A DNA stretch of 64,000 bases from Clostridiales bacterium (GTDB lineage Bacteria; Bacillota; Clostridia; Christensenellales; Borkfalkiaceae). The DNA is taken from positions 1 through 64,000 of the forward strand of contig SVHK01000002.1 in the NCBI GenBank assembly GCA_015055865.1, in the 5' to 3' direction. This document shows positions 1 to 64,000 of the stretch, in pieces (position 1 is the first letter of the stretch; every line of letters begins with the position of its first letter). The notes below the pieces were generated by a model, which made no database searches, was not told where the DNA came from, and saw only the letters and a program-made list of their open reading frames with translations. A program made the position numbers and the translations under genes.

Positions 1-624
1 GTTATCACCGGTTGGAATACCCAATGGTATGCAGATAAAAAAGAATTCTCCAAATTCCTTAAAGAAGACAACGTAATCCGTACCTTCCTTAAGAAGAAGT
101 ACTATGCGGCTGCAATTAGCAAGATTTTAATTGAAAGAGCGGCAACGAGAATCGTCGTTACCGTTTACACGGCTCGTCCCGGCGTTATCATTGGTAAAGC
201 TGGTAGCGAAGTTGAAATCATTAAGAAAGACCTTGCGAAACTTACCGGTGGTAAGGCAGTAAGCATCAACATTACGGAAGTAAGAAAGCCCGATTGCGAC
301 GCGCAACTCGTAGCGGAAGGCGTAGCTGCTCAACTTGAAAAGCGTATGTCTTTCAGACGTTCGATGAAGCAAGCGATTGGCCGTTCGATGAGAGCTGGTT
401 GCAAGGGCATTAAGATGATGGTTAGCGGTCGTTTGGACGGCGCTGAAATTGCAAGAAGCGAACAATATCACGAAGGTTCTATTCCCCTTCAAACGCTTCG
501 CGCAGACATCGATTACGGTTTTGCGGAAGCGCACACCACGTTCGGTATGATTGGCGTTAAGTGCTGGATTTACAAGGGCGAAGTTATCGCGACTGCGAAG
601 AAGGTAGAAGGAGGCGAACAGTAA
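1..624 (+). CDS. rpsC: 30S ribosomal protein S3, 5' end truncated by window edge
   Basis: Frame 1 is open from base 1. It contains the KH-like [14 protein letters not shown] and C-terminal [13 protein letters not shown] motifs of S3, and is followed by rplP. Confidence 0.97.
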
Positions 625-1070
625 TGTTAATTCCTAAGAGAGTAAAAAGACGTAGACAACATCGTGGTACGATGAAGGGTAAGGCTCAAAAGGGTAACGT
701 AATCGCATACGGCGAATACGGTTTGGTATCCGAAGAGCTTGGCTGGATTAAATCTAACCAAATCGAAGCAGCCCGTATTGCAATGACGAGATTCATTAAA
801 CGTGGCGGTAAGGTTTGGATTGATATTTTCCCTCATAAGCCCATCACGAAGAAACCTGCTGAAACTCGTATGGGTTCCGGTAAAGGTTCAGTAGAATACT
901 GGGTAGCAGTTGTTAAGCCCGGCAGAGTAATGTTTGAAATGTCCGGTGTTAGCGAAGAAGTTGCAAGAGAAGCTATGAGACTTGCGTCCCACAAGCTTCC
1001 CGTAAAGTGCAAGTTTGTTAAGAAAGAGGTCGTTGCGGAACCCGTAGCGGCAGAAGGCGGTGAAGAATAA
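624..1070 (+). CDS. rplP: 50S ribosomal protein L16
   Basis: [25 protein letters not shown], typical L16. The ATG at 624 overlaps the rpsC stop; the ORF track begins at an upstream in-frame start. Confidence 0.97.
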
Positions 1071-1264
1071 TGAAAGCTAAAGAAGTTAAAGAGATGACGA
1101 GCGAAGAACTCGTTGCGAAACTCGCTGAACTCAAGAGCGAACTTTTCAACCTTCGTTTCCGTCAGGCATCGGGTCAACTCGAAAGCCCTATTTCCATCAG
1201 AACCTGCAAGAGAGATATCGCTCGTATCAACACGGAAATCCGTGCGAGAGAGCTCAAGGCGTAA
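1070..1264 (+). CDS. rpmC: 50S ribosomal protein L29
   Basis: 64 aa, [38 protein letters not shown]; operon position. Confidence 0.97.
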   Translation: MKAKEVKEMTSEELVAKLAELKSELFNLRFRQASGQLESPISIRTCKRDIARINTEIRARELKA

Positions 1265-1281
1265 ATCGGAGGTAGCCAATT

Positions 1282-1536
1282 ATGGAAAGAAATTTAAGAA
1301 AAGAAAGAATCGGGCTTGTTGTATCCGATAAAATGGATAAGACGGTCGTTGTAGAAATTACCGAAAAGAGCAAGCACCCTCTTTATAAGAAAACCATCAC
1401 GAAGAGTAAGCGCTTTAAAGCACACGACGAAGAAAATGCGTGTGGTGTAGGCGACAAGGTAAGAATCGTCGAGACGAGAAAACTCAGCAAGGATAAAAAC
1501 TGGAGAGTTGCGGAAATCGTCGAAAAAGCTAAGTAA
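1282..1536 (+). CDS. rpsQ: 30S ribosomal protein S17
   Basis: [24 protein letters not shown]; operon position. Confidence 0.97.
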
Positions 1537-1555
1537 TTAAAGGAGAGAAAAAGTT

Positions 1556-1924
1556 ATGATACAACCTCAAACGAGGCTCAAGGCAGCGGATAACTCCGGC
1601 GCAAAAGAGCTTATGTGTATTAGAGTATTGGGCGGCTCCTTCCGTAAAACGGGCAACATCGGCGACGTAATCGTAGCATCCGTAAAAACCGCAACCCCTG
1701 GTGGCGCGGTTAAAAAGGGTGATGTTGTTAAAGCCGTTATCGTAAGAAGCGCGAAGGGTATTCGTCGCGCGGACGGTACGTTCGTTAGATTTGACGACAA
1801 CGCAGCCGTAATTATCGACAACCAAAAACAACCCAAGGGTACGCGTATCTTTGGGCCGATTGCGAGAGAATTGAGAGATAAGGATTACATGAAGATTATC
1901 TCCCTTGCTCCCGAAGTACTGTAA
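1556..1924 (+). CDS. rplN: 50S ribosomal protein L14
   Basis: [27 protein letters not shown]; operon position. Confidence 0.98.
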
Positions 1925-1944
1925 TTGTTAGGAGGACTAAAACA

Positions 1945-2361
1945 ATGAACGTAAAAGTAAATGATAACGTACTTGTAATCGCCGGTAAAGATAAAGGCGT
2001 ACAGGGAAAAGTCCTTGCCACGTCCCCCAAAGCGAATACGGTAGTAGTAGAGGGCGTTCGCGTTCAAAAGAAACACGAAAAGGCAAGAAAAGCGAACGAA
2101 ACGAGTAAAATCGTTGAAGTACCCGGTCCTATCGACGCGTCGAACGTAATGGTCGTATGCCCCACCTGTGGTAAAGCTACGAAAATTAAACACAGCGTTG
2201 TTGACGGCAAAAAGGTAAGACTTTGCGCTTGTGGCGCAGTTCTTGATAAGGCGTATTCGAAGAAGGCTGCAAAGGTTGCGGCTACCGAAGAAGCTCCTAA
2301 GAAGAGAACGAGAAAGCGCGCGGCAAAAGCTGAAACGACCGAAACGACGGAAAACAAGTAA
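1945..2361 (+). CDS. rplX: 50S ribosomal protein L24 with extended C-terminal tail
   Basis: KOW-type VLVIAGKDKGVQGKV, CPTCG...CACG cysteine pairs, and a Lys/Thr/Glu-rich tail. Confidence 0.95.
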   Translation: MNVKVNDNVLVIAGKDKGVQGKVLATSPKANTVVVEGVRVQKKHEKARKANETSKIVEVPGPIDASNVMVVCPTCGKATKIKHSVVDGKKVRLCACGAVLDKAYSKKAAKVAATEEAPKKRTRKRAAKAETTETTENK

Positions 2362-2375
2362 CGAGGTAGAGCAAA

Positions 2376-2933
2376 ATGGCAGAAAAAGTTTATAAAAACA
2401 GAGTAAAAGAAAAGTACGAAAAAGAAGTTGTACCTTTCCTTATGAAGAAATTCGGCTACACGTCCGTTATGCAATGCCCCAGACTTGTAAAAATCGTAAT
2501 CAATACGGGTCTTGGCGACATTAAAGATAACGCGAAATCCATTCAAACGACCGAAAATGAAATTAAAATCATTACCGGTCAACAACCTATCTTGACGAAG
2601 GCGAAGAAATCCGTCGCAAACTTCAAAGTAAGAGAAGGTCAAACGGTTGGTATTAAAGTAACCCTTCGCGGTGAAAGAATGTACAATTTCTATGACAAGT
2701 TCATTTCCATCGCGCTTCCCCGTCTCCGCGACTTCCGCGGTGTGTCGGATACGGCGTTTGACGGACGCGGCAACTACTCGGTTGGTCTTAAAGAACAACT
2801 TATCTTCCCCGAAATCACCTACGATCAAGTAGAAAAGATTAGAGGTATGGACGTATGCATCGTTACGACGGCGAATACGGACGAAGAAGCAAGAGAGCTT
2901 TTGAGAGCGCTCGGTATGCCTTTCAAGAAGTAA
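2376..2933 (+). CDS. rplE: 50S ribosomal protein L5
   Basis: [41 protein letters not shown]. Confidence 0.98.
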
Positions 2934-2945
2934 GGAGAAACGAAC

Positions 2946-3131
2946 ATGGCAAAGAAGTCAATGATTAATAAACAGCAAAGAACGCCTAAGTTCTCTACGA
3001 GAGCTTATACGAGATGCACCATCTGCGGAAGACCCCACGCGGTATTGAGAAAGTACGGCGTATGCCGTATTTGCTTCCGTGAACTTGCGTACAAGGGAGA
3101 AATTCCCGGCGTTAAGAAGTCGAGCTGGTAA
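2946..3131 (+). CDS. rpsN: 30S ribosomal protein S14, zinc-binding type
   Basis: 61 aa with [24 protein letters not shown]. Confidence 0.97.
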
Positions 3132-3147
3132 TAGGAGGTAAAACGAA

Positions 3148-3537
3148 ATGACAGATCCTATCGCAGATATGCTTACTAGAATCAGAAACGCAATTACTGC
3201 AAATAAGGAAGGCGTGGAAATTCCCGCGTCCAATGAAAAGAAAGCGATTGCCGAAATCCTTCTTTCCGAAGGTTACGTTAAAGACGTAAAAATCGTAGAA
3301 GACGGTTACAACGGTAAAATCGCAGTTACGCTTAAATACAACGACAAGAAATCGGTTATTAACGGTTTGCAAAGAGTATCCAAGCCCGGCTTGCGTACTT
3401 ATGCAGGCGTTGCCGATATGCCTAAAGTTCTTGGCGGTTTAGGTACGGTTATCGTATCTACCAACAAGGGTATTATGACGGGCAAGCAAGCAAAGGCGGC
3501 TAACGTAGGTGGCGAAGTCCTTTGCTACGTTTGGTAA
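3148..3537 (+). CDS. rpsH: 30S ribosomal protein S8
   Basis: [21 protein letters not shown]-terminal GGEVLCYVW. Confidence 0.98.
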
Positions 3538-3555
3538 TCGAGGGGGGTAGAAACA

Positions 3556-4104
3556 ATGTCGAGAATTGGTAAAATGCCCATTGCGATTCCCGCAGGCGTA
3601 ACGGTAGAATTTAAAGACAGCATCGCAACCGTTAAGGGTGCGAAGGGTGTCTTGACGAGAGAAATCGTCGGCAACATCGGTATGGAAGTTGTAGGCAACG
3701 AACTTATCGTAAAAGCGCTTGACGATAAAGCAGATACGAACGCAAAGCACGGTCTTTATAGAGCACTCCTTGCCGGTATGGTTAAGGGTGTATCCGAAGG
3801 CTTTGTAAGAACTTTGGAAGTTAAAGGTGTAGGTTGGAAAGCTCAAGTTCAAGGCAACAAGCTTGTATTGAACGTAGGTTTCTCCCATCCCGTAGAAATG
3901 ATTGCACCCGAAGGCATCAAGTTTGAATGCCCGACGCTTACCGAAGTAAACGTTTGCGGTATCAGCAAAGAACTTGTCGGTCAAACGGCAGCAAATATTA
4001 GAGCTATCAGAGTTCCCGAACCTTATCATGGCTACGGTATCCGCTATAAAGGCGAATACGTAGAACATAAGGAAGGTAAGACCTCCGGTAAGAGTAAGAA
4101 ATAA
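3556..4104 (+). CDS. rplF: 50S ribosomal protein L6
   Basis: MSRIGKMPIAIPAGVTVEF; EPYHGYGIRYKGE. Confidence 0.98.
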   Translation: MSRIGKMPIAIPAGVTVEFKDSIATVKGAKGVLTREIVGNIGMEVVGNELIVKALDDKADTNAKHGLYRALLAGMVKGVSEGFVRTLEVKGVGWKAQVQGNKLVLNVGFSHPVEMIAPEGIKFECPTLTEVNVCGISKELVGQTAANIRAIRVPEPYHGYGIRYKGEYVEHKEGKTSGKSKK

Positions 4105-4117
4105 GGAGCGTTAAAGT

Positions 4118-4501
4118 ATGATTTCCAAAATTGATAAAAATGCAGTAAGACAAAGACGTCATGCTCGCGTCAGAAAGACGATTACGGGAACCGCGGAAAC
4201 GCCCCGTATGAACGTTTACAGAAGTCTTAATCACATTTACGTTCAAGTTATCGACGATAGAGCTGGTAACGAAAAGGGCGGTGTGACTTTAGCGGCTGCG
4301 TCCACGATGGACAAAGCGGTTAAGGAAAAGATTCAAGGTCTTAACAAGACGGACGCAGCCAAGGTTGTCGGCGCTATTGCCGCTGAAAAAGCAATGGCAA
4401 AAGGCGTTGAAACGGTCGTATTCGACAGAGGCGGTTATCTTTACACCGGTCGTGTAAAGGCAGTCGCAGACGGCGCAAGAGAAGCCGGACTTAAATTCTA
4501 A
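4118..4501 (+). CDS. rplR: 50S ribosomal protein L18
   Basis: [60 protein letters not shown]. Confidence 0.98.
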
Positions 4502-4513
4502 GGAGAGGGTACA

Positions 4514-5041
4514 ATGGCAGACGAAAAGAGAGAAAGAAGACCTCAAAGAAGACAAGCTGAAGACGATGGCTTGGTTAAAAAGCTGATTGAAGTAAACCGC
4601 GTTACGAAGGTTGTAAAGGGTGGTAAAAACATGCGTTTTGCAGCTCTTGTAATCGTAGGCGACGGTAAGGGTAAAATCGGCGTAGCAACGGGTAAAGCAA
4701 AAGAAGTTCCCGAAGCTATCGAAAAGGCAACTTTGAGAGCGAAAAAGAACATGGTATCCGTTTCCATCGTGGACAACACGATTCCTCACACCGTTATCGG
4801 TAAATTCGGTCGTGGCTCGGTTTTGATGATGCCGGCAAGCGAAGGTACCGGTGTTATCGCGGGCGGTCCCGTTCGTGCGGTTATGGAAGCTGTTGGTATT
4901 AAAAACATCAGAACGAAGTCCCACGGTTCTCAAAATCCCGGAAACTGCGTAAAAGCTGCAATTGCTGGTTTGGTTGAGCTTAAAACGGCTGAACAAGTAG
5001 CGGCGCTTCGCGGTAAGTCGGTAGAAGAAATTATGAACTGA
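4514..5041 (+). CDS. rpsE: 30S ribosomal protein S5
   Basis: [41 protein letters not shown]. Confidence 0.98.
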
Positions 5042-5060
5042 AAATCGGAGGAACAAGACA

Positions 5061-5240
5061 ATGGCAAAAATTAAAGTTACGCTTGTAAAGAGCACGATTG
5101 GGCAAGTAGAATCCGTTAAAGGCACGGTTGCTGCGCTCGGTCTTAAGAAAATCCGTTCTTCCAAAGAACTTGACGATACCCCTGCAATCCAAGGGATGAT
5201 TAAAAAGGTTCAGCACCTCGTCAAAGTAGAAAACGTTTAA
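5061..5240 (+). CDS. rpmD: 50S ribosomal protein L30
   Basis: 59-aa ORF below the ORF-track cutoff: [62 protein letters not shown] ggagg upstream. Confidence 0.95.
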
Positions 5241-5253
5241 GAGGAGTTTGATT

Positions 5254-5700
5254 ATGAGAATAGATACTCTTTCTCCCGCAGAGGGAGCAACTAAAGAACC
5301 GAAAAGACTTGGACGCGGTATCGGTTCGGGCTTGGGTAAGACGTCCGGTAAGGGTCACAAAGGTCAATGGGCTCGTTCCGGCGGTGGCGTACGTCCTGGC
5401 TTTGAAGGCGGTCAAATGCCTATCGCGCGTCGTGTACCTAAAAGAGGTTTCAACCATAACGGTAAGAAAGTTTACGTTATCGTAAACCTTGCTGACCTTG
5501 CTGACCTTGCTGAAGGAACGGTAGTAGATTACGGTTTCGTAATGGAAAACGGCCTTGCAAAAGCAGTTAAGAACAACAGCGGTTTGAAAGTTCTTGGCGA
5601 CGGCGAACTCAACGTAGCGCTTACGGTAAAGGCGGCGAAGTTCTCCGCATCCGCGAAAGCTGCGATTGAAGCGGCTAAAGGCACGGCGGAGATTATTTAA
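5254..5700 (+). CDS. rplO: 50S ribosomal protein L15
   Basis: [41 protein letters not shown] at 5254 preferred over the upstream TTG at 5248. Confidence 0.96.
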
Positions 5701-5712
5701 CAGGAAAGACGA

Positions 5713-5803
5713 ACGGAAAACCGAAAATCGGTTTTCCGTAGTTCCCGTTATTTCTCCAAATTCGCGTATTGTTTACGCGAAAGAGTTGAGCAAATTTGCT
5801 CAA
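5713..5803 (+). repeat. Three consecutive inverted repeats in the rplO-secY intergenic region
   Basis: ACGGAAAACCGA/TCGGTTTTCCGT (5713-5724/5728-5739); TTCGCGTA/TACGCGAA (5761-5768/5774-5781); TTGAGCAAATTTGCTCAA (5786-5803). Confidence 0.9.
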
Positions 5804-5828
5804 TAACAAACCATTAACGGAGAATAAA

Positions 5829-7136
5829 ATGTTACAAACAATTATTAATGCTTTTAAAGTAAAGGAAATCCGTAAAAAGGTGTATATGATGCTCCTTTTG
5901 CTCTTGGTTTTCCGTATCGGCTGTTTCATTCCCGTTCCCGGTTTGACGAGAAGTACGTTTGAATCCGCTGTTAGCGGTAACGACTTCCTTACGTTGATGA
6001 GTAGCATTACCGGTGGTGCGCTTGCGCAAGGTACGTTGTTTGCGCTCGGTATCGGGCCGTACATCAACGCGTCCATTATTATGCAACTTTTGAGCGTTGG
6101 TATTCCTGCGCTTGAACGTTTGTCTAAACAAGGGGAAGAAGGACGGAAAAAAATCTCGCAAATTACGAGATATGTAACCATTCTTCTTGCGGTTATTCAG
6201 TCTATTGGTATTATCGTTAGCTTTGCTAATTCCAGCGGCGCAATTCAAACTTCGTTGTTCTTCAATGAAACTTGGGTTGCAGGTGTATTCATGACGTTGG
6301 TTTACACGGCAGGCGCGCTTATCGTTATGTGGCTTGGTGAAAGAATTACCGACTACGGCGTAGGCAACGGTCAATCTATGATTATTTTCGTAGGTATCAT
6401 CGCGACGGCAGGTCAAATGATTCTTGCGAAATTCGAAGTTCTTTTCGGTGGCGACGTTGACGTCGTTTGGGAATTGCTTGCGTTTGCTCTCGTTAGCGTC
6501 GTAATCTTCTTCGCAATCGTTTACGTTGACCTTTCCGAAAGAAAAGTACCCGTTCAATATGCGAAACAAATCAAAGGTAGAAAGATGTACGGTGGTCAAT
6601 CGTCCAACATTCCCATTAAAATTTCGGGTGGTGGGGTTATGCCTCTTATCTTCTCTTTCTCGATTTTGAGTTTCCCTCAAATGCTTGCAAGTATGTTCTG
6701 GCCCGATAGCGATTTTGCTATATGGTGGACGAACTGGATGTCGGCGTCTGCAACTGGTTGGGGTAGCGTAGTTTATTCCTTAGTACTTTGTCTTTTGATT
6801 TTTGCATTCTCGTTCTTTTATGCACAAATGCAATTCAATCCCGAAGACGTATCTAAGAGTATTCAACAAAACGGTGGCTTTATTCAAGGTATTCGTCCCG
6901 GTAAGGCGACGGAAAACTATTTGAAAAAGATTTCTAATCGTATTACCCTTTTTGGCGCAATTTATCTTTCGTTGGTTGCGTTCATTCCTTCGCTTGCGTT
7001 CGCGTGGGCGTCTATGGACCTCGTTAACGTATTCTCGACGACGGGTATTCTAATCGTCGTATCTTGCTCGATAGAATTTGAAAAACAACTCCAAGCGCAA
7101 ATGATGATGAAGAATTATAAAGGATTCTTAAAGTAA
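5829..7136 (+). CDS. secY: Preprotein translocase subunit SecY
   Basis: MLQTIINAFKVKEIRKKVYMMLLLLLVFRIGCFIPVPGL; multi-TM. ATG at 5829 with cggag upstream. Confidence 0.97.
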   Translation: MLQTIINAFKVKEIRKKVYMMLLLLLVFRIGCFIPVPGLTRSTFESAVSGNDFLTLMSSITGGALAQGTLFALGIGPYINASIIMQLLSVGIPALERLSKQGEEGRKKISQITRYVTILLAVIQSIGIIVSFANSSGAIQTSLFFNETWVAGVFMTLVYTAGALIVMWLGERITDYGVGNGQSMIIFVGIIATAGQMILAKFEVLFGGDVDVVWELLAFALVSVVIFFAIVYVDLSERKVPVQYAKQIKGRKMYGGQSSNIPIKISGGGVMPLIFSFSILSFPQMLASMFWPDSDFAIWWTNWMSASATGWGSVVYSLVLCLLIFAFSFFYAQMQFNPEDVSKSIQQNGGFIQGIRPGKATENYLKKISNRITLFGAIYLSLVAFIPSLAFAWASMDLVNVFSTTGILIVVSCSIEFEKQLQAQMMMKNYKGFLK

Positions 7137-7145
7137 GAAAATAAA

Positions 7146-7179
7146 GTTTGCGTTTCTCTTTTTGAAGGGAAACGCAAAC
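7146..7179 (+). repeat. Inverted repeat between secY and adk
   Basis: GTTTGCGTTTC (7146-7156) / GAAACGCAAAC (7169-7179), 11-bp perfect stem with no downstream T-tract on the + strand. Confidence 0.85.
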
Positions 7180-7210
7180 GAAAAAGTAAGACTAATTCCA
7201 AGAGGTAACA

Positions 7211-7843
7211 ATGAATATTATTTTGCTTGGCGCACCCGGCGCGGGTAAAGGTACGCAAGCTTCGAGAATTTCCGATGCTTACGCACTTCCCCATATTTCG
7301 ACGGGCGACATTTTTAGAGAGAATATTAAAAACGAAACGGAAATCGGACTTCTTGCAAAGTCCTATATCGATAAAGGTCAACTTGTTCCCGACGAAGTCA
7401 CTTGTAAAATCGTAGAAAACCGTATTGTAAAACCTGATTGCGAAAAGGGTTATATGCTCGACGGTTTTCCTCGTACGATTGCGCAAGCGGAAGCGCTTGA
7501 TAAGGTAGCTAAAATTGATTTAGTTATTAATATGGACGTAGATTTTGCGTTGATAATGGATAGACTTTGCGGTAGAAGAGTTTGCAAAGACTGTGGCGAA
7601 AGTTATCACGTAACGACGTTGAACGGCGCGACGACATGTTCGCGTTGTGGTGGCGAACTTTACCAAAGAAAGGACGATAACCCCGAAACGGTAGAAAGTC
7701 GCTTGGCTGTATATAGCCAACAAACGGCGCCTCTCATTGAGTACTATAAGGCGAAAGGCTTACTTTTTAACGTCTTAAGTAACGGAACTCCTGAAGAAAC
7801 GTTTGAAATGATTGCTAAAAAGCTTGATTCTTTTTCTAAATGA
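7211..7843 (+). CDS. adk: Adenylate kinase, zinc-binding LID type
   Basis: MNIILLGAPGAGKGTQASRI; LID Cys motifs CKDCGESYH and CSRCGGELYQRKDD. Confidence 0.97.
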   Translation: MNIILLGAPGAGKGTQASRISDAYALPHISTGDIFRENIKNETEIGLLAKSYIDKGQLVPDEVTCKIVENRIVKPDCEKGYMLDGFPRTIAQAEALDKVAKIDLVINMDVDFALIMDRLCGRRVCKDCGESYHVTTLNGATTCSRCGGELYQRKDDNPETVESRLAVYSQQTAPLIEYYKAKGLLFNVLSNGTPEETFEMIAKKLDSFSK

Positions 7844-8586
7844 TTTACGTTAAAAGCGAAAGAGAAATTGACTTGATGCGTGAGTCCTGCAAAGTCGTTC
7901 GCGACACTTTAGGGTTTGTTGGTTCGAAAATAAAAGCAGGAATGAGCACGAAAGAGATTGATGAACTCGTAGAGCGGTATATCCGTTCAAGTGGCGCGTA
8001 TCCTTCGTGTTTAGGTTACGGCGGATTTCCAGCGTCGTGTTGTGTATCCGTTAACGAGATGGTCGTACACGGTATTCCCGATGAAGATACTATTCTTCAA
8101 GACGGAGATATCGTAAGCGTAGATTTGTGCGCTTTAAAAAACGGTTATCACGGTGATGCGGCAAGAACCTTCTGTATTGGAGAAGTAACGCCTGAAAAAC
8201 GTCAACTCGTCAAAGTCACGGAAGAATGTTTCTTTAAAGGAATTGAAGGATTGAAAGCGGGAACACCGCTTTTCGATATCGGATACAAAGTGCAAAAGCA
8301 CGCCGAGTCTTTTGGATACGGAGTTATCCGTTCCTATACGGGACACGGTATCGGCGCTGAGATGCACGAAGACCCGTCTGTTCCAAACTACGGTAAGTTG
8401 GGTACGGGAGTTCGCTTAAAAGCGGGTACGGTACTTTGCGTAGAGCCAATGATAGCGCTTGGTAGTTGGAGAGTGAGATTGCTCGACGACGGTTGGGGCG
8501 CGGTAACGGCGGACGGAAAACCTGCGGCGCATTATGAAAATACTTTAGTAGTGCGCGAGGACGGCGTTGAAATTTTAACGCTTTAA
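7840..8586 (+). CDS. map: Type I methionyl aminopeptidase
   Basis: [38 protein letters not shown]; 4-nt overlap with adk. Confidence 0.96.
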
Positions 8587-8617
8587 AATAGCCAATAAAA
8601 AATCGGAGGAAAATTCT

Positions 8618-8839
8618 GTGTCCAAAGACGACGTAATTGAAGCGGAAGGCAAAGTAATCGAGTCCTTGCCGAACGCGACTTTTAAAGTTCAACTTTCAAA
8701 TGGTCACGTCATTACGGCTTATATTTCCGGTAAACTTCGTATGAACTATATTAGAATCATTGAAGGGGATACCGTGAAATTGGAAATGAGCCCGTACGAC
8801 TTGACGAAAGGCAGAATCACTTGGCGTAGCAAGTCGTAA
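8618..8839 (+). CDS. infA: Translation initiation factor IF-1
   Basis: [50 protein letters not shown] start preceded by cggagg. Confidence 0.97.
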
Positions 8840-8879
8840 TAAAAACGACTCAAGAAGTTTAAATCAAGGAGAAAATACA

Positions 8880-8996
8880 ATGAAAGTCAGACCTTCTGTA
8901 AAACCTATGTGCGATAAGTGCAAAGTTATTAAAAGAAACGGTAGAGTTATGGTAATTTGTTCAAAAAGTAAGAGCCATAAGCAAAGACAGGGCTAA
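8880..8996 (+). CDS. rpmJ: 50S ribosomal protein L36
   Basis: 38-aa ORF below the track cutoff: [38 protein letters not shown]. Confidence 0.96.
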
Positions 8997-9002
8997 AAAC
9001 GC

Positions 9003-9031
9003 TTGACAAGTCCGGAAAAATTTGGTATAAT
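9003..9031 (+). promoter_or_regulatory. Consensus vegetative promoter upstream of the alpha operon
   Basis: TTGACA (9003-9008), 17-nt spacer, TATAAT (9026-9031). Confidence 0.85.
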
Positions 9032-9037
9032 ATTTTT

Positions 9038-9335
9038 ATGCCGAATTTCGGGTAGCGAATCTCGTGAGAGTTTTTCCCGAAAATTTAATATGTAATTGAA
9101 CTGAATTTCCGTAAAATTTACGGAAATCAGTTTTGTTGCGTTTAAGAAACACCATGCGATTGGGCTAAAAAAGGCAAAAACGTCGTGGTGGGTTCTTTAT
9201 GTAAAAAAGGAACGGCTTTTTCGAGTAAAAGCGAAAACAATACAGTGAAAGCCAAGGGCATTTTCCACTGCCTGACGCGGACACTCGTTAGCGATAGATA
9301 AAAATATTAAATAAAAAAACGGAGGACATAAATCA
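9038..9335 (+). ncRNA. Candidate structured 5' leader or embedded ncRNA upstream of rpsM
   Basis: About 300 nt non-coding. Helices: AATTTCGGG/CCCGAAAATT (9044-9052/9076-9085); CTGA(a)TTTCCGTAAA/TTTACGGAAATCAG (9101-9115/9117-9130) followed by TTTTGTTGCGTTT; AAGAAaCACCA/TGGTGggTTCTT (9144-9154/9186-9197); CGAGT/ACTCG (9222-9226/9283-9287) enclosing CAGTGAAA/TTTtcCACTG. Confidence 0.6.
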
Positions 9336-9704
9336 ATGGCACGTATTGCCGGTGTAGATTTACCCAGAGAAAAGAGAGTAGAAATCGGTCTCACCTATAT
9401 CTATGGTATCGGTTTGACGACTTCTAAAAAGATTCTCACGGAAACGGGTATCAATCCTGATACGAGAGTTAAGGACCTTGACGAAAACGACGTTTCCAAA
9501 TTGAGAGAATATATCGACCACAACCTTAGAGTAGAAGGTGAACTTCGTAGCGAAGTTTCCTTGAACATTAAGCGCCTTATGGAAATCGGTTGCTATAGAG
9601 GCATCCGTCACAGAAAGGGCTTGCCCGTACGCGGACAAAGCACGAAGAGAAATGCTCGTACGCGTAAAGGACCTGCGCGCGCTATCGCAGGCAAGAAGAA
9701 ATAA
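9336..9704 (+). CDS. rpsM: 30S ribosomal protein S13
   Basis: [26 protein letters not shown]. Confidence 0.98.
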
Positions 9705-9725
9705 TTGAGGAGGCGATAAAGTATT

Positions 9726-10127
9726 ATGGCAGAAGTTAAGAATAAGAAAGTCGCTACTCGTAAGCGCAAAGAACTTAAGAAGGTTGACAAAGGACAAGCG
9801 CATATTCAGTCCACGTTCAACAACACTCTTGTAACGATTACCGATATGGCTGGTAACGCAATTTCTTGGTCGAGCGCAGGTTCGCTTGGTTACAAGGGTA
9901 GCAGAAAGGGTACTCCTTTCGCAGCGCAAATGGCGGCTGAAACCGCAGCAAAAGCAGCAAAAGAACACGGTCTTCGTAGCGTAGAAGTTTACGTAAAAGG
10001 CCCTGGCGCAGGTCGCGAATCCGCAATCCGCGCGCTTGCTACTTGTGATTTGGAAATTACGTTGATTTCCGACGTATCCCCCATTCCTCACAACGGTTGC
10101 AGACCCCCGAAGCGTCGTAGAGTTTAA
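9726..10127 (+). CDS. rpsK: 30S ribosomal protein S11
   Basis: [30 protein letters not shown]. Confidence 0.98.
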
Positions 10128-10148
10128 TCAGGAGGCAGATAGAAAGTT

Positions 10149-10775
10149 ATGGCAAGATACAGAGAAGCAAAATGTAAACTTTGCAGAAGAGAAGGCGCTA
10201 AGTTGTTCCTTAAGGGCGACAAGTGCTATATGGAAAAATGCCCGTTCAATAAGCGTCCGGTAGCTCCCGGTCAACACGGTGCGGATAGAAAGAAGGTTTC
10301 CGAATACGGATTACAGCTTCGTGAAAAGCAAAAGACGAAGAGAATTTACGGCGTACAAGAAGGTCAATTCCATAAGTATTACGAAATGGCTGACCGTATG
10401 AAGGGCGTAACGGGTGAAAACATGCTTTCGCTCCTTGAAAGAAGACTTGACAACGTTGTTTATAGAATGGGGCTTGCTCCTTCTAGAACGCTTGCGCGTC
10501 AAATCGTGAGCCACGCACACCTTTCCGTTAACGGCAAGACGGTAACCGTTCCTTCCTACATTGTAAAGGCAGGCGACGTAGTTTGCGTTAAAGAAAACAG
10601 AAAGGGCAATAAATATTTTACCGCATTAAAAGAAACGGCTGCAAACAACACCCTTGTTAAATGGGTTGAATTTGACAGAGAAAAACTTGAAGGAAAGGTA
10701 TTGGCTCTCCCCACCAGAGAAGATATCGACAGCCAAATTGCAGAGCATATGATTGTCGAATTGTACTCCAAATAA
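10149..10775 (+). CDS. rpsD: 30S ribosomal protein S4, Cys-containing N-terminus
   Basis: [37 protein letters not shown]4 domain. Confidence 0.98.
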
Positions 10776-10800
10776 TTGAAAAATATAAGGAGGTAGCATA

Positions 10801-11754
10801 ATGATCGAAATGGATATGCCTAAAATCGAGGTGTTGGAAAACGACGATTTCTATGCAAAAGTCGTTTGTGAACCCCTTGAAAAAGGTTTCGGTCTTACTA
10901 TTGGAAACTGTTTGAGAAGAATACTTCTTTCCGCGTTGCCCGGCGCAGCGGTTGAAGGAATTAAGTTTCTCGACGGTAGCGTAAAGCATGAATTTTCCGC
11001 CGTTGAAGGTATTAAAGAAGACGTGACGGAAATTATTCTCAACCTTAAAGCGCTTGCGATGAAAACGTCGATTGTTGATAAAGATTACGAAAAGGTTCTC
11101 CACATCACGAAAGAAGGACCTGCAGTTGTTACCGGCAAAGACCTTAACGTTGATGCGGAAATTGAAGTCATTAACGGTGACCAATACATCTGCACGATTG
11201 ACGAAGGCGCAAAGCTTGACGTTGAGCTTACCGTAGGTAGAGGTAGAGGGTACAGACCTGCGAAAGAAAATAAACAACCCGTAGTCGATTATATTGCAAT
11301 CGATTCCATCTATACCCCCGTACAACGCGTCAACTATTCCGTTGAACCTACTCGCGTAGGTCAAGCGGTTGACTATGATAAATTGACGTTAGAAGTTTGG
11401 ACGGACGGTACGTTCTCGGGCAAAGATATTATTTCTTTGGCTGCAAGAATTATGCAAGAACACATTAGTCTTTTTGTGAATTTGAGTGAAAAGATTAAGG
11501 GCTTGGATAACATTCTTAACAAATCCGAAGACGACAAACAACAACAAATTCTCAAGATGTTGATAGAAGAAATGGACCTTTCCGTTCGTTCTTATAACTG
11601 CTTGAAGAGAGCAAACATTCATACCGTAGAAGATTTGACGAAGAAAACGGAAGACGATATGTTAAAGGTAAGAAACCTTGGCAGAAAGTCGCTTGATGAA
11701 GTTATCAATAAATTGGCTTCTTACGGTTTAGCATTAAGTAAACAGGAGGAATAA
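10801..11754 (+). CDS. rpoA: DNA-directed RNA polymerase subunit alpha
   Basis: [34 protein letters not shown]-terminal [17 protein letters not shown]. Confidence 0.98.
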
Positions 11755-11758
11755 AACT

Positions 11759-12265
11759 ATGCCCGGCAAATTGGGAAGAACGTCCAAAGAAAGAAACGCT
11801 CTTTTGAGAAACTTAGCGTCTCAACTTCTTTGGTATGGTAAAATTGAAACGACCGCTGCAAAGGCAAAAGAACTCAAATCTTACGTTGAAAAGTTGATTA
11901 CCAAAGCGGTTAACACGTATGACGATAACATCGAATTCGAAGTAACGAAGACGGATAAGAAAGGCAAGGAAATCAAAGCGACCAACATTAAAGACGGTCC
12001 TAAGAAGCTTGCTGCTCGTCGCGCAATCATGGCTAAGACCTATGATTTGCAAGAAGTAAAAGCCTTCAACGAAAAGAAGAGTGACTTCAAAGCAAGAACT
12101 GCTGACGTTCAACATCCCTTGATGGACAAACTCTTCAACGAAATCGCGCCTAAATACGCGGCTCGTAAAGAAGAACTTGGTCAAGGTGGCGGTTACACGA
12201 GAATTTACCTTCTCGGCGAACGCCGTGGTGATGGCGCTGAAACGGCTATCATCGAATTGGTCTAA
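11759..12265 (+). CDS. rplQ: 50S ribosomal protein L17 with internal insertion
   Basis: [37 protein letters not shown]...[26 protein letters not shown]; 168 aa. Confidence 0.95.
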
Positions 12266-12276
12266 ACCAAAATCAA

Positions 12277-12304
12277 AATCCGACCCGAAACGGTCGGATT
12301 TTTT
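12277..12304 (+). terminator. Intrinsic terminator of the ribosomal protein cluster
   Basis: AAATCCGACC-cgaaac-GGTCGGATTTTTTC. Confidence 0.9.
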
Positions 12305-12369
12305 CATTATTAAGTTTTAAATAAACAGATTAGGCGTTTTTTGTTGTAGTAATTGCAGTTTGTTTATGT

Positions 12370-12399
12370 TATAATTCTTTTAGCTTAAGCAAAAAGAAT
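12370..12399 (+). promoter_or_regulatory. -10 box plus 26-bp near-palindrome, candidate TetR operator
   Basis: TGTTATAAT with TATAAT at 12370-12375. Palindrome A-TTCTTTTaGCTTAAGCaAAAAGAA-T (12374-12399) has a single mismatched pair. Confidence 0.6.
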
Positions 12400-12426
12400 A
12401 TTTTAATTAATTTTAGGAGAAAAATA

Positions 12427-12780
12427 ATGAATACTGATAAAATTTATGCGGAACAAATTGCAAACGAGTATGCGCCTAAACAAACTTCTAAGGCTAAAGC
12501 GTTGAAGAGATTGGACGCGAAAGCTAAAAACCCTGCGAATATATTCGCTTATACGTTCGGTACGTTTTCTTCGCTCGTATTAGGCACGGGTATGTCTTTG
12601 GCTATGGGGGTTATTGGCGGTGGAGCACCTTTAATGATGGCGGTAGGTATTGTTATCGGTTGCGTCGGCATCGTTGGGGCGAGTGTAAACTACCCGTTGT
12701 ATAAAAAAATATTGACAAAATCTAAAAATAAATATGCAAGCGATATTATTAGCCTTGCAAACGAAATAATCAACGAATAA
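12427..12780 (+). CDS. Small membrane protein of unknown function
   Basis: 117 aa with Gly-rich hydrophobic segments (LVLGTGMSLAMGVIGGG...AVGIVIGCVGIVG); good RBS. Confidence 0.8.
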   Translation: MNTDKIYAEQIANEYAPKQTSKAKALKRLDAKAKNPANIFAYTFGTFSSLVLGTGMSLAMGVIGGGAPLMMAVGIVIGCVGIVGASVNYPLYKKILTKSKNKYASDIISLANEIINE

Positions 12781-12787
12781 TAAAGAT

Positions 12788-13441
12788 ATGTTCGTTTCGC
12801 TAATTCAAAGAATAAGAAAAGATATACCTTATAGAATAAAACTTCTTTTATGTTGTTCTTTCTTTGTAAACTTAGGTTACGCACTCTTTCTTTTTATAGT
12901 AGGGAAAATTGCTTCGGAGCGATGGTTTTTAGTATCTTCGGTATATTACGGTGTTTTGGCGGTAGTGCGCATTTATTTGTTTCGAAACTTGCTTTCTCAT
13001 AGGCAATTAGTTTCAAAAATTAAAATTATGCGCGCTTGCGGGGTTGCGCTAATCGTCATCAATTTAGTCGTTTCAAAGATGATGTTTTTTTTAATCGATG
13101 AAACGGAAAGCGTACAACATCACGAAATTACCGTGATTACGATGGCAACTTATACGTTTAGCGCGTTGACGTTAGCAATTCATAATAGCGTAAAGTATTT
13201 GAAAAAGAACGACCACTTGCATTTTAGCGTGAAAATAATTAGTCTTATTTGCGCAAGCGTTTCGTTGGTAACGCTAACGAATACAATGCTTGCAACGTTT
13301 GGAGCAGAAAAAGTATTGCTTCGTAGCATCGTTTTACCCCTTTTAAGTGGCGCAGTTGCGATTTTTATCCTTTTAAGCGCGGTTATGATGATACGAAAGG
13401 CGAATTTGGAGTTGAGAAAATTAAACGATGAAAAAGAATGA
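12788..13441 (+). CDS. Multi-TM membrane protein of unknown function
   Basis: 217 aa with several hydrophobic helices; overlaps the downstream TetR gene by 14 nt. Confidence 0.75.
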   Translation: MFVSLIQRIRKDIPYRIKLLLCCSFFVNLGYALFLFIVGKIASERWFLVSSVYYGVLAVVRIYLFRNLLSHRQLVSKIKIMRACGVALIVINLVVSKMMFFLIDETESVQHHEITVITMATYTFSALTLAIHNSVKYLKKNDHLHFSVKIISLICASVSLVTLTNTMLATFGAEKVLLRSIVLPLLSGAVAIFILLSAVMMIRKANLELRKLNDEKE

Positions 13442-13997
13442 AAGTAAATATTTTTATACGGCAAAACTGATGAACCAAGCGTTGTTGTCGTTGCTTGAGA
13501 AAAAAGATTTAGAGTTTATTTCCGTGACGGAAATTACGAAAAAAGCAGGGGTAAATCGTTCGACTTTTTATTTGCATTACGAGAATATTTACGAGTTATT
13601 AGAAGAAACGATAGAAAATATCAATAAGGATTTCGTAAGTTCTTTCAACGTAAAAGTTCCGTTTGAAATCAATTCAAAAAAAGACGCGTTTTTGATTACG
13701 GACGAACAGTTGCGTCCTTATTTAAACTTTTGTAAAGAAAATAAGCGGATTTTGAAATTGGTATATCTAAAACCACAGTTGTTTCAACTGAAAAAAGTTT
13801 ATCAGAAAATGTACGATAAGATTTTTTATCCAGCGGTTTCACAGTTTGTAAAGGACGAAAACGAGAAGATTTATTCGCTTGAGTTTTTTACGCAAGGCGT
13901 AGTAGGGATTATTCATAAATGGTTAGCCTTAGATTGCGTAACCGAGATTGACGAATTGATTACGATAATAAAAAAATGTGTAAATTATAGAGAATAA
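13428..13997 (+). CDS. TetR/AcrR family transcriptional regulator
   Basis: N-terminal HTH: LISVTEITKKAGVNRSTFYLHYENIYELLEE-type pattern (EFISVTEITKKAGVNRSTFYLHYENIYELLEE). Confidence 0.88.
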   Translation: MKKNESKYFYTAKLMNQALLSLLEKKDLEFISVTEITKKAGVNRSTFYLHYENIYELLEETIENINKDFVSSFNVKVPFEINSKKDAFLITDEQLRPYLNFCKENKRILKLVYLKPQLFQLKKVYQKMYDKIFYPAVSQFVKDENEKIYSLEFFTQGVVGIIHKWLALDCVTEIDELITIIKKCVNYRE

Positions 13998-14014
13998 ATT
14001 ATATTGTAAGAGCG

Positions 14015-14043
14015 AAAAAGACCGACTAAATTCGGTCTTTTTC
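14015..14043 (+). terminator. Intrinsic terminator
   Basis: AAAAAGACCGA-ctaaat-TCGGTCTTTTT. Confidence 0.88.
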
Positions 14044-14107
14044 GTTAGAGTTTTAGGTTTTTTTCGGTGTATTGAGCGCTTTAATTTTTTCGATTAAGTC
14101 CAAATGC

Positions 14108-14136
14108 TTGACTTTTGGCTAAATTAAAGATAAAAT
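14108..14136 (+). promoter_or_regulatory. Vegetative-type promoter for uxaC
   Basis: TTGACT, 17-nt spacer, TAAAAT. Confidence 0.65.
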
Positions 14137-14168
14137 GATATAGACGAACTCGCAAAGGAGAGCAAAAA

Positions 14169-15551
14169 ATGAGTTATATAAAAGACAACTTTTTATTGAC
14201 GAATAAGACGGCGGAAAAATTATATTTCGGTTATGCGAAAGATATGCCGATATTTGATTATCATTGTCACTTGCCTGAAAAGCAAATCCTTGAAAACAAA
14301 CCGTTTAACGACGTATTCGAAATTTGGCTTGCAGGCGACCATTATAAGTGGCGTTTAATGCGTAACTACGGGGTAAACGAAGAGTTTATTACGGGTAAAT
14401 CTACGACGAATAAAGAGAAGTTTTTAGCGTATTGTCGCGTACTTGGTACGGCGTTCGGTAATCCTTTGTACCATTGGTCGCAATTAGAATTAAAAGAATT
14501 TTTCAACTGCGAAATTGAAATCAACGAAGAAAACGCGGAGCTTATTTGGGATTGGTGTAACGATTACATCAAGCTCAACGGCGTTACGCCTCAAAAATTA
14601 ATCGAACAAGCGAACGTGTCGCATCTTTTTACGACCAACGAAATTTTCGACGATTTATCCACCTTTACCGAAATTGCGAAAAAGAATTATAATTTCAAGG
14701 TGATTCCTGCGTTTCGCGCGGATAAAATTATGAATATTGAAGCGGAAAACTACAACGAATTTATCGCAAAACTCGGCGCAGTAAATTCGCTTGACGAGTT
14801 GGAAGAAAAAATCGAAGAACGTTTGCAAGAATTTATTAAGGTCGGTACGACGGCGGCGGACGTTGCGATTCAATGCGTTTATAAAATAACGGAAAAGTCA
14901 GATGCGGAAAAAGTATTTGTTAAGCGTAGAGCCGGTGAATCGGTTACGGAGGCGGAAAGCGAAGCGTTCAAAGGGTATCTTACCTATTTCCTTTTCAAGC
15001 TTTACGCAAAATACGATATTGCGACCGAACTTCACGTCGGGGCGATGCGGAATAATAACGCGCAAATGCTTAAAAGGATTGGGCTTGATACTGGTTTCGA
15101 CTCGATTGCGGAAGATAACAGTATTAAAAATATGTCGCGATTGTTCGATAGATTAAACGATGAAAACTCTTTGCCGAAAACGATCGTGTTCAATCTTAAC
15201 CCTAAAATGAATACGGAGATTATGGCTTTAATCGGTTGCTTCCAAAGCGACGAAGCGAAAGGAAAAATGCAATACGGTCCTGCTTGGTGGTTCTTGGATA
15301 ACAAAGTCGGTATGGAAAAGCACTTGGAAGATTTAACGGCGACGGGGCATATCGGCGCGTTCGTGGGTATGTTGACGGATAGCCGTTCGCTCTTGTCTTA
15401 TCCCCGTCATCATTATTTCAGACGGATTTTGTGCAACTATTTCGGTAAGATGATAGAGCGTGGCGAAATGACGTCGGATATTTCATTCGTTGGAAAGGTG
15501 GTGCAAGATATTTGTTATAACAACGCGATGAACTATTTAAAGATGAGTTAA
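14169..15551 (+). CDS. uxaC: Glucuronate (uronate) isomerase
   Basis: DYHCHLPEKQI, GDHYKWRLMRNYGV, PAWWFLDNKVGMEKHLEDLTATGHIGAFVGMLTDSRSLLSYPRHHYFRRILCN. Confidence 0.95.
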   Translation: MSYIKDNFLLTNKTAEKLYFGYAKDMPIFDYHCHLPEKQILENKPFNDVFEIWLAGDHYKWRLMRNYGVNEEFITGKSTTNKEKFLAYCRVLGTAFGNPLYHWSQLELKEFFNCEIEINEENAELIWDWCNDYIKLNGVTPQKLIEQANVSHLFTTNEIFDDLSTFTEIAKKNYNFKVIPAFRADKIMNIEAENYNEFIAKLGAVNSLDELEEKIEERLQEFIKVGTTAADVAIQCVYKITEKSDAEKVFVKRRAGESVTEAESEAFKGYLTYFLFKLYAKYDIATELHVGAMRNNNAQMLKRIGLDTGFDSIAEDNSIKNMSRLFDRLNDENSLPKTIVFNLNPKMNTEIMALIGCFQSDEAKGKMQYGPAWWFLDNKVGMEKHLEDLTATGHIGAFVGMLTDSRSLLSYPRHHYFRRILCNYFGKMIERGEMTSDISFVGKVVQDICYNNAMNYLKMS

Positions 15552-15575
15552 AAAATAGAAAAAATTCAAAAATAT

Positions 15576-15609
15576 AAAAACGTTCCGTTTTAAAACGGAG
15601 CGTTTTTTC
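15576..15609 (+). terminator. Intrinsic terminator
   Basis: AAAAACGtTCCGTTTtaAAACGGAgCGTTTTTTC. Confidence 0.85.
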
Positions 15610-15676
15610 TTTTTCCGACATAAAAAATCTATTTATTGCGAAAAATACTACCATAATGACGGAAAAGGAGTGTATT

Positions 15677-17797
15677 ATGAAAAATCGGCATAAAAAGTTG
15701 GCGGTAGGGATTAGTGTAGTAGCGTTGTTGTCGTCTATTGGTATTACCGGTTGTAAAAAAAATACGAACGGAAATTATCAACCCACGGCAGGAGTATATT
15801 CGTATAATACCTATACGGCGGTGTCGCCGTCTAATTGGAACGCGCTTACCTATCGTGATAATAATGATAGGCAAATTATGACCTATATTACAGGTTCTCT
15901 TTTTGAATACGACTTTGCGAAAGACGACGATGACGACGAGTGGGAAACGGACGAGCATATCGTTTCTTACGCGATGGCAACAGACTTAAAAGACGTGAGT
16001 GGAGAATACGTTGGGGAAGATTGGGGTATTAAAGAAAACGAAAAGGCAAAAGCGTGGAAAATTACCTTAAGACAAGATTTAAAATGGGAAGACGGTACGC
16101 CGATTAAAGCGACGGATTACGTCTATTCGATGCGCGAACAACTGAACCCCGATTTTAAAAATTTCCGCGCGGATTCCTTTTATAAAGGCGCGTTGGTAAT
16201 AAAGGGGGCAAAGGATTATTTTGATAGGAAGCAAACGGATTTTGCAAAAGTTGGATTCTTTGCTTTAGACGACTATTCCTTCGTGGTTATTCTCGAACAA
16301 CCCTTACAACTTTTAAAAGCTGACGGGACGCTTAGCTATAAAGCAGTGTATAATTTTACTGCTTTTCCGCTTGTAAAAAGGGATTTATACGAATCGTGTA
16401 AGCAAGCGCCGATTACGGGTAGCGCGCTTTGGACGACTAATTATAATTCATCTAAAGCTACGACTTCCAGCTATGGCCCGTATAAACTTTCCTATTTCCA
16501 ATCGGGTAAGCTTTACGTTTTAGAAAAGAACGAAAATTGGTATGGTTGGAAAGACGAACGCTACAAAGGACAGTATCGAACGGATAGAATTTCTTGTGAA
16601 ACCGTCGCCGAATATAACACGGCTTGGATGAAATTTCAAAAGGGAGAGTTGGACGGAATTGGTATAGACGTTTCGATTGCCTCCGATTATAAAGGGAGCG
16701 ACCAAGCGTATTTCACGCCCGACGATTTCGTTGGTTCTATTCAGTTACAATCTTCCAAAGAATCGCTTAAGAAACGGGAAACGGCAGGTTACGACAAAGA
16801 AATTTTAGCGCAAACGGAGTTTAGAAAGGCGTTGTCTTTGGGGTTGGATAGAACTGCTTATAACGTCGCTTGTACGACGAGTTCAAGGGCGGGGTTTGGT
16901 CTTTTTAATTCTATGCACTACTACGACGTGGAAAACGGCAAGGTGTATAGAGATTCCGAACAAGCGAAAAGAGTTCTTTGCGAGATTTACGGTGTGAACG
17001 TGGAAGATTATGGGAGTTTGGATAGCGCGGTGAACGCGGTAACGGGATATGACCCGACTTTGGCGAAATCGCTCGTAGATTCCGCGTATCAAAAGGCAAA
17101 GGCGGCGGGCGAAATCAGCGATAACGATAAGGTGCGTTTAACTTACGGCGCGGCGGTGGATAACGAAATTACCCGTCGGTATTTTGAGAATTTGAACGCG
17201 CAATGGCAAACGATGTTAAAAGGTACGGCGCTTGAAGGACGGTTTGAATTAGTGTTTGACGCAAGTTTTGGCGGCGAATGGGCGAATTCTTTTAGGGCGG
17301 GCGCATACGATATTTGCCAAGCCGGTTGGCGTGGTGCGGCTTGGGACCCCGGCTATTTCTTGCTCGCTTATCTCGACCCTGCCTATGCTTATTCGGCGTC
17401 TTGGGATACGAAAAATCACTCTTTGACCTTTACGGTAAACGGGGTAAACGCGCAAGGTACTGCGACGAACAATTCGACGGATTCTTATCAAGCAACAATG
17501 GGGTTAATGGATTGGTACGACGCGTTGAACGGAAAATGGGGAACGGGAACGTTGGATGAAAATTTCCGTTTACCGTTGATTGCGAGAATGGAAAAGGAGA
17601 TTTTGGCGCAATATTATACCGTGCCTATTTCCAATAACTATTCCGCGTCTTTGACTTCCTATAAATTTGATTACGCGACTTACGATTATAACCGTTTTAT
17701 GGAATACGGCGGTTTGCGTTATGCAAGTTATAACTACGACGATTTAGAGTGGAAAAAGTTTGTGCAAAGACAAGGCGGAACGCTCAATTATAAATAA
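15677..17797 (+). CDS. Oligopeptide ABC transporter substrate-binding lipoprotein
   Basis: Lipobox GITGC; SBP family 5 features (WKITLRQDLKWEDGTPIKATDYVYSM). Followed by oppB/C/D/F-like genes. Confidence 0.9.
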   Translation: MKNRHKKLAVGISVVALLSSIGITGCKKNTNGNYQPTAGVYSYNTYTAVSPSNWNALTYRDNNDRQIMTYITGSLFEYDFAKDDDDDEWETDEHIVSYAMATDLKDVSGEYVGEDWGIKENEKAKAWKITLRQDLKWEDGTPIKATDYVYSMREQLNPDFKNFRADSFYKGALVIKGAKDYFDRKQTDFAKVGFFALDDYSFVVILEQPLQLLKADGTLSYKAVYNFTAFPLVKRDLYESCKQAPITGSALWTTNYNSSKATTSSYGPYKLSYFQSGKLYVLEKNENWYGWKDERYKGQYRTDRISCETVAEYNTAWMKFQKGELDGIGIDVSIASDYKGSDQAYFTPDDFVGSIQLQSSKESLKKRETAGYDKEILAQTEFRKALSLGLDRTAYNVACTTSSRAGFGLFNSMHYYDVENGKVYRDSEQAKRVLCEIYGVNVEDYGSLDSAVNAVTGYDPTLAKSLVDSAYQKAKAAGEISDNDKVRLTYGAAVDNEITRRYFENLNAQWQTMLKGTALEGRFELVFDASFGGEWANSFRAGAYDICQAGWRGAAWDPGYFLLAYLDPAYAYSASWDTKNHSLTFTVNGVNAQGTATNNSTDSYQATMGLMDWYDALNGKWGTGTLDENFRLPLIARMEKEILAQYYTVPISNNYSASLTSYKFDYATYDYNRFMEYGGLRYASYNYDDLEWKKFVQRQGGTLNYK

Positions 17798-17807
17798 TGC
17801 TTAGTTA

Positions 17808-17830
17808 TAACGCATTACAATATTGCGTTA
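17808..17830 (+). repeat. Inverted repeat between substrate-binding protein and permease genes
   Basis: TAACGCA-ttacaatat-TGCGTTA, no T-tract. Confidence 0.6.
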
Positions 17831-17883
17831 GGCTTTGGGTGTTTTCGCTTATTTAAACTGAAAAATTTTAAAGGAGAAAGAAT

Positions 17884-18840
17884 ATGTTTCGTTACGTTTT
17901 AAAAAGAATAGGATTGATGTTCCTTTCGTTTATTATAATAATGACGGCGTGTTTCTTTCTCGTTAAAATGCTACCGCTCGTCGTGAACGCAACGCTTGGT
18001 CAGGATGCGGAAATAGCGGAAGCGCAAATCGTTGCGCGGGGGTATCGCGACCCGATTTTGGTGCAATACGTCGCTTATATCAGGCGAATTATAACGCAAT
18101 GGGATTGGGGCGTCGGCGTCAATATGCCCGAATACGTTGGGCAAGGCGTATGGGGAGTATTTATCGAAAAACTCCCCCCGACCGTCTTAATCAACGCGTA
18201 TAGTACGTTGTTTGCCGTACCGCTTGGAATTTTGCTCGGCGTATACGCCGCGTTAAAGAAAAATTCTTGGCAAGACCACGCGGTTAGTACGCTCGTAATG
18301 GTTTTGGTGTCCGCGCCGTCTTACGTTACCGCGTTTTTGGTGCAGTATCTTTTATGTTTTAAATTGGGCTGGTTACCCCTTACGATGGGGGCAGGTACGG
18401 AGTATTTCACTTGGGAGACCTTTCGCTCAATGCTACCTGCCGTATTTTCTTTGTCGTTTGGCTCAATTGCCGGCTACGCACGTTTTACGCGCGCGGAGCT
18501 TACGGAAGTGTTGACGGGCGAGTATTTATTATTGGCAAGAGCTAAGGGGTTGACCCGTCGCCAGTGTGTAACCCGTCACGCGTTACGAAACGCGATGGTG
18601 CCCGTTTTTCCGTCCGTCATTGCGGAATTTATCGCCGTTATGTCAGGTTCGTTGATTATTGAAAAGATTTTTGCCGTGCCGGGAGTGGGCAGGTTGTATT
18701 TGACTGCGATTACTTCGCTTGATTACGATTTTTTTATGATGCTATCCGCTTTTTATACCTTTATCGGATTGGTGGCGGGCATCGTCGTGGATATAAGTTA
18801 CGGATTTATAGACCCGAGAATTCGGGTAGGGGAAAAATAA
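17884..18840 (+). CDS. Peptide ABC transporter permease (OppB-like)
   Basis: BPD permease motif EVLTGEYLLLARAKGLTRRQCVTRHALRNAMVP. Confidence 0.92.
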   Translation: MFRYVLKRIGLMFLSFIIIMTACFFLVKMLPLVVNATLGQDAEIAEAQIVARGYRDPILVQYVAYIRRIITQWDWGVGVNMPEYVGQGVWGVFIEKLPPTVLINAYSTLFAVPLGILLGVYAALKKNSWQDHAVSTLVMVLVSAPSYVTAFLVQYLLCFKLGWLPLTMGAGTEYFTWETFRSMLPAVFSLSFGSIAGYARFTRAELTEVLTGEYLLLARAKGLTRRQCVTRHALRNAMVPVFPSVIAEFIAVMSGSLIIEKIFAVPGVGRLYLTAITSLDYDFFMMLSAFYTFIGLVAGIVVDISYGFIDPRIRVGEK

Positions 18841-18841
18841 T

Positions 18842-20425
18842 ATGCAAGAAAATTCGACTGAAAAAATAATCGAAAATAAAGGCTTTCAGTTTGCGGATAA
18901 AAGCGTCCGTAATGACAAGGAAACTTTTTCCGCTGAACCCGTAGGGTATTTTAAAGACGCTTGGCGAAGATTCAAAAAAAATAAAGCGTCGCTCGTTGCG
19001 ACGATAATTATCGGCTCGTTGATTTTATTCGCCGTGCTCGCGCCTATTTTTAGCCCTTATACGGTCGCTTATCAAGACGATTATTATAAATTCCGCACGC
19101 CTAAAAATCCTGTATTTTCGCGTATGGGTTGGGATTTTTGGGACGGTTGTTCTAAAAAAACTTTGCCCGAACATACCTTTTATTACTATTTAGCGATGGG
19201 TGAAGAAACGAATAGAACTCCGATTAAACGCAACGAATACGAAAAAATATCTACGGATAAGGGCGAGTATTATTCTTTTCGTTTGGACGGTTACGAAGAA
19301 ATTGGGTGTGTGTTTTTATCGTTGACGAACGCGGAATACGAGCGATTGCAACGCTATCAGGATAAAACGCTTACTCAAGTTTTGTATCCGACCACCGACC
19401 CAGCTTTACGCCCCGATGAAAAAATAAATCCGAAACTTTCCACGGACGCCAATTATTGGTATGAATACAAATGGATTACCGGTCGAGACGAGAACGGCGC
19501 GACGATAAAACAAAAAGTGCTTGCACCCGTGTTCGACGAGAACGGTGATTTTAAAAATATTTACGCGAAATATTCAGGGAAAGATAGTTATTTTTCTTCA
19601 ATGCGAACGGAAGGCGAAATTCCTTTATACGACTACGCTATCCCCAATCAAACGGGGGTGGAAGTACGAGTTAATTATTACGAATATTATCGCTATTATC
19701 ATTTAGAAGTCTTAAAAGACGGGATAGAAGAACCGATATTTTTATTCGGTACGACGCAAGCGGGAAAAGACGTATTTACCTGTCTTGGCAGTGGCGCGAG
19801 ATTGAGCTTTTTTCTTGCGTTTACGGTATCGCTCGTGAATATGCTTATCGGTGGAATTTACGGCGCATTTGAAGGGTATTACGGGGGCGGTATCGACCTT
19901 GCAATGGAACGCGTTTCGGATATTCTAAACGCCGTACCGTTTATGATAGTCATTACTTTATTGAAAATGCACTTAGGGGAAACGAGTCAGCTGTTGGTTT
20001 TATTTATTGCCTTTTTCTTAACGGGTTGGATTTCAATGGCAAAGCGGACGAGAATGCAATTTTATCGCTTTAAAAATAGAGAATACGCCTTAGCGGCGCG
20101 AACGCTTGGCGCGAGCAATACGCGGATTATGGTAAAACATATTTTTCCCAACGCTATCGGTACGATTATTACGGGTTCGGTGCTTTCTATCCCTGCGACG
20201 ATTTTCTCCGAATCGAGTTTGAGCTATTTGGGAATTATTAATTTGAATACGGGGAATATGACGAGCGTGGGTACGCTCCTTTCCAACGCGCAACCGTATT
20301 TGACAACCTATCCGTATATGATTTTATTTCCCGCGGGATTTATTTGCCTTTTAATGTTGAGCTTTAATTTATTCGGAAACGGTTTACGCGACGCGTTTAA
20401 TCCGTCTTTGCGCGGAGTGGAGTAA
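18842..20425 (+). CDS. Peptide ABC transporter permease (OppC-like) with large extracytoplasmic insertion
   Basis: C-terminal REYALAARTLGASNTRIMVKHIFPNAIGTI motif; an insertion of about 230 aa after TM1. Confidence 0.9.
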   Translation: MQENSTEKIIENKGFQFADKSVRNDKETFSAEPVGYFKDAWRRFKKNKASLVATIIIGSLILFAVLAPIFSPYTVAYQDDYYKFRTPKNPVFSRMGWDFWDGCSKKTLPEHTFYYYLAMGEETNRTPIKRNEYEKISTDKGEYYSFRLDGYEEIGCVFLSLTNAEYERLQRYQDKTLTQVLYPTTDPALRPDEKINPKLSTDANYWYEYKWITGRDENGATIKQKVLAPVFDENGDFKNIYAKYSGKDSYFSSMRTEGEIPLYDYAIPNQTGVEVRVNYYEYYRYYHLEVLKDGIEEPIFLFGTTQAGKDVFTCLGSGARLSFFLAFTVSLVNMLIGGIYGAFEGYYGGGIDLAMERVSDILNAVPFMIVITLLKMHLGETSQLLVLFIAFFLTGWISMAKRTRMQFYRFKNREYALAARTLGASNTRIMVKHIFPNAIGTIITGSVLSIPATIFSESSLSYLGIINLNTGNMTSVGTLLSNAQPYLTTYPYMILFPAGFICLLMLSFNLFGNGLRDAFNPSLRGVE

Positions 20426-20430
20426 AGGTT

Positions 20431-21492
20431 ATGGCAAAATTAGAAGTGAAAGATTTAAAAGTAAATTTCGATACGCCGAGCGGTGTTTTGCAAGCGGTTA
20501 GGTCGGTTTCGTTTGAGTTGAACGAAGGCGAAACGCTTGCGATTGTCGGGGAGTCGGGGTCGGGAAAGTCGGTTGCGAGCAAGGCGGTTATGCGACTTTT
20601 ACCCAAAAATGCGAAAGTAGAGAGTGGACGAATATTATACGACGGGGAAAATTTGCTTGATTTCGACGAAAAAAAGATGACGAGAATAAGGGGAAAGAAG
20701 ATAGCGATGATATTTCAAGACCCTGCTTCGTCGCTCGACCCGATTATGAAGATCGGCAAGCAAATAACGGAAACGATACTTTTAAATGCAGACGGGCAAA
20801 AGATTACGAAAAAACAAGCGAAAGAACGCGCTCTTGAGTTGATGAGAGAAGTGGGGATACCCGAACCGGAATTACGTTTTATGCAATACCCGTTCGAGCT
20901 TTCAGGGGGTATGCGACAAAGAATCGTGATTGCAATCGCTTTATCGTCCGACCCTGAAATTTTAATCTGCGATGAGCCCACGACTGCGTTGGACGTTACC
21001 ATTCAGGCGCAAATTCTTGATTTAATTGATAAACTGAAAATGGAAAGAAAACTCTCCGTCCTTTTTATTACGCACGATTTAGGGGTTGTGGCGAAAATGG
21101 CGGACAGGGTTGCGGTGACGTACGCGGGTAAAATCGTCGAATACGGTACGGTGGAAGAAATTTTTTATAAACCGAAACACCCTTACACTTGGGCGTTACT
21201 TTCATCGATGCCCGACGTGGACGTAAAAGATAGGCTAGAAGGGATAGAAGGTTGTCCGCCCGATATGACGAAACCGCCGAAAGGTGACGCGTTTGCAACG
21301 CGTAATCCTTACGCTTTAGAAATTGATTTTGAACAAGAACCGCCCTTTTTTAAGGTTAGCGACACGCATTTTGCGGCGACGTGGTTGTTGGACGAACGCG
21401 CGCCTAAAGTAACGCTACCGAAAGGAATCGGGAAACGGATAAGGAAAATGAAAAAACGCTTGGAGCAGGAAAATGACGGGGAAAGAAACTAA
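20431..21492 (+). CDS. Peptide ABC transporter ATP-binding protein (OppD-like)
   Basis: Walker A GESGSGKS, ELSGGMRQRIVIAIAL, LICDEPTTALD. Confidence 0.94.
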   Translation: MAKLEVKDLKVNFDTPSGVLQAVRSVSFELNEGETLAIVGESGSGKSVASKAVMRLLPKNAKVESGRILYDGENLLDFDEKKMTRIRGKKIAMIFQDPASSLDPIMKIGKQITETILLNADGQKITKKQAKERALELMREVGIPEPELRFMQYPFELSGGMRQRIVIAIALSSDPEILICDEPTTALDVTIQAQILDLIDKLKMERKLSVLFITHDLGVVAKMADRVAVTYAGKIVEYGTVEEIFYKPKHPYTWALLSSMPDVDVKDRLEGIEGCPPDMTKPPKGDAFATRNPYALEIDFEQEPPFFKVSDTHFAATWLLDERAPKVTLPKGIGKRIRKMKKRLEQENDGERN

Positions 21493-22459
21493 GAAAAAAG
21501 CGAATGAAACTCCGCTTTTACGAGTGGAAAATTTAACGCAAGTTTTCAAAAGTGGAAAGAAAAAACAAGTAACGGCGGTGGACAACGTTTCTTTTGAAGT
21601 AAAAAAAGGGGAAGCGTTCGGTTTGGTAGGAGAATCGGGCTCAGGCAAAACCACCACGGGGCGTTCGATAATCGGATTGTATAAATTGACGAACGGCAAA
21701 GTTTTTTTTAAAGACGAATTAATCCGTTCCGCTTTAAATACTGATAAAAAAGCAAGGAAAAAGAAAGAAAAAGTAAGATTTTTTCGTGAAATTCAAATGA
21801 TTTTTCAAGACCCCGTCACTTCACTCAATCCGCGTATGACCGTTAGGGAAATTATTGCGGAAGGAATGAGAATAGGGGGAGAAAAGGATAGAAAAATAGT
21901 AGACGAGAAAGTAAACGAAACGTTGCGTTTGGTAGGGTTATTGCCTGAACACTCCGGTCGTTATCCGCACGAATTTTCGGGCGGACAAAGACAGAGAATA
22001 GGGATTGCTCGGGCTTTGGTTATGCAACCTGAAATGATAATTGCGGACGAGCCTGTTTCCGCGTTGGACGTTTCCGTGCAAGCGCAGGTAATTAATCTTT
22101 TGAACGATTTAAAACAGCGTCTTGGTTTAACGATACTTTTTATCGCGCACGACTTAGCCGTAGTAAAATATTTTTGTGATAGAATTGCGGTAATGCGAAA
22201 GGGGAAAATCGTGGAAATTGCGCCTGCGGACGAATTGTTTTCAACGCCGTTACACCCGTATACGAAATCTTTGTTGTCCGCGATTCCTTATCCCGACCCA
22301 CGTCTTGAACGAGCGAAAAGGCGTACCGTGTACGAGTTTAAAGACGAACTCGAAAACGAAAGAGAGCTAAAAGAAATTGTGGGTGGCCGTTTCGTTCGAT
22401 GTACGGAAACGGAAAAAGAAGAATATGAAAAACAATTAGAAAAGAGTAAAAGCGTATGA
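21473..22459 (+). CDS. Peptide ABC transporter ATP-binding protein (OppF-like)
   Basis: GESGSGKTTTGRSI, EFSGGQRQRIGIARAL, IIADEPVSALD. Overlaps the OppD-like gene by 20 nt. Confidence 0.94.
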   Translation: MTGKETKKKANETPLLRVENLTQVFKSGKKKQVTAVDNVSFEVKKGEAFGLVGESGSGKTTTGRSIIGLYKLTNGKVFFKDELIRSALNTDKKARKKKEKVRFFREIQMIFQDPVTSLNPRMTVREIIAEGMRIGGEKDRKIVDEKVNETLRLVGLLPEHSGRYPHEFSGGQRQRIGIARALVMQPEMIIADEPVSALDVSVQAQVINLLNDLKQRLGLTILFIAHDLAVVKYFCDRIAVMRKGKIVEIAPADELFSTPLHPYTKSLLSAIPYPDPRLERAKRRTVYEFKDELENERELKEIVGGRFVRCTETEKEEYEKQLEKSKSV

Positions 22460-22836
22460 GCGAAGTTTGGAAAAAAATAACCGTCGCGTTCATTTACGGC
22501 GGAATAGCGGTATTATTTGCTTGCTTTTTGCGCTTTGAAAAAGGGGAAACGTTGAAAAATTTTTGCGACGCATTTTCTTTTGCCGGCGTAGGATTATTGA
22601 CGATTGCAGGGTTGACCTTTTTACAAGACGAAGGGGCGTTTTTCGGTATTTCTTACGCGTTAAAGCGGACGAAGGAATATTTGTTTCCTTTTAAGAAGCA
22701 AAAAAAAGAAAGCTATAGAGAGTATCTAAAAAGAAAAACGCAAGAAGAAAAAAATTCGACGTTCGTTTTATGTTATTTGGGCGTCGGACTTTTTTATCTT
22801 GCGATTGCTTGCGTTTTATTATTGTTTTACACATAA
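22456..22836 (+). CDS. Small membrane protein, DUF3899-like
   Basis: 126 aa with three hydrophobic segments (FSFAGVGLLTIAGLTFLQDEGAFFGISYALKR); ATGA overlap with the OppF-like gene. Family assignment from memory. Confidence 0.65.
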   Translation: MSEVWKKITVAFIYGGIAVLFACFLRFEKGETLKNFCDAFSFAGVGLLTIAGLTFLQDEGAFFGISYALKRTKEYLFPFKKQKKESYREYLKRKTQEEKNSTFVLCYLGVGLFYLAIACVLLLFYT

Positions 22837-22839
22837 AAT

Positions 22840-22866
22840 AAACGCCTCGTTAAAGCGAGGCGTTTA
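22840..22866. terminator. Terminator between convergent genes
   Basis: AAACGCCTCG-ttaaag-CGAGGCGTTT between the DUF3899-like gene (+) and degV (-). Confidence 0.7.
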
Positions 22867-22875
22867 AAGTTGTTT

Positions 22876-23760
22876 TTATTTTACGATTCTTGAAATAGAG
22901 AATCCGTAAGTGCCGGGACCCGTATGACAAGCTACGCTAATAGAAGTGGAATTTACAAAGTGGTATTCAACGTTCGGAAAATTCTTTTGTAAATATTCTT
23001 TTAATTCTTCTAAACGGGCGGTTGCTTCTTCGTAGTTATTCGTGTAAGCGCAGGAAATCGCGATTTCACCTTTATCCGCAAGGTCTTTGAATTTGGTTGC
23101 CAAATCGTTTTCGATTGATTTTTTCATCGTTTCCGACGCTTTTCTTTCGGGAACGACGGCGGATTTTTCAAGCTTACCGTCGCGCATTTTCAAAATGGGT
23201 TTGATTTTAAGAATAGAGCCGATTGCCGCTGCGGCGGGGGATACGCGTCCGCCACGCTTTAAATATTCCATCGTTTTTAAAGAGAAGTATAACGAATAGT
23301 CTTCGCGCGTTTCTTCTACGTAAGAAACGATTTCATCCGAAGTTTTTCCTTGGTCACGGTAATCCGCAACGTTGACAACGAGATGGTGTAAAATAATGGA
23401 AATGCGTTTGCTATCGACTACTTTTACTTTTCCGTCAAATTCTTTCGCAAGGTTTTCTGCCGTAAAGAAACTATTGGAAAGACCAGAAGAGGTAGGGATG
23501 TGTACGATTTCGTCGTATTCTTTTAAAATATCAGCCCAAAAATCGGTTAAGTTCCCGATGCTCGGTTGCGAAGTGGAAACAACGGAAGAATCATTGAAAC
23601 GTTCCCAAAACTGTTCGTGGGAAATATCTACGATTTCAAGATAATCCGTTCCATCGAGCGTAAAAGGCATAGGTAAAACGAAAATACCGCGTTCTTTTAA
23701 CTCGCCGGGAATCATACCGCTATTGGTATCAGTGGTAATTGCAATCTTTTTAAGTTCCAT
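22876..23760 (-). CDS. DegV family protein
   Basis: MELKKIAITTDTNSGMIPGELKERGIFVLPMPFTLDGTDYLE...TSQPSIGNL. ATG at 23760 with GGAG upstream preferred to the ORF-track start at 23871. Confidence 0.92.
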   Translation of the reverse strand: MELKKIAITTDTNSGMIPGELKERGIFVLPMPFTLDGTDYLEIVDISHEQFWERFNDSSVVSTSQPSIGNLTDFWADILKEYDEIVHIPTSSGLSNSFFTAENLAKEFDGKVKVVDSKRISIILHHLVVNVADYRDQGKTSDEIVSYVEETREDYSLYFSLKTMEYLKRGGRVSPAAAAIGSILKIKPILKMRDGKLEKSAVVPERKASETMKKSIENDLATKFKDLADKGEIAISCAYTNNYEEATARLEELKEYLQKNFPNVEYHFVNSTSISVACHTGPGTYGFSISRIVK

Positions 23761-23838
23761 AAATTCTCCAAAGTAAAAGGCTTTACAAGTAATGGAAAGG
23801 GGTGTAAAGCCGAGAAAACACCCTTTTTCTACATAATT

Positions 23839-23867
23839 ATGATAGCAAATTTTTATTTCATTGTCAA
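23839..23867 (-). promoter_or_regulatory. Promoter for degV
   Basis: Minus strand TTGACA, 17-nt spacer, TATCAT. Confidence 0.7.
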
Positions 23868-23960
23868 GCATATTAACTAAAAAAGACGAATTTTGCCGAC
23901 TTTAAGGAGATTGTGATAAAAAACTCTTTCTAAAAAAATAGGAAATTTTCGTTCGTTCGT

Positions 23961-23989
23961 TTTACAATTCGATTTGAATATGTTATAAT
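23961..23989 (+). promoter_or_regulatory. Promoter for L-serine dehydratase gene
   Basis: TTTACA, 17-nt spacer, TATAAT (TGTTATAAT extended -10). Confidence 0.75.
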
Positions 23990-24035
23990 GAATATAAATA
24001 ATAACACAAAAGGTGAAAAACCAAAGGATAAAAAG

Positions 24036-25229
24036 ATGCAATCGCTTAAAGAATTATACCGTATAGGCATAGGGCCGTCATCGTCGCATACCATTGGACC
24101 GGAACGCGCTTGTAAAATGTTTAAAGACGAATATCCGCAAGCGGATTCGTTTAAAGCCAAGCTTTACGGGTCGCTCGCTAAAACGGGGGACGGACACGGT
24201 ACGGAAAATATCGTGCGCACAGTTTTGAAAAACGTTGAAATACAACTTGACGAGATTGAAACTGATTTGCGTCACCCCAATACGATGGATATTTTTGCCT
24301 ATGAAAAAGGTGAATGCGTGGGGCAGGTACGCGTTTATTCCGTTGGTGGTGGTGCGATTGAAATTGAAGGTAGAGAAAAACCTTGCTTTAAAGTTTACGA
24401 ATTGGAAAGTTTTAACGCAATTCGTGAATATTGCGAAAACAAGGGGATTGGGTTGCCTGATTACGTTTTTGAGCGCGAAGGAATAGAAATTAAAGAGTAC
24501 TTAAAAGAAGTATGGGAAACGATTAAATCTGCCGTGGAAAGGGGCGTTAAAGCTTCGGGCGTGTTGCCTGGTGGATTAAACGTAGAAAGAAAAGCTAAGA
24601 CGTTATTTGAAAGCGGAAAGGAAAACGAAAGCGCGGAACGCAAAGAAAAACGGCTCGTTTGCGCTTACGCTTACGCCGTTAGCGAAGAAAATGCCGGAGG
24701 TGGTAGAATCGTAACCGCGCCTACTTGTGGCGCTTGCGGAGTTTTGCCTGCCGTTTTGTATTACGAATGGGAAAAGAACGGTTATACGGAAGAAGAGATA
24801 CTGCGCGCGTTGGCGAGCGCCGGTATAGTTGGGAATTTAATTAAGACGAACGCGTCTATTTCGGGCGCAGAATGTGGTTGTCAAGCGGAAATTGGTAGTG
24901 CTTGTTGTATGGCTGCGGCTGCGTTGGGGGAACTGAAAGGGTTGGATTTGTCGAAAATAGAATATGCGTCGGAAATTGCGATGGAGCATCATTTAGGGTT
25001 GACCTGTGACCCGATTGCCGGGCTCGTTCAAATTCCTTGCATCGAGCGAAACGCGGTGGCGGCGATGCGCGCGATTGACGCGGTTGCTTTAGCCGATTTG
25101 ATTTCGGATAGCAGAAAAATTTCTTTTGATTTGGTTGTGCAAACGATGTACGAAACGGGTAAGGATATGTCGGGAAGGTACCGTGAAACGAGCGAAGGCG
25201 GACTTGCAAAGCTTTATAAAAAACTTTGA
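24036..25229 (+). CDS. L-serine ammonia-lyase, iron-sulfur dependent, single-chain
   Basis: GIGPSSSHTIGPERA; TAPTCGACGVLPAVLYY; GAECGCQAEIGSACCMAAAAL; CDPIAGLVQIPCIERNA. Start placed at 24036 because the -10 box ends at 23989. Confidence 0.92.
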   Translation: MQSLKELYRIGIGPSSSHTIGPERACKMFKDEYPQADSFKAKLYGSLAKTGDGHGTENIVRTVLKNVEIQLDEIETDLRHPNTMDIFAYEKGECVGQVRVYSVGGGAIEIEGREKPCFKVYELESFNAIREYCENKGIGLPDYVFEREGIEIKEYLKEVWETIKSAVERGVKASGVLPGGLNVERKAKTLFESGKENESAERKEKRLVCAYAYAVSEENAGGGRIVTAPTCGACGVLPAVLYYEWEKNGYTEEEILRALASAGIVGNLIKTNASISGAECGCQAEIGSACCMAAAALGELKGLDLSKIEYASEIAMEHHLGLTCDPIAGLVQIPCIERNAVAAMRAIDAVALADLISDSRKISFDLVVQTMYETGKDMSGRYRETSEGGLAKLYKKL

Positions 25230-25260
25230 ATAAACACATTAATGAAAAAAGGAAAATAGT

Positions 25261-26316
25261 ATGACGAAAATCACGAGTAGAATTTTTGGAAAAACGGCGG
25301 ACGGAAAAGCCGTAACCGCCTATACGCTTACGGACGGAGCGTTTTTAGCAACGATTTTGGATTACGGCGCGATAATTCAAAGCTTAATCGTTCCCGATAA
25401 AAACGGACTCAATCAAGACGTCGTGCTCGGTTATAACGACGTGGCGGGTTACGAGAATAACGACGGTTATCTCGGTGCGATTATCGGTCGGTTTGGGAAT
25501 AGAATCGATAAGGGTCGCTTTACGCTTGACGGAAAAGAATATCAGTTGTATTGTAACGACCGCGGAAATCATTTACACGGGGGAAAGGACGGGTTTAATA
25601 AAAAAATCTGGTCGGCAAAAACGGTGACGGACGAAGCGGGGAACGAAGTTTTAGAAATGAGTATTCTTTCTCCCGACGGCGAAGAAAATTATCCGGGAAA
25701 TTTACAAGTAAAAGTAACGTATTCGCTTATAGACGGGGCGTTGACGATTGATTACGATGCCGTTTCCGATAAAAAGACGGTTGTTTCTTTAACGAACCAC
25801 GCCTATTTCAATTTGGACGGTTTGGAGAGTACGTTAGACCACTTATTGACGATGAACGCGGAATATATGCTACCGACGGACGATACTTTAATCCCCAAAG
25901 GCGAGTTTAGAAAATTAACGGGCACGCCGTTTGATTTTTCTTGCGAAAAACCCATCGGCGCAGGGGATATTTGCAAAGAGTTTGACCCTGACCTTAAAAA
26001 GGGCGGTGGATTCGACCATTGTTATGTATTTTCTAAAGAACGGGACGTAAACCAACCGTATGCGATTGTCCGTAGCGAAAAAAGCGGTATCGTGATGAAA
26101 TGTTATACGAATATGCCCGCCGTACATTTTTACGCCGGAAACTTTTTAAATGCAACGGGTAAAAACAGGGCGAAATATCGTCGTTGCGGTGGTTTTTGCT
26201 TAGAAACGGAAGCAATTCCCAATAACGTGAACGTGCCCGTTTACGCGCAATACGGTTCTTCCGTGTACGACGCAGGGCAAATTTACCGTTTTTATGCGAA
26301 ATATTCTTTTAAATAA
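25261..26316 (+). CDS. galM: Aldose 1-epimerase
   Basis: GRFGNRIDKGRFTLDGKEYQL, NRGNHLHGG-like NDRGNHLHGG, LTNHAYFNLDG, FCLETEAIPN. Confidence 0.93.
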   Translation: MTKITSRIFGKTADGKAVTAYTLTDGAFLATILDYGAIIQSLIVPDKNGLNQDVVLGYNDVAGYENNDGYLGAIIGRFGNRIDKGRFTLDGKEYQLYCNDRGNHLHGGKDGFNKKIWSAKTVTDEAGNEVLEMSILSPDGEENYPGNLQVKVTYSLIDGALTIDYDAVSDKKTVVSLTNHAYFNLDGLESTLDHLLTMNAEYMLPTDDTLIPKGEFRKLTGTPFDFSCEKPIGAGDICKEFDPDLKKGGGFDHCYVFSKERDVNQPYAIVRSEKSGIVMKCYTNMPAVHFYAGNFLNATGKNRAKYRRCGGFCLETEAIPNNVNVPVYAQYGSSVYDAGQIYRFYAKYSFK

Positions 26317-26334
26317 TTTTTAGCTAAATACTTG

Positions 26335-26366
26335 AACGCCGACCTTAAGAAAGTAAGGTCGGCGTT
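26335..26366 (+). terminator. Strong hairpin, possible terminator without classical T-tract
   Basis: AACGCCGACCTTA / TAAGGTCGGCGTT, 13-bp perfect stem. Confidence 0.6.
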
Positions 26367-26460
26367 GTCATATTTGTCATATTTCCTTATGACAAAAGGG
26401 AAAGATTGATTTTAAATTATAAAAAATTGGCTTTAAAATAAAATTTTTTTATTAAAACTA

Positions 26461-26489
26461 TTGATTTTTTTTTAAGGTTGTAGTATAAT
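26461..26489 (+). promoter_or_regulatory. Promoter for lemA
   Basis: TTGATT, 17-nt spacer, TATAAT. Confidence 0.7.
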
Positions 26490-26522
26490 TAAGTTGAGAA
26501 ATTGGAAGAAAGGAGGAAATAT

Positions 26523-27122
26523 ATGAAAAATCTTCTTATTTCTGGCGGAGCAGTCGCCTTGATTGTAATCGCGATTCTTTTAGTTTTAGTGATTGCCGTG
26601 GTGGCGTGGTGGATTTCCACGTCAAACAAGTTGGTGCGGTTGAAAAATAAAGTTGAAGAAGCTTGGGCAACCATTGACGTATATTTAAAAAAGCGTTTTG
26701 ACTTAATTCCCAATCTCGTAGAAACGGTTAAAGGCTATACCAAGCACGAAAGCGAAACGCTTGAAAAAGTCGTTACGGCGAGAAATATCGCGGGAAAGGC
26801 GGTAACGTCGGAAGAAAAAATTTTGGCGGAGAATAATTTATCTAGTTCTTTGCGTACGTTTTTGAACGTCGTTTCGGAAAGTTATCCCGATTTGAAAGCC
26901 AATACCAATTTTTTGGATTTGCAAAATCAGTTAAAGTCTATCGAAGGGGAGTTGGAAGGTTCGCGCCGTTATTATAACGGTACGGTGAAATCGTTTAATA
27001 CGACGATTGAAGTGTTCCCGTCTTGCATCGTTGCGCAAAGAAAGGGTGAAGATTATAAAAAGCGCCCGTATTTTGAACTTGACGGCGAGGAAGAGAGAAA
27101 GAACGTAAAGGTATCTTTCTAA
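26523..27122 (+). CDS. lemA: LemA family protein
   Basis: N-terminal TM then NKLVRLKNKVEEAWATIDVYLKKRFDLIPNLVETVKGYTKHE. Confidence 0.93.
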   Translation: MKNLLISGGAVALIVIAILLVLVIAVVAWWISTSNKLVRLKNKVEEAWATIDVYLKKRFDLIPNLVETVKGYTKHESETLEKVVTARNIAGKAVTSEEKILAENNLSSSLRTFLNVVSESYPDLKANTNFLDLQNQLKSIEGELEGSRRYYNGTVKSFNTTIEVFPSCIVAQRKGEDYKKRPYFELDGEEERKNVKVSF

Positions 27123-27224
27123 AAGTAAAAACGAAAGTATTTACAAAAGCAAAGTATATAATATATTAGGGAAATGATGAAATCTACTTAAAGGCGAGAA
27201 GGTAAGCCTTGAAGGAGAATTACA

Positions 27225-28058
27225 ATGAAAAAAGAAAAAATGAAAAGATGTGGCGGATTAGTAGCTGCCGGATTATTGTTGGGATTAGTAACCTACGCTT
27301 CGGTTTATCCAGTAATTTCGCCGAAAGCGGAAGAAAATGAAAAAGTAACGGTTATTTCAACGCAAACGAGCGGAGAAGGGGTTATCGACGTCTCCGATTA
27401 TACCGTATCGATTAACGTAAACGAAGATTGTACCGTTGACGTAGCTGAAAAGGTTACGGTTGAGTTTGTGAGCGCGGAAGCGGATAGCTTTTATCGTACT
27501 ATTTCTCATTCGCCTGAATCCATCTTATCACTTAAGGTTACTTGCGAAAACAATGCGGATTTGCGCTATACCTTAGTGGACGAAGACGATTGCGCGAAAA
27601 TTGAATGTTTCGGGGGCGTCGCCGTCGGAAACGTTTGGACGTACGAAATTAATTATACTGTAGCGCTTAATGAAAATGAATTAACGGAAGAATTTGTCTT
27701 TAATATCGTGAACGAAGGTTGGCAAAATACCGTTGAAAACGTAGTAGCAAAAATTACGTTGCCTGATTCAATTATCAATTATGACGTCTACAATGGCGAA
27801 GGAGAAAAGGTTTCGAACGTTTCTACCGTGTTGTCGGAAGACGGAAAAACGATAACGGTAAGCTCGAAAAATTCGGGGGCAGTTGCTACGTCCACAAATG
27901 CGATTATGGTAAAAATTTATTTGCCTGACGCAGAAATAATTGAAGATTTTAACCAAATTAACGAACAAGCGAACGAAATAATTTGGACGCCAACTATGAT
28001 TGCCGCTTTAATTATAGGAAGTCTTTTGGCTGTTGTGTGTGTTATGTTAATAACATAA
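27225..28058 (+). CDS. DUF2207-like N-terminal domain protein, short paralogue
   Basis: 277 aa: signal/TM, beta-rich domain, C-terminal TM. Aligns by eye with the N-terminal half of 28142-30082 (YTVSINVNEDCTVDV / YDVEMTINTDRTIEV; GNVWTYEINY / GNRWTYEISY). Confidence 0.75.
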   Translation: MKKEKMKRCGGLVAAGLLLGLVTYASVYPVISPKAEENEKVTVISTQTSGEGVIDVSDYTVSINVNEDCTVDVAEKVTVEFVSAEADSFYRTISHSPESILSLKVTCENNADLRYTLVDEDDCAKIECFGGVAVGNVWTYEINYTVALNENELTEEFVFNIVNEGWQNTVENVVAKITLPDSIINYDVYNGEGEKVSNVSTVLSEDGKTITVSSKNSGAVATSTNAIMVKIYLPDAEIIEDFNQINEQANEIIWTPTMIAALIIGSLLAVVCVMLIT

Positions 28059-28078
28059 TCCAATCGACGTTTGACAGC

Positions 28079-28103
28079 AAAAACCGCGTTTTACGCGGTT
28101 TTT
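28079..28103 (+). terminator. Intrinsic terminator abutting the next promoter
   Basis: AAAAACCGCGT-ttt-ACGCGGTTTTT, then TGTTATAAT at 28105-28113. Confidence 0.75.
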
Positions 28104-28141
28104 ATGTTATAATAGGCTAGAATAAAAATTTAGAGGTTAGA

Positions 28142-30082
28142 ATGAAAGGAACGAAATTTAGTTGTAGAAAAAATGCAAATAAATGTGTTTTTGCGTTATT
28201 TATCATTTTGTTATTAAGTGTTTTTGCGTTTTTATTTCCTTTTAGAAAAATAGAAAATGCAAGCGCGTCGGTAAATCCGTCCTTGAAATGCTATCGTTAC
28301 GACGTGGAGATGACAATCAATACCGATAGGACGATAGAAGTCAACGAACGCATCGATATAGAGTTTTTGCGTAGTGGATTTACGATGTTTTACAAAAGTT
28401 TGCCTAAAGACTCTAAATATTCGAATGTTGTAGCGACTTGCGCGGGTAATTCTGATTTTACTTACTACGTTGACGATAATCCCGATTATTCGGAATTTAT
28501 CGATATATGTTGCGTAGGTGGGGCAGATAAGGGGAATAGATGGACGTATGAAATTTCTTATCGCTTAGAACCGGCAGGGGAAGACGTTGAAAACGGTATG
28601 CGTTTGGACGTCGTTGGTTTTGGTTCGCCGTTTGAACTTAACGACGTAAACGTTACGATTAATTTCCCCGAAAAAACGCTTTCTTGTGATAGATATATCT
28701 CCGACGTTTACGGCTCTAAAGAAAAACGGCCGATTACGAGCGGTTGGTTAAACGACGGAAAAACGCTTTTTATACACGAAGATAAATTAGCTTTGGTGTA
28801 TAACGATACTTATAACGAACGAATGGCGGAAGGTATTACGTTAGAGTTTACCTTTCAAGACGGCGTGTTGGATTCTTTTACGCAAACGCAAATTTTTACC
28901 GAACGCACGTGGATAATTTTATTAATCGGATTGCTTGGCGTGGGTGGCGCTATCGGCGGCTATTTTCTTGGTAAAAATCACGGGGAGATTACTCCCGTCG
29001 TTAACGTGAAAGCTCCCGACGAGATGGACCCGATGCGTATGGGATTTCTTATCGATGGGAATATCGGCGACGAGGACGTAACTTCGATGGTTTACTATTT
29101 CGCGGATAAAGGGTATTTAACCATAGATTTTTCCAATAAAAATAAGCCTGTGTTAAATCGAGTAATGGACGAGAAAGGAATTTTTAAAGAATTACCGGCA
29201 ACTGCGCCCATTTATCAAAAGACTTTGTTTGAAGGGCTATTTAAAAGCGGAAATCAAGTACCCGTGTCCGCGCTGAAAGAGAAATATTATGAAAGCGTTG
29301 ACGAAGCGAAAATTCAGCTTATGCTTAAAAAACCGCCTCGCTACGATAAGAAGTCGGTTGTGTTTTTCTTGTTGAGTACGTTGTTTGCCTGTTTAGTGTG
29401 CGCCGTATCTTTCATTCTCGTTGGCGTTATTAACGTGGGAGGAGATTACGCGCCGTCGGACGGCGTTTTTATCGCTGTTTTCCTTATTATTACCGCATTA
29501 TTGCTATGGGTAACGAAAGAGTTGGAGTTTAAGAAGTCGAGAAAGATAGTACTTTCTTTTTTAGTTCTTGCTTACGTTATAGGATTTTTGATTTTTATTT
29601 TATTGACAAAGACGCATATCTTTACGGCGTACGAAAAATTATACCTTTCAATTTTCGCGATTGTAACGCAACTAATAGGTTTTTTCACGCTTTCAAGAAC
29701 GGAATCATATAATAAAATTTTAGGCGATATTTTAGGGTTTAAAGATTTTATCGTCGTGACGGAAGAAGATAAAATCAAAGTCATGCTTGAAGAAAATCCT
29801 GAGATTTATTATAAGGTTTTACCTTACGCGCAGGTGTTGGGCGTAACGGACGAATGGGTGGATAGATTTAGAAATATTTTGATTGAAAAACCCTCTTGGG
29901 CGTATGGTTTTGAGTATTCTGTTTTTGATTATATGCTCATCAACAGTTCTATGCGTACGATTACTCGTACGATGGCGATGCGCCCGCAAAACACTTCTTC
30001 TACCGTCGGCAGAACCGGTTCAGGTGGTTTTGGTGGATTTTCTGGCGGTGGACGTGGTGGCGGTGGCTTTGGCGCGAGATAA
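28142..30082 (+). CDS. DUF2207 domain-containing membrane protein with Gly-rich C-terminus
   Basis: 646 aa; N-terminal domain, TMs, cytoplasmic domain, C-terminal GGFGGFSGGGRGGGGFGAR. Confidence 0.88.
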   Translation: MKGTKFSCRKNANKCVFALFIILLLSVFAFLFPFRKIENASASVNPSLKCYRYDVEMTINTDRTIEVNERIDIEFLRSGFTMFYKSLPKDSKYSNVVATCAGNSDFTYYVDDNPDYSEFIDICCVGGADKGNRWTYEISYRLEPAGEDVENGMRLDVVGFGSPFELNDVNVTINFPEKTLSCDRYISDVYGSKEKRPITSGWLNDGKTLFIHEDKLALVYNDTYNERMAEGITLEFTFQDGVLDSFTQTQIFTERTWIILLIGLLGVGGAIGGYFLGKNHGEITPVVNVKAPDEMDPMRMGFLIDGNIGDEDVTSMVYYFADKGYLTIDFSNKNKPVLNRVMDEKGIFKELPATAPIYQKTLFEGLFKSGNQVPVSALKEKYYESVDEAKIQLMLKKPPRYDKKSVVFFLLSTLFACLVCAVSFILVGVINVGGDYAPSDGVFIAVFLIITALLLWVTKELEFKKSRKIVLSFLVLAYVIGFLIFILLTKTHIFTAYEKLYLSIFAIVTQLIGFFTLSRTESYNKILGDILGFKDFIVVTEEDKIKVMLEENPEIYYKVLPYAQVLGVTDEWVDRFRNILIEKPSWAYGFEYSVFDYMLINSSMRTITRTMAMRPQNTSSTVGRTGSGGFGGFSGGGRGGGGFGAR

Positions 30083-30168
30083 AATCGGGGTTAGAAATAC
30101 GTTTTGCTATATTTTTCTAATTTTATTAAAATAAAAGTTGAGAAACTATAAAAATCTTTCTTTTACTA

Positions 30169-30197
30169 TTGACAGCTTGGATATAAAATGTTATAAT
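30169..30197 (+). promoter_or_regulatory. Consensus vegetative promoter
   Basis: TTGACA, 17-nt spacer, TATAAT. Confidence 0.85.
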
Positions 30198-30231
30198 ATA
30201 TGCATCCAATAGAATTTTAGGGAGAGATAAA

Positions 30232-30507
30232 ATGAGAAAAATTTTGAAGACTTTGATTTGCGCGTTGCTTGCTTTTGGAATCGTTGGTTGCGCAACTGCG
30301 TGTGAAATGCCTGAGTTTATGCAAAGTATTTTTAACGGTGACGGCGTTGAGCAGGAAGTACCTGGAAATCCCGATGACGACGAAACCACCGATGATGAAA
30401 CTACAGACGACGAAACTACAGACGAGGAAACTACGGACGACGAAACTACGGACGATGAAACGTCTAAAGATCCCATTTATGAAGAAGGTTGGTCAAAACC
30501 TTATTAA
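30232..30507 (+). CDS. Small putative lipoprotein with acidic DDETT-repeat tail
   Basis: MRKILKTLICALLAFGIVGCATAC signal/lipobox; (D/E)DETT repeated about six times. Confidence 0.8.
   Translation: MRKILKTLICALLAFGIVGCATACEMPEFMQSIFNGDGVEQEVPGNPDDDETTDDETTDDETTDEETTDDETTDDETSKDPIYEEGWSKPY
30376..30463 (+). repeat. 15-bp tandem repeat encoding DDETT
   Basis: Tandem gacgacgaaactac(a/g) units. Confidence 0.85.
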
Positions 30508-30522
30508 TTCTTAAACTAAAAG

Positions 30523-30551
30523 AGCTCTGCAAAATGCAGGGCTTTTTTTTG
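30523..30551 (+). terminator. Intrinsic terminator
   Basis: AGCtCTGC-aaaat-GCAGgGCTTTTTTTT. Confidence 0.88.
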
Positions 30552-30579
30552 CACGTTTTTTTTCATTTTTGCGTATAGT
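30551..30579 (+). promoter_or_regulatory. Candidate sigma-E-like sporulation promoter
   Basis: GCACGTT, 14 nt, CGTATAGT. Same -10 octamer and spacing as upstream of yabP (34477-34505). Confidence 0.45.
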
Positions 30580-30626
30580 GTAATATAGGAATAAATCCTA
30601 TAAATAACACGCAAGAGGATTTTTAA

Positions 30627-31037
30627 ATGATTTGGAATTGTTGTAATTCTAACGTAAATACTTTTCGGCGCTCAGGTTGTTGTCAATGCGGTTCTTTAAC
30701 TACGACGAATATGACAACGCAAAATACCAATGGTTGGATTGGAAACGGCGTTTTTGGTTATTTTATCCCCGTAAATTATTATAACGGCGGTACGAACGGC
30801 TGTGGCTGTAGACAAAACTGTTGTCACCACGATAGAAGTACGAGAGTTTCCTGCGGAAACGGCACGTACGTTACGGTTACTTGTGGTCGTCAAGGCGGTT
30901 GCGGTTGTTCGCAAAATACTCAAACCACGCAAACGAACGATAACGGTTGTGTAAATACTGCTACGTCGGTAGGCGATTGCTACTACGCTCGCCAATACGG
31001 GCTTTGCGGAAATACCTATAACGGTTGCGTTTTTTAA
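30627..31037 (+). CDS. Cys-rich small protein of unknown function, candidate spore-coat or exosporium protein
   Basis: 136 aa with 17 Cys (NCCNS, CCQCG, GCGCRQNCCHH, GGCGCSQ); RBS agagg; terminator follows. Confidence 0.75.
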   Translation: MIWNCCNSNVNTFRRSGCCQCGSLTTTNMTTQNTNGWIGNGVFGYFIPVNYYNGGTNGCGCRQNCCHHDRSTRVSCGNGTYVTVTCGRQGGCGCSQNTQTTQTNDNGCVNTATSVGDCYYARQYGLCGNTYNGCVF

Positions 31038-31047
31038 TTTAATCACT

Positions 31048-31079
31048 CGACGGGCGAAATTTTTCGCCCGTCGTTTTTG
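31048..31079 (+). terminator. Intrinsic terminator
   Basis: CGACGGGCGAAA-ttt-TTCGCCCGTCGTTTTTG. Confidence 0.9.
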
Positions 31080-31123
31080 TATAAAAAACGATAGATTGAT
31101 AAGACTATCAGTAGGAGTGAATT

Positions 31124-31780
31124 ATGAAAAAAGTCGTAGAAAGGAAAGGGAGAAATATTCAATCTGTTTCCTTGCTTTTCTTTTTCGTTTCTTTTATCGG
31201 ATGGTTGTTTGAAACGTTCGTATGTCTTTTTCAAAGCGGAGAATTATGCGATAGGGGTTTTTTGAGTTTGCCCTTTTGCCCCGTTTACGGCGCGCCCGTA
31301 TGCGTAATTTTTCTTTTATTTGGTGCGCCTACGGACGGACTATTTTACCGTTTGTTGACAAAGAAAAAGAAGAAATCAACGGGGCAGGGTAGGGATTTTT
31401 ATAAACTAATAAGCGTGGCGTTATATTTTTTATCCGCTACGTTAATCGCTACGGGCGCGGAACTTATCGTCGGTTTGATTCTTGAGCGCGCGGGGGTGTC
31501 GTTATGGTCGTATAACGGAGTACCACTGTGTTATAAAGGGGTAATATGTTTGCCTGTATCTTTGTTTTGGGGGGCGTTAATTTCTTTGTTTGCTCAATTT
31601 ATTTTGCCAAAGGTGGAGAAAAAAATTATTGCAATGCCTAAAGGCTTAAAGAGTGTTTTGACCATTACGTTATGGATTGCTATGGGGTTAGATTTTATTT
31701 TAAATTGGCGATTTTCCTTGCAAAACGGAACGCATTTTGACGTGGTAAATTATTTTAAAGAACGGAGGGGAAATAAATGA
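31124..31780 (+). CDS. Putative ABC-transporter-type permease (CmpB-like family)
   Basis: FIGWLFETFVCLFQSGELCDRGFLSLPFCPVYGAPVCV resembles the GW-ET..-RGF..PFCPIYG signature of that family; several TMs. Confidence 0.7.
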   Translation: MKKVVERKGRNIQSVSLLFFFVSFIGWLFETFVCLFQSGELCDRGFLSLPFCPVYGAPVCVIFLLFGAPTDGLFYRLLTKKKKKSTGQGRDFYKLISVALYFLSATLIATGAELIVGLILERAGVSLWSYNGVPLCYKGVICLPVSLFWGALISLFAQFILPKVEKKIIAMPKGLKSVLTITLWIAMGLDFILNWRFSLQNGTHFDVVNYFKERRGNK

Positions 31781-32193
31781 AAAAAGCTAAAAAAATTTTA
31801 AAAAGTTCGATATTGGTAGGGGCATTGAGCTTATTATTGTCGGCAAACGGTTGGTCGAAAGACGGCTCTTTGACGGAAATTTCTCGCCCGTATTTAGGGG
31901 AGTACAAATGCGAGTCGCTCTATTTTAACGGCGAGGACAAGCTTGGAGATTTTGAGTATTTTAAGCTCGAAATTCGCTCTGGTGGGGAAATGAAACTGCT
32001 TTTTAAAGAAAAGGACAAAAAGGAAAAGTGCGTCGATTTGACTTACGAGTACGATGAGACAAAAAAGGAATTTACGGTAAAAAGTCAGTTCGGCGTATTT
32101 AAAAAGGAAGAAAAAGTCCCTTTTGAAAACGGAAAACTGACCGCCCTTTTGAGATTGGGTGGGAAACAAGTCGTAATTAAATTTGGAAAATAA
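31777..32193 (+). CDS. Small secreted protein of unknown function
   Basis: 138 aa with N-terminal signal-like segment (ILVGALSLLLSANG); ATGA overlap with upstream gene. Confidence 0.7.
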   Translation: MKKAKKILKSSILVGALSLLLSANGWSKDGSLTEISRPYLGEYKCESLYFNGEDKLGDFEYFKLEIRSGGEMKLLFKEKDKKEKCVDLTYEYDETKKEFTVKSQFGVFKKEEKVPFENGKLTALLRLGGKQVVIKFGK

Positions 32194-32274
32194 TTACAAT
32201 TATAAATGAACAAATGTTCGAAAATACACGTAAAATCCTTGCATTTAATTAAAAAGAGTGTTATAATAACAAAT

Positions 32275-33528
32275 ATGGATATTAGATTAACCGCCGATCA
32301 AGAAAGGGCGAAAAATTTAATAACGGAATGGTATTATAACACCGATAATACTTTTTTCGTGCTTTCCGGATATGCAGGTACGGGCAAAACGTTTTTGATT
32401 GATTACGTGGTTAAAAACGTCTTGTGTTTAAAAGCAGGCGAAGAAGCGGTGTTCGTTAGTCCTACGGGGAAAGCTGCGTCTATTCTCGTAAAACGCGGTA
32501 CGCCTGCAGGGACGGTACATAGTTTGATTTATCGTCGTGAAGAAGACGATTTTGAAGTTGATGAAAACGGCGAAGTTATCGAAAGTGAACGGTTGCGGTT
32601 TGTGAAAAGAGAAGAAATAAGCTCAAAGATTAAACTGATTATCGTGGACGAAGCTTCGATGATTTCAGCGGACGTATTAAGGGATTTATTGAGTTTTAAC
32701 GTAAAATGTTTGTTTAGTGGCGACGAAGCGCAATTACCGCCCGTAAACGGGGTATGTCCTTTGATGCAACTCATTGATTATACGATGACGGAAATCGTGC
32801 GACAGGCAAAGGATAATCCGATAATAAAAATCGCTACTTTGGCGCGACAAGGGAAAACGATACCCTACGGGGATTACGGCGATTCCGTTCGTATTATTCC
32901 TAAGGGAGCGCTACAAAAAACGGACAGAAAAAAACTTTTTTTAAGCGCCGACCAAATTATCTGCGGTTTAAATAAAACGAGAAACGCTTTGAATAATGAA
33001 ATTCGAAGATATAAAGATATTCCGCCTACCGAGCTTTTACCCATCAACGGAGAAAAAGTGATTTGTACGCTCAATAATTGGGAAAAACCGTTGGATGAGA
33101 AGAAGGAATTCTTTTTGGTAAACGGTATTATTGGTTACGCTAATAACTTGCGCGAAGGATACGATAAAATTGCGAAGATGGATTTTCGGGCGGATTTTTT
33201 AGAAACGGAAATTACTTCGGCGTTCGACGTTGGGGTTTTTACGGACGGAAAATACGCACACGGTTATGGTGATAGGGCGGTAACGCTTGCAGACGGTAGC
33301 GTCGTACACGAAGACGATTACGCTAGACTGTTTCGAAAAAAAGCCGTCGCGGACGAAGTAATCGACCGCTTTGAGTTCGCGTATGCGATTACATGTCATA
33401 AGGCGCAAGGCTCGGAGTTTGACTTCGTCGTCGTATTCGACGAGTCGTGGGCGTTTAAAGAAGAAAAAGATAAGTGGCTATACACGGCAATTACGCGCGC
33501 GAAAGAAAAGCTATTGATTATTCGATAA
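32275..33528 (+). CDS. Dda/RecD-like ATP-dependent DNA helicase
   Basis: Walker A GYAGTGKTFLID, IIVDEASMISADVL, SGDEAQLPPV, C-terminal AYAITCHKAQGSEFD and YTAITRAKEKLLI. Confidence 0.88.
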   Translation: MDIRLTADQERAKNLITEWYYNTDNTFFVLSGYAGTGKTFLIDYVVKNVLCLKAGEEAVFVSPTGKAASILVKRGTPAGTVHSLIYRREEDDFEVDENGEVIESERLRFVKREEISSKIKLIIVDEASMISADVLRDLLSFNVKCLFSGDEAQLPPVNGVCPLMQLIDYTMTEIVRQAKDNPIIKIATLARQGKTIPYGDYGDSVRIIPKGALQKTDRKKLFLSADQIICGLNKTRNALNNEIRRYKDIPPTELLPINGEKVICTLNNWEKPLDEKKEFFLVNGIIGYANNLREGYDKIAKMDFRADFLETEITSAFDVGVFTDGKYAHGYGDRAVTLADGSVVHEDDYARLFRKKAVADEVIDRFEFAYAITCHKAQGSEFDFVVVFDESWAFKEEKDKWLYTAITRAKEKLLIIR

Positions 33529-33557
33529 AGTAGCTTTTAAAATTGCGTAAAAACGCT

Positions 33558-33587
33558 TGACGGGATACTTGCCCGTTTGGTATAATT
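33558..33587 (+). promoter_or_regulatory. Promoter for TtcA-like gene
   Basis: TTGACG, 18-nt spacer, TATAAT. Confidence 0.65.
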
Positions 33588-33625
33588 GCTATAAAGAGAA
33601 AATGAACGGGGCAGGTACGCGTTTA

Positions 33626-34477
33626 ATGGCAAAAGTATTAGAGAAATTTCAAGAAATCGAACGCTCGATTATCACGACTTATCGCAAATCGATATGGTCG
33701 CCGTTCGTGTACGCCGTAAAAAAGTACCGTTTGATAGAAGCGGGGGATAAAATTGCCGTTTGTATTTCGGGCGGGAAAGATAGTATGTTGCTTGCAAAAT
33801 TGATGCAAGAGCTTAAAAGACATAGCGAAGTACCGTTCGAGCTGGTGTTTTTAGTGATGGACCCCGGTTATAACTTGGCGAATAGAAAGCGGATAGAAGA
33901 AAACTCAAAGCTTTTAAACGTTCCGATTACGATATTTGAAAGCGACGTGTTTGAAGCGAGCGACGTGGCGTCGGGCGCAGATTCGCCTTGTTATTTATGC
34001 GCAAGAATGCGCCGTGGACATTTGTATTCTAAGGCGAAAGAATTGGGATGTAACAAGATTGCTTTAGGGCATCATAAGAGTGACGTTATCGAAACCACTT
34101 TAATGGGTATGTTATACGGGGGGCAACTGCAAGGTATGTTGCCTAAACTTAAGAGTACTAATTTTAACGGAATGGAGTTGATTCGGCCGATGTATTGTAT
34201 CTTAGAAGAAGATATAATCCGTTGGCAAAAATATAACGATTTAGAGTTTATTGCGTGCGCTTGTAAATTTGTTAAAGGTGCGACGGAAGAAGTTTTACCC
34301 GTATTTTCCGCGCGAAAACGCGTTAAAGAGTTGATTGCGGAGCTAAAAAAGGAACACGAGAACGTAGAGAATTGTATTTTTCAAAGTATTCATAACGTTC
34401 AGCTTGATACACTTGCCGAATATAAGCAAGACGGCGTGAAAAAATCCTTTTTAGATAAATTTGAGAAAAAAGATTAA
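33626..34477 (+). CDS. TtcA/TilS-superfamily tRNA thiolation-type ATPase
   Basis: PP-loop CISGGKDSMLLAKL, SPCYLCARMRRGHLY, GHHKSDVIETTLMGMLYGGQLQGMLPKL. Start codon uncertain (33602 or 33626). Confidence 0.88.
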   Translation: MAKVLEKFQEIERSIITTYRKSIWSPFVYAVKKYRLIEAGDKIAVCISGGKDSMLLAKLMQELKRHSEVPFELVFLVMDPGYNLANRKRIEENSKLLNVPITIFESDVFEASDVASGADSPCYLCARMRRGHLYSKAKELGCNKIALGHHKSDVIETTLMGMLYGGQLQGMLPKLKSTNFNGMELIRPMYCILEEDIIRWQKYNDLEFIACACKFVKGATEEVLPVFSARKRVKELIAELKKEHENVENCIFQSIHNVQLDTLAEYKQDGVKKSFLDKFEKKD

Positions 34478-34505
34478 CATATTTTTGATTGCATTTGCGT
34501 ATAGT
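34477..34505 (+). promoter_or_regulatory. Candidate sigma-E-like promoter for yabP
   Basis: ACATATT, 14 nt, CGTATAGT; compare B. subtilis sigma-E KMATATT-n14-CATACANT. Confidence 0.55.
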
Positions 34506-34510
34506 AAACT

Positions 34511-34780
34511 ATGCAAAATCAAAACGTGAAAAAAAATGAAAATCATCAACTTACAATCCATCAAAAAAGAGAAGTTTTTTTGACTGGCGTAGAAAGCGTC
34601 GTTGCGTTTTCGCCTTCTCGAATTTCTTTGATTTTAGCGGACGGAACGAAAACGTTTATAGCTGGTTCGGACTTAAAAATCACCGCGTTTTCTAAAGAAG
34701 ACGGCGTGTTCAAAGCGATTGGTTCGGTTACGGGGATTAGTTACGGGTCAAAGGGTTTTACCGCTAAAATTTTCAAATAA
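34511..34780 (+). CDS. yabP: Sporulation protein YabP
   Basis: HQLTIHQKREVFLTGVESVVAFSPSRISLILADG; adjacent to yabQ and divIC. Confidence 0.85.
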   Translation: MQNQNVKKNENHQLTIHQKREVFLTGVESVVAFSPSRISLILADGTKTFIAGSDLKITAFSKEDGVFKAIGSVTGISYGSKGFTAKIFK

Positions 34781-34783
34781 GAG

Positions 34784-35134
34784 ATGTTTTTTGTCGACCA
34801 ACTCAAGTTGTTTTTAATTTGTATTTCTATTGGTCTATGTGCAGGCGCGATGCACGATTTGTTTTCGACGTTTACTTATCCCTTTCGTGGACGAAAAAGA
34901 GAAGAGCTCGTTTGGTTTATTTACGAACTTTCTTTTTGTATAGCGTTTGCTTTCGCATTTCTCGCCTTTCAAGCGAATTTGAGCTTTCCCGATTTTCGTA
35001 TGTATATGGCGCTTGGTTTAGGGGTAGGGTTTTGCTTATATTATAAATTTTTGCGAATTTTACTTGCTTTTTTAAAAAAAGTATGCTATAATGTATTAAG
35101 AAAAAGTTGCAAACGTAAAAACTCTGAAAAATAA
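34784..35134 (+). CDS. yabQ: Spore cortex biosynthesis protein YabQ
   Basis: Multi-TM, GAMHDLFSTFTYPFRGRKREELVWFIYEL; synteny. Confidence 0.85.
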   Translation: MFFVDQLKLFLICISIGLCAGAMHDLFSTFTYPFRGRKREELVWFIYELSFCIAFAFAFLAFQANLSFPDFRMYMALGLGVGFCLYYKFLRILLAFLKKVCYNVLRKSCKRKNSEK

Positions 35135-35146
35135 GAGGTGAAATTT

Positions 35147-35407
35147 ATGACGCAGGAAAAATTGAGAAGAGTAGTGACTGCGGCGGTTGTCGCGGGTACG
35201 GCTTTGTTCGTTATTCTTCTTTCCGTGCTCATCTATCAATGGATAACGATAGCCGTATATAATAATAGAATCGACAAGCTTAACGAGGAAATTACGTCCT
35301 TGGAGCAATCTATTGAGTCGGACGAAAAGGATTTAGAGCATTTTAGTTCTGATTTGGGTAAGTTTTGGTTGGCTATTGAAAAAGGCTTTGTTGAGGGGAA
35401 TAAGTAA
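35147..35407 (+). CDS. divIC: Septum formation initiator family (FtsB/DivIC-like)
   Basis: Short N-terminal tail, one TM, coiled coil NNRIDKLNEEITSLEQSIES; yabP-yabQ-divIC order. Confidence 0.78.
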   Translation: MTQEKLRRVVTAAVVAGTALFVILLSVLIYQWITIAVYNNRIDKLNEEITSLEQSIESDEKDLEHFSSDLGKFWLAIEKGFVEGNK

Positions 35408-35409
35408 TA

Positions 35410-36279
35410 ATGAATAATATTGCCGTGATTGACGTCGGCTCAAATTCCGTTCGCTTAATGAAAATAGCGGACGGAAATGTTTTATATAAGAGAATAAAAA
35501 CGACTCGTTTAGGCGAAGGCTTAGCGTTTTCTCGCTGTTTAAAGCCGGAAGCAATCGAACGCACGATTAACGCGATTGTTGCTTTCGTGCAGCAGGAGAA
35601 AGCGAACGGGGTAGAAAAAATCTACGGTTACGCGACCGCCGCGGTTCGTTCTGCGGAGAACGGTAAGGAGTTCGTGGAAAAAGTTTTTTCGACTACTGGC
35701 GTGGAAATAGAAATTATTTCCGGATTGGAAGAAGCGCAAATCGGTATTTTAGGCGCAATAGGTAAAAACGACGGCGCGATTATCGATATTGGCGGTGCGA
35801 GTACGGAATTAATTTTACAAAAAGACGAAAAAATCGTTTATGAAAAGAGCCTAAATATCGGCGTGGTTCGCATCAAAGACCTTTGCGCTCGGGATAGGGA
35901 TAGCGTACGTGTTTTGGTAAGGCAAACGGTGAAAGAGTACGGCTCTATAAAAATAGACGGGGGCGTGTACGCGATTGGCGGTACGGCGACCACTATCGGC
36001 GCGCTTGTTCAAGGCTTAGACGTTTACGACGCAAAGCTCGTTACGGGCGTGAAAATTCCAAAACTTGAAATTTTAGCGCTTGCCGATAAACTTTTTTCAA
36101 TGCCGATAGAAGAAATAAAAAGTATCCCTTGCGTGGACCCAATGCGTGCGGACGTTTTGGCGGGGGGCGTGGAATGGTTGTATACGATAATGGACGAGCT
36201 CGATATTAAAGAAATTATCGTTTCAGACGGCGATAACTTAGAAGGCTACGCAATCTCTCGCGGATTAATGAAAGAATAA
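35410..36279 (+). CDS. Ppx/GppA family phosphatase
   Basis: IAVIDVGSNSVRLMKI; GAIIDIGGASTELIL; GGTATTIGAL. Confidence 0.92.
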   Translation: MNNIAVIDVGSNSVRLMKIADGNVLYKRIKTTRLGEGLAFSRCLKPEAIERTINAIVAFVQQEKANGVEKIYGYATAAVRSAENGKEFVEKVFSTTGVEIEIISGLEEAQIGILGAIGKNDGAIIDIGGASTELILQKDEKIVYEKSLNIGVVRIKDLCARDRDSVRVLVRQTVKEYGSIKIDGGVYAIGGTATTIGALVQGLDVYDAKLVTGVKIPKLEILALADKLFSMPIEEIKSIPCVDPMRADVLAGGVEWLYTIMDELDIKEIIVSDGDNLEGYAISRGLMKE

Positions 36280-36298
36280 AGAAGGAAGACGAAAAATA

Positions 36299-37372
36299 AT
36301 GAGAAGTGCTCGCTCGAAAATTTATGCAATATTGCTGACTGCGCTTTTTTTGATTAGCGAAGTATTGCTTTTTTGTTTACCCGTATTTTCAGGGATTGAC
36401 GGTTGGATTGACCTTTTGGTGGGGCTTGTAATAGCCTTGATTTTAGCGCCGACCGTACACGAAATAGGACATCTTTCTTTTGCTTGCGCATTTAAAATGA
36501 AACCCGTGTTTGTGAAATTCTTTTGTTTCAAAATTCAAAAGAAAGGGGGCAGGTACGCGTTTTCGTTGGCTAATCCCTTTGAAGAAGACCAAACGCAGGT
36601 GATTCCAATTCAATCGGGCGATATGCAAAAAAGAGCGAAATGCTACGCGTTAGGCGGTTTGGTTTTCGGTGGCGTATTTTTTGCTGTGTTTTTTCTTTCC
36701 GCGCTTATTTTATCTTGCTTTGGTATTCATTCGGCAAAACTTTGGGGGATAGCGCCTTATAGCGGATATTTGTTTCTTTTAAACGCCTTTCCTTTGGAAT
36801 ATCCAAGCGGTAAAACGGATATGCTCGTTTATAAAGGGATTTGCAAAGGCACCGATGCAGAAAGAGCGATGGTAATGGCTATGGAAATACAAGGACTTGC
36901 CTACGAGGGTACGCCTTACGCTCAAATGCAAAAAGAAAATTTTATGTTTCCCGTCTTGGCGGAAGACGAGCCGTTGTTTGCCGTGTGTCATCATTTGAAA
37001 TATCGTTTGGCACTTGACGAAGAAAATTACGAAAACGCGTCGGACGCATTGAATCGTTTGGCGCAAAGCGAGTGCTATTTGTCCGACTTTGAACGGGAAC
37101 GCTTGGCGGCTGAAATTACGTATATGCACGTGATTAACTCTAACGTATCGACGGCGAACGAAACCGCAAAATATTGCGAAGAGTATTTAAAAAGCGATAG
37201 TTTATCCGCAAAGCGGATATTGGCTACGGTCGCCTTTCTTTCGGGGCGAATAGAAGAGTCGCAAATTTTAAAAAATCAAGCGGAAAAATTGCTTGATCAA
37301 GAAGAAGTTTTGGCGGAAAAATACTTAGAAAAAAAATTGCTTTCTCGCTTGGATTTTAAAGTAAAAGAATAA
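36299..37372 (+). CDS. M50-like (site-2-protease-type) membrane metallopeptidase with C-terminal helical domain
   Basis: TM with HEIGH (HExxH), several TMs, second-motif-like LNAFPLEYPSGKTDM, then about 170 aa soluble helical region. Confidence 0.7.
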   Translation: MRSARSKIYAILLTALFLISEVLLFCLPVFSGIDGWIDLLVGLVIALILAPTVHEIGHLSFACAFKMKPVFVKFFCFKIQKKGGRYAFSLANPFEEDQTQVIPIQSGDMQKRAKCYALGGLVFGGVFFAVFFLSALILSCFGIHSAKLWGIAPYSGYLFLLNAFPLEYPSGKTDMLVYKGICKGTDAERAMVMAMEIQGLAYEGTPYAQMQKENFMFPVLAEDEPLFAVCHHLKYRLALDEENYENASDALNRLAQSECYLSDFERERLAAEITYMHVINSNVSTANETAKYCEEYLKSDSLSAKRILATVAFLSGRIEESQILKNQAEKLLDQEEVLAEKYLEKKLLSRLDFKVKE

Positions 37373-37402
37373 AAATTCCTATTTTTACGCAGGATATAAA
37401 AG

Positions 37403-38950
37403 ATGATAACTGAAAAAAATACAAAAAAAGAGAATACGGAGCGTAAGGCAGGGGTATTGCTTCCAATTTTTTCTTTGCCGAGCGCGGAAGGAATTGGTAC
37501 GCTTGGTAAAGAGGCGTATAAATTTGTTGATTGGTTGAAAAAAACGGGAGTAAAGATTTGGCAGGTCTTACCGCTTTTACCCACTAATTACGGCGACAGT
37601 CCCTATCAATCGTGCGCGTCGCGTGCGTTGAATTTTTATTTTATAGATTTAGACGATTTATCAAGAGAAAAACTTTTGGAAAAATCCGAATACGAAGAAA
37701 TTGATTGGGGGGATTTTTCTCGGGTTGATTACGGAAAACTTTTTGAAAAAAAAGCGGAAGTTTTAAAACTTGCTTTTAAACGGTTTGACGGAACGCAAGA
37801 AAGCTGGAAAAACTTTTTAAAGGCAGGCGTGTATCGGGATTTTGCGCTTTTTATGACGTTGAAAAATAAATTCGGTTATGCTCCTTGGACGGAATGGGAA
37901 GAAGAGTATAGATTGGCAAACGCACAAGCTTTGAAAAAATTCGAAAAAGAAAACGAGAACGAAATTGAGTTTTGGCAATTTACGCAATACGTCTTTTTAA
38001 AGCAATGGCAACGTTTAAAAGAATACGCGAATGCGCGCGGAATTTCAATAATGGGCGATATGCCTATTTACGTGGCTTACGATAGCGTTGAAACTTGGAA
38101 ATATAGAAAGGATTTGTTTATGCTCGGCGAAGACGGGAATCCGTCCTTGCGCGCAGGCGTCCCCCCCGACGCTTTTTCCGAGGACGGACAGCTTTGGGGA
38201 AACCCCGTTTATAACTGGGAGAAAATGAAATTAGACGGGTATCAGTGGTGGAAAAATCGTATTGAATACGAGTTTACGTTATTTGATATCGTTCGGATTG
38301 ACCATTTTAGGGGCTTTGATAGATTTTACACGGTGGCGGAAGGCTTTGAAACGGCAAAGCTCGGCGAATGGTTGGACGGACCGAAAGCAAAGCTCTTTGA
38401 AGATTTCAAAGACAAGCGGATCGTAGCGGAAGACCTTGGAATTATCGACGACGGCGTTCGTGAAATGATGAAAGAAACGGGGTATCCAGGTATGAAAGTT
38501 TTATCTTTCGGATTTAACGGCGACCCTGATAACGAACATAAAGCAAGTAACCATTTGAAGAACGTGTACGCGTACACGGGTACGCACGATAACGCTCCTA
38601 TACGGGAAATGCTTGAAGAATTTGACGACGAAAAGTTGGAGAATTTTAAACTTGAAATGGAGCTGGAAAACGAACGGTTAGGAATAACGTTCGTTTACGA
38701 AGAAAGCTTGGAAAAGGATAAGGAAAGGGAAATTAAAAATCTTTGCGAGAATTTAATGGAACAACTTTTCGCGTCTAAAGCAGATACGGCGATCGTGCCG
38801 ATGCAAGACGTTTTGTTCTTGGGAAAGGGCAGTAGAGTAAATTCTCCGTCAACCGTTTCGGGAAATTGGACGTACCGTTTTAAAAAAGACGACTTTTCGA
38901 TAAAAGCGTCTAAAAAGTTGTTGAGTTTAGTTAAAAAATATAATCGATAA
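37403..38950 (+). CDS. malQ: 4-alpha-glucanotransferase (amylomaltase)
   Basis: GVLLPIFSLPSAEGIGTLG; GDSPYQSCASRA; GDMPIYVAYDSVETW; RIDHFRGF; YTGTHDNAP. Confidence 0.95.
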   Translation: MITEKNTKKENTERKAGVLLPIFSLPSAEGIGTLGKEAYKFVDWLKKTGVKIWQVLPLLPTNYGDSPYQSCASRALNFYFIDLDDLSREKLLEKSEYEEIDWGDFSRVDYGKLFEKKAEVLKLAFKRFDGTQESWKNFLKAGVYRDFALFMTLKNKFGYAPWTEWEEEYRLANAQALKKFEKENENEIEFWQFTQYVFLKQWQRLKEYANARGISIMGDMPIYVAYDSVETWKYRKDLFMLGEDGNPSLRAGVPPDAFSEDGQLWGNPVYNWEKMKLDGYQWWKNRIEYEFTLFDIVRIDHFRGFDRFYTVAEGFETAKLGEWLDGPKAKLFEDFKDKRIVAEDLGIIDDGVREMMKETGYPGMKVLSFGFNGDPDNEHKASNHLKNVYAYTGTHDNAPIREMLEEFDDEKLENFKLEMELENERLGITFVYEESLEKDKEREIKNLCENLMEQLFASKADTAIVPMQDVLFLGKGSRVNSPSTVSGNWTYRFKKDDFSIKASKKLLSLVKKYNR

Positions 38951-38961
38951 AATTAAAAGTG

Positions 38962-38998
38962 AAATCCTGCGCGTAAATTATTTACGCGCAGGATTTTT
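38962..38998 (+). terminator. Intrinsic terminator
   Basis: AAATCCTGCGCGTAAA...TTTACGCGCAGGATTTTTTA. Confidence 0.9.
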
Positions 38999-39102
38999 TA
39001 TAAGTTCAATGATAAAAATAAAGTAAAAAACGGTATAAAAAACGGAGTCAAACGCAAGAATAGTAGAAAAAGGGCGTTGTTGCCCGAAAAGGAGATATTG
39101 GT

Positions 39103-40365
39103 ATGAAAAAAATAGCGAAACGGGTGGCAAGGCTTTTAACGTTAACAAGCCTAATCGGGGGTGTGAGCGTTGCAACGGCTTGTGGGGGCGGTCAAACTTC
39201 AAACGGCGAGATTACTTTAACCGTGTGGGTACCCGAAGGCGATAGTGCGTTTATGAGTTGGGTAACGGAAGAATTTAAAAAGGCAAATCCCGATAAACAA
39301 TATAAGTTCATCGTAGATTATCAAGGCGAGAATTTAGTTGCAACCAGAGTATTGAACGACGTGGAAAGCGCGGCGGACGTTTATTCTTTTCCTAACGACC
39401 AAATAAACAAACTCGTCAACGGTGACGCACTTGCTCGATTGGGTGGAAATAATCTTACCGATTTAACGGATAAAATAGACGAAAAAGCGATGGAGTCCGC
39501 AACGGTAAGCGTCGGGGGTAAGGACGAGGTTTACGGTATGCCCTATACGGATAATACGTTCTTTTTATATTACGATAAATCCGTTTTGACGGCGGACGAC
39601 GTAAAGTCTATGGACGGAATTTTGGCTAAGTGTAGCCCTAAAAAACAGTTTGCAATGCCTTTTAACGACGGGTGGTATTCCACGTCCTTTTTCTTTGGTA
39701 AGGGGTTAGGATTTGACGTAACTTACGACGAGAATTTAGCGGAATCAAAAATTGAATGTGATTTTGATAATGAAGTGGGAAAACAAGTAACGCAAGCGAT
39801 GTGGTCGCTCGCGCAAAATCCGAAAGTGAAAGCGGATGCAAACGATTCGAAAATTACGGCTGGATTTAACGACGGTTCTATCGTTGCCGCAACGACGGGG
39901 ATTTGGAACAGAAAAGCCATTGAAAGTTATTTAGGCGATAATTTTGCGGTGGCAAAACTCCCTACCTACACGTACGATTCGGGTAACGGTAATCAAGAAC
40001 AAGTCCAACTCGTATCCTTTGCCGGGTATAAATTAATGGGCGTGAATAATTATTCCAAACAAAAGGCAGAAGCCATTCGATTTGCAAGATTTTATACGAA
40101 TATGGAAAGCCAAGTCAAACATTTCGAACTGCGTGGATTCGTTCCAACGGATAAGGTGGCAAGAGAGAACGAACAAGTAAAAGCGGATGTTTGCGCAGTG
40201 GCAATCACCGAACAACTCAAATACAGCAAAGCGCAAAAAAACGTTCCTTCGACCCTTTGGGTGCCGTTGGAAGGGTTGGGCAACGCAATGTTGACGGGGC
40301 TTACGAGCGGTAATTTTAATTTAAACGAACAATTAAAGGCGTGTGTGGACGCAATTAAAAAATAA
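39103..40365 (+). CDS. Maltose-type ABC transporter substrate-binding lipoprotein
   Basis: Lipobox ATAC; SBP family 1 (ITLTVWVPEGDSAFMSWVTEEFKKANP). Next to malQ and MalF/G-like permeases. Confidence 0.9.
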   Translation: MKKIAKRVARLLTLTSLIGGVSVATACGGGQTSNGEITLTVWVPEGDSAFMSWVTEEFKKANPDKQYKFIVDYQGENLVATRVLNDVESAADVYSFPNDQINKLVNGDALARLGGNNLTDLTDKIDEKAMESATVSVGGKDEVYGMPYTDNTFFLYYDKSVLTADDVKSMDGILAKCSPKKQFAMPFNDGWYSTSFFFGKGLGFDVTYDENLAESKIECDFDNEVGKQVTQAMWSLAQNPKVKADANDSKITAGFNDGSIVAATTGIWNRKAIESYLGDNFAVAKLPTYTYDSGNGNQEQVQLVSFAGYKLMGVNNYSKQKAEAIRFARFYTNMESQVKHFELRGFVPTDKVARENEQVKADVCAVAITEQLKYSKAQKNVPSTLWVPLEGLGNAMLTGLTSGNFNLNEQLKACVDAIKK

Positions 40366-40385
40366 TTTAGATACGGGGAGAGTTT

Positions 40386-41780
40386 ATGAGCGAAACAACG
40401 AAAAAAGAAAATCCGTTTAAGAAATTAAGAACGGTGTTTAAGGAAAGTTCAACGGCGACTAAGCTCTCTTTCTTTATCCCCGGCGTGGGGCAAATTATTC
40501 GCAAACAATACGTTAAAGGCGGATTGTATTTATTGCTTACGATAGCTTTCTTTTCGTACCTGTTGGGGGGAGGCGCAAGATATTTAGCACAATTATTCTC
40601 AGGGGATTTAGGGGAAACGATATCGGGCGAAGTTTGGAATGAAGAACTGCAAATTTATGAGAAGGTAAAAGGCGATAACAGTTTCTTAATATTACTTTAC
40701 GGCGTAGTTACCATCGTTTTGACTGCCATTTATTTATTCGTTTGGTATTCAAACGTTTGCTCGAGTGCAAAAAACGACAAAAGACTATTAAAAGGCGAGA
40801 AAGTTTCAAGCTTTAAAGAAGATATTGACGTCCTTTTGAATTCAAAGTTTCATTTACCGCTTTTATTTCCACCTTTTTTGGGGTTAATAGTCTTTACGGT
40901 AATGCCTTTGTTGTTTATGATATTGATAGCTTTTACCAACTACGACTATCAACATATGCCACCGGGGAAACTTTTCGATTGGGTGGGATTTGAAAATTTT
41001 AAAGCGATGTTTTCCTTATCGGGTGGTTCGTCATCGTTTGCAATGGTGTTTTTAAGGGTATTGCTTTGGACGTTCGTATGGGCGTTTTTTGCTACGTTTA
41101 GCAACTATTTTATCGGTATGCTCATCGCCTTAATGATTAATAGAAAAGGGATCAAACTCAAAAAATTATGGCGAACACTATTTATTATCGCGATTGCCGT
41201 ACCGCAGTTCGTAACTTTGCTTTTAATGCAAAAAATTCTTGACGGCGACGGCATATTAAACAAAATACTTGGCACGAATATTTTATGGCTAACGGACCAA
41301 AGGAATTTTTCGATTTTGCCGAGAATAATGATAATTTTAGTCAACCTTTGGATAGGCGTACCCTATACGCTTTTGATGTGTTCGGGGATTTTAATGAATA
41401 TTCCCGCCGACTATTACGAAGCTGCGAGAATCGACGGCGCATCGCCTATAAAAATCTTTTTTGCAATTACTTTACCTTACGTTTTAAAAGTAACTACGCC
41501 TTATTTGATAACGCAATTCGTGGGAAATATCAACAATTTCAACGTGATATGGCTCTTGACTGGTGGTGGTCCGGTCGATAATCTCTATTACGGTGGGGGA
41601 ACGCAGGCGCAATCGACGGATTTGCTCGTTACTTGGTTGTACCGTTTGACGGTGGACGTTAATCCAAAATACAACGTTGCGTCGGTTATCGGTATCGTAA
41701 TTTTCATTATTAGCGCGGTAATGAGCTTGGTTACGTATAACCGTTCGTCGTCGGTAAAGAACGAGGAGGAGTTTCAATGA
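40386..41780 (+). CDS. ABC transporter permease (MalF-like) with N-terminal TM extension
   Basis: EAARIDGASPIKIFFAITLPYVLKVTTPYLITQFVGNINNFNVIWLLTGGGP. Confidence 0.9.
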   Translation: MSETTKKENPFKKLRTVFKESSTATKLSFFIPGVGQIIRKQYVKGGLYLLLTIAFFSYLLGGGARYLAQLFSGDLGETISGEVWNEELQIYEKVKGDNSFLILLYGVVTIVLTAIYLFVWYSNVCSSAKNDKRLLKGEKVSSFKEDIDVLLNSKFHLPLLFPPFLGLIVFTVMPLLFMILIAFTNYDYQHMPPGKLFDWVGFENFKAMFSLSGGSSSFAMVFLRVLLWTFVWAFFATFSNYFIGMLIALMINRKGIKLKKLWRTLFIIAIAVPQFVTLLLMQKILDGDGILNKILGTNILWLTDQRNFSILPRIMIILVNLWIGVPYTLLMCSGILMNIPADYYEAARIDGASPIKIFFAITLPYVLKVTTPYLITQFVGNINNFNVIWLLTGGGPVDNLYYGGGTQAQSTDLLVTWLYRLTVDVNPKYNVASVIGIVIFIISAVMSLVTYNRSSSVKNEEEFQ

Positions 41781-42634
41781 GATTAGGGCAAAGAACTCGT
41801 ACACGGGTAGGCGATATCGTCGTTTACGCAATTCTTTTAACACTCGGCGTATTATGGACGTTGCCCATTTTATATTTACTGTACACGGCTTTTAGAGTCA
41901 CGCCGTCCACGGGTATTATCAATACCTTGTTTCCCGAACAATTAAAGTTGGGGATAGGGAATTTTCAACGTCTATTTAAAGAAACAGCGTTTGCGGTTTG
42001 GTTGAAAAATACCTTAATAGTCGCTTTTAGTTCGTGTGTGATTACGACCTTGTTCGTGTTAATGGTCAGTTATGCGTTATCAAGACTTCGCTTTAAGTTT
42101 AGAAAACCGATTATGAACGTATTGCTCGTTTTGGGAATGTTCCCTGGGTTTATGAGTATGATAGCGGTGTATTTTATCTTAAAAGCGATGGGGTTGACGA
42201 ACTCGCTATTTGCGTTGATTTTGGTGTACTCGGGTAGCGCGGCTCTTTCGTATTATATATGTAAAGGTTTTTTTGATACGATACCGCGCGCAATGGAGGA
42301 GGCGGCGATATTGGACGGCGCAAGCCAGCCAATAGTGTTTTTAAAGGTGGTTTTACCACTTGCAAAACCCATTATCGTCTATACCGTTTTAACGTCGTTT
42401 ATTGCGCCTTGGTGTGATTTCATTTTTGTCAATACTATTATCAGTGAACGAGAAAAATATACCGTTTCGCTTGGATTATATAAACTAATTAACGCGGAAA
42501 AAAGTGGCTTTAACGAGAATTTTACCGTTTTTTGCGCTGGCGCGACTGTGGTTGGCGGTATTATCGTTACGTTATTTATGAGTATGCAAAACTATTACGT
42601 GGAAGGGGTAACGAGCGGAGCGGTTAAAGGCTAA
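41777..42634 (+). CDS. ABC transporter permease (MalG-like)
   Basis: EEAAILDGASQPIVFLKVVLPLAKPIIVYTVLTSFIAPW. Confidence 0.92.
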   Translation: MRLGQRTRTRVGDIVVYAILLTLGVLWTLPILYLLYTAFRVTPSTGIINTLFPEQLKLGIGNFQRLFKETAFAVWLKNTLIVAFSSCVITTLFVLMVSYALSRLRFKFRKPIMNVLLVLGMFPGFMSMIAVYFILKAMGLTNSLFALILVYSGSAALSYYICKGFFDTIPRAMEEAAILDGASQPIVFLKVVLPLAKPIIVYTVLTSFIAPWCDFIFVNTIISEREKYTVSLGLYKLINAEKSGFNENFTVFCAGATVVGGIIVTLFMSMQNYYVEGVTSGAVKG

Positions 42635-42654
42635 AAGTGAATAAAAATAAAAAG

Positions 42655-42699
42655 TCCGTGTATTCGCAATTTTCTATGGAAAATTTGTGACAACACGGA
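42655..42699. repeat. Nested inverted repeat 3' of the MalG-like gene
   Basis: TCCGTGT...ACACGGA enclosing AATTTTC-tatg-GAAAATT. Confidence 0.7.
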
Positions 42700-42739
42700 A
42701 AATAAAACTAATTTAAGTTAATTATTTGTGGATAAGAAA

Positions 42740-42786
42740 AGCACACTACGTTTCGCTTTTGCGAAGTATAGTGTGCTGTATTTTTT
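42740..42786. terminator. Terminator between convergent genes
   Basis: AGCACACTA...TAGTGTGCT with inner TTCGC/GCGAA and a downstream T-tract. Confidence 0.8.
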
Positions 42787-42805
42787 ATAAAATTGGATTT
42801 AATCG

Positions 42806-44110
42806 TTATTTAGCGTCGGGCAAATGTTTATGCAAACCTTTTTCCTTGGCGTGTTCGTGACGTGCGCTGGTTTTACCTTCGGGGTTGATGTCGCCTGCTT
42901 TAGTAAGTGCGATTTTCGTGAGCATAGGTCCTACGAGTTCGTAAATAAGTACGGCGAAAAGGGTAATGTTAGAAATGATTGCGCCTTCTACGCCAAGTTC
43001 GGACGCTTTAATTGCCATACCGAGCGCAACGCCGGCTTGGGGTAATAAGGTTACGCCGAGATATTTAACGATATTGTCGTCGCATTTCGCCAATTTCGAG
43101 CTTAAGAATGCGCCCGAGTATTTGCCTGCCGAACGAGCAAGAATATAAGCAAGCCCAATTAATACGATTAAGATATCGCCAAAGACGGAAAGTTCGAGCT
43201 CCGCACCGCTTAATACGAAGAATAAAACGAATAAGGGCGCAGTCCATCTATCAACTCTGTCCATAAGTTCTTCTGAGAAATCACAGTAGTTACAGAAAAT
43301 CGTGCCGAGCATCATACAAACGAGCAAGGACGAGAATCCGATATGTATTCCGCCAATTTCAAACTTTAACATCGAAAGCCCAATCGTTAAGAATACGAAC
43401 GCGACGGAAACGGATAAACGCTTGGAACGGGAATGGAAGAACCGTTCGCAATAGGTAAATAAAAGTCCGCAAAGCGCGCCGAGCCCAATCGAAAGTACGA
43501 CTTCAAGGATTGGTTCTAAAACAACGGAAAGAATACTTACTGCGCCTGCTTTCAACGCTTTTGCAACGCCAAACGAAACGGCGAATAAACCCAAACCGAC
43601 CGCGTCGTCAAGTGCAACGACAGGAAGTAACATATCCGTCAAAGGGCCTTTTGCTTTGTATTGACGAACGACCATCAACGTCGCCGCAGGGGCGGTTGCG
43701 GACGCGATTGCGCCGAGTACGATAGCCACCGTTAAAGGGAGTTTGTCGGGCATCGCAAAGTGTAAAGCGATTAAGATTGCGTCAACTAGGAGCGTTGTAA
43801 TAACCGCTTGGAATATTCCGACGATCGTCGCTTGCTTGCCGATTTTTTTGAGTTGGGAAAGCCTGAATTCGTTACCAATCGAAAAGGCGATAAACCCAAG
43901 CGCAACGTCGCAAAGCAACGAGTAGGATTTTACGTCGGCGTGGCTAGTAAAACCGAGCCCCGATACGCCGAGCGCACCTAAGCAGTACGGACCGACTAAA
44001 ATTCCGGCGACAAGGTACGCCGTAACGGCAGGAAGTTGCGCGAGTTTTGCAAGACGGGAGAGCATAAGTCCTGACAAAAGCGCGATAGACAAACTTACTA
44101 AAATTTGCAT
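42806..44110 (-). CDS. Cation:proton antiporter (CPA2-type)
   Basis: About 12 hydrophobic segments; LPAVTAYLVAGILVGPYCLG; AIASATAPAATLMVVRQY; VVALDDAVGLGLFAV. Confidence 0.9.
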   Translation of the reverse strand: MQILVSLSIALLSGLMLSRLAKLAQLPAVTAYLVAGILVGPYCLGALGVSGLGFTSHADVKSYSLLCDVALGFIAFSIGNEFRLSQLKKIGKQATIVGIFQAVITTLLVDAILIALHFAMPDKLPLTVAIVLGAIASATAPAATLMVVRQYKAKGPLTDMLLPVVALDDAVGLGLFAVSFGVAKALKAGAVSILSVVLEPILEVVLSIGLGALCGLLFTYCERFFHSRSKRLSVSVAFVFLTIGLSMLKFEIGGIHIGFSSLLVCMMLGTIFCNYCDFSEELMDRVDRWTAPLFVLFFVLSGAELELSVFGDILIVLIGLAYILARSAGKYSGAFLSSKLAKCDDNIVKYLGVTLLPQAGVALGMAIKASELGVEGAIISNITLFAVLIYELVGPMLTKIALTKAGDINPEGKTSARHEHAKEKGLHKHLPDAK

Positions 44111-44177
44111 AAAAATTCTCCAAAGAGCTCGAACGTGGTATTTGAACGGCGTTCGGAGGGGTATTTTGACAATATTG

Positions 44178-44205
44178 TTGGCGAAAACAAACCTGTTTCC
44201 GCCAA
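44178..44205 (-). repeat. Hairpin in antiporter 5' leader
   Basis: TTGGCG-a-AAACA-aacc-TGTTT-c-CGCCAA (given on + strand), just downstream of minus-strand -10 TATAAT (44216-44221). Confidence 0.7.
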
Positions 44206-44331
44206 ATCTTTAAATATTATACTACTTTCAAATTTAAAAAGCAAATAAAATCGTTTAAAAAATAATTTTTTTGTAAAAAAGATTGACAAAATTATTTAAG
44301 TAAATTATTTTGTAATAGCGTGGACGAGCGT

Positions 44332-44360
44332 TTGACTTTTTTTGCGTTTGGTTGTATAAT
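44332..44360 (+). promoter_or_regulatory. Promoter for nfnAB
   Basis: TTGACT, 17-nt spacer, TATAAT. Confidence 0.8.
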
Positions 44361-44414
44361 ATAAAATGAATTTATATGGCGTAAACGAGCCAGAAAAAAC
44401 AAGGAGAAAAAACA

Positions 44415-45257
44415 ATGTATCAAATCGTGAGCAAAAAAGCGCTGAATCCTACCGTTACGAAAATGGATATTTACGCGCCTTACGTTGCAAAAAAAGCTTT
44501 GCCCGGTCAATTTATCATTTTGCGCGTTGACGAAGATGGCGAACGTATTCCCCTTACTATCGCAGGCTACGATAGAGAAAAGGGTACGGTTACTATTATC
44601 TTTCAAATCGTCGGGGCAGGTACGGAACTTTTGAACCATAAGAACGAAGGGGATTTTATTCCCGATTTCGTTGGCCCGCTTGGACGTCCTACGCATACGG
44701 ACGGTTTGAAAAAGGTATGCGTCGTCGGTGGTGGCGTAGGTTGCGCGATTGCGTTCCCCGTTGCAAAAGCGTTGCACGAACAAGGCTGTGAAGTTACGTC
44801 GATTATCGGGTTTAGAAATAAGGACCTTGTAATCTTGGAAGAAGAATTTAAGGAAGTTTCCGATAATTTCTTTATGATGACGGACGACGGCTCGTACGGT
44901 CAAAAAGGTAACGTTTGCGTGCCTTTGAACGAAATGCTTGAAAAGGGCGAAACGTTCGACGAAGTAATTACGATTGGACCGCTTATTATGATGAAGTTCG
45001 TTTGCGCTGCGACGAAACCTTACGGCGTTAAAACGATTGCTAGCATGAACCCGATTATGATTGACGGAACGGGTATGTGCGGCGGTTGCAGATTGACCGT
45101 TGGCGGTAAAATGAAGTTTGCATGCGTGGACGGGCCCGAATTTGACGGACACGAAATCGATTTTGACGAAGCGATGAGCCGTTCGAGAACTTACGCGGAA
45201 TTCGAAGCGAGAGAAAGAGAAACCGCTTGTAATTTATTCAAAAAGGTGGTGGAATAA
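44415..45257 (+). CDS. Sulfide/dihydroorotate dehydrogenase-like FAD/NAD-binding protein (NfnA-like)
   Basis: PGQFIILRVDEDGERIPLTIAGYD; CVVGGGVGCAIAFPVAKALHEQG; C-terminal GTGMCGGCRLTVGGKMKFACVDGPEFDGHEID. Confidence 0.92.
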   Translation: MYQIVSKKALNPTVTKMDIYAPYVAKKALPGQFIILRVDEDGERIPLTIAGYDREKGTVTIIFQIVGAGTELLNHKNEGDFIPDFVGPLGRPTHTDGLKKVCVVGGGVGCAIAFPVAKALHEQGCEVTSIIGFRNKDLVILEEEFKEVSDNFFMMTDDGSYGQKGNVCVPLNEMLEKGETFDEVITIGPLIMMKFVCAATKPYGVKTIASMNPIMIDGTGMCGGCRLTVGGKMKFACVDGPEFDGHEIDFDEAMSRSRTYAEFEARERETACNLFKKVVE

Positions 45258-45259
45258 TT

Positions 45260-46681
45260 ATGGCTAAATTTAATATGAATCCTTTGAAAAATCCAATGCC
45301 CTCCCAAGACCCTGAAGTTAGAAACGGGAACTTTAAGGAAGTTGCGCTCGGTTATACCCCTGAAATGGCGATTGACGAAGCGAAGCGTTGTATCGGTTGT
45401 AAAAACCGTCCTTGCGTAGCGGCTTGTCCCGTCAATATCGATATTCCCGAATTTATTTCCAAAGTAGCGGAAGGGGATTTTGAATCGGCGTACCAAATTA
45501 TTGCGAAAGATTCCGCTTTACCTGCGGTTTGCGGTCGCGTTTGTCCCCAAGAAACGCAATGCGAAGGAAAATGTACGCGTGGTATTAAGGCAGGTTGCGA
45601 AGCGGTTGCCATCGGTCGTTTGGAAAGATTCGTTGCCGATTGGCATAACGAAAATTCGAAAGAAACGCCCGTTCAACCCGAAAAGAACGGTCATAAAGTA
45701 GCGGTTGTAGGTAGTGGCCCTGCAGGGCTTACTTGCGCGGGCGACCTTGCAAAACTCGGTTACGACGTAACGGTATACGAAGCGTTGCACGTAGCTGGTG
45801 GCGTACTCGTTTATGGTATTCCCGAATTCCGTTTGCCTAAGGCTATCGTACAAAAGGAAGTGGATAACTTAAAGGCGCTCGGCGTTAAAGTTGAAACGAA
45901 TATGGTTATCGGTCGTGTTATTACGATTGAAGAACTCAAAGACGAATACGGTTACGACGCCGTATTTATCGGTTCGGGTGCAGGACTTCCTAAGTTTATG
46001 AATATTCCTGGCGAGAGCTTGAAAGGGGTATATTCCGCAAACGAATTCTTGACCCGTTCCAATTTAATGAAAGCGTATCGTTTTGATAGCCACACGCCCA
46101 TTCAACGTGGTAAGTGCGTAGCGGTCGTAGGCGGTGGTAACGTAGCGATGGACGCGGCGAGAACGGCGAAACGTTTGGGCGCGGAAGTGCATATTATTTA
46201 TCGTCGTGGCGAAGAAGAATTGCCTGCTCGTAGGGAAGAAATCGAACACGCGAAAGAAGAAGGTATTATCTTTGATTTATTGACTAATCCTACCAAGATT
46301 TTGCCTACCGACGTAACCGACCCGCGCGACCCTGCTTACGGTTGGGTAAACGGTATCGAATGTGTCCGTATGGAACTTGGCGAACCGGACGAAAGCGGTC
46401 GTCGTTCCCCTAAAGAAGTGGTGGGTAGCGAATTCGTTATTCCCGTAGATAGCGTAATTATGTCGCTTGGAACGTCTCCGAATCCGTTGTTGAAAGCAAC
46501 TACTCCCGGTCTTGAGACCTTGCGCCGTGGTGAAATTGCCGTGGACGAAGTGGGTAAGACTTCGATTGAAGGAGTTTATTGCGGCGGCGACGCTGCGACG
46601 GGCGCGGCTACCGTTATTAAAGCGATGGGCGCAGGTAAGATTGCGGCAAAAGCGATTGACGAATACATTAAAAGCAAATAA
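45260..46681 (+). CDS. NADPH-dependent glutamate synthase-like small subunit (NfnB-like)
   Basis: RCIGCKNRPCVAACPVNIDIPEFI; VGSGPAGLTCAGDLAKLGYDVTVYEAL; GGGNVAMDAARTAKRLGA. Confidence 0.92.
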   Translation: MAKFNMNPLKNPMPSQDPEVRNGNFKEVALGYTPEMAIDEAKRCIGCKNRPCVAACPVNIDIPEFISKVAEGDFESAYQIIAKDSALPAVCGRVCPQETQCEGKCTRGIKAGCEAVAIGRLERFVADWHNENSKETPVQPEKNGHKVAVVGSGPAGLTCAGDLAKLGYDVTVYEALHVAGGVLVYGIPEFRLPKAIVQKEVDNLKALGVKVETNMVIGRVITIEELKDEYGYDAVFIGSGAGLPKFMNIPGESLKGVYSANEFLTRSNLMKAYRFDSHTPIQRGKCVAVVGGGNVAMDAARTAKRLGAEVHIIYRRGEEELPARREEIEHAKEEGIIFDLLTNPTKILPTDVTDPRDPAYGWVNGIECVRMELGEPDESGRRSPKEVVGSEFVIPVDSVIMSLGTSPNPLLKATTPGLETLRRGEIAVDEVGKTSIEGVYCGGDAATGAATVIKAMGAGKIAAKAIDEYIKSK

Positions 46682-46695
46682 TAAATAAGAGAAAG

Positions 46696-46731
46696 AAACA
46701 AACGCGATTTTTTTCAATCGCGTTTGTTTTA
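46696..46731 (+). terminator. Intrinsic terminator or attenuator close to the next start codon
   Basis: AAACAAACGCGATT...AATCGCGTTTGTTTT. Confidence 0.85.
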
Positions 46732-46744
46732 TGTGTGTTTAATT

Positions 46745-47977
46745 ATGGAAGTAAAACAAAAAAGGTTAAAATATGCTTGTTATGCGACGAACGTATGTAT
46801 GTCTATCGTCGGGAATTTATCCCCTTTATTGTTTTTGACGTTTCGCTCGCTTTACGGGATTTCTTATTCACTTTTAGGGCTTTTAGTACTTGTGAATTTC
46901 GTTACGCAACTTCTCGTCGATTTGGCTTTTTCGTTCTTTTCTCATAAATTCAATATTGCTAAAGCGGTGAAATTTACGCCCATTTTAACGGCGATTGGTT
47001 TAGTGATTTACGCCCTTTCGCCTTGGATAACGCCAAATGCAGTTTACGTGGGTTTATTAATCGGTACGCTTATTTTTTCTTCGGCAAGTGGTTTTGCGGA
47101 AGTTTTAATCAGTCCGGTTATTGCGGCGTTACCATCGGAAAATCCCGAGCGCGAAATGAGTAAACTTCATTCCGTTTACGCTTGGGGCGTGGTAATTATC
47201 GTTTTATTTTGTACTTTGTTTTTGTTGATTTTTAAATCGAAAAATTGGCAATTTTTACCTTTAATTTTAACCGTTATTCCGCTTGTTGCAAGCATATTAT
47301 TTAGCGGTACGGCGATACCTAAAATGCAAACGCCCGAAAAGACTTCGGGTGCGTTGACAATGTTAAAAGACAAAAGATTGCTTCTTTCCGTATTTGCAAT
47401 TTTTTTAGGAGGTGCAAGCGAATGTACGATGGCGCAATGGTGCTCGGGCTATCTTGAACAAGGGTTAGGCGTACCGAAAGCGTTAGGGGACGTATTCGGC
47501 GTGGCGCTTTTTGCCGTTGCGCTTGGCTTGGGTAGAACCTTGTATGCAAATAAAGGTAAAAATATTGAAAAAATACTTTTAATCGGAAGCATAGGAGCAA
47601 CGATTTGTTATTTTGTCGCAAGCGTATCTCCGTTTGCTTTAATCGGGCTTTTAGCGTGCGCTTTGACGGGGTTTTGTACTTCAATGCTTTGGCCGGGTAA
47701 TTTAATCGTCGCAGAAAATAGATGCCCTAAAAGCGGTGTGTTTTTATTCGCTATGATGGCGGCAGGAGGGGATTTAGGCGCGTCGGTTGGACCGCAACTC
47801 GTAGGCTTAATAACGGATTTTGCGATTGCTAACCCGAGTTTGGTTTCATTGTCGGAAACGCTTTTACTAACGCCCGAACAATTTGGAATGAAACTTGGTA
47901 TGCTCGTTGGAATGATTTTTCCTTTATTATCCATTTTTGTTTGTTTGAAATTTATAAAGACGAAAAATAAAGATTGA
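46745..47977 (+). CDS. MFS transporter
   Basis: About 12 TMs; ORF track begins at an upstream TTG inside the terminator stem, so ATG 46745 preferred. Confidence 0.82.
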   Translation: MEVKQKRLKYACYATNVCMSIVGNLSPLLFLTFRSLYGISYSLLGLLVLVNFVTQLLVDLAFSFFSHKFNIAKAVKFTPILTAIGLVIYALSPWITPNAVYVGLLIGTLIFSSASGFAEVLISPVIAALPSENPEREMSKLHSVYAWGVVIIVLFCTLFLLIFKSKNWQFLPLILTVIPLVASILFSGTAIPKMQTPEKTSGALTMLKDKRLLLSVFAIFLGGASECTMAQWCSGYLEQGLGVPKALGDVFGVALFAVALGLGRTLYANKGKNIEKILLIGSIGATICYFVASVSPFALIGLLACALTGFCTSMLWPGNLIVAENRCPKSGVFLFAMMAAGGDLGASVGPQLVGLITDFAIANPSLVSLSETLLLTPEQFGMKLGMLVGMIFPLLSIFVCLKFIKTKNKD

Positions 47978-48001
47978 CTTTTTTGAATAACGTGATATAA
48001 T
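47974..48001 (+). promoter_or_regulatory. Promoter for second MFS gene, -35 overlapping upstream stop codon
   Basis: TTGACT (47974-47979), 16-nt spacer, TATAAT (47996-48001). Confidence 0.65.
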
Positions 48002-48029
48002 AAAAATATAAAAAATTAAGGGGGCAGGT

Positions 48030-49388
48030 ATGCAAGAAAATAAGTTTGGTAGACTGAATTGGACGATACTTTTATTGTTTGGATTAATCGGTCAAATCGC
48101 TTGGTCGGTGGAGAATATGTATTTTAACACTTTCGTCTTTGACGAAGTGGATAAAAATCTCGACGCCATTACGTTGATGGTACAATTAAGTGGTATTACG
48201 GCGACTATCGTAACTTTAATCGCTGGTACTTTGTCGGATAAAATCGGAAATAGGCGTTCGTTTATCTCTTGGGGGTACGCGATTTGGGGGGTAACGGTTG
48301 CGCTTTTCGGGTTTTTATCTCCGCAAACGGTAGGTTCATTATTCGGTGTGGAAGGGGATAAGGCAATCGCTTTGGCGTTGACGCTCGTTATTATATTCGA
48401 CTGCGTTATGACCTTCTTCGGTTCGACGGCGAACGACGCAAGTTTCAACGCTTGGGTAACGGATAACACGAAATCGTCTTACCGTGGTTCGGTTGAAGGA
48501 GTATTGTCCATTTTACCGCTCGTTGCAATGTTAATCGTTGCAGGCGGGTTTGGGATATTAAAAGACGCGTTTGGGTATTCGACTTTGTTTTTAATGCTCG
48601 GTATTTTTATTTCCGCTTGCGGGGTTGCCGGAATATTCTTTGTGAAAGATAGCCCGTGTCTTAAAAAGAACGGCAATTTTAAAGATATTATTTACGGGTT
48701 TAAACCGAGCGTAGTTAAAGGGAATAAGCCGTTTTATTTAACGCTTTGCGTTATCGGTATGTACGGTATCGCTTGTCAAATTTTTATGCCGTATTTAATT
48801 ATTTATATGAGCACGTATTTGTCGTTTACAACGATAGAATATAGCGTTGTGTTCGGGCTTGCTATCGTACTCGGGGCAGGTTTGAATTTATATTTGACTC
48901 GGCTCTCCGATAAAAAAGACAAAATTAAAATGATTTATTTGGCTGCGACGATTTTTATGCTGGGGCTTCTTGGAATGTATTTCACCCAAGGCGAGAATAA
49001 GACGCTTCTTTTAATCTTTTTCGGTTTATTTGGTTTCGTTATGATTTCGGGGAACATTTTAATTTCCGCGCTCTGCGGTTCGACTTTGCGCGATTATACT
49101 CCCGCGGGCGTAGTAGGAAAATTGCAAGGGGTTAGAATGGTATTTAGCGTGCTCATTCCGATGGTGTTCGGACCGATGATTGGGAACGCGATTAATAAGG
49201 CGAGAAACGTACCCTTGCCCGGCGACGGCTTGACTGCCGACGCTATGACGACGCAATACATACCCGCGCCCGAAATTTTTTTGGCGGCGACGATTATGAC
49301 GGCGTTCGTGTTCGTCGTATTACCGATATTACAAAAGGCGATTGAAAAGAAAAAGAGCGATTTAGACAACGAAAAAGGAGAGAGTTAA
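48030..49388 (+). CDS. MFS transporter (sugar/GPH-type or SLC45-like)
   Basis: ENMYFNTFVFDEVDKNLDAITLMVQLSGITATIVTLIAGTLSDKIGNRRSFI; followed by GH2 gene. Confidence 0.82.
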   Translation: MQENKFGRLNWTILLLFGLIGQIAWSVENMYFNTFVFDEVDKNLDAITLMVQLSGITATIVTLIAGTLSDKIGNRRSFISWGYAIWGVTVALFGFLSPQTVGSLFGVEGDKAIALALTLVIIFDCVMTFFGSTANDASFNAWVTDNTKSSYRGSVEGVLSILPLVAMLIVAGGFGILKDAFGYSTLFLMLGIFISACGVAGIFFVKDSPCLKKNGNFKDIIYGFKPSVVKGNKPFYLTLCVIGMYGIACQIFMPYLIIYMSTYLSFTTIEYSVVFGLAIVLGAGLNLYLTRLSDKKDKIKMIYLAATIFMLGLLGMYFTQGENKTLLLIFFGLFGFVMISGNILISALCGSTLRDYTPAGVVGKLQGVRMVFSVLIPMVFGPMIGNAINKARNVPLPGDGLTADAMTTQYIPAPEIFLAATIMTAFVFVVLPILQKAIEKKKSDLDNEKGES

Positions 49389-49389
49389 A

Positions 49390-51114
49390 ATGCGTTTAAA
49401 AACGGATTACGAGGTCGGAAATATTCCGCATTCGGAGTACCCCCGTCCGCAATTACGACGGGAAAATTGGTTGTGTTTGAACGGCGAATGGTCGTTTGCA
49501 AAAGTAAAACAAGCGGAAGAAGTAAGCGTCTTTAGCGAGACAATTCTCGTGCCCTTTTCGCCTGAAACGCTTAATAGCGGAATTGCTGAAGGATTTAAAC
49601 TTAACGACGACGAGAAACTCGTTTACGAGCGTGAAGTTTTTTTGGACGAGAATTTGTTAAAAGGAGTAACTTTACTCCATTTCGGCGCGGTTGACCAAGA
49701 ATGTGAAGTCTTTTTTAACGGCGTTTCCGTTTGTAAGCACAAAGGTGGTTATACTCCTTTTAGCGCGGATATAACGGAAAACGCCAAACTCGGTAAGAAC
49801 GTTTTAAGGGTCGAATGCGTAGATTATATAGAAAAATCGAGTGGAGCGCGCGGAAAACAAAGCTCTACTCCGAAAGAGATTTGGTACACCCCCCAAAGCG
49901 GTATTTGGCAAACGGTTTGGTTGGAGAGCGCGCCGAAAGAGTATATTCAAGATTTGAGAATTTACACGAACGCAAAAGATAAAAGCGTAACGTTGCTTTC
50001 TCAGTTTAACGGGAAACAAACGGTACGGGTTTATGATGACGATAAGGAAATTATTTGCGAAAGTTTTGATAACAAAACGATTTCGTTAGAGTACGATTTC
50101 GAGCTTTGGTCACCTGAAAATCCCAAGCTTTACGATTTTACGATTGAAACGGAGAGCGGTGATAAAATTTTTTCTTATTTTGGCGTTCGCTCGTTCGGTA
50201 TGGGCAAAGACGAAAACGGTACGCCAAGGCTTTTCTTGAACGGTAAACCTTATTTTTATAACGGAATTTTAGACCAAGGTTATTGGTCGGACGGGCTTTT
50301 GACTTATCCTTGCGACCAGGCGATTATTGACGAACTTAAAATTTTAAAGTCGATGGGCTTTACGATGATAAGAAAACATATCAAGATAGAGCCGATGCGT
50401 TGGTATTATCATTGCGATAGATTGGGTTTAACCGTTTGGCAGGATTTCGTCAACGGCGGTGGTGAATATAAGTTTACGCACATTGCGCTTTTTCCCTTTT
50501 TAGGATTTCATCATAAAGACGACGATTATAAATTCTTCGCACGTGAAAACGAAGGGGGCAGGGTTGAGTTTTTGAACGCAGTTGACGAAACTTTAAACGC
50601 GCTCAAGAACTGTACGTCGATTGCTTGTTGGGTGCCCTTTAACGAAGGCTGGGGGCAGTTTGATTCGGCGTTGGTTACGGAAAAAGTATTGGCGTTTGAC
50701 GATAGCCGTATCGTTGATTCCGTTAGTGGTTGGCACGACCAAGGCAAGGATAAAACGCTTTTAAAAAGTTTGCATACCTATTATACGCCCTTGCGCGTTC
50801 CCAAGGATTCTCGACCCGTCGTTTTAAGCGAGTTCGGTGGGTATTCTTTGAAAACGGAAGGACACGTGTTCAGTGATAAAGAGTTTGGATATAAAGTCTT
50901 TAAAACGCAAGGCGAATTTGTTTCGGCAATGAAGAAATTGTATTTAAAGAAATTAAAGCCTTTGATAAAAAAAGGACTTTGCGCCTGCGTTTATACGCAA
51001 GTTTCCGACGTGGAAGAAGAAATCAACGGGCTTATAACGTTCGATAGAAAAGTTGTAAAAATGCCGATTGAAGAAATGAAAAAACTTAACGACGAAATTA
51101 ATAAAGAATTGTAA
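49390..51114 (+). CDS. Glycoside hydrolase family 2 protein
   Basis: SEYPRPQLRRENWLCLNGEWSF; IRKHIKIEPMRWYYHCDRLGLTVWQDFVNGG; WVPFNEGWGQFD. Confidence 0.9.
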   Translation: MRLKTDYEVGNIPHSEYPRPQLRRENWLCLNGEWSFAKVKQAEEVSVFSETILVPFSPETLNSGIAEGFKLNDDEKLVYEREVFLDENLLKGVTLLHFGAVDQECEVFFNGVSVCKHKGGYTPFSADITENAKLGKNVLRVECVDYIEKSSGARGKQSSTPKEIWYTPQSGIWQTVWLESAPKEYIQDLRIYTNAKDKSVTLLSQFNGKQTVRVYDDDKEIICESFDNKTISLEYDFELWSPENPKLYDFTIETESGDKIFSYFGVRSFGMGKDENGTPRLFLNGKPYFYNGILDQGYWSDGLLTYPCDQAIIDELKILKSMGFTMIRKHIKIEPMRWYYHCDRLGLTVWQDFVNGGGEYKFTHIALFPFLGFHHKDDDYKFFARENEGGRVEFLNAVDETLNALKNCTSIACWVPFNEGWGQFDSALVTEKVLAFDDSRIVDSVSGWHDQGKDKTLLKSLHTYYTPLRVPKDSRPVVLSEFGGYSLKTEGHVFSDKEFGYKVFKTQGEFVSAMKKLYLKKLKPLIKKGLCACVYTQVSDVEEEINGLITFDRKVVKMPIEEMKKLNDEINKEL

Positions 51115-51129
51115 GAAAAATGTAAAAAA

Positions 51130-51164
51130 TAACGGCTCCGAATCTTTTTCGGAGCCGTTAAAAT
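51130..51164. terminator. Terminator between convergent genes
   Basis: TAACGGCTCCGA-atctttt-TCGGAGCCGTTA. Confidence 0.85.
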
Positions 51165-51175
51165 TTATAACTGAA

Positions 51176-51718
51176 TTAGAAAAGGGGAAGGGGTTTTAAA
51201 TAAATAACGTCTGCACGGTTCGCCGCTTCGCCTTCCGCGAGAACGAACGCTTTTTTATGGATAATTCCGCCCGCTTTTTCAACGATTGCTTCAAGACCTG
51301 AGAGCGACGCGCCCGTTGAAACTACGTCGTCCACGATGCCCACTTTTTTACCTTTCAAAAGCTCAACGTCGTGTTTGGATAAGTACATTTTTTGTTCTTT
51401 GCCCGTCGTGATAGACGATTCAATATCAACGCTAATACCGTCTTGCATATAGAGTTTTTTGCTCTTTCTTGCAACGGCGTAATAGCGTTGGTTGAGTTCT
51501 CTTGCGATACAATGGGTCAGTTGTAAACCTTTGGATTCCGCGGTAATAAGAACTTCGCAATCTGCAAGCTTAGGCGCGAGTTGTTTTGCGACGTGTTCAG
51601 TTAGTGCGCTATCGCCGTGTAAATTAAAGAACGCAATTTTGATTCCGCTCGGTAAAGGAAGAATGGGAAGGTTTGCCTCGAATCCGTCAAAATCAATCGT
51701 GTAAAATTCTTGTTCCAT
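51176..51718 (-). CDS. Phosphoribosyltransferase (adenine PRTase-like)
   Basis: PRPP-binding motif KVGIVDDVVSTGASLSGLEAIVEKAG. Confidence 0.85.
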   Translation of the reverse strand: MEQEFYTIDFDGFEANLPILPLPSGIKIAFFNLHGDSALTEHVAKQLAPKLADCEVLITAESKGLQLTHCIARELNQRYYAVARKSKKLYMQDGISVDIESSITTGKEQKMYLSKHDVELLKGKKVGIVDDVVSTGASLSGLEAIVEKAGGIIHKKAFVLAEGEAANRADVIYLKPLPLF

Positions 51719-51878
51719 TATTAAAACTCCTATAATTTTCTTTCGTATGGTTGCTTACCGAATTTATTATACCACTTTCTCTCAAAAAAGTAAATAGTTT
51801 TTAAAAAATAAAAGTTTTTTTTGGGAAATTTTTGCTTGCGGAAAGACGTTGGGATTATGCTGACTTAGTTGTGATGAG

Positions 51879-51907
51879 TTGACTTTTTTCTGAGTTCGTG
51901 GTAGAAT
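51879..51907 (+). promoter_or_regulatory. Promoter for recX-birA-nnr
   Basis: TTGACT, 17-nt spacer, TAGAAT. Confidence 0.65.
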
Positions 51908-51928
51908 AATTAAAAAGGAGAGTTGGTC

Positions 51929-52564
51929 GTGAGCGAAATTACTTCAATAACCCCACAAGTCAAAGATAAGACCCGTTGTAACGTTTATCTCGACGGGCGG
52001 TTTTATTGCGGTTTGAAATTTGAAACGGTGGTAAAAAACCGATTAAAAGTCGGTATGAACGTAAGTGAAAAATTTATGAACGAAATACAGCTCGATAGCG
52101 AAAAATCGGCAGCGCTTGAAAAGACGTTCGTTTTTATTACCACTAGCGCAAAAACGGAAAAGCAAATTCGCGATTATTTATACAAAAAAGGATATTTGCC
52201 TGCCGTAGTGAATTACGTTTTAGATAAAATGCGTGATTATCGCTACGTGGACGATTTGGATTACGCGCAAAGCTACGTAGGAAACGTTGGAGCAAGAAAG
52301 GGTAAACGTCTTATAAAAATGGAACTTTTTAAAAAAGGTATTTCTAAAGAAAATATTGAAAATGCTTTGGAAACGTTACAAGAAGACGACCAAGAAAGCG
52401 CGGCGATTGGGATTTTAAATAAATATATGCGCTCAAAAGAGCCGACGAGAGAAAATATTGCGAAAGCTTATCGATATTTAATGAGTAAAGGCTTTGATTA
52501 CGATACGGCGAAAAAGGCGATTGAACAATTTGGTTCGCTTGATGAAGAAAGGGAGTATGAATGA
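51929..52564 (+). CDS. recX: Regulatory protein RecX
   Basis: KTEKQIRDYLYKKGYLPAVVNYVLDKMRDYRYVDDLDYAQSYV; GTG start after aaggagag. Confidence 0.85.
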   Translation: MSEITSITPQVKDKTRCNVYLDGRFYCGLKFETVVKNRLKVGMNVSEKFMNEIQLDSEKSAALEKTFVFITTSAKTEKQIRDYLYKKGYLPAVVNYVLDKMRDYRYVDDLDYAQSYVGNVGARKGKRLIKMELFKKGISKENIENALETLQEDDQESAAIGILNKYMRSKEPTRENIAKAYRYLMSKGFDYDTAKKAIEQFGSLDEEREYE

Positions 52565-53250
52565 AAATAATCCGTTTTGACGAAATTAATTCCACGAACG
52601 AGTATGCCAAAAAATTGCAAGAATATGACGAAAACGTCTTTATTCTTGCGAAAAAACAAACGAGTGGAAAAGGTACGAAGGGTCGGTCGTTTTCTTCAAA
52701 TGAAGGGGGCGTGTATTTGACGAAAGTTTGTATTCATTCGAATTTTTTGGCGAAAGACGCGTTTTTAATTATGGCAAGAACTGCGGTGGCAGTTTGTAAG
52801 ACGCTTGAAGATTTTTCGCTTTCGCCAAAGATAAAATGGGCGAACGACGTGTTCGTATCCAATAAGAAAATTTGCGGAATTTTAATTGAAAACGTGTTTT
52901 CGGGAAAACGAATCGTCCGTTCGATTATCGGCGTAGGATTAAACGTAAATAACGCTTTGCCGGAAGAATTGGAAAAATGCGCGACGACGATGCAACTTGA
53001 AAAGAACGAACCGCTTGATTTTCAAGCGGTTGAAAATAAATTGATTGCCTACTTGAATGAAGAATTCTCTATGGAAGAATATTTGAAACGCGTAGGTTAT
53101 TTGAACGAAGAAATAACGTTTGTTGAGAACGGAAAAGGGTTTCTTGCAGTTGCCGTGCGAGTGGAAAACGACGGGGGATTGGTTGTTGAAACGAGCGACG
53201 GCGAAAGAAAAGTTTACACGGGAGAAGTTTCATTAAGGTTGAAAAGATGA
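52561..53250 (+). CDS. birA: Biotin--[acetyl-CoA-carboxylase] ligase without HTH domain
   Basis: FDEINSTNEYAKKL, QTSGKGTKGRSFSSNEGGVYLT, KWANDVFVSNKKICGIL. Confidence 0.9.
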   Translation: MKIIRFDEINSTNEYAKKLQEYDENVFILAKKQTSGKGTKGRSFSSNEGGVYLTKVCIHSNFLAKDAFLIMARTAVAVCKTLEDFSLSPKIKWANDVFVSNKKICGILIENVFSGKRIVRSIIGVGLNVNNALPEELEKCATTMQLEKNEPLDFQAVENKLIAYLNEEFSMEEYLKRVGYLNEEITFVENGKGFLAVAVRVENDGGLVVETSDGERKVYTGEVSLRLKR

Positions 53251-54740
53251 GATATTTATTGACAAACGAACAAATGCGAAAGGCGGACGAGTTTGCGATG
53301 CAAAATACGCCGGCCTTGCTTTTAATGGAACGGGCAGGTAAAGCTCTTGCGGAAAAAATTAGACGCTTAAACGTGAAAGGCAACGTGCTTTGCGTATGTG
53401 GTGGCGGTAATAACGGTGGCGACGGATTCGTTTGCGCGCGGTATTTGTTGGAATTGGGGTTCCCTATTTCCGTCTTTTGCAATGCGAAAAAATTTAGCCA
53501 AGAAACGGAAATTAACAAACGTAAGTATTTAAAAACGGGTGGAAAAATCGTAGAAGAATTGCCAAATTTAAACGTGGATTTGCTCGTCGATTGCTTGCTT
53601 GGTACGGGTTTTAAGGGTGAGTTAAAGGAAGAAAGCAAACGAATTATTGAAAAAATAAATCTTTTGAAAGCGCAGGGCGCGTATGTGCTTTCCGCGGACG
53701 TACCGTCTGGGCTTGGGGATAACGGACTTTCTAAAGTAAGCGTTTTAGCGAATGAAACGCTTTGTGTTGGACAAGAAAAGCTTGCGCTTAGATTGTTGGA
53801 TGGATTGGATTGTAGCGGAAAGGTTTCTACTATGGATATTGGTATTGACGTTTTAGAAATCGAGAAGAAGAATTACGTGACGGCAATCGAAAAGCAAGAC
53901 GTAAAAGAACGGTTGCCTAAAAGAAAACGTAATTCGCATAAAGGCTCTTTCGGTAAAGTCGCTGTTGTGGGCGGTAGTTTGAAATACACGGGCGCGCCCT
54001 ATCTTTCCGCTCTTTCCGCCTTGCGTAGCGGGGTTGGTTATACTGCGCTATTTGTTCCAAACGGAATAGCGGAATATTATATTTTAAAAGCGCCTGAAAT
54101 TTTACTTGAACGGTTAAACGGTGGGGGCAGTATCGAGTTTAACGAAAAAGATTTTGAAAAAATGCTCGATTACGGTGCCGTTTGCTTTGGAATGGGATTG
54201 GGCGAAAGTGAAGATGTGTGTAAAGGCGTAGAATATTTGCTTGAAAATTATACGGGAAAACTAGTTTTAGATGCGGACGGGTTGAATAGTTTGGCGAAAT
54301 TTGGTTCAACGAAATGCTTTTTAAATAAAAAATGCGAAGTACTCGTTACTCCGCACGTTAAGGAGTTTTCAAGACTTACTTCGCTTTCAGTAGAAGAAAT
54401 TTTAAACGATTGCGTCGCGCAGGCAAAGACTTTTGCAAAAGAAAAGAACGTGACATTACTTTTAAAGGGCGCATCGACGATTATTACGGATGGGAATAAA
54501 ACGATTTTGAATCTTGCCGGTTGTTCCGCGCAAGCAAAAGGCGGTACGGGTGACGTGCTGGCTGGGGTAATAGGCGGACTTTGCGCGCAAGGGCTTTCTA
54601 TATTTGACGCTGGAGCGTGCGGTAGTTATCTCGTAGGTATATCGGCGGAAATAGCAAGTCAAGAACTTTCTTGTTATTCGGCGTTACCAAGTGATTTTAT
54701 TCAAAATATAGGAAAAGCATTTAAGTATATAAACGAATAA
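53247..54740 (+). CDS. nnr: Bifunctional NAD(P)H-hydrate epimerase / ADP-dependent dehydratase
   Basis: MRYLLTNEQMRKADEFAM; CGGGNNGGDGFVCARYL; C-terminal KGASTIITDG...GTGDVLAGVIGGL. Confidence 0.92.
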   Translation: MRYLLTNEQMRKADEFAMQNTPALLLMERAGKALAEKIRRLNVKGNVLCVCGGGNNGGDGFVCARYLLELGFPISVFCNAKKFSQETEINKRKYLKTGGKIVEELPNLNVDLLVDCLLGTGFKGELKEESKRIIEKINLLKAQGAYVLSADVPSGLGDNGLSKVSVLANETLCVGQEKLALRLLDGLDCSGKVSTMDIGIDVLEIEKKNYVTAIEKQDVKERLPKRKRNSHKGSFGKVAVVGGSLKYTGAPYLSALSALRSGVGYTALFVPNGIAEYYILKAPEILLERLNGGGSIEFNEKDFEKMLDYGAVCFGMGLGESEDVCKGVEYLLENYTGKLVLDADGLNSLAKFGSTKCFLNKKCEVLVTPHVKEFSRLTSLSVEEILNDCVAQAKTFAKEKNVTLLLKGASTIITDGNKTILNLAGCSAQAKGGTGDVLAGVIGGLCAQGLSIFDAGACGSYLVGISAEIASQELSCYSALPSDFIQNIGKAFKYINE

Positions 54741-54741
54741 A

Positions 54742-54770
54742 TCCGTATTATCGGTAACCGAAAATACGGA
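54742..54770. terminator. Hairpin spanning the ends of convergent genes
   Basis: TCCGTATTaTCGG-taa-CCGAaAATACGGA. Confidence 0.55.
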
Positions 54771-55539
54771 CGAATACGGAAGTAAGAAGCAGTAAACAAC
54801 CGCTGATGACGTAATAGGCGGGATAGGGGATAAAGACGGAGCTTGCCAAAATCATCGCGCCCCCCGAAAAGAAACGTTTAGAGTTGCTTTTTGCGAATGC
54901 GATATTTCGTTTTTTGCGTTTTACGGGCATAGCCGTTTTTATCGGGTATTCTTTAGGAATTGAGTCGTTGCTTTTTAAGGCTTTATATAATTTGTTTCCG
55001 TCGATATTTAAAATTCCGAGTTTCTCTATCAAGCTTTGCGCTTCTAAAGTCGCTTTATCAAATAAAAGTACGGGTGCGGGTTCTTGTTTGAGTTTAGGGT
55101 AAAAACGTGCAATATCGTCGCAGGTAATTTCGTTAAATTTAAAAATCGGAAAAAACGCGTAGCCTTGTAAAAAAAGTTTGCTTAAATTGTTTTCGTCTTT
55201 CTTTTGCGCGTATTCGTTGGTGGTGTTCGGAGCGTTGAGTAGGCTTAAAAGGAAAGGAAGTATAGGTTTGAAAAAATTAATAATTTCTTCTTCCGTTGCG
55301 AGTTTTAAATAAAAACAAAGCGACTCTTTTTCGTCTTCTTCCGATTTTTTCAAAGCAAAAAGTTCGCGTTTCTTTTTTAAATACAAAGATAATAGATAGC
55401 TTCCAGCAAGTCCGAATGAAACGGACAAAATCAAAGAAAAAATAAGCGGTATTTTGAAATATCGCAATAAGAATAAAGCGCAAAAACCAAGAAAGGCAAA
55501 GGTAAAAATAAGGTCTGAATAATAAGCGGATTTTTTCAT
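54748..55539 (-). CDS. Membrane protein of unknown function
   Basis: 263 aa; TM pairs at both ends with a soluble middle region. Confidence 0.75.
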   Translation of the reverse strand: MKKSAYYSDLIFTFAFLGFCALFLLRYFKIPLIFSLILSVSFGLAGSYLLSLYLKKKRELFALKKSEEDEKESLCFYLKLATEEEIINFFKPILPFLLSLLNAPNTTNEYAQKKDENNLSKLFLQGYAFFPIFKFNEITCDDIARFYPKLKQEPAPVLLFDKATLEAQSLIEKLGILNIDGNKLYKALKSNDSIPKEYPIKTAMPVKRKKRNIAFAKSNSKRFFSGGAMILASSVFIPYPAYYVISGCLLLLTSVFVRIFGYR

Positions 55540-55634
55540 ATTTTAATTTTTGCCGAAAAAACACCGTTTTAAACTTGAAAAACGGCGGAAAATATAGTAT
55601 AATGTAGGAAATGAAGTCAAGGAGAAAGGTATAG

Positions 55635-56801
55635 ATGCGGATAGGTTTATTCGGTGGTTCGTTCGACCCCGTGCATATCGAACACGTCAATCTTGTAAAA
55701 AACGCAATCGATTGCCTTGCACTTGATAAATTGATTGTTTTGCCTGCGCATACTCCGCCTCACAAACGGGGCAAGACTTTGACTTTGGACGAAACGCGTC
55801 TTGAGATGTGCCGTTTGGCGTTTTCAGAGCTTGAAAAAGTGGAAGTAAGCGGTTACGAGCTTGAAAAAGGCGGAGTGAGTTATACTTTTGAAACTTGTCA
55901 ATATTTTCGTTCGCTATATCCCAACGCTCAACTGTTTTGGTTTGTTGGAACGGATATGTTGCGAGATTTTCCTTCTTGGAAAAAACCCGATAAAATTCTT
56001 GAACTGGTAACGCTTGCCGTTTGCGCTCGCGCGGAAAAAGGCGAATGGTTAAAAAAAGAAAAAGAACATTTTTATCGTTTATTTAAAAAAGAGTTTGCTC
56101 TCATTGATTACGAAGGAAAGGAACTTTCTTCTACGAAAATTAGAGTTCTTGCGGCGGCGGGCGAAGATATAAACGAGTTCGTTGGCGAGAAACTTGCTAA
56201 ATACATCAAAGAAAAGGGCTTGTACGAAATTCAAGGCGCGTTTGAAGCTTTGGCTTTAGAAAAAACGAGCCGTAAAGAGCACAGTATTCGCGTTGCTGAG
56301 ATGGCGGTAAAAAGAGCTCCGTCGCTTGGGATTCCCGAACGCTTGGCGATTACGGCTGCGCTCTTTCACGACTGCGCAAAAAACTTAGAACGGTCATCGC
56401 AGTATTTAAAGGGTTTTCAAATTGCTCAAGACGTACCTGCCCCTGTCGTTCATCAATTTGCAGGCGCGTACGTTGCGGAGAACGTATTTGGTGTGGAAAA
56501 CCAAGACGTTTTAAACGCGATACGTTATCATACGAGCGGTAGAGCGAATATGTCGGCTTTGGAAAGGTTGATTTTTCTTTCGGATATGTTGGAAGATGCT
56601 CGCGATTACGACGTCGTAGAAAAATTAAGGGCGCTTTTTTGGGATAAAACGGACGATTTAACCGTTTGTATGGCGGTGGCGTTACAAGAAAGTTTAAGGT
56701 TCTTAAAAGAAAAGAATGTACCCGTGTACGAATTGACCGTACAAGCGGAACAATATTATAATCGATTTATAGGAGAAAAGTATGGTAGAAATTACGAGTA
56801 A
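55635..56801 (+). CDS. nadD: Bifunctional nicotinate-nucleotide adenylyltransferase (NadD) / HD-domain YqeK-like hydrolase
   Basis: N-terminal GLFGGSFDPVHIEHV...SSTKIR; C-terminal HSIRVAEMAVKRAPSLGIPERLAITAALFHDCAKN...HTSGRANMSALERLIFLSDMLEDARDYD. Confidence 0.92.
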   Translation: MRIGLFGGSFDPVHIEHVNLVKNAIDCLALDKLIVLPAHTPPHKRGKTLTLDETRLEMCRLAFSELEKVEVSGYELEKGGVSYTFETCQYFRSLYPNAQLFWFVGTDMLRDFPSWKKPDKILELVTLAVCARAEKGEWLKKEKEHFYRLFKKEFALIDYEGKELSSTKIRVLAAAGEDINEFVGEKLAKYIKEKGLYEIQGAFEALALEKTSRKEHSIRVAEMAVKRAPSLGIPERLAITAALFHDCAKNLERSSQYLKGFQIAQDVPAPVVHQFAGAYVAENVFGVENQDVLNAIRYHTSGRANMSALERLIFLSDMLEDARDYDVVEKLRALFWDKTDDLTVCMAVALQESLRFLKEKNVPVYELTVQAEQYYNRFIGEKYGRNYE

Positions 56802-57153
56802 AGAATTGGCGAATGCGGCGTGTAAAGCATTGGCGGATAAGCGCGGTAGAGATATCGTTACGGTATACGTTCGCGAAAAGACGGCGCTTTGCGATTATTT
56901 CGTTTTGGCAAGCGGAAGCAATCCTTCCCAAATTCGCGCAATGGGGGAAAGAGTGGAAGAATTGATTTCTAAAGAATATAATATCGACCCGACCCGAACG
57001 GAAGGGGTGCGCGACGGTAGATGGGCGGTTATCGATTACGGGGACGTAATCGTGCATATTTTTAACGACGATACCCGTTTGTTTTATCATCTGGAACGCC
57101 TTTGGGGGGACGGGGAAAATCTTGAAAAATACGTTGATCCCGACCAAGATTAA
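56782..57153 (+). CDS. rsfS: Ribosome silencing factor
   Basis: REKTALCDYFVLASGSNPSQIRAMGERVEE...EGVRDGRWAVIDYGDVIVHIFNDDTRLFYHLERLWGD. Confidence 0.94.
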   Translation: MVEITSKELANAACKALADKRGRDIVTVYVREKTALCDYFVLASGSNPSQIRAMGERVEELISKEYNIDPTRTEGVRDGRWAVIDYGDVIVHIFNDDTRLFYHLERLWGDGENLEKYVDPDQD

Positions 57154-57491
57154 TCGGATTTAAAGCGGAACTCTTTCGGCTCGGAATAAATCGTTCGGGC
57201 TTTTGGTTTTGCGCGCTTTTTTTCGACGATATAGTAGATAGGCTCTCGCTCTTTGTTTTTAGGAGCGGGAGTTTCTTGTTTTTGTTCTTCCGTTTTTGTT
57301 TTTTCTGCGTTCAGGCTTGCTTGCCAGCCGATTTTTGCAAGCAATAAAAAATGAACGACGATAAAACAAAATAGAAATAAAAATAACGTCAACGCTACGC
57401 CCGTTAAAGCGTTTGAAGTCAAGAGTCCGTCCGCGTTTTTTGTTAAAAGCGAATTGAAGTTTTTTAAATAGAATAACGAGATAAATTCCAT
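57150..57491 (-). CDS. Small single-TM protein of unknown function
   Basis: 113 aa, TM LTLFLFLFCFIVVHFLLLAKIG then charged tail; stop overlaps rsfS stop in TTAA. Confidence 0.6.
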   Translation of the reverse strand: MEFISLFYLKNFNSLLTKNADGLLTSNALTGVALTLFLFLFCFIVVHFLLLAKIGWQASLNAEKTKTEEQKQETPAPKNKEREPIYYIVEKKRAKPKARTIYSEPKEFRFKSD

Positions 57492-57616
57492 AGTTGAATT
57501 GTATCACGGTAAAGTTTGTAAAGAACGGTCGATAAAAGAAAATCTTTGCCGAAGTTTGGTGAAAAAATCTTGATTTTTGCAGGGATAGAACGCTAAGATG
57601 AAACATAAAATAAGGT

Positions 57617-58315
57617 ATGAATAGCGTGAAAAAATACTCGTGTTTTATTTTGGCGTTGTGCTGTTTGGTCGTATCAGCTTATACGCTTTGTATCAAAGAC
57701 GTTTCTGTCGGCGTTTCGGCGAATGAAGAATTGCACGTGCTAATCGATGCAGGGCACGGCGGTAGGGACGGTGGAGTAACGGGCGTTACGACGGGCGAAA
57801 AAGAAAGCGACGTAAACTTAAAAATTGCCTTTGCACTAAAATCCGAATTGGACGACGCCGGCTTTAAAGTAACGATGACGAGAACGACGCAGTACGGTTT
57901 GACAGACGGGAGCGGTGCGTGGTCAAAGCAAGCAGATATGCGGATAAGGAAAAAGATTATTCAAGAGAATAATCCGTCGCTCGTAGTGTCCTTACATCAA
58001 AATTTTTATCCGACTAGTTCTTCTCCACGCGGTGCGCAGGTGTTTTATTTAAAAAACGATGAAAAAAGTAAAAAGTTTGCTCTTTGCACGCAAAATTGTT
58101 TGAACGAATTATATTCAAAATACGGAGCGCAATCGAGAGTTGCAATGCCGGCGGAATATTATATATTAAAATGCGCTTCTTCGCCTTCCATTATCGTTGA
58201 GTGTGGGTTTATGTCCAATCCGAAAGACGATGGTTTGTTGGATAGCGAAAGCTTTCGTTTGGCGATAGCGAAAAGTGTTTTTTCGGGGATAACCAGGTAT
58301 TATTCTTTGCGGTGA
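57617..58315 (+). CDS. cwlD: N-acetylmuramoyl-L-alanine amidase, CwlD-like (spore cortex)
   Basis: LIDAGHGGRDGGVTG, SDVNLKIAFALKSEL, VVSLHQNFYPTSSSPRGAQVFY, SIIVECGFMSNPKDDGLL. Confidence 0.88.
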   Translation: MNSVKKYSCFILALCCLVVSAYTLCIKDVSVGVSANEELHVLIDAGHGGRDGGVTGVTTGEKESDVNLKIAFALKSELDDAGFKVTMTRTTQYGLTDGSGAWSKQADMRIRKKIIQENNPSLVVSLHQNFYPTSSSPRGAQVFYLKNDEKSKKFALCTQNCLNELYSKYGAQSRVAMPAEYYILKCASSPSIIVECGFMSNPKDDGLLDSESFRLAIAKSVFSGITRYYSLR

Positions 58316-58337
58316 TAAAAAAATAATGAAAATGACG

Positions 58338-58378
58338 AAAATGACGACGAAAGCTTTGCAATCGCTTGTCATTTTTTT
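58338..58378 (+). terminator. Intrinsic terminator overlapping the next promoter's -35
   Basis: AAAATGAC (58338-58345) ... GTCATTTTTTT (58368-58378). Confidence 0.65.
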
Positions 58379-58394
58379 CTCTTTATGTTATAAT
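58366..58394 (+). promoter_or_regulatory. Promoter for mrnC
   Basis: TTGTCA, 17-nt spacer, TATAAT (TGTTATAAT). Confidence 0.75.
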
Positions 58395-58425
58395 GTAGAT
58401 TGAGATAAAACGTAACGGAAGTGGA

Positions 58426-58875
58426 ATGGAAATGCTTTTGCAGGGCGAAAATTTAACTAAAGAGCAAGCGAAACGTACGAACCCCGTAACCCTTGCGTTC
58501 GTAGGCGACGCAGTTTACGCTTTATACGTGAGAGAACGGCTCGTGAAATCAAATGCGGGAAAGGTGGGCGATTATCAACGCTCGTCAGCGAAAATTCTTT
58601 CGGCGCGTGGTCAAAGCGAGTTTTTAGCGGAAATAGAAGAGTTGTTTACGGAAGAAGAAAAAGAAATTTTTCTTCGCGGTAGAAACGCTAAAAAAGCGAC
58701 GAAAAGTAAAAACGCAAGTCCGGCGGAGTACAACCGTTCGACGGGATTAGAGTCGGTTATTGGCTTTTTATATTTAACGGGCGACGTAAAGAGAATAGAA
58801 GAACTATTGTCTGCGTTAGACGATGAAAAGTTCCAAACTATTTGCCAAGCGAGCGCTTTTAAGCCTTCGCATTAA
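58426..58875 (+). CDS. mrnC: Mini-ribonuclease III
   Basis: NPVTLAFVGDAVYALYVRERLV; synteny with rlmB and sigH. Confidence 0.9.
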   Translation: MEMLLQGENLTKEQAKRTNPVTLAFVGDAVYALYVRERLVKSNAGKVGDYQRSSAKILSARGQSEFLAEIEELFTEEEKEIFLRGRNAKKATKSKNASPAEYNRSTGLESVIGFLYLTGDVKRIEELLSALDDEKFQTICQASAFKPSH

Positions 58876-58913
58876 ACGTTTAAGCGATAGAAATATTAGA
58901 AAGGAAGTTGATT

Positions 58914-59636
58914 ATGAAAACGGAAGGAAGAAACGCAGTCGGAGAACTTTTAAAAACGGGCAAAAATATCGATAAGCTTTTAATTGAAAAGGGAGCGCAA
59001 GGTTCGCTTTCCATTTTATTTGCGCAAGCGAGAAGAAAAAATATCCGCGTGCAGTTCGTTGATAAGCTCGTTTTGGATAAGGAAAGCGTAACAGGTCGGC
59101 ATCAAGGCGTCATTGCATTTACGACCGATTACGAATATTACGAGCTTGAAGATATAATCGGGGAAAAGAAAAGCGAAAAGGGCGGGTTTATTATTCTTTG
59201 CGACGGTATTGAAGACGTGCATAATCTTGGTAGCATTATAAGAGTCGCGGAGTGCTCGGGCGCGGACGGCGTGGTAATTCCTAAAACGGGTAGCGCTTCC
59301 GTAACGGAAAGCGTAATCCGTATTTCGGCTGGCGCGGCGGAGCATATGAAGGTGGCTAAGGTCGCAAATTTAAATCAAACGATTGAGTTTTTACAAAAGA
59401 ACGGGTATTGGATTTACGCGCTTGAAGCTGGTGGAGAAGATATTTATAAAGAAAACTTTTCAGGAAACGTTGCGCTCGTTGTGGGCGGAGAAGATAGCGG
59501 GGTTAAACGTTTAACGAAAGAAAAATGCGATAAAGTTTTATCTATACCCTTGCAGGGCAAAGTCAATTCTTTAAACGCGTCGGTTGCGTTGGGTATTGCG
59601 GCTTATGAAGTCGTTAGAAACCGTATAAAAGGTTGA
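58914..59636 (+). CDS. rlmB: 23S rRNA 2'-O-methyltransferase, TrmH family (RlmB-like)
   Basis: RNAVGELLKTGKNIDKLLIEKGAQGS...LCDGIEDVHNLGSIIRVAECSGADGVVIPK. Confidence 0.92.
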   Translation: MKTEGRNAVGELLKTGKNIDKLLIEKGAQGSLSILFAQARRKNIRVQFVDKLVLDKESVTGRHQGVIAFTTDYEYYELEDIIGEKKSEKGGFIILCDGIEDVHNLGSIIRVAECSGADGVVIPKTGSASVTESVIRISAGAAEHMKVAKVANLNQTIEFLQKNGYWIYALEAGGEDIYKENFSGNVALVVGGEDSGVKRLTKEKCDKVLSIPLQGKVNSLNASVALGIAAYEVVRNRIKG

Positions 59637-59643
59637 TGAAAAG

Positions 59644-60225
59644 ATGAACGTGGATATTAAAGACGAGATATTGGTCGAAAAAGCTCGCAATGGAGATAAT
59701 CGCGCGATGGACGAATTGTTGCTTCGGTACGTTGGAGTAGTTCGCAGTAAAGCGCGGAGATTTTTTCTTGTGGGCGGTGAAACGGAAGACCTTATTCAAG
59801 AAGGAATGATAGGCTTGTACCACGCAATTAACGATTATAAAACGGAAGGCGAAAATTTAAGTTTTAAAAATTTTGCTTATCTTTGCGTAACAAGACGGAT
59901 TATCGACGCGGTTAAATCGTCCGCGCGCAAAAAAAATACGCCGTTGAACAGTTACGTTTCTTTGCTGGACGCGGACGAAATGGCCGTGTCGCAAGGCCCG
60001 GAAGACGAATTGATTCGCAACGAAGATAAACGCGAATTTTATCAAAAAATAAGCAAACAATTATCCGATTTCGAATTTCGCGTAACCGTAATGTATATAG
60101 AAGGGATGAGTTGTTTAGAAATTTGCGAAAGTACGGGTAAATCGGAGAAAAGCGTGGACAACGCAATTCAACGCGGTAAGAAAAAACTGCAAAATATTCT
60201 TGGCTTAAACAATCAAGGCAAGTAA
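59644..60225 (+). CDS. sigH: RNA polymerase sporulation sigma factor SigH
   Basis: GETEDLIQEGMIGLYHAINDYK; SLLDADEMAVSQGPEDELI; synteny. Confidence 0.92.
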   Translation: MNVDIKDEILVEKARNGDNRAMDELLLRYVGVVRSKARRFFLVGGETEDLIQEGMIGLYHAINDYKTEGENLSFKNFAYLCVTRRIIDAVKSSARKKNTPLNSYVSLLDADEMAVSQGPEDELIRNEDKREFYQKISKQLSDFEFRVTVMYIEGMSCLEICESTGKSEKSVDNAIQRGKKKLQNILGLNNQGK

Positions 60226-60240
60226 GAAAAGGAGAGAGAA

Positions 60241-61938
60241 ATGGCGTATTTGGCGTTATACCGTATGTTCAGACCGACCACACTCGACGACGTGGTGCGC
60301 CAAGAACATATCGTAACCATTTTGAAAAACCAAATAGAAACGGGCAGAGTGGGGCATGCATATTTATTTTGCGGACCGCGCGGAACGGGTAAGACGAGTA
60401 TTGCGAAAATTTTTGCGTCGGCGATTAATTGCGAAAATCCCGTAAACGGTTCGCCTTGTGGGAAATGTAGCGCTTGCAAGAGCCTTTCCGACCCCTCGAA
60501 TTTGGATATTTCGGAAATCGACGCGGCGTCTAATAACGGCGTTGATGAAATGCGTGATTTGCGAGAAAAAGTGCAATATCCGCCCGTTGCAGGAAAATAT
60601 AAGGTGTATATCATCGACGAAGCGCATATGCTTTCGCAAAACGCTTTCAACGCGCTTTTAAAGACGTTGGAAGAACCGCCGGCGCACGCCGTATTTATTT
60701 TGGCGACGACGGAATCGCAAAAAATTCCCGCGACGATTCTTTCAAGATGTATGCGTTTTGATTTTAAACTGATTCCGCAAGCCGACCTTGAACTTCGCTT
60801 AAAGAAAGTTTTAACGACGATTGGTAAAAAATACGAGGAAGAAGCGGTTTCAGCAATCGCGCGTGCAGGTGCAGGGAGCGTGAGAGATATGCTTTCACTT
60901 GCCGATACTTGCGTTTCTTATTCGGGGGATAAAGTAACTTACGAAGCGGTTAGTGCGGTGCTTGGTAAAGCGGATTTCAGAACGGTAACTTCGCTTTGTT
61001 CCGCTATACTTTTAGGTCAAGTTGGCGAAGCGTTAGAACGTACGGAAGGCGTGCTTTCCACAGGCAAAAACGTCGGCGCACTTTTGGTGGATATTTTGGG
61101 TTTTTTAAACGATTGCGCAGTAGTAAAAACTTGTCGCGACGCGCAAAATATTTTAGCGATGCCCAAAGAAACTTATCAGGAGATAGCGAAAATTTCTCGT
61201 GAAATAGACGGGCACCGTTTGTTGCGTACGACGGAAATTTTCGTAACGCTTGAAAACGATTTGCGGTATTCTGCATCGCCGAGAGTGTTGTTGGAGTCGG
61301 CTGTTTTAAAGGCGAGTATGCCACAAACGGATTACGATATAGAGTCCTTGCTTGCCCGAATTTCGGCGTTGGAGAAGAAACTTGAAAACGGAGTAACGAT
61401 TACGAAAACGGTAAGCGTGGAAACAACGTCGGATTCGCCGAATAAAAAAGAAACGGAAGAACGGGCAAACGAGCCGATTTACGACGCGCCGTTGATGGAC
61501 GAACCGCCTGCTGAGTTTGGCGGATATTACGAAGAACCGACGCCGATAAAGATAGAAGAAAAGAAAGTGGAAGAACCGGTTGCGCCGGTAAAACCGGTCG
61601 TTAAAAAGGCGGTTGCGGGCGATGCGAAATCTACTTACGGTACGTTTTTACGCGCGCTTAGAAGAAATAGTAAAAACGGCGTTTTATTTACGATTTGTAC
61701 CGATTTGGATTATTTGTACGAGGACGACTCGTTCGTTTTGATTACGGAAAGCGAGTCGATATATCGTTCGCTTACCAAACCCGAACATTATCAAATAATA
61801 GAGCAGACGTTCGAATCAATCGGAATAAATCAAGACGGTTTTGCCATTCGTCAGCGTGGTAAAAAGTCTGACGATTTTAATAAGGGAGTCGAAGAACTTA
61901 AACAAAAATTTGCCGGTGTAAAAATCGACGTAAAATAA
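60241..61938 (+). CDS. dnaX: DNA polymerase III subunits gamma/tau
   Basis: MAYLALYRMFRPTTLDDVVRQEHIV; GPRGTGKTSIAKIFA; followed by ybaB and recR. Confidence 0.97.
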   Translation: MAYLALYRMFRPTTLDDVVRQEHIVTILKNQIETGRVGHAYLFCGPRGTGKTSIAKIFASAINCENPVNGSPCGKCSACKSLSDPSNLDISEIDAASNNGVDEMRDLREKVQYPPVAGKYKVYIIDEAHMLSQNAFNALLKTLEEPPAHAVFILATTESQKIPATILSRCMRFDFKLIPQADLELRLKKVLTTIGKKYEEEAVSAIARAGAGSVRDMLSLADTCVSYSGDKVTYEAVSAVLGKADFRTVTSLCSAILLGQVGEALERTEGVLSTGKNVGALLVDILGFLNDCAVVKTCRDAQNILAMPKETYQEIAKISREIDGHRLLRTTEIFVTLENDLRYSASPRVLLESAVLKASMPQTDYDIESLLARISALEKKLENGVTITKTVSVETTSDSPNKKETEERANEPIYDAPLMDEPPAEFGGYYEEPTPIKIEEKKVEEPVAPVKPVVKKAVAGDAKSTYGTFLRALRRNSKNGVLFTICTDLDYLYEDDSFVLITESESIYRSLTKPEHYQIIEQTFESIGINQDGFAIRQRGKKSDDFNKGVEELKQKFAGVKIDVK

Positions 61939-61957
61939 GAAATAAGGAGAAAAAAAT

Positions 61958-62290
61958 ATGGCAGGATTTAAAGGGAATAACGGCGGAATGCAAAACTTGA
62001 TGATGCAAGCAAAGAAGATGCAGGAAGAAATGGAAAAGACGGCGGCTTTGCTTGACGATTGGGAAGTCGTTGGAACGTCGGCTGGCGAGGCAGTCGTCGT
62101 ATATATGAACGCGAAAAAGATTATAAACGGTATTGAATTGGACGAAAGTATCGTAGACCCTACGGACGTAGAAATGCTTGAAGACCTTATTATGGCGGCG
62201 ATTAACGACGGTTACGCAAAAGCGGATAAGGTTTACGAAGAAAAGATGGGGCAATACGGCAATATGGGTTCGCTCGGCGGTTTGCTCTAA
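61958..62290 (+). CDS. YbaB/EbfC family nucleoid-associated protein
   Basis: NLMMQAKKMQEEMEKTAALLDDWEVVGTSAGEAVVVYMNAKK. Confidence 0.94.
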   Translation: MAGFKGNNGGMQNLMMQAKKMQEEMEKTAALLDDWEVVGTSAGEAVVVYMNAKKIINGIELDESIVDPTDVEMLEDLIMAAINDGYAKADKVYEEKMGQYGNMGSLGGLL

Positions 62291-62338
62291 ATAAAAATTG
62301 AGCCGATTCGGTAAATCGAGTCGGTTGAAAAGGTAATT

Positions 62339-62932
62339 ATGGAAATTTTTATTGAACCTATCGGAAAACTGATTAACGAGTTTTCCAAGCTCCCCGGTGT
62401 GGGAAAAAAGACCGCACAACGTTACGCGTATAAAATTATCGATATGTCGGAGTCGGACGCAAGAGCTTTTGCGGACGCGATTATCGGCGTAAAACGCAAG
62501 GTGAAATATTGTAGTATATGCGGTAATTTCACGGAAAAGGAAACGTGTGAAATTTGTTCGACGAGAGAAACGGACGTAATTTGCGTGGTGAAAGAGCCTA
62601 AAGACGTTGTCGCGATAGAAAAATTGCACGAATTTAAAGGGGTTTATCACGTTCTCCACGGCGTTATTGACCCAATGGACGGCATAGGTCCAAACGATAT
62701 TCGAATTCGTGAACTGCTTGCTCGTTTGAACGACGGGAAGGTAAAAGAAGTAATCGTAGCCACCAACCCCGACGTTTCGGGGGACGCGACGGCGATGTAT
62801 TTGGCTCGGCTTATTAAGCCGTTAGGCATTAGCGTAACCCGTCTTGCGCACGGTATTCCCGTTGGTTCTGAGATTGAATATACCGACGACGTAACGCTTA
62901 CGCGTGCGTTTGTAGAACGCAATCAATTATAA
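62339..62932 (+). CDS. recR: Recombination mediator RecR
   Basis: PIGKLINEFSKLPGVGKKTAQRYAYKII; Cys4 zinc finger; Toprim region. Confidence 0.96.
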   Translation: MEIFIEPIGKLINEFSKLPGVGKKTAQRYAYKIIDMSESDARAFADAIIGVKRKVKYCSICGNFTEKETCEICSTRETDVICVVKEPKDVVAIEKLHEFKGVYHVLHGVIDPMDGIGPNDIRIRELLARLNDGKVKEVIVATNPDVSGDATAMYLARLIKPLGISVTRLAHGIPVGSEIEYTDDVTLTRAFVERNQL

Positions 62933-62949
62933 AAAAGGAATTAAAATAA

Positions 62950-62984
62950 AAAAACTCCGCGTTTTTGTAAACGCGGAGTTTTTC
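62950..62984. terminator. Terminator between convergent genes
   Basis: AAAAACTCCGCGTT...AACGCGGAGTTTTT. Confidence 0.88.
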
Positions 62985-62995
62985 GTTATTGTCGT

Positions 62996-64000
62996 TTAGA
63001 AACGGAATTTTTTGCGCTTTAAAGCTTTACGCATTGAACAGTAGGGAATACTGATAACGAAAAGGATAAACACTGCGACGACTGCGAGAATACCCGACGA
63101 CGCGAAATGTAAAGTAAACATTTGCATTTCGGCAGAACCTTTGACGAATTGGAAAATTAAAGTCGGGGTAAGCCAAAGCAAAAGACCGGGAAGATGACCG
63201 AGCCATAAAGGCAATTTTAATTTAATGGAGTTATCTCTAAAGAATAATTTGAAGAGAATTTTAATGATGAGATATACCCAAGTAAAGATGGAAAATACAA
63301 GCACGAAAGCACTGATTTTAAGCGCAGTAGCGATAATCTCGGTTATATTTTCAGGGAGCAAGTCGTAAACCTTTTCCTTTACGTTTGCTTTAAGTTCTTG
63401 AACGGTTTCGCTGTCTTGTTGGGGTTCGACGCTTGCCGAAACGGGGTTTGCGGTAACCAATGCGCTATCGTCAGCCGGCGCAAGCGCGTCTAAACCGCCT
63501 AAAAGCAAGCTCGCAATAGCGTCTTCGATATTGATTTTACCGTCTTCGTTTTCAAATTGAGCAAGACCGTTTTGAATTGCGTCGCGGAGCGCGTCTTCGT
63601 CTACGTTATCAATAGCGCTAAACGCGTCGTCGTCTGTTTCTTTCAAGGAAGCTTTAATATTATCGAAAGTATCAAGAACGATTTCAGTTGCTTCTTCAGC
63701 GGTTTTTTCGCCACTTTGTAATGCGGTCGTTAAATCGTCTAATTGTGAATTAAACCATTCGTCGTCAAATTCGTAAGCGTTAAGTTTTTCTTGTATTTCG
63801 GCTTCCGAACCGTAACTACTCAACGCGGAGAAAATCGATTGTTTGGTTTGTTCTACGGCAATACTCTTTGCGATTTCAAGCGCAACGTTTTTAAGCACGG
63901 GCATTAAATTATCCACGATAGCGTCAACTTGTTCGTCAAGCAAAGCTTTTACGGGTTCCGACATATCGGGGTTGAGATTGCCTTGTTGGAAAAGTTGCGC
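62996..64000 (-). CDS. Membrane protein of unknown function, probably truncated by the window edge
   Basis: Track ORF starts at ATG 63964, but the frame stays open to 64000 (AQLFQQGNLNPD-MSEPVK). C-terminal hydrophobic helices; helical, acidic N-terminal region. Confidence 0.7.
   Translation of the reverse strand, partial: AQLFQQGNLNPDMSEPVKALLDEQVDAIVDNLMPVLKNVALEIAKSIAVEQTKQSIFSALSSYGSEAEIQEKLNAYEFDDEWFNSQLDDLTTALQSGEKTAEEATEIVLDTFDNIKASLKETDDDAFSAIDNVDEDALRDAIQNGLAQFENEDGKINIEDAIASLLLGGLDALAPADDSALVTANPVSASVEPQQDSETVQELKANVKEKVYDLLPENITEIIATALKISAFVLVFSIFTWVYLIIKILFKLFFRDNSIKLKLPLWLGHLPGLLLWLTPTLIFQFVKGSAEMQMFTLHFASSGILAVVAVFILFVISIPYCSMRKALKRKKFRF

Follow-up and report, generated by a model that had tools for sequence, protein, structure and literature searches.

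A covarying RNA leader at the rplO-secY junction, with a conserved strand predicted to pair with the secY Shine-Dalgarno sequence, in one genus of Clostridia

Structured RNA elements that act in cis within ribosomal-protein operons are known from several settings, and each of the closest described systems shares some feature with the junction considered here. In the spc operon of Escherichia coli, the same ribosomal-protein operon, uS8 (S8) acts at rplE through a cis RNA structure that affects translation initiation. In the E. coli str operon the rpsL-rpsG region, the target of uS7, is a long structured intercistronic region that controls the downstream cistron (PMC10931766). The ribosomal leader candidates of Eckert and Weinberg (2020; PMC7247131) are likewise lineage-restricted structured RNAs of ribosomal-protein operons found by covariation, and in translational riboswitches and RNA thermometers an anti-SD strand closes the Shine-Dalgarno (SD) sequence of the downstream gene. 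For secY and rpmJ, regulation is described in a review as unclear, and that of the spc operon as unknown for B. subtilis and for other species (PMC10931766; see also PMC10502375). In Halalkalibacterium halodurans the secY SD overlaps the 3′ region of rplO, a tight arrangement (PMC11445130). A search of the open literature, with most subscription journals outside its coverage, turned up no previous account of a secY leader.

The junction described here lies in a window of 64,000 nucleotides, the whole stretch of DNA analysed, where 128 nt (5701-5828) separate the rplO stop codon from the secY ATG (Table 1). All three of the strong inverted repeats given for this spacer in the preliminary description were located: a perfect 12-bp stem with an AAA loop, which forms the core of P1 (5713-5724/5728-5739; ACGGAAAACCGA-AAA-TCGGTTTTCCGT), the perfect 8-bp stem of P2 (5761-5768/5774-5781) and an 18-nt palindrome, TTGAGCAAATTTGCTCAA, at 5786-5803. 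The MFE of the 131-nt leader is -47.6 kcal/mol, compared with -22.4 ± 3.3 for dinucleotide shuffles (z -7.6, 0/200). That description had given the three hairpins equal weight, which is borne out for P1, conserved across relatives, and not for P2 and P3, whose sequence, number and length differ between species. It also lacked what is the most informative element of the spacer, the short pyrimidine strand UUUCUCC, contained in UUAUUUCUCC directly 3′ of P1. Further along the window, just past rpmJ (8881-8994), there is a perfect extended -10 sigma-70 promoter (TTGACA-17-TATAAT) at 9003-9031, followed upstream of rpsM by a structured leader of about 300 nt (9032-9335; z -4.2) that includes a hairpin at 9105-9127. 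This second region has no credible Rfam match and is a candidate alpha-operon leader.

Table 1. Coordinates of the rplO-secY junction and neighbouring features in the window
Feature	Position	Strand	Description	Basis
rplO (uL15), gene 5′ of spacer	5254..5700	+	Stop codon 5698-5700	ORF; tblastn against relatives
P1 domain (hairpin 1)	5708..5747	+	Core stem 5713-5739, weaker lower stem, conserved 3′ flank	27 orthologues aligned
Anti-SD UUUCUCC	5751..5757	+		Alignment of relatives; pairing with secY SD in spacer-only ensembles
P2 hairpin (hairpin 2)	5761..5781	+	TTCGCGTA-TTGTT-TACGCGAA; only some relatives have P2	
P3 hairpin (hairpin 3)	5785..5804	+	Contains palindrome TTGAGCAAATTTGCTCAA; hairpin kept in relatives, sequence variable	
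secY SD GGAGAA	5819..5824	+	Pairs with 5752-5757	Spacer MFE
secY, gene with predicted sequestered initiation region	5829..7136	+	ATG at 5829	ORF; SecY search
secY-adk hairpin	7146..7179	+	15 bp, no T-tract, 9 nt past secY stop; z -5.1	

Relatives were gathered through SecY searches in the genus, family and order, and their rplO-secY DNA was then read. In the genus, 28 genomes, that of the window among them, gave 29 sequences with a readable junction, and Candidatus Scatosoma pullicola (contig DVGN01000049) is one member of this leader-bearing genus. A secY match was missing in 29 of the 57 genus genomes searched and a 16S match was found in none of them, absences that probably reflect contigs missing from the metagenome bins. 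The spacer measures 113-226 nt in all 29 genus sequences, as against 0-5 nt in most relatives of the order outside the family, implying that the long structured spacer is derived. Other genera of the family have spacers mostly of 11-100 nt, without the leader element. A sister genus (g28; L042-L045) carries a P1-like stem, CGGAAAA..TTTTCCG, in its rplO-secY spacer and lacks UUUCUCC; the remaining family genera whose junctions were read have no P1-like hairpin. A covariance model built from P1 and the anti-SD strand with 27 seed sequences gave weak matches in the family, those outside g1 and g28 scoring 38 bits or less. As separate observations, three of the g28 sequences (L043-L045) could form a short local UCUC..GAGA pairing beside the secY SD, and two sequences from other family genera (L056 and L136) have a short hairpin in the spacer with two possible partners for its 5′ arm (CUCUCC or UUCUCC), the 3′ arm of the same hairpin and the secY SD, possibly an independent switch-like arrangement.

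Among the 29 genus leaders, 27 have P1 as an orthologous stem that covaries. In its alignment 91.5% of cells are paired and 8 of the 19 pairs have changed on both sides; when the partner strand is slid by 1-3 columns, pairing reaches only 38-48%. Of 500 shuffles, none or almost none reached the covariation score, and neither did any of the slid controls. Because these shuffles lose the relatedness of the sequences, substitutions were also counted by Fitch parsimony on the secY tree, which gave 15 compensated double changes, 50 single changes that keep pairing and 32 that break it. The breaking changes cluster in the lower stem and at the pair that closes the loop; support is good for the core stem and weaker for the lower stem. 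Alignment of the spacer across relatives, suggested in the preliminary description, has thus brought out a pairing maintained by compensatory change, as expected of a structured RNA. The 3′ flank of the domain has the consensus GUAGUUCGC, represented in the window species by GTAGTTCCC.

In most species the lower stem of P1 is directly followed by UUAUUUCU, and P1 might then be read as a transcription attenuator, a weak intrinsic terminator whose poor U-tract, UUAUUU, past the lower stem would cut transcription of secY-adk-map-infA, with the separate promoter beyond rpmJ insulating the alpha operon. We regard this as very improbable, since the strong part of the stem stops about 8 nt short of the U-rich run, the + strand terminator scan does not call P1, and the likely terminators elsewhere in the window carry U-rich tails directly behind their stems. 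An ordinary intrinsic terminator, a G+C-rich stem with a U-tract immediately behind it, was rejected for all the leader stems; no T-tract follows any of the three hairpins on the + strand, and simple termination is unlikely, as had been proposed.

The same preliminary description had raised the possibility of a decayed repeat element. Several hairpins in one spacer, and a P2-like sequence at the same junction in several species, are what inserted or decayed REP/MITE-like hairpins without function might leave behind. The covariance model, however, reaches 53-82 bits at the rplO-secY junction of its 27 seeds, which match by construction, and at best 34 bits away from this junction in the 57 genus genomes. 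Copies of the hairpins elsewhere in the genome, which it had been suggested to look for, did not turn up: the palindrome occurs once, and P2 and P3 are each single-copy, where a repeat element should be present many times. A pattern search did pick up a handful of further short, symmetric stems of the form CGGAAAA..TTTTCCG, but each of them lacks the rest of the element. The searches of the 57 genus genomes revealed neither a second target gene nor a dispersed repeat. A functionless repeat is also contradicted by the covariation and by the conservation of the anti-SD strand, and we dismiss it as having next to no likelihood. Against Rfam 15 no leader family was found at the gathering threshold, and raising the limit to E = 1 brought up nothing of relevance.

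UUUCUCC, the strand behind P1, is exact in 25 of the 27 aligned relatives, the other two having UUUCCGU and UUUCCUC, whereas pairwise identity at four-fold sites of secY is 0.503, and the spacer 3′ of UUUCUCC cannot be aligned between relatives. It is complementary to the secY SD, which is GGAGAAA in most species and GGAGAA in the window species, where the two form 6 bp. All 29 sequences have a paired SD in the spacer-only MFE; in two divergent leaders (L018 and L019) a different pyrimidine stretch pairs with it, so that the partner has turned over. Over the whole set, the mean unpaired probability of the SD is 0.057, compared with 0.310 when the sequences are shuffled with their last 16 nt left in place, and the set mean of the shuffles never fell below 0.235. 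Taken singly, leaders often fail to stand clearly below their shuffled versions, and only the set as a whole does so. Scrambling the anti-SD in silico raises the unpaired probability from 0.05 to 0.53. An internal control is provided by adk in the same genomes (its start placed by tblastn in the relatives), whose SD also lies behind a hairpin-bearing spacer and is 0.57 unpaired. The SD:anti-SD helix itself shows little true covariation because the SD cannot vary freely. Taken together, comparison of these sequences shows a structured RNA under selection at a single locus, in which a conserved P1 and a conserved strand matching the secY SD accompany predicted sequestration of that SD.

The predicted pairing depends on how much of the message is included. 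With the spacer plus 12 nt the mean probability of the SD:anti-SD helix is 0.91, compared with 0.52 when the folded stretch is extended by 30 nt into rplO and 40 nt into secY; in the window species the latter value is approximately zero, because a GGAGA at the end of rplO competes for the anti-SD. A conserved alternative pairing between the anti-SD and the rplO 3′ end was considered and rejected, since many relatives have a GAA Glu codon or a different sequence in place of the GGAGA of the window species. On a translated message, ribosomes would often cover the rplO end, and this would favour the closed secY start.

Could the hairpins instead act in RNA processing or stability? On this account P1 and the hairpin past secY would be barriers that set 3′ ends, the half-lives of the rplO end, secY and adk would differ, and SD pairing would be secondary. 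Hairpins without a U-tract do lie 9-12 nt past both the rplO and the secY stop codons, and almost all genus members have a hairpin about 7-14 nt past the secY stop, with sequences that differ between them. In S. aureus the secY mRNA is a target of ribonuclease III, but the cut lies inside the coding region (PMC3386247). The account leaves unexplained both the conservation of UUUCUCC (25/27) and the presence of a closed secY SD beside an open adk SD. Moreover, relatives in which the leader is absent have secY-adk hairpins too, so that these may be unrelated to it. We consider processing or stability an unlikely primary function; since the secY-adk hairpin occurs in nearly all species of the genus, it may be an additional role.

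Why, then, should a genus place a structured spacer within a message that its relatives keep compact? The reading we prefer, and think reasonably probable, is that a lineage-specific cis leader frees secY from its coupling to rplO and keeps the secY SD closed, with a trans factor possibly in control. Such a leader would have arisen in, or just before, the genus to which Candidatus Scatosoma pullicola belongs, breaking the tight rplO-to-secY spacing of relatives. P1 would fold immediately past the rplO stop, and UUUCUCC behind it would pair with the secY SD over one to three filler hairpins, closing the initiation region; P2 and P3 appear to be such fillers, taking up the loop that the anti-SD:SD helix closes. 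SecY would thereby gain its own translation rate, lower, adjustable or both, while still being made from the ribosomal-protein transcript; its control is probably separate from that of the ribosomal proteins encoded in the same message. In vivo, we infer, the SD is sequestered and SecY synthesis is lowered. The opening or stabilising factor may be ribosome occupancy of the rplO end, or a ribosomal or other RNA-binding protein.

The idea of a protein-binding leader in the preliminary description stands in part: the covarying P1 and the conserved predicted SD sequestration support its cis-acting leader component, to which a protein may or may not bind. If a protein is involved, it could be one encoded in the operon itself. 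P1 sits within the spc operon, and its lower part is bulged and sequence-conserved (the flank consensus given above), of a kind that ribosomal proteins can recognise; a spc-operon protein that bound it and altered SD access would make secY, and perhaps upstream genes, track ribosome assembly. Such an autogenous leader is a sub-case of the SD-sequestering leader that we favour. With matches to the Rfam ribosomal-protein leaders absent, we judge it improbable. Somewhat more plausible, though still doubtful, is a dedicated SecY sensor that arose de novo in this one genus, in which a trans factor (a ribosomal protein, an SRP/Sec component or another RNA-binding protein) would recognise P1 and toggle the anti-SD, so that translocon output is matched to need independently of ribosome synthesis.

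A whole genus has thus exchanged the tight rplO-secY junction for a conserved, structured leader whose architecture looks made for closing the secY start. The leader offers a specific, testable cis element for separate control of SecY, and an example of the recent birth of a regulatory RNA within one of the most conserved operons. It differs from each of the known systems. Compared with the riboswitches and RNA thermometers that sequester an SD, it is without an identified ligand-binding core or a conserved second state. The rpsL-rpsG region of E. coli belongs to another operon and concerns other genes. A text search of the paper on the ribosomal leader candidates met with no mention of bacterial uL15, of Shine-Dalgarno sequences or of a preprotein translocase (PMC7247131), whereas the genus element precedes the translocase gene. 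Finally, within the spc operon itself, the E. coli uS8 site lies at the start of rplE and is similar to the S8 site in helix 21 of 16S rRNA, whereas the element of this genus is placed instead between rplO and secY.
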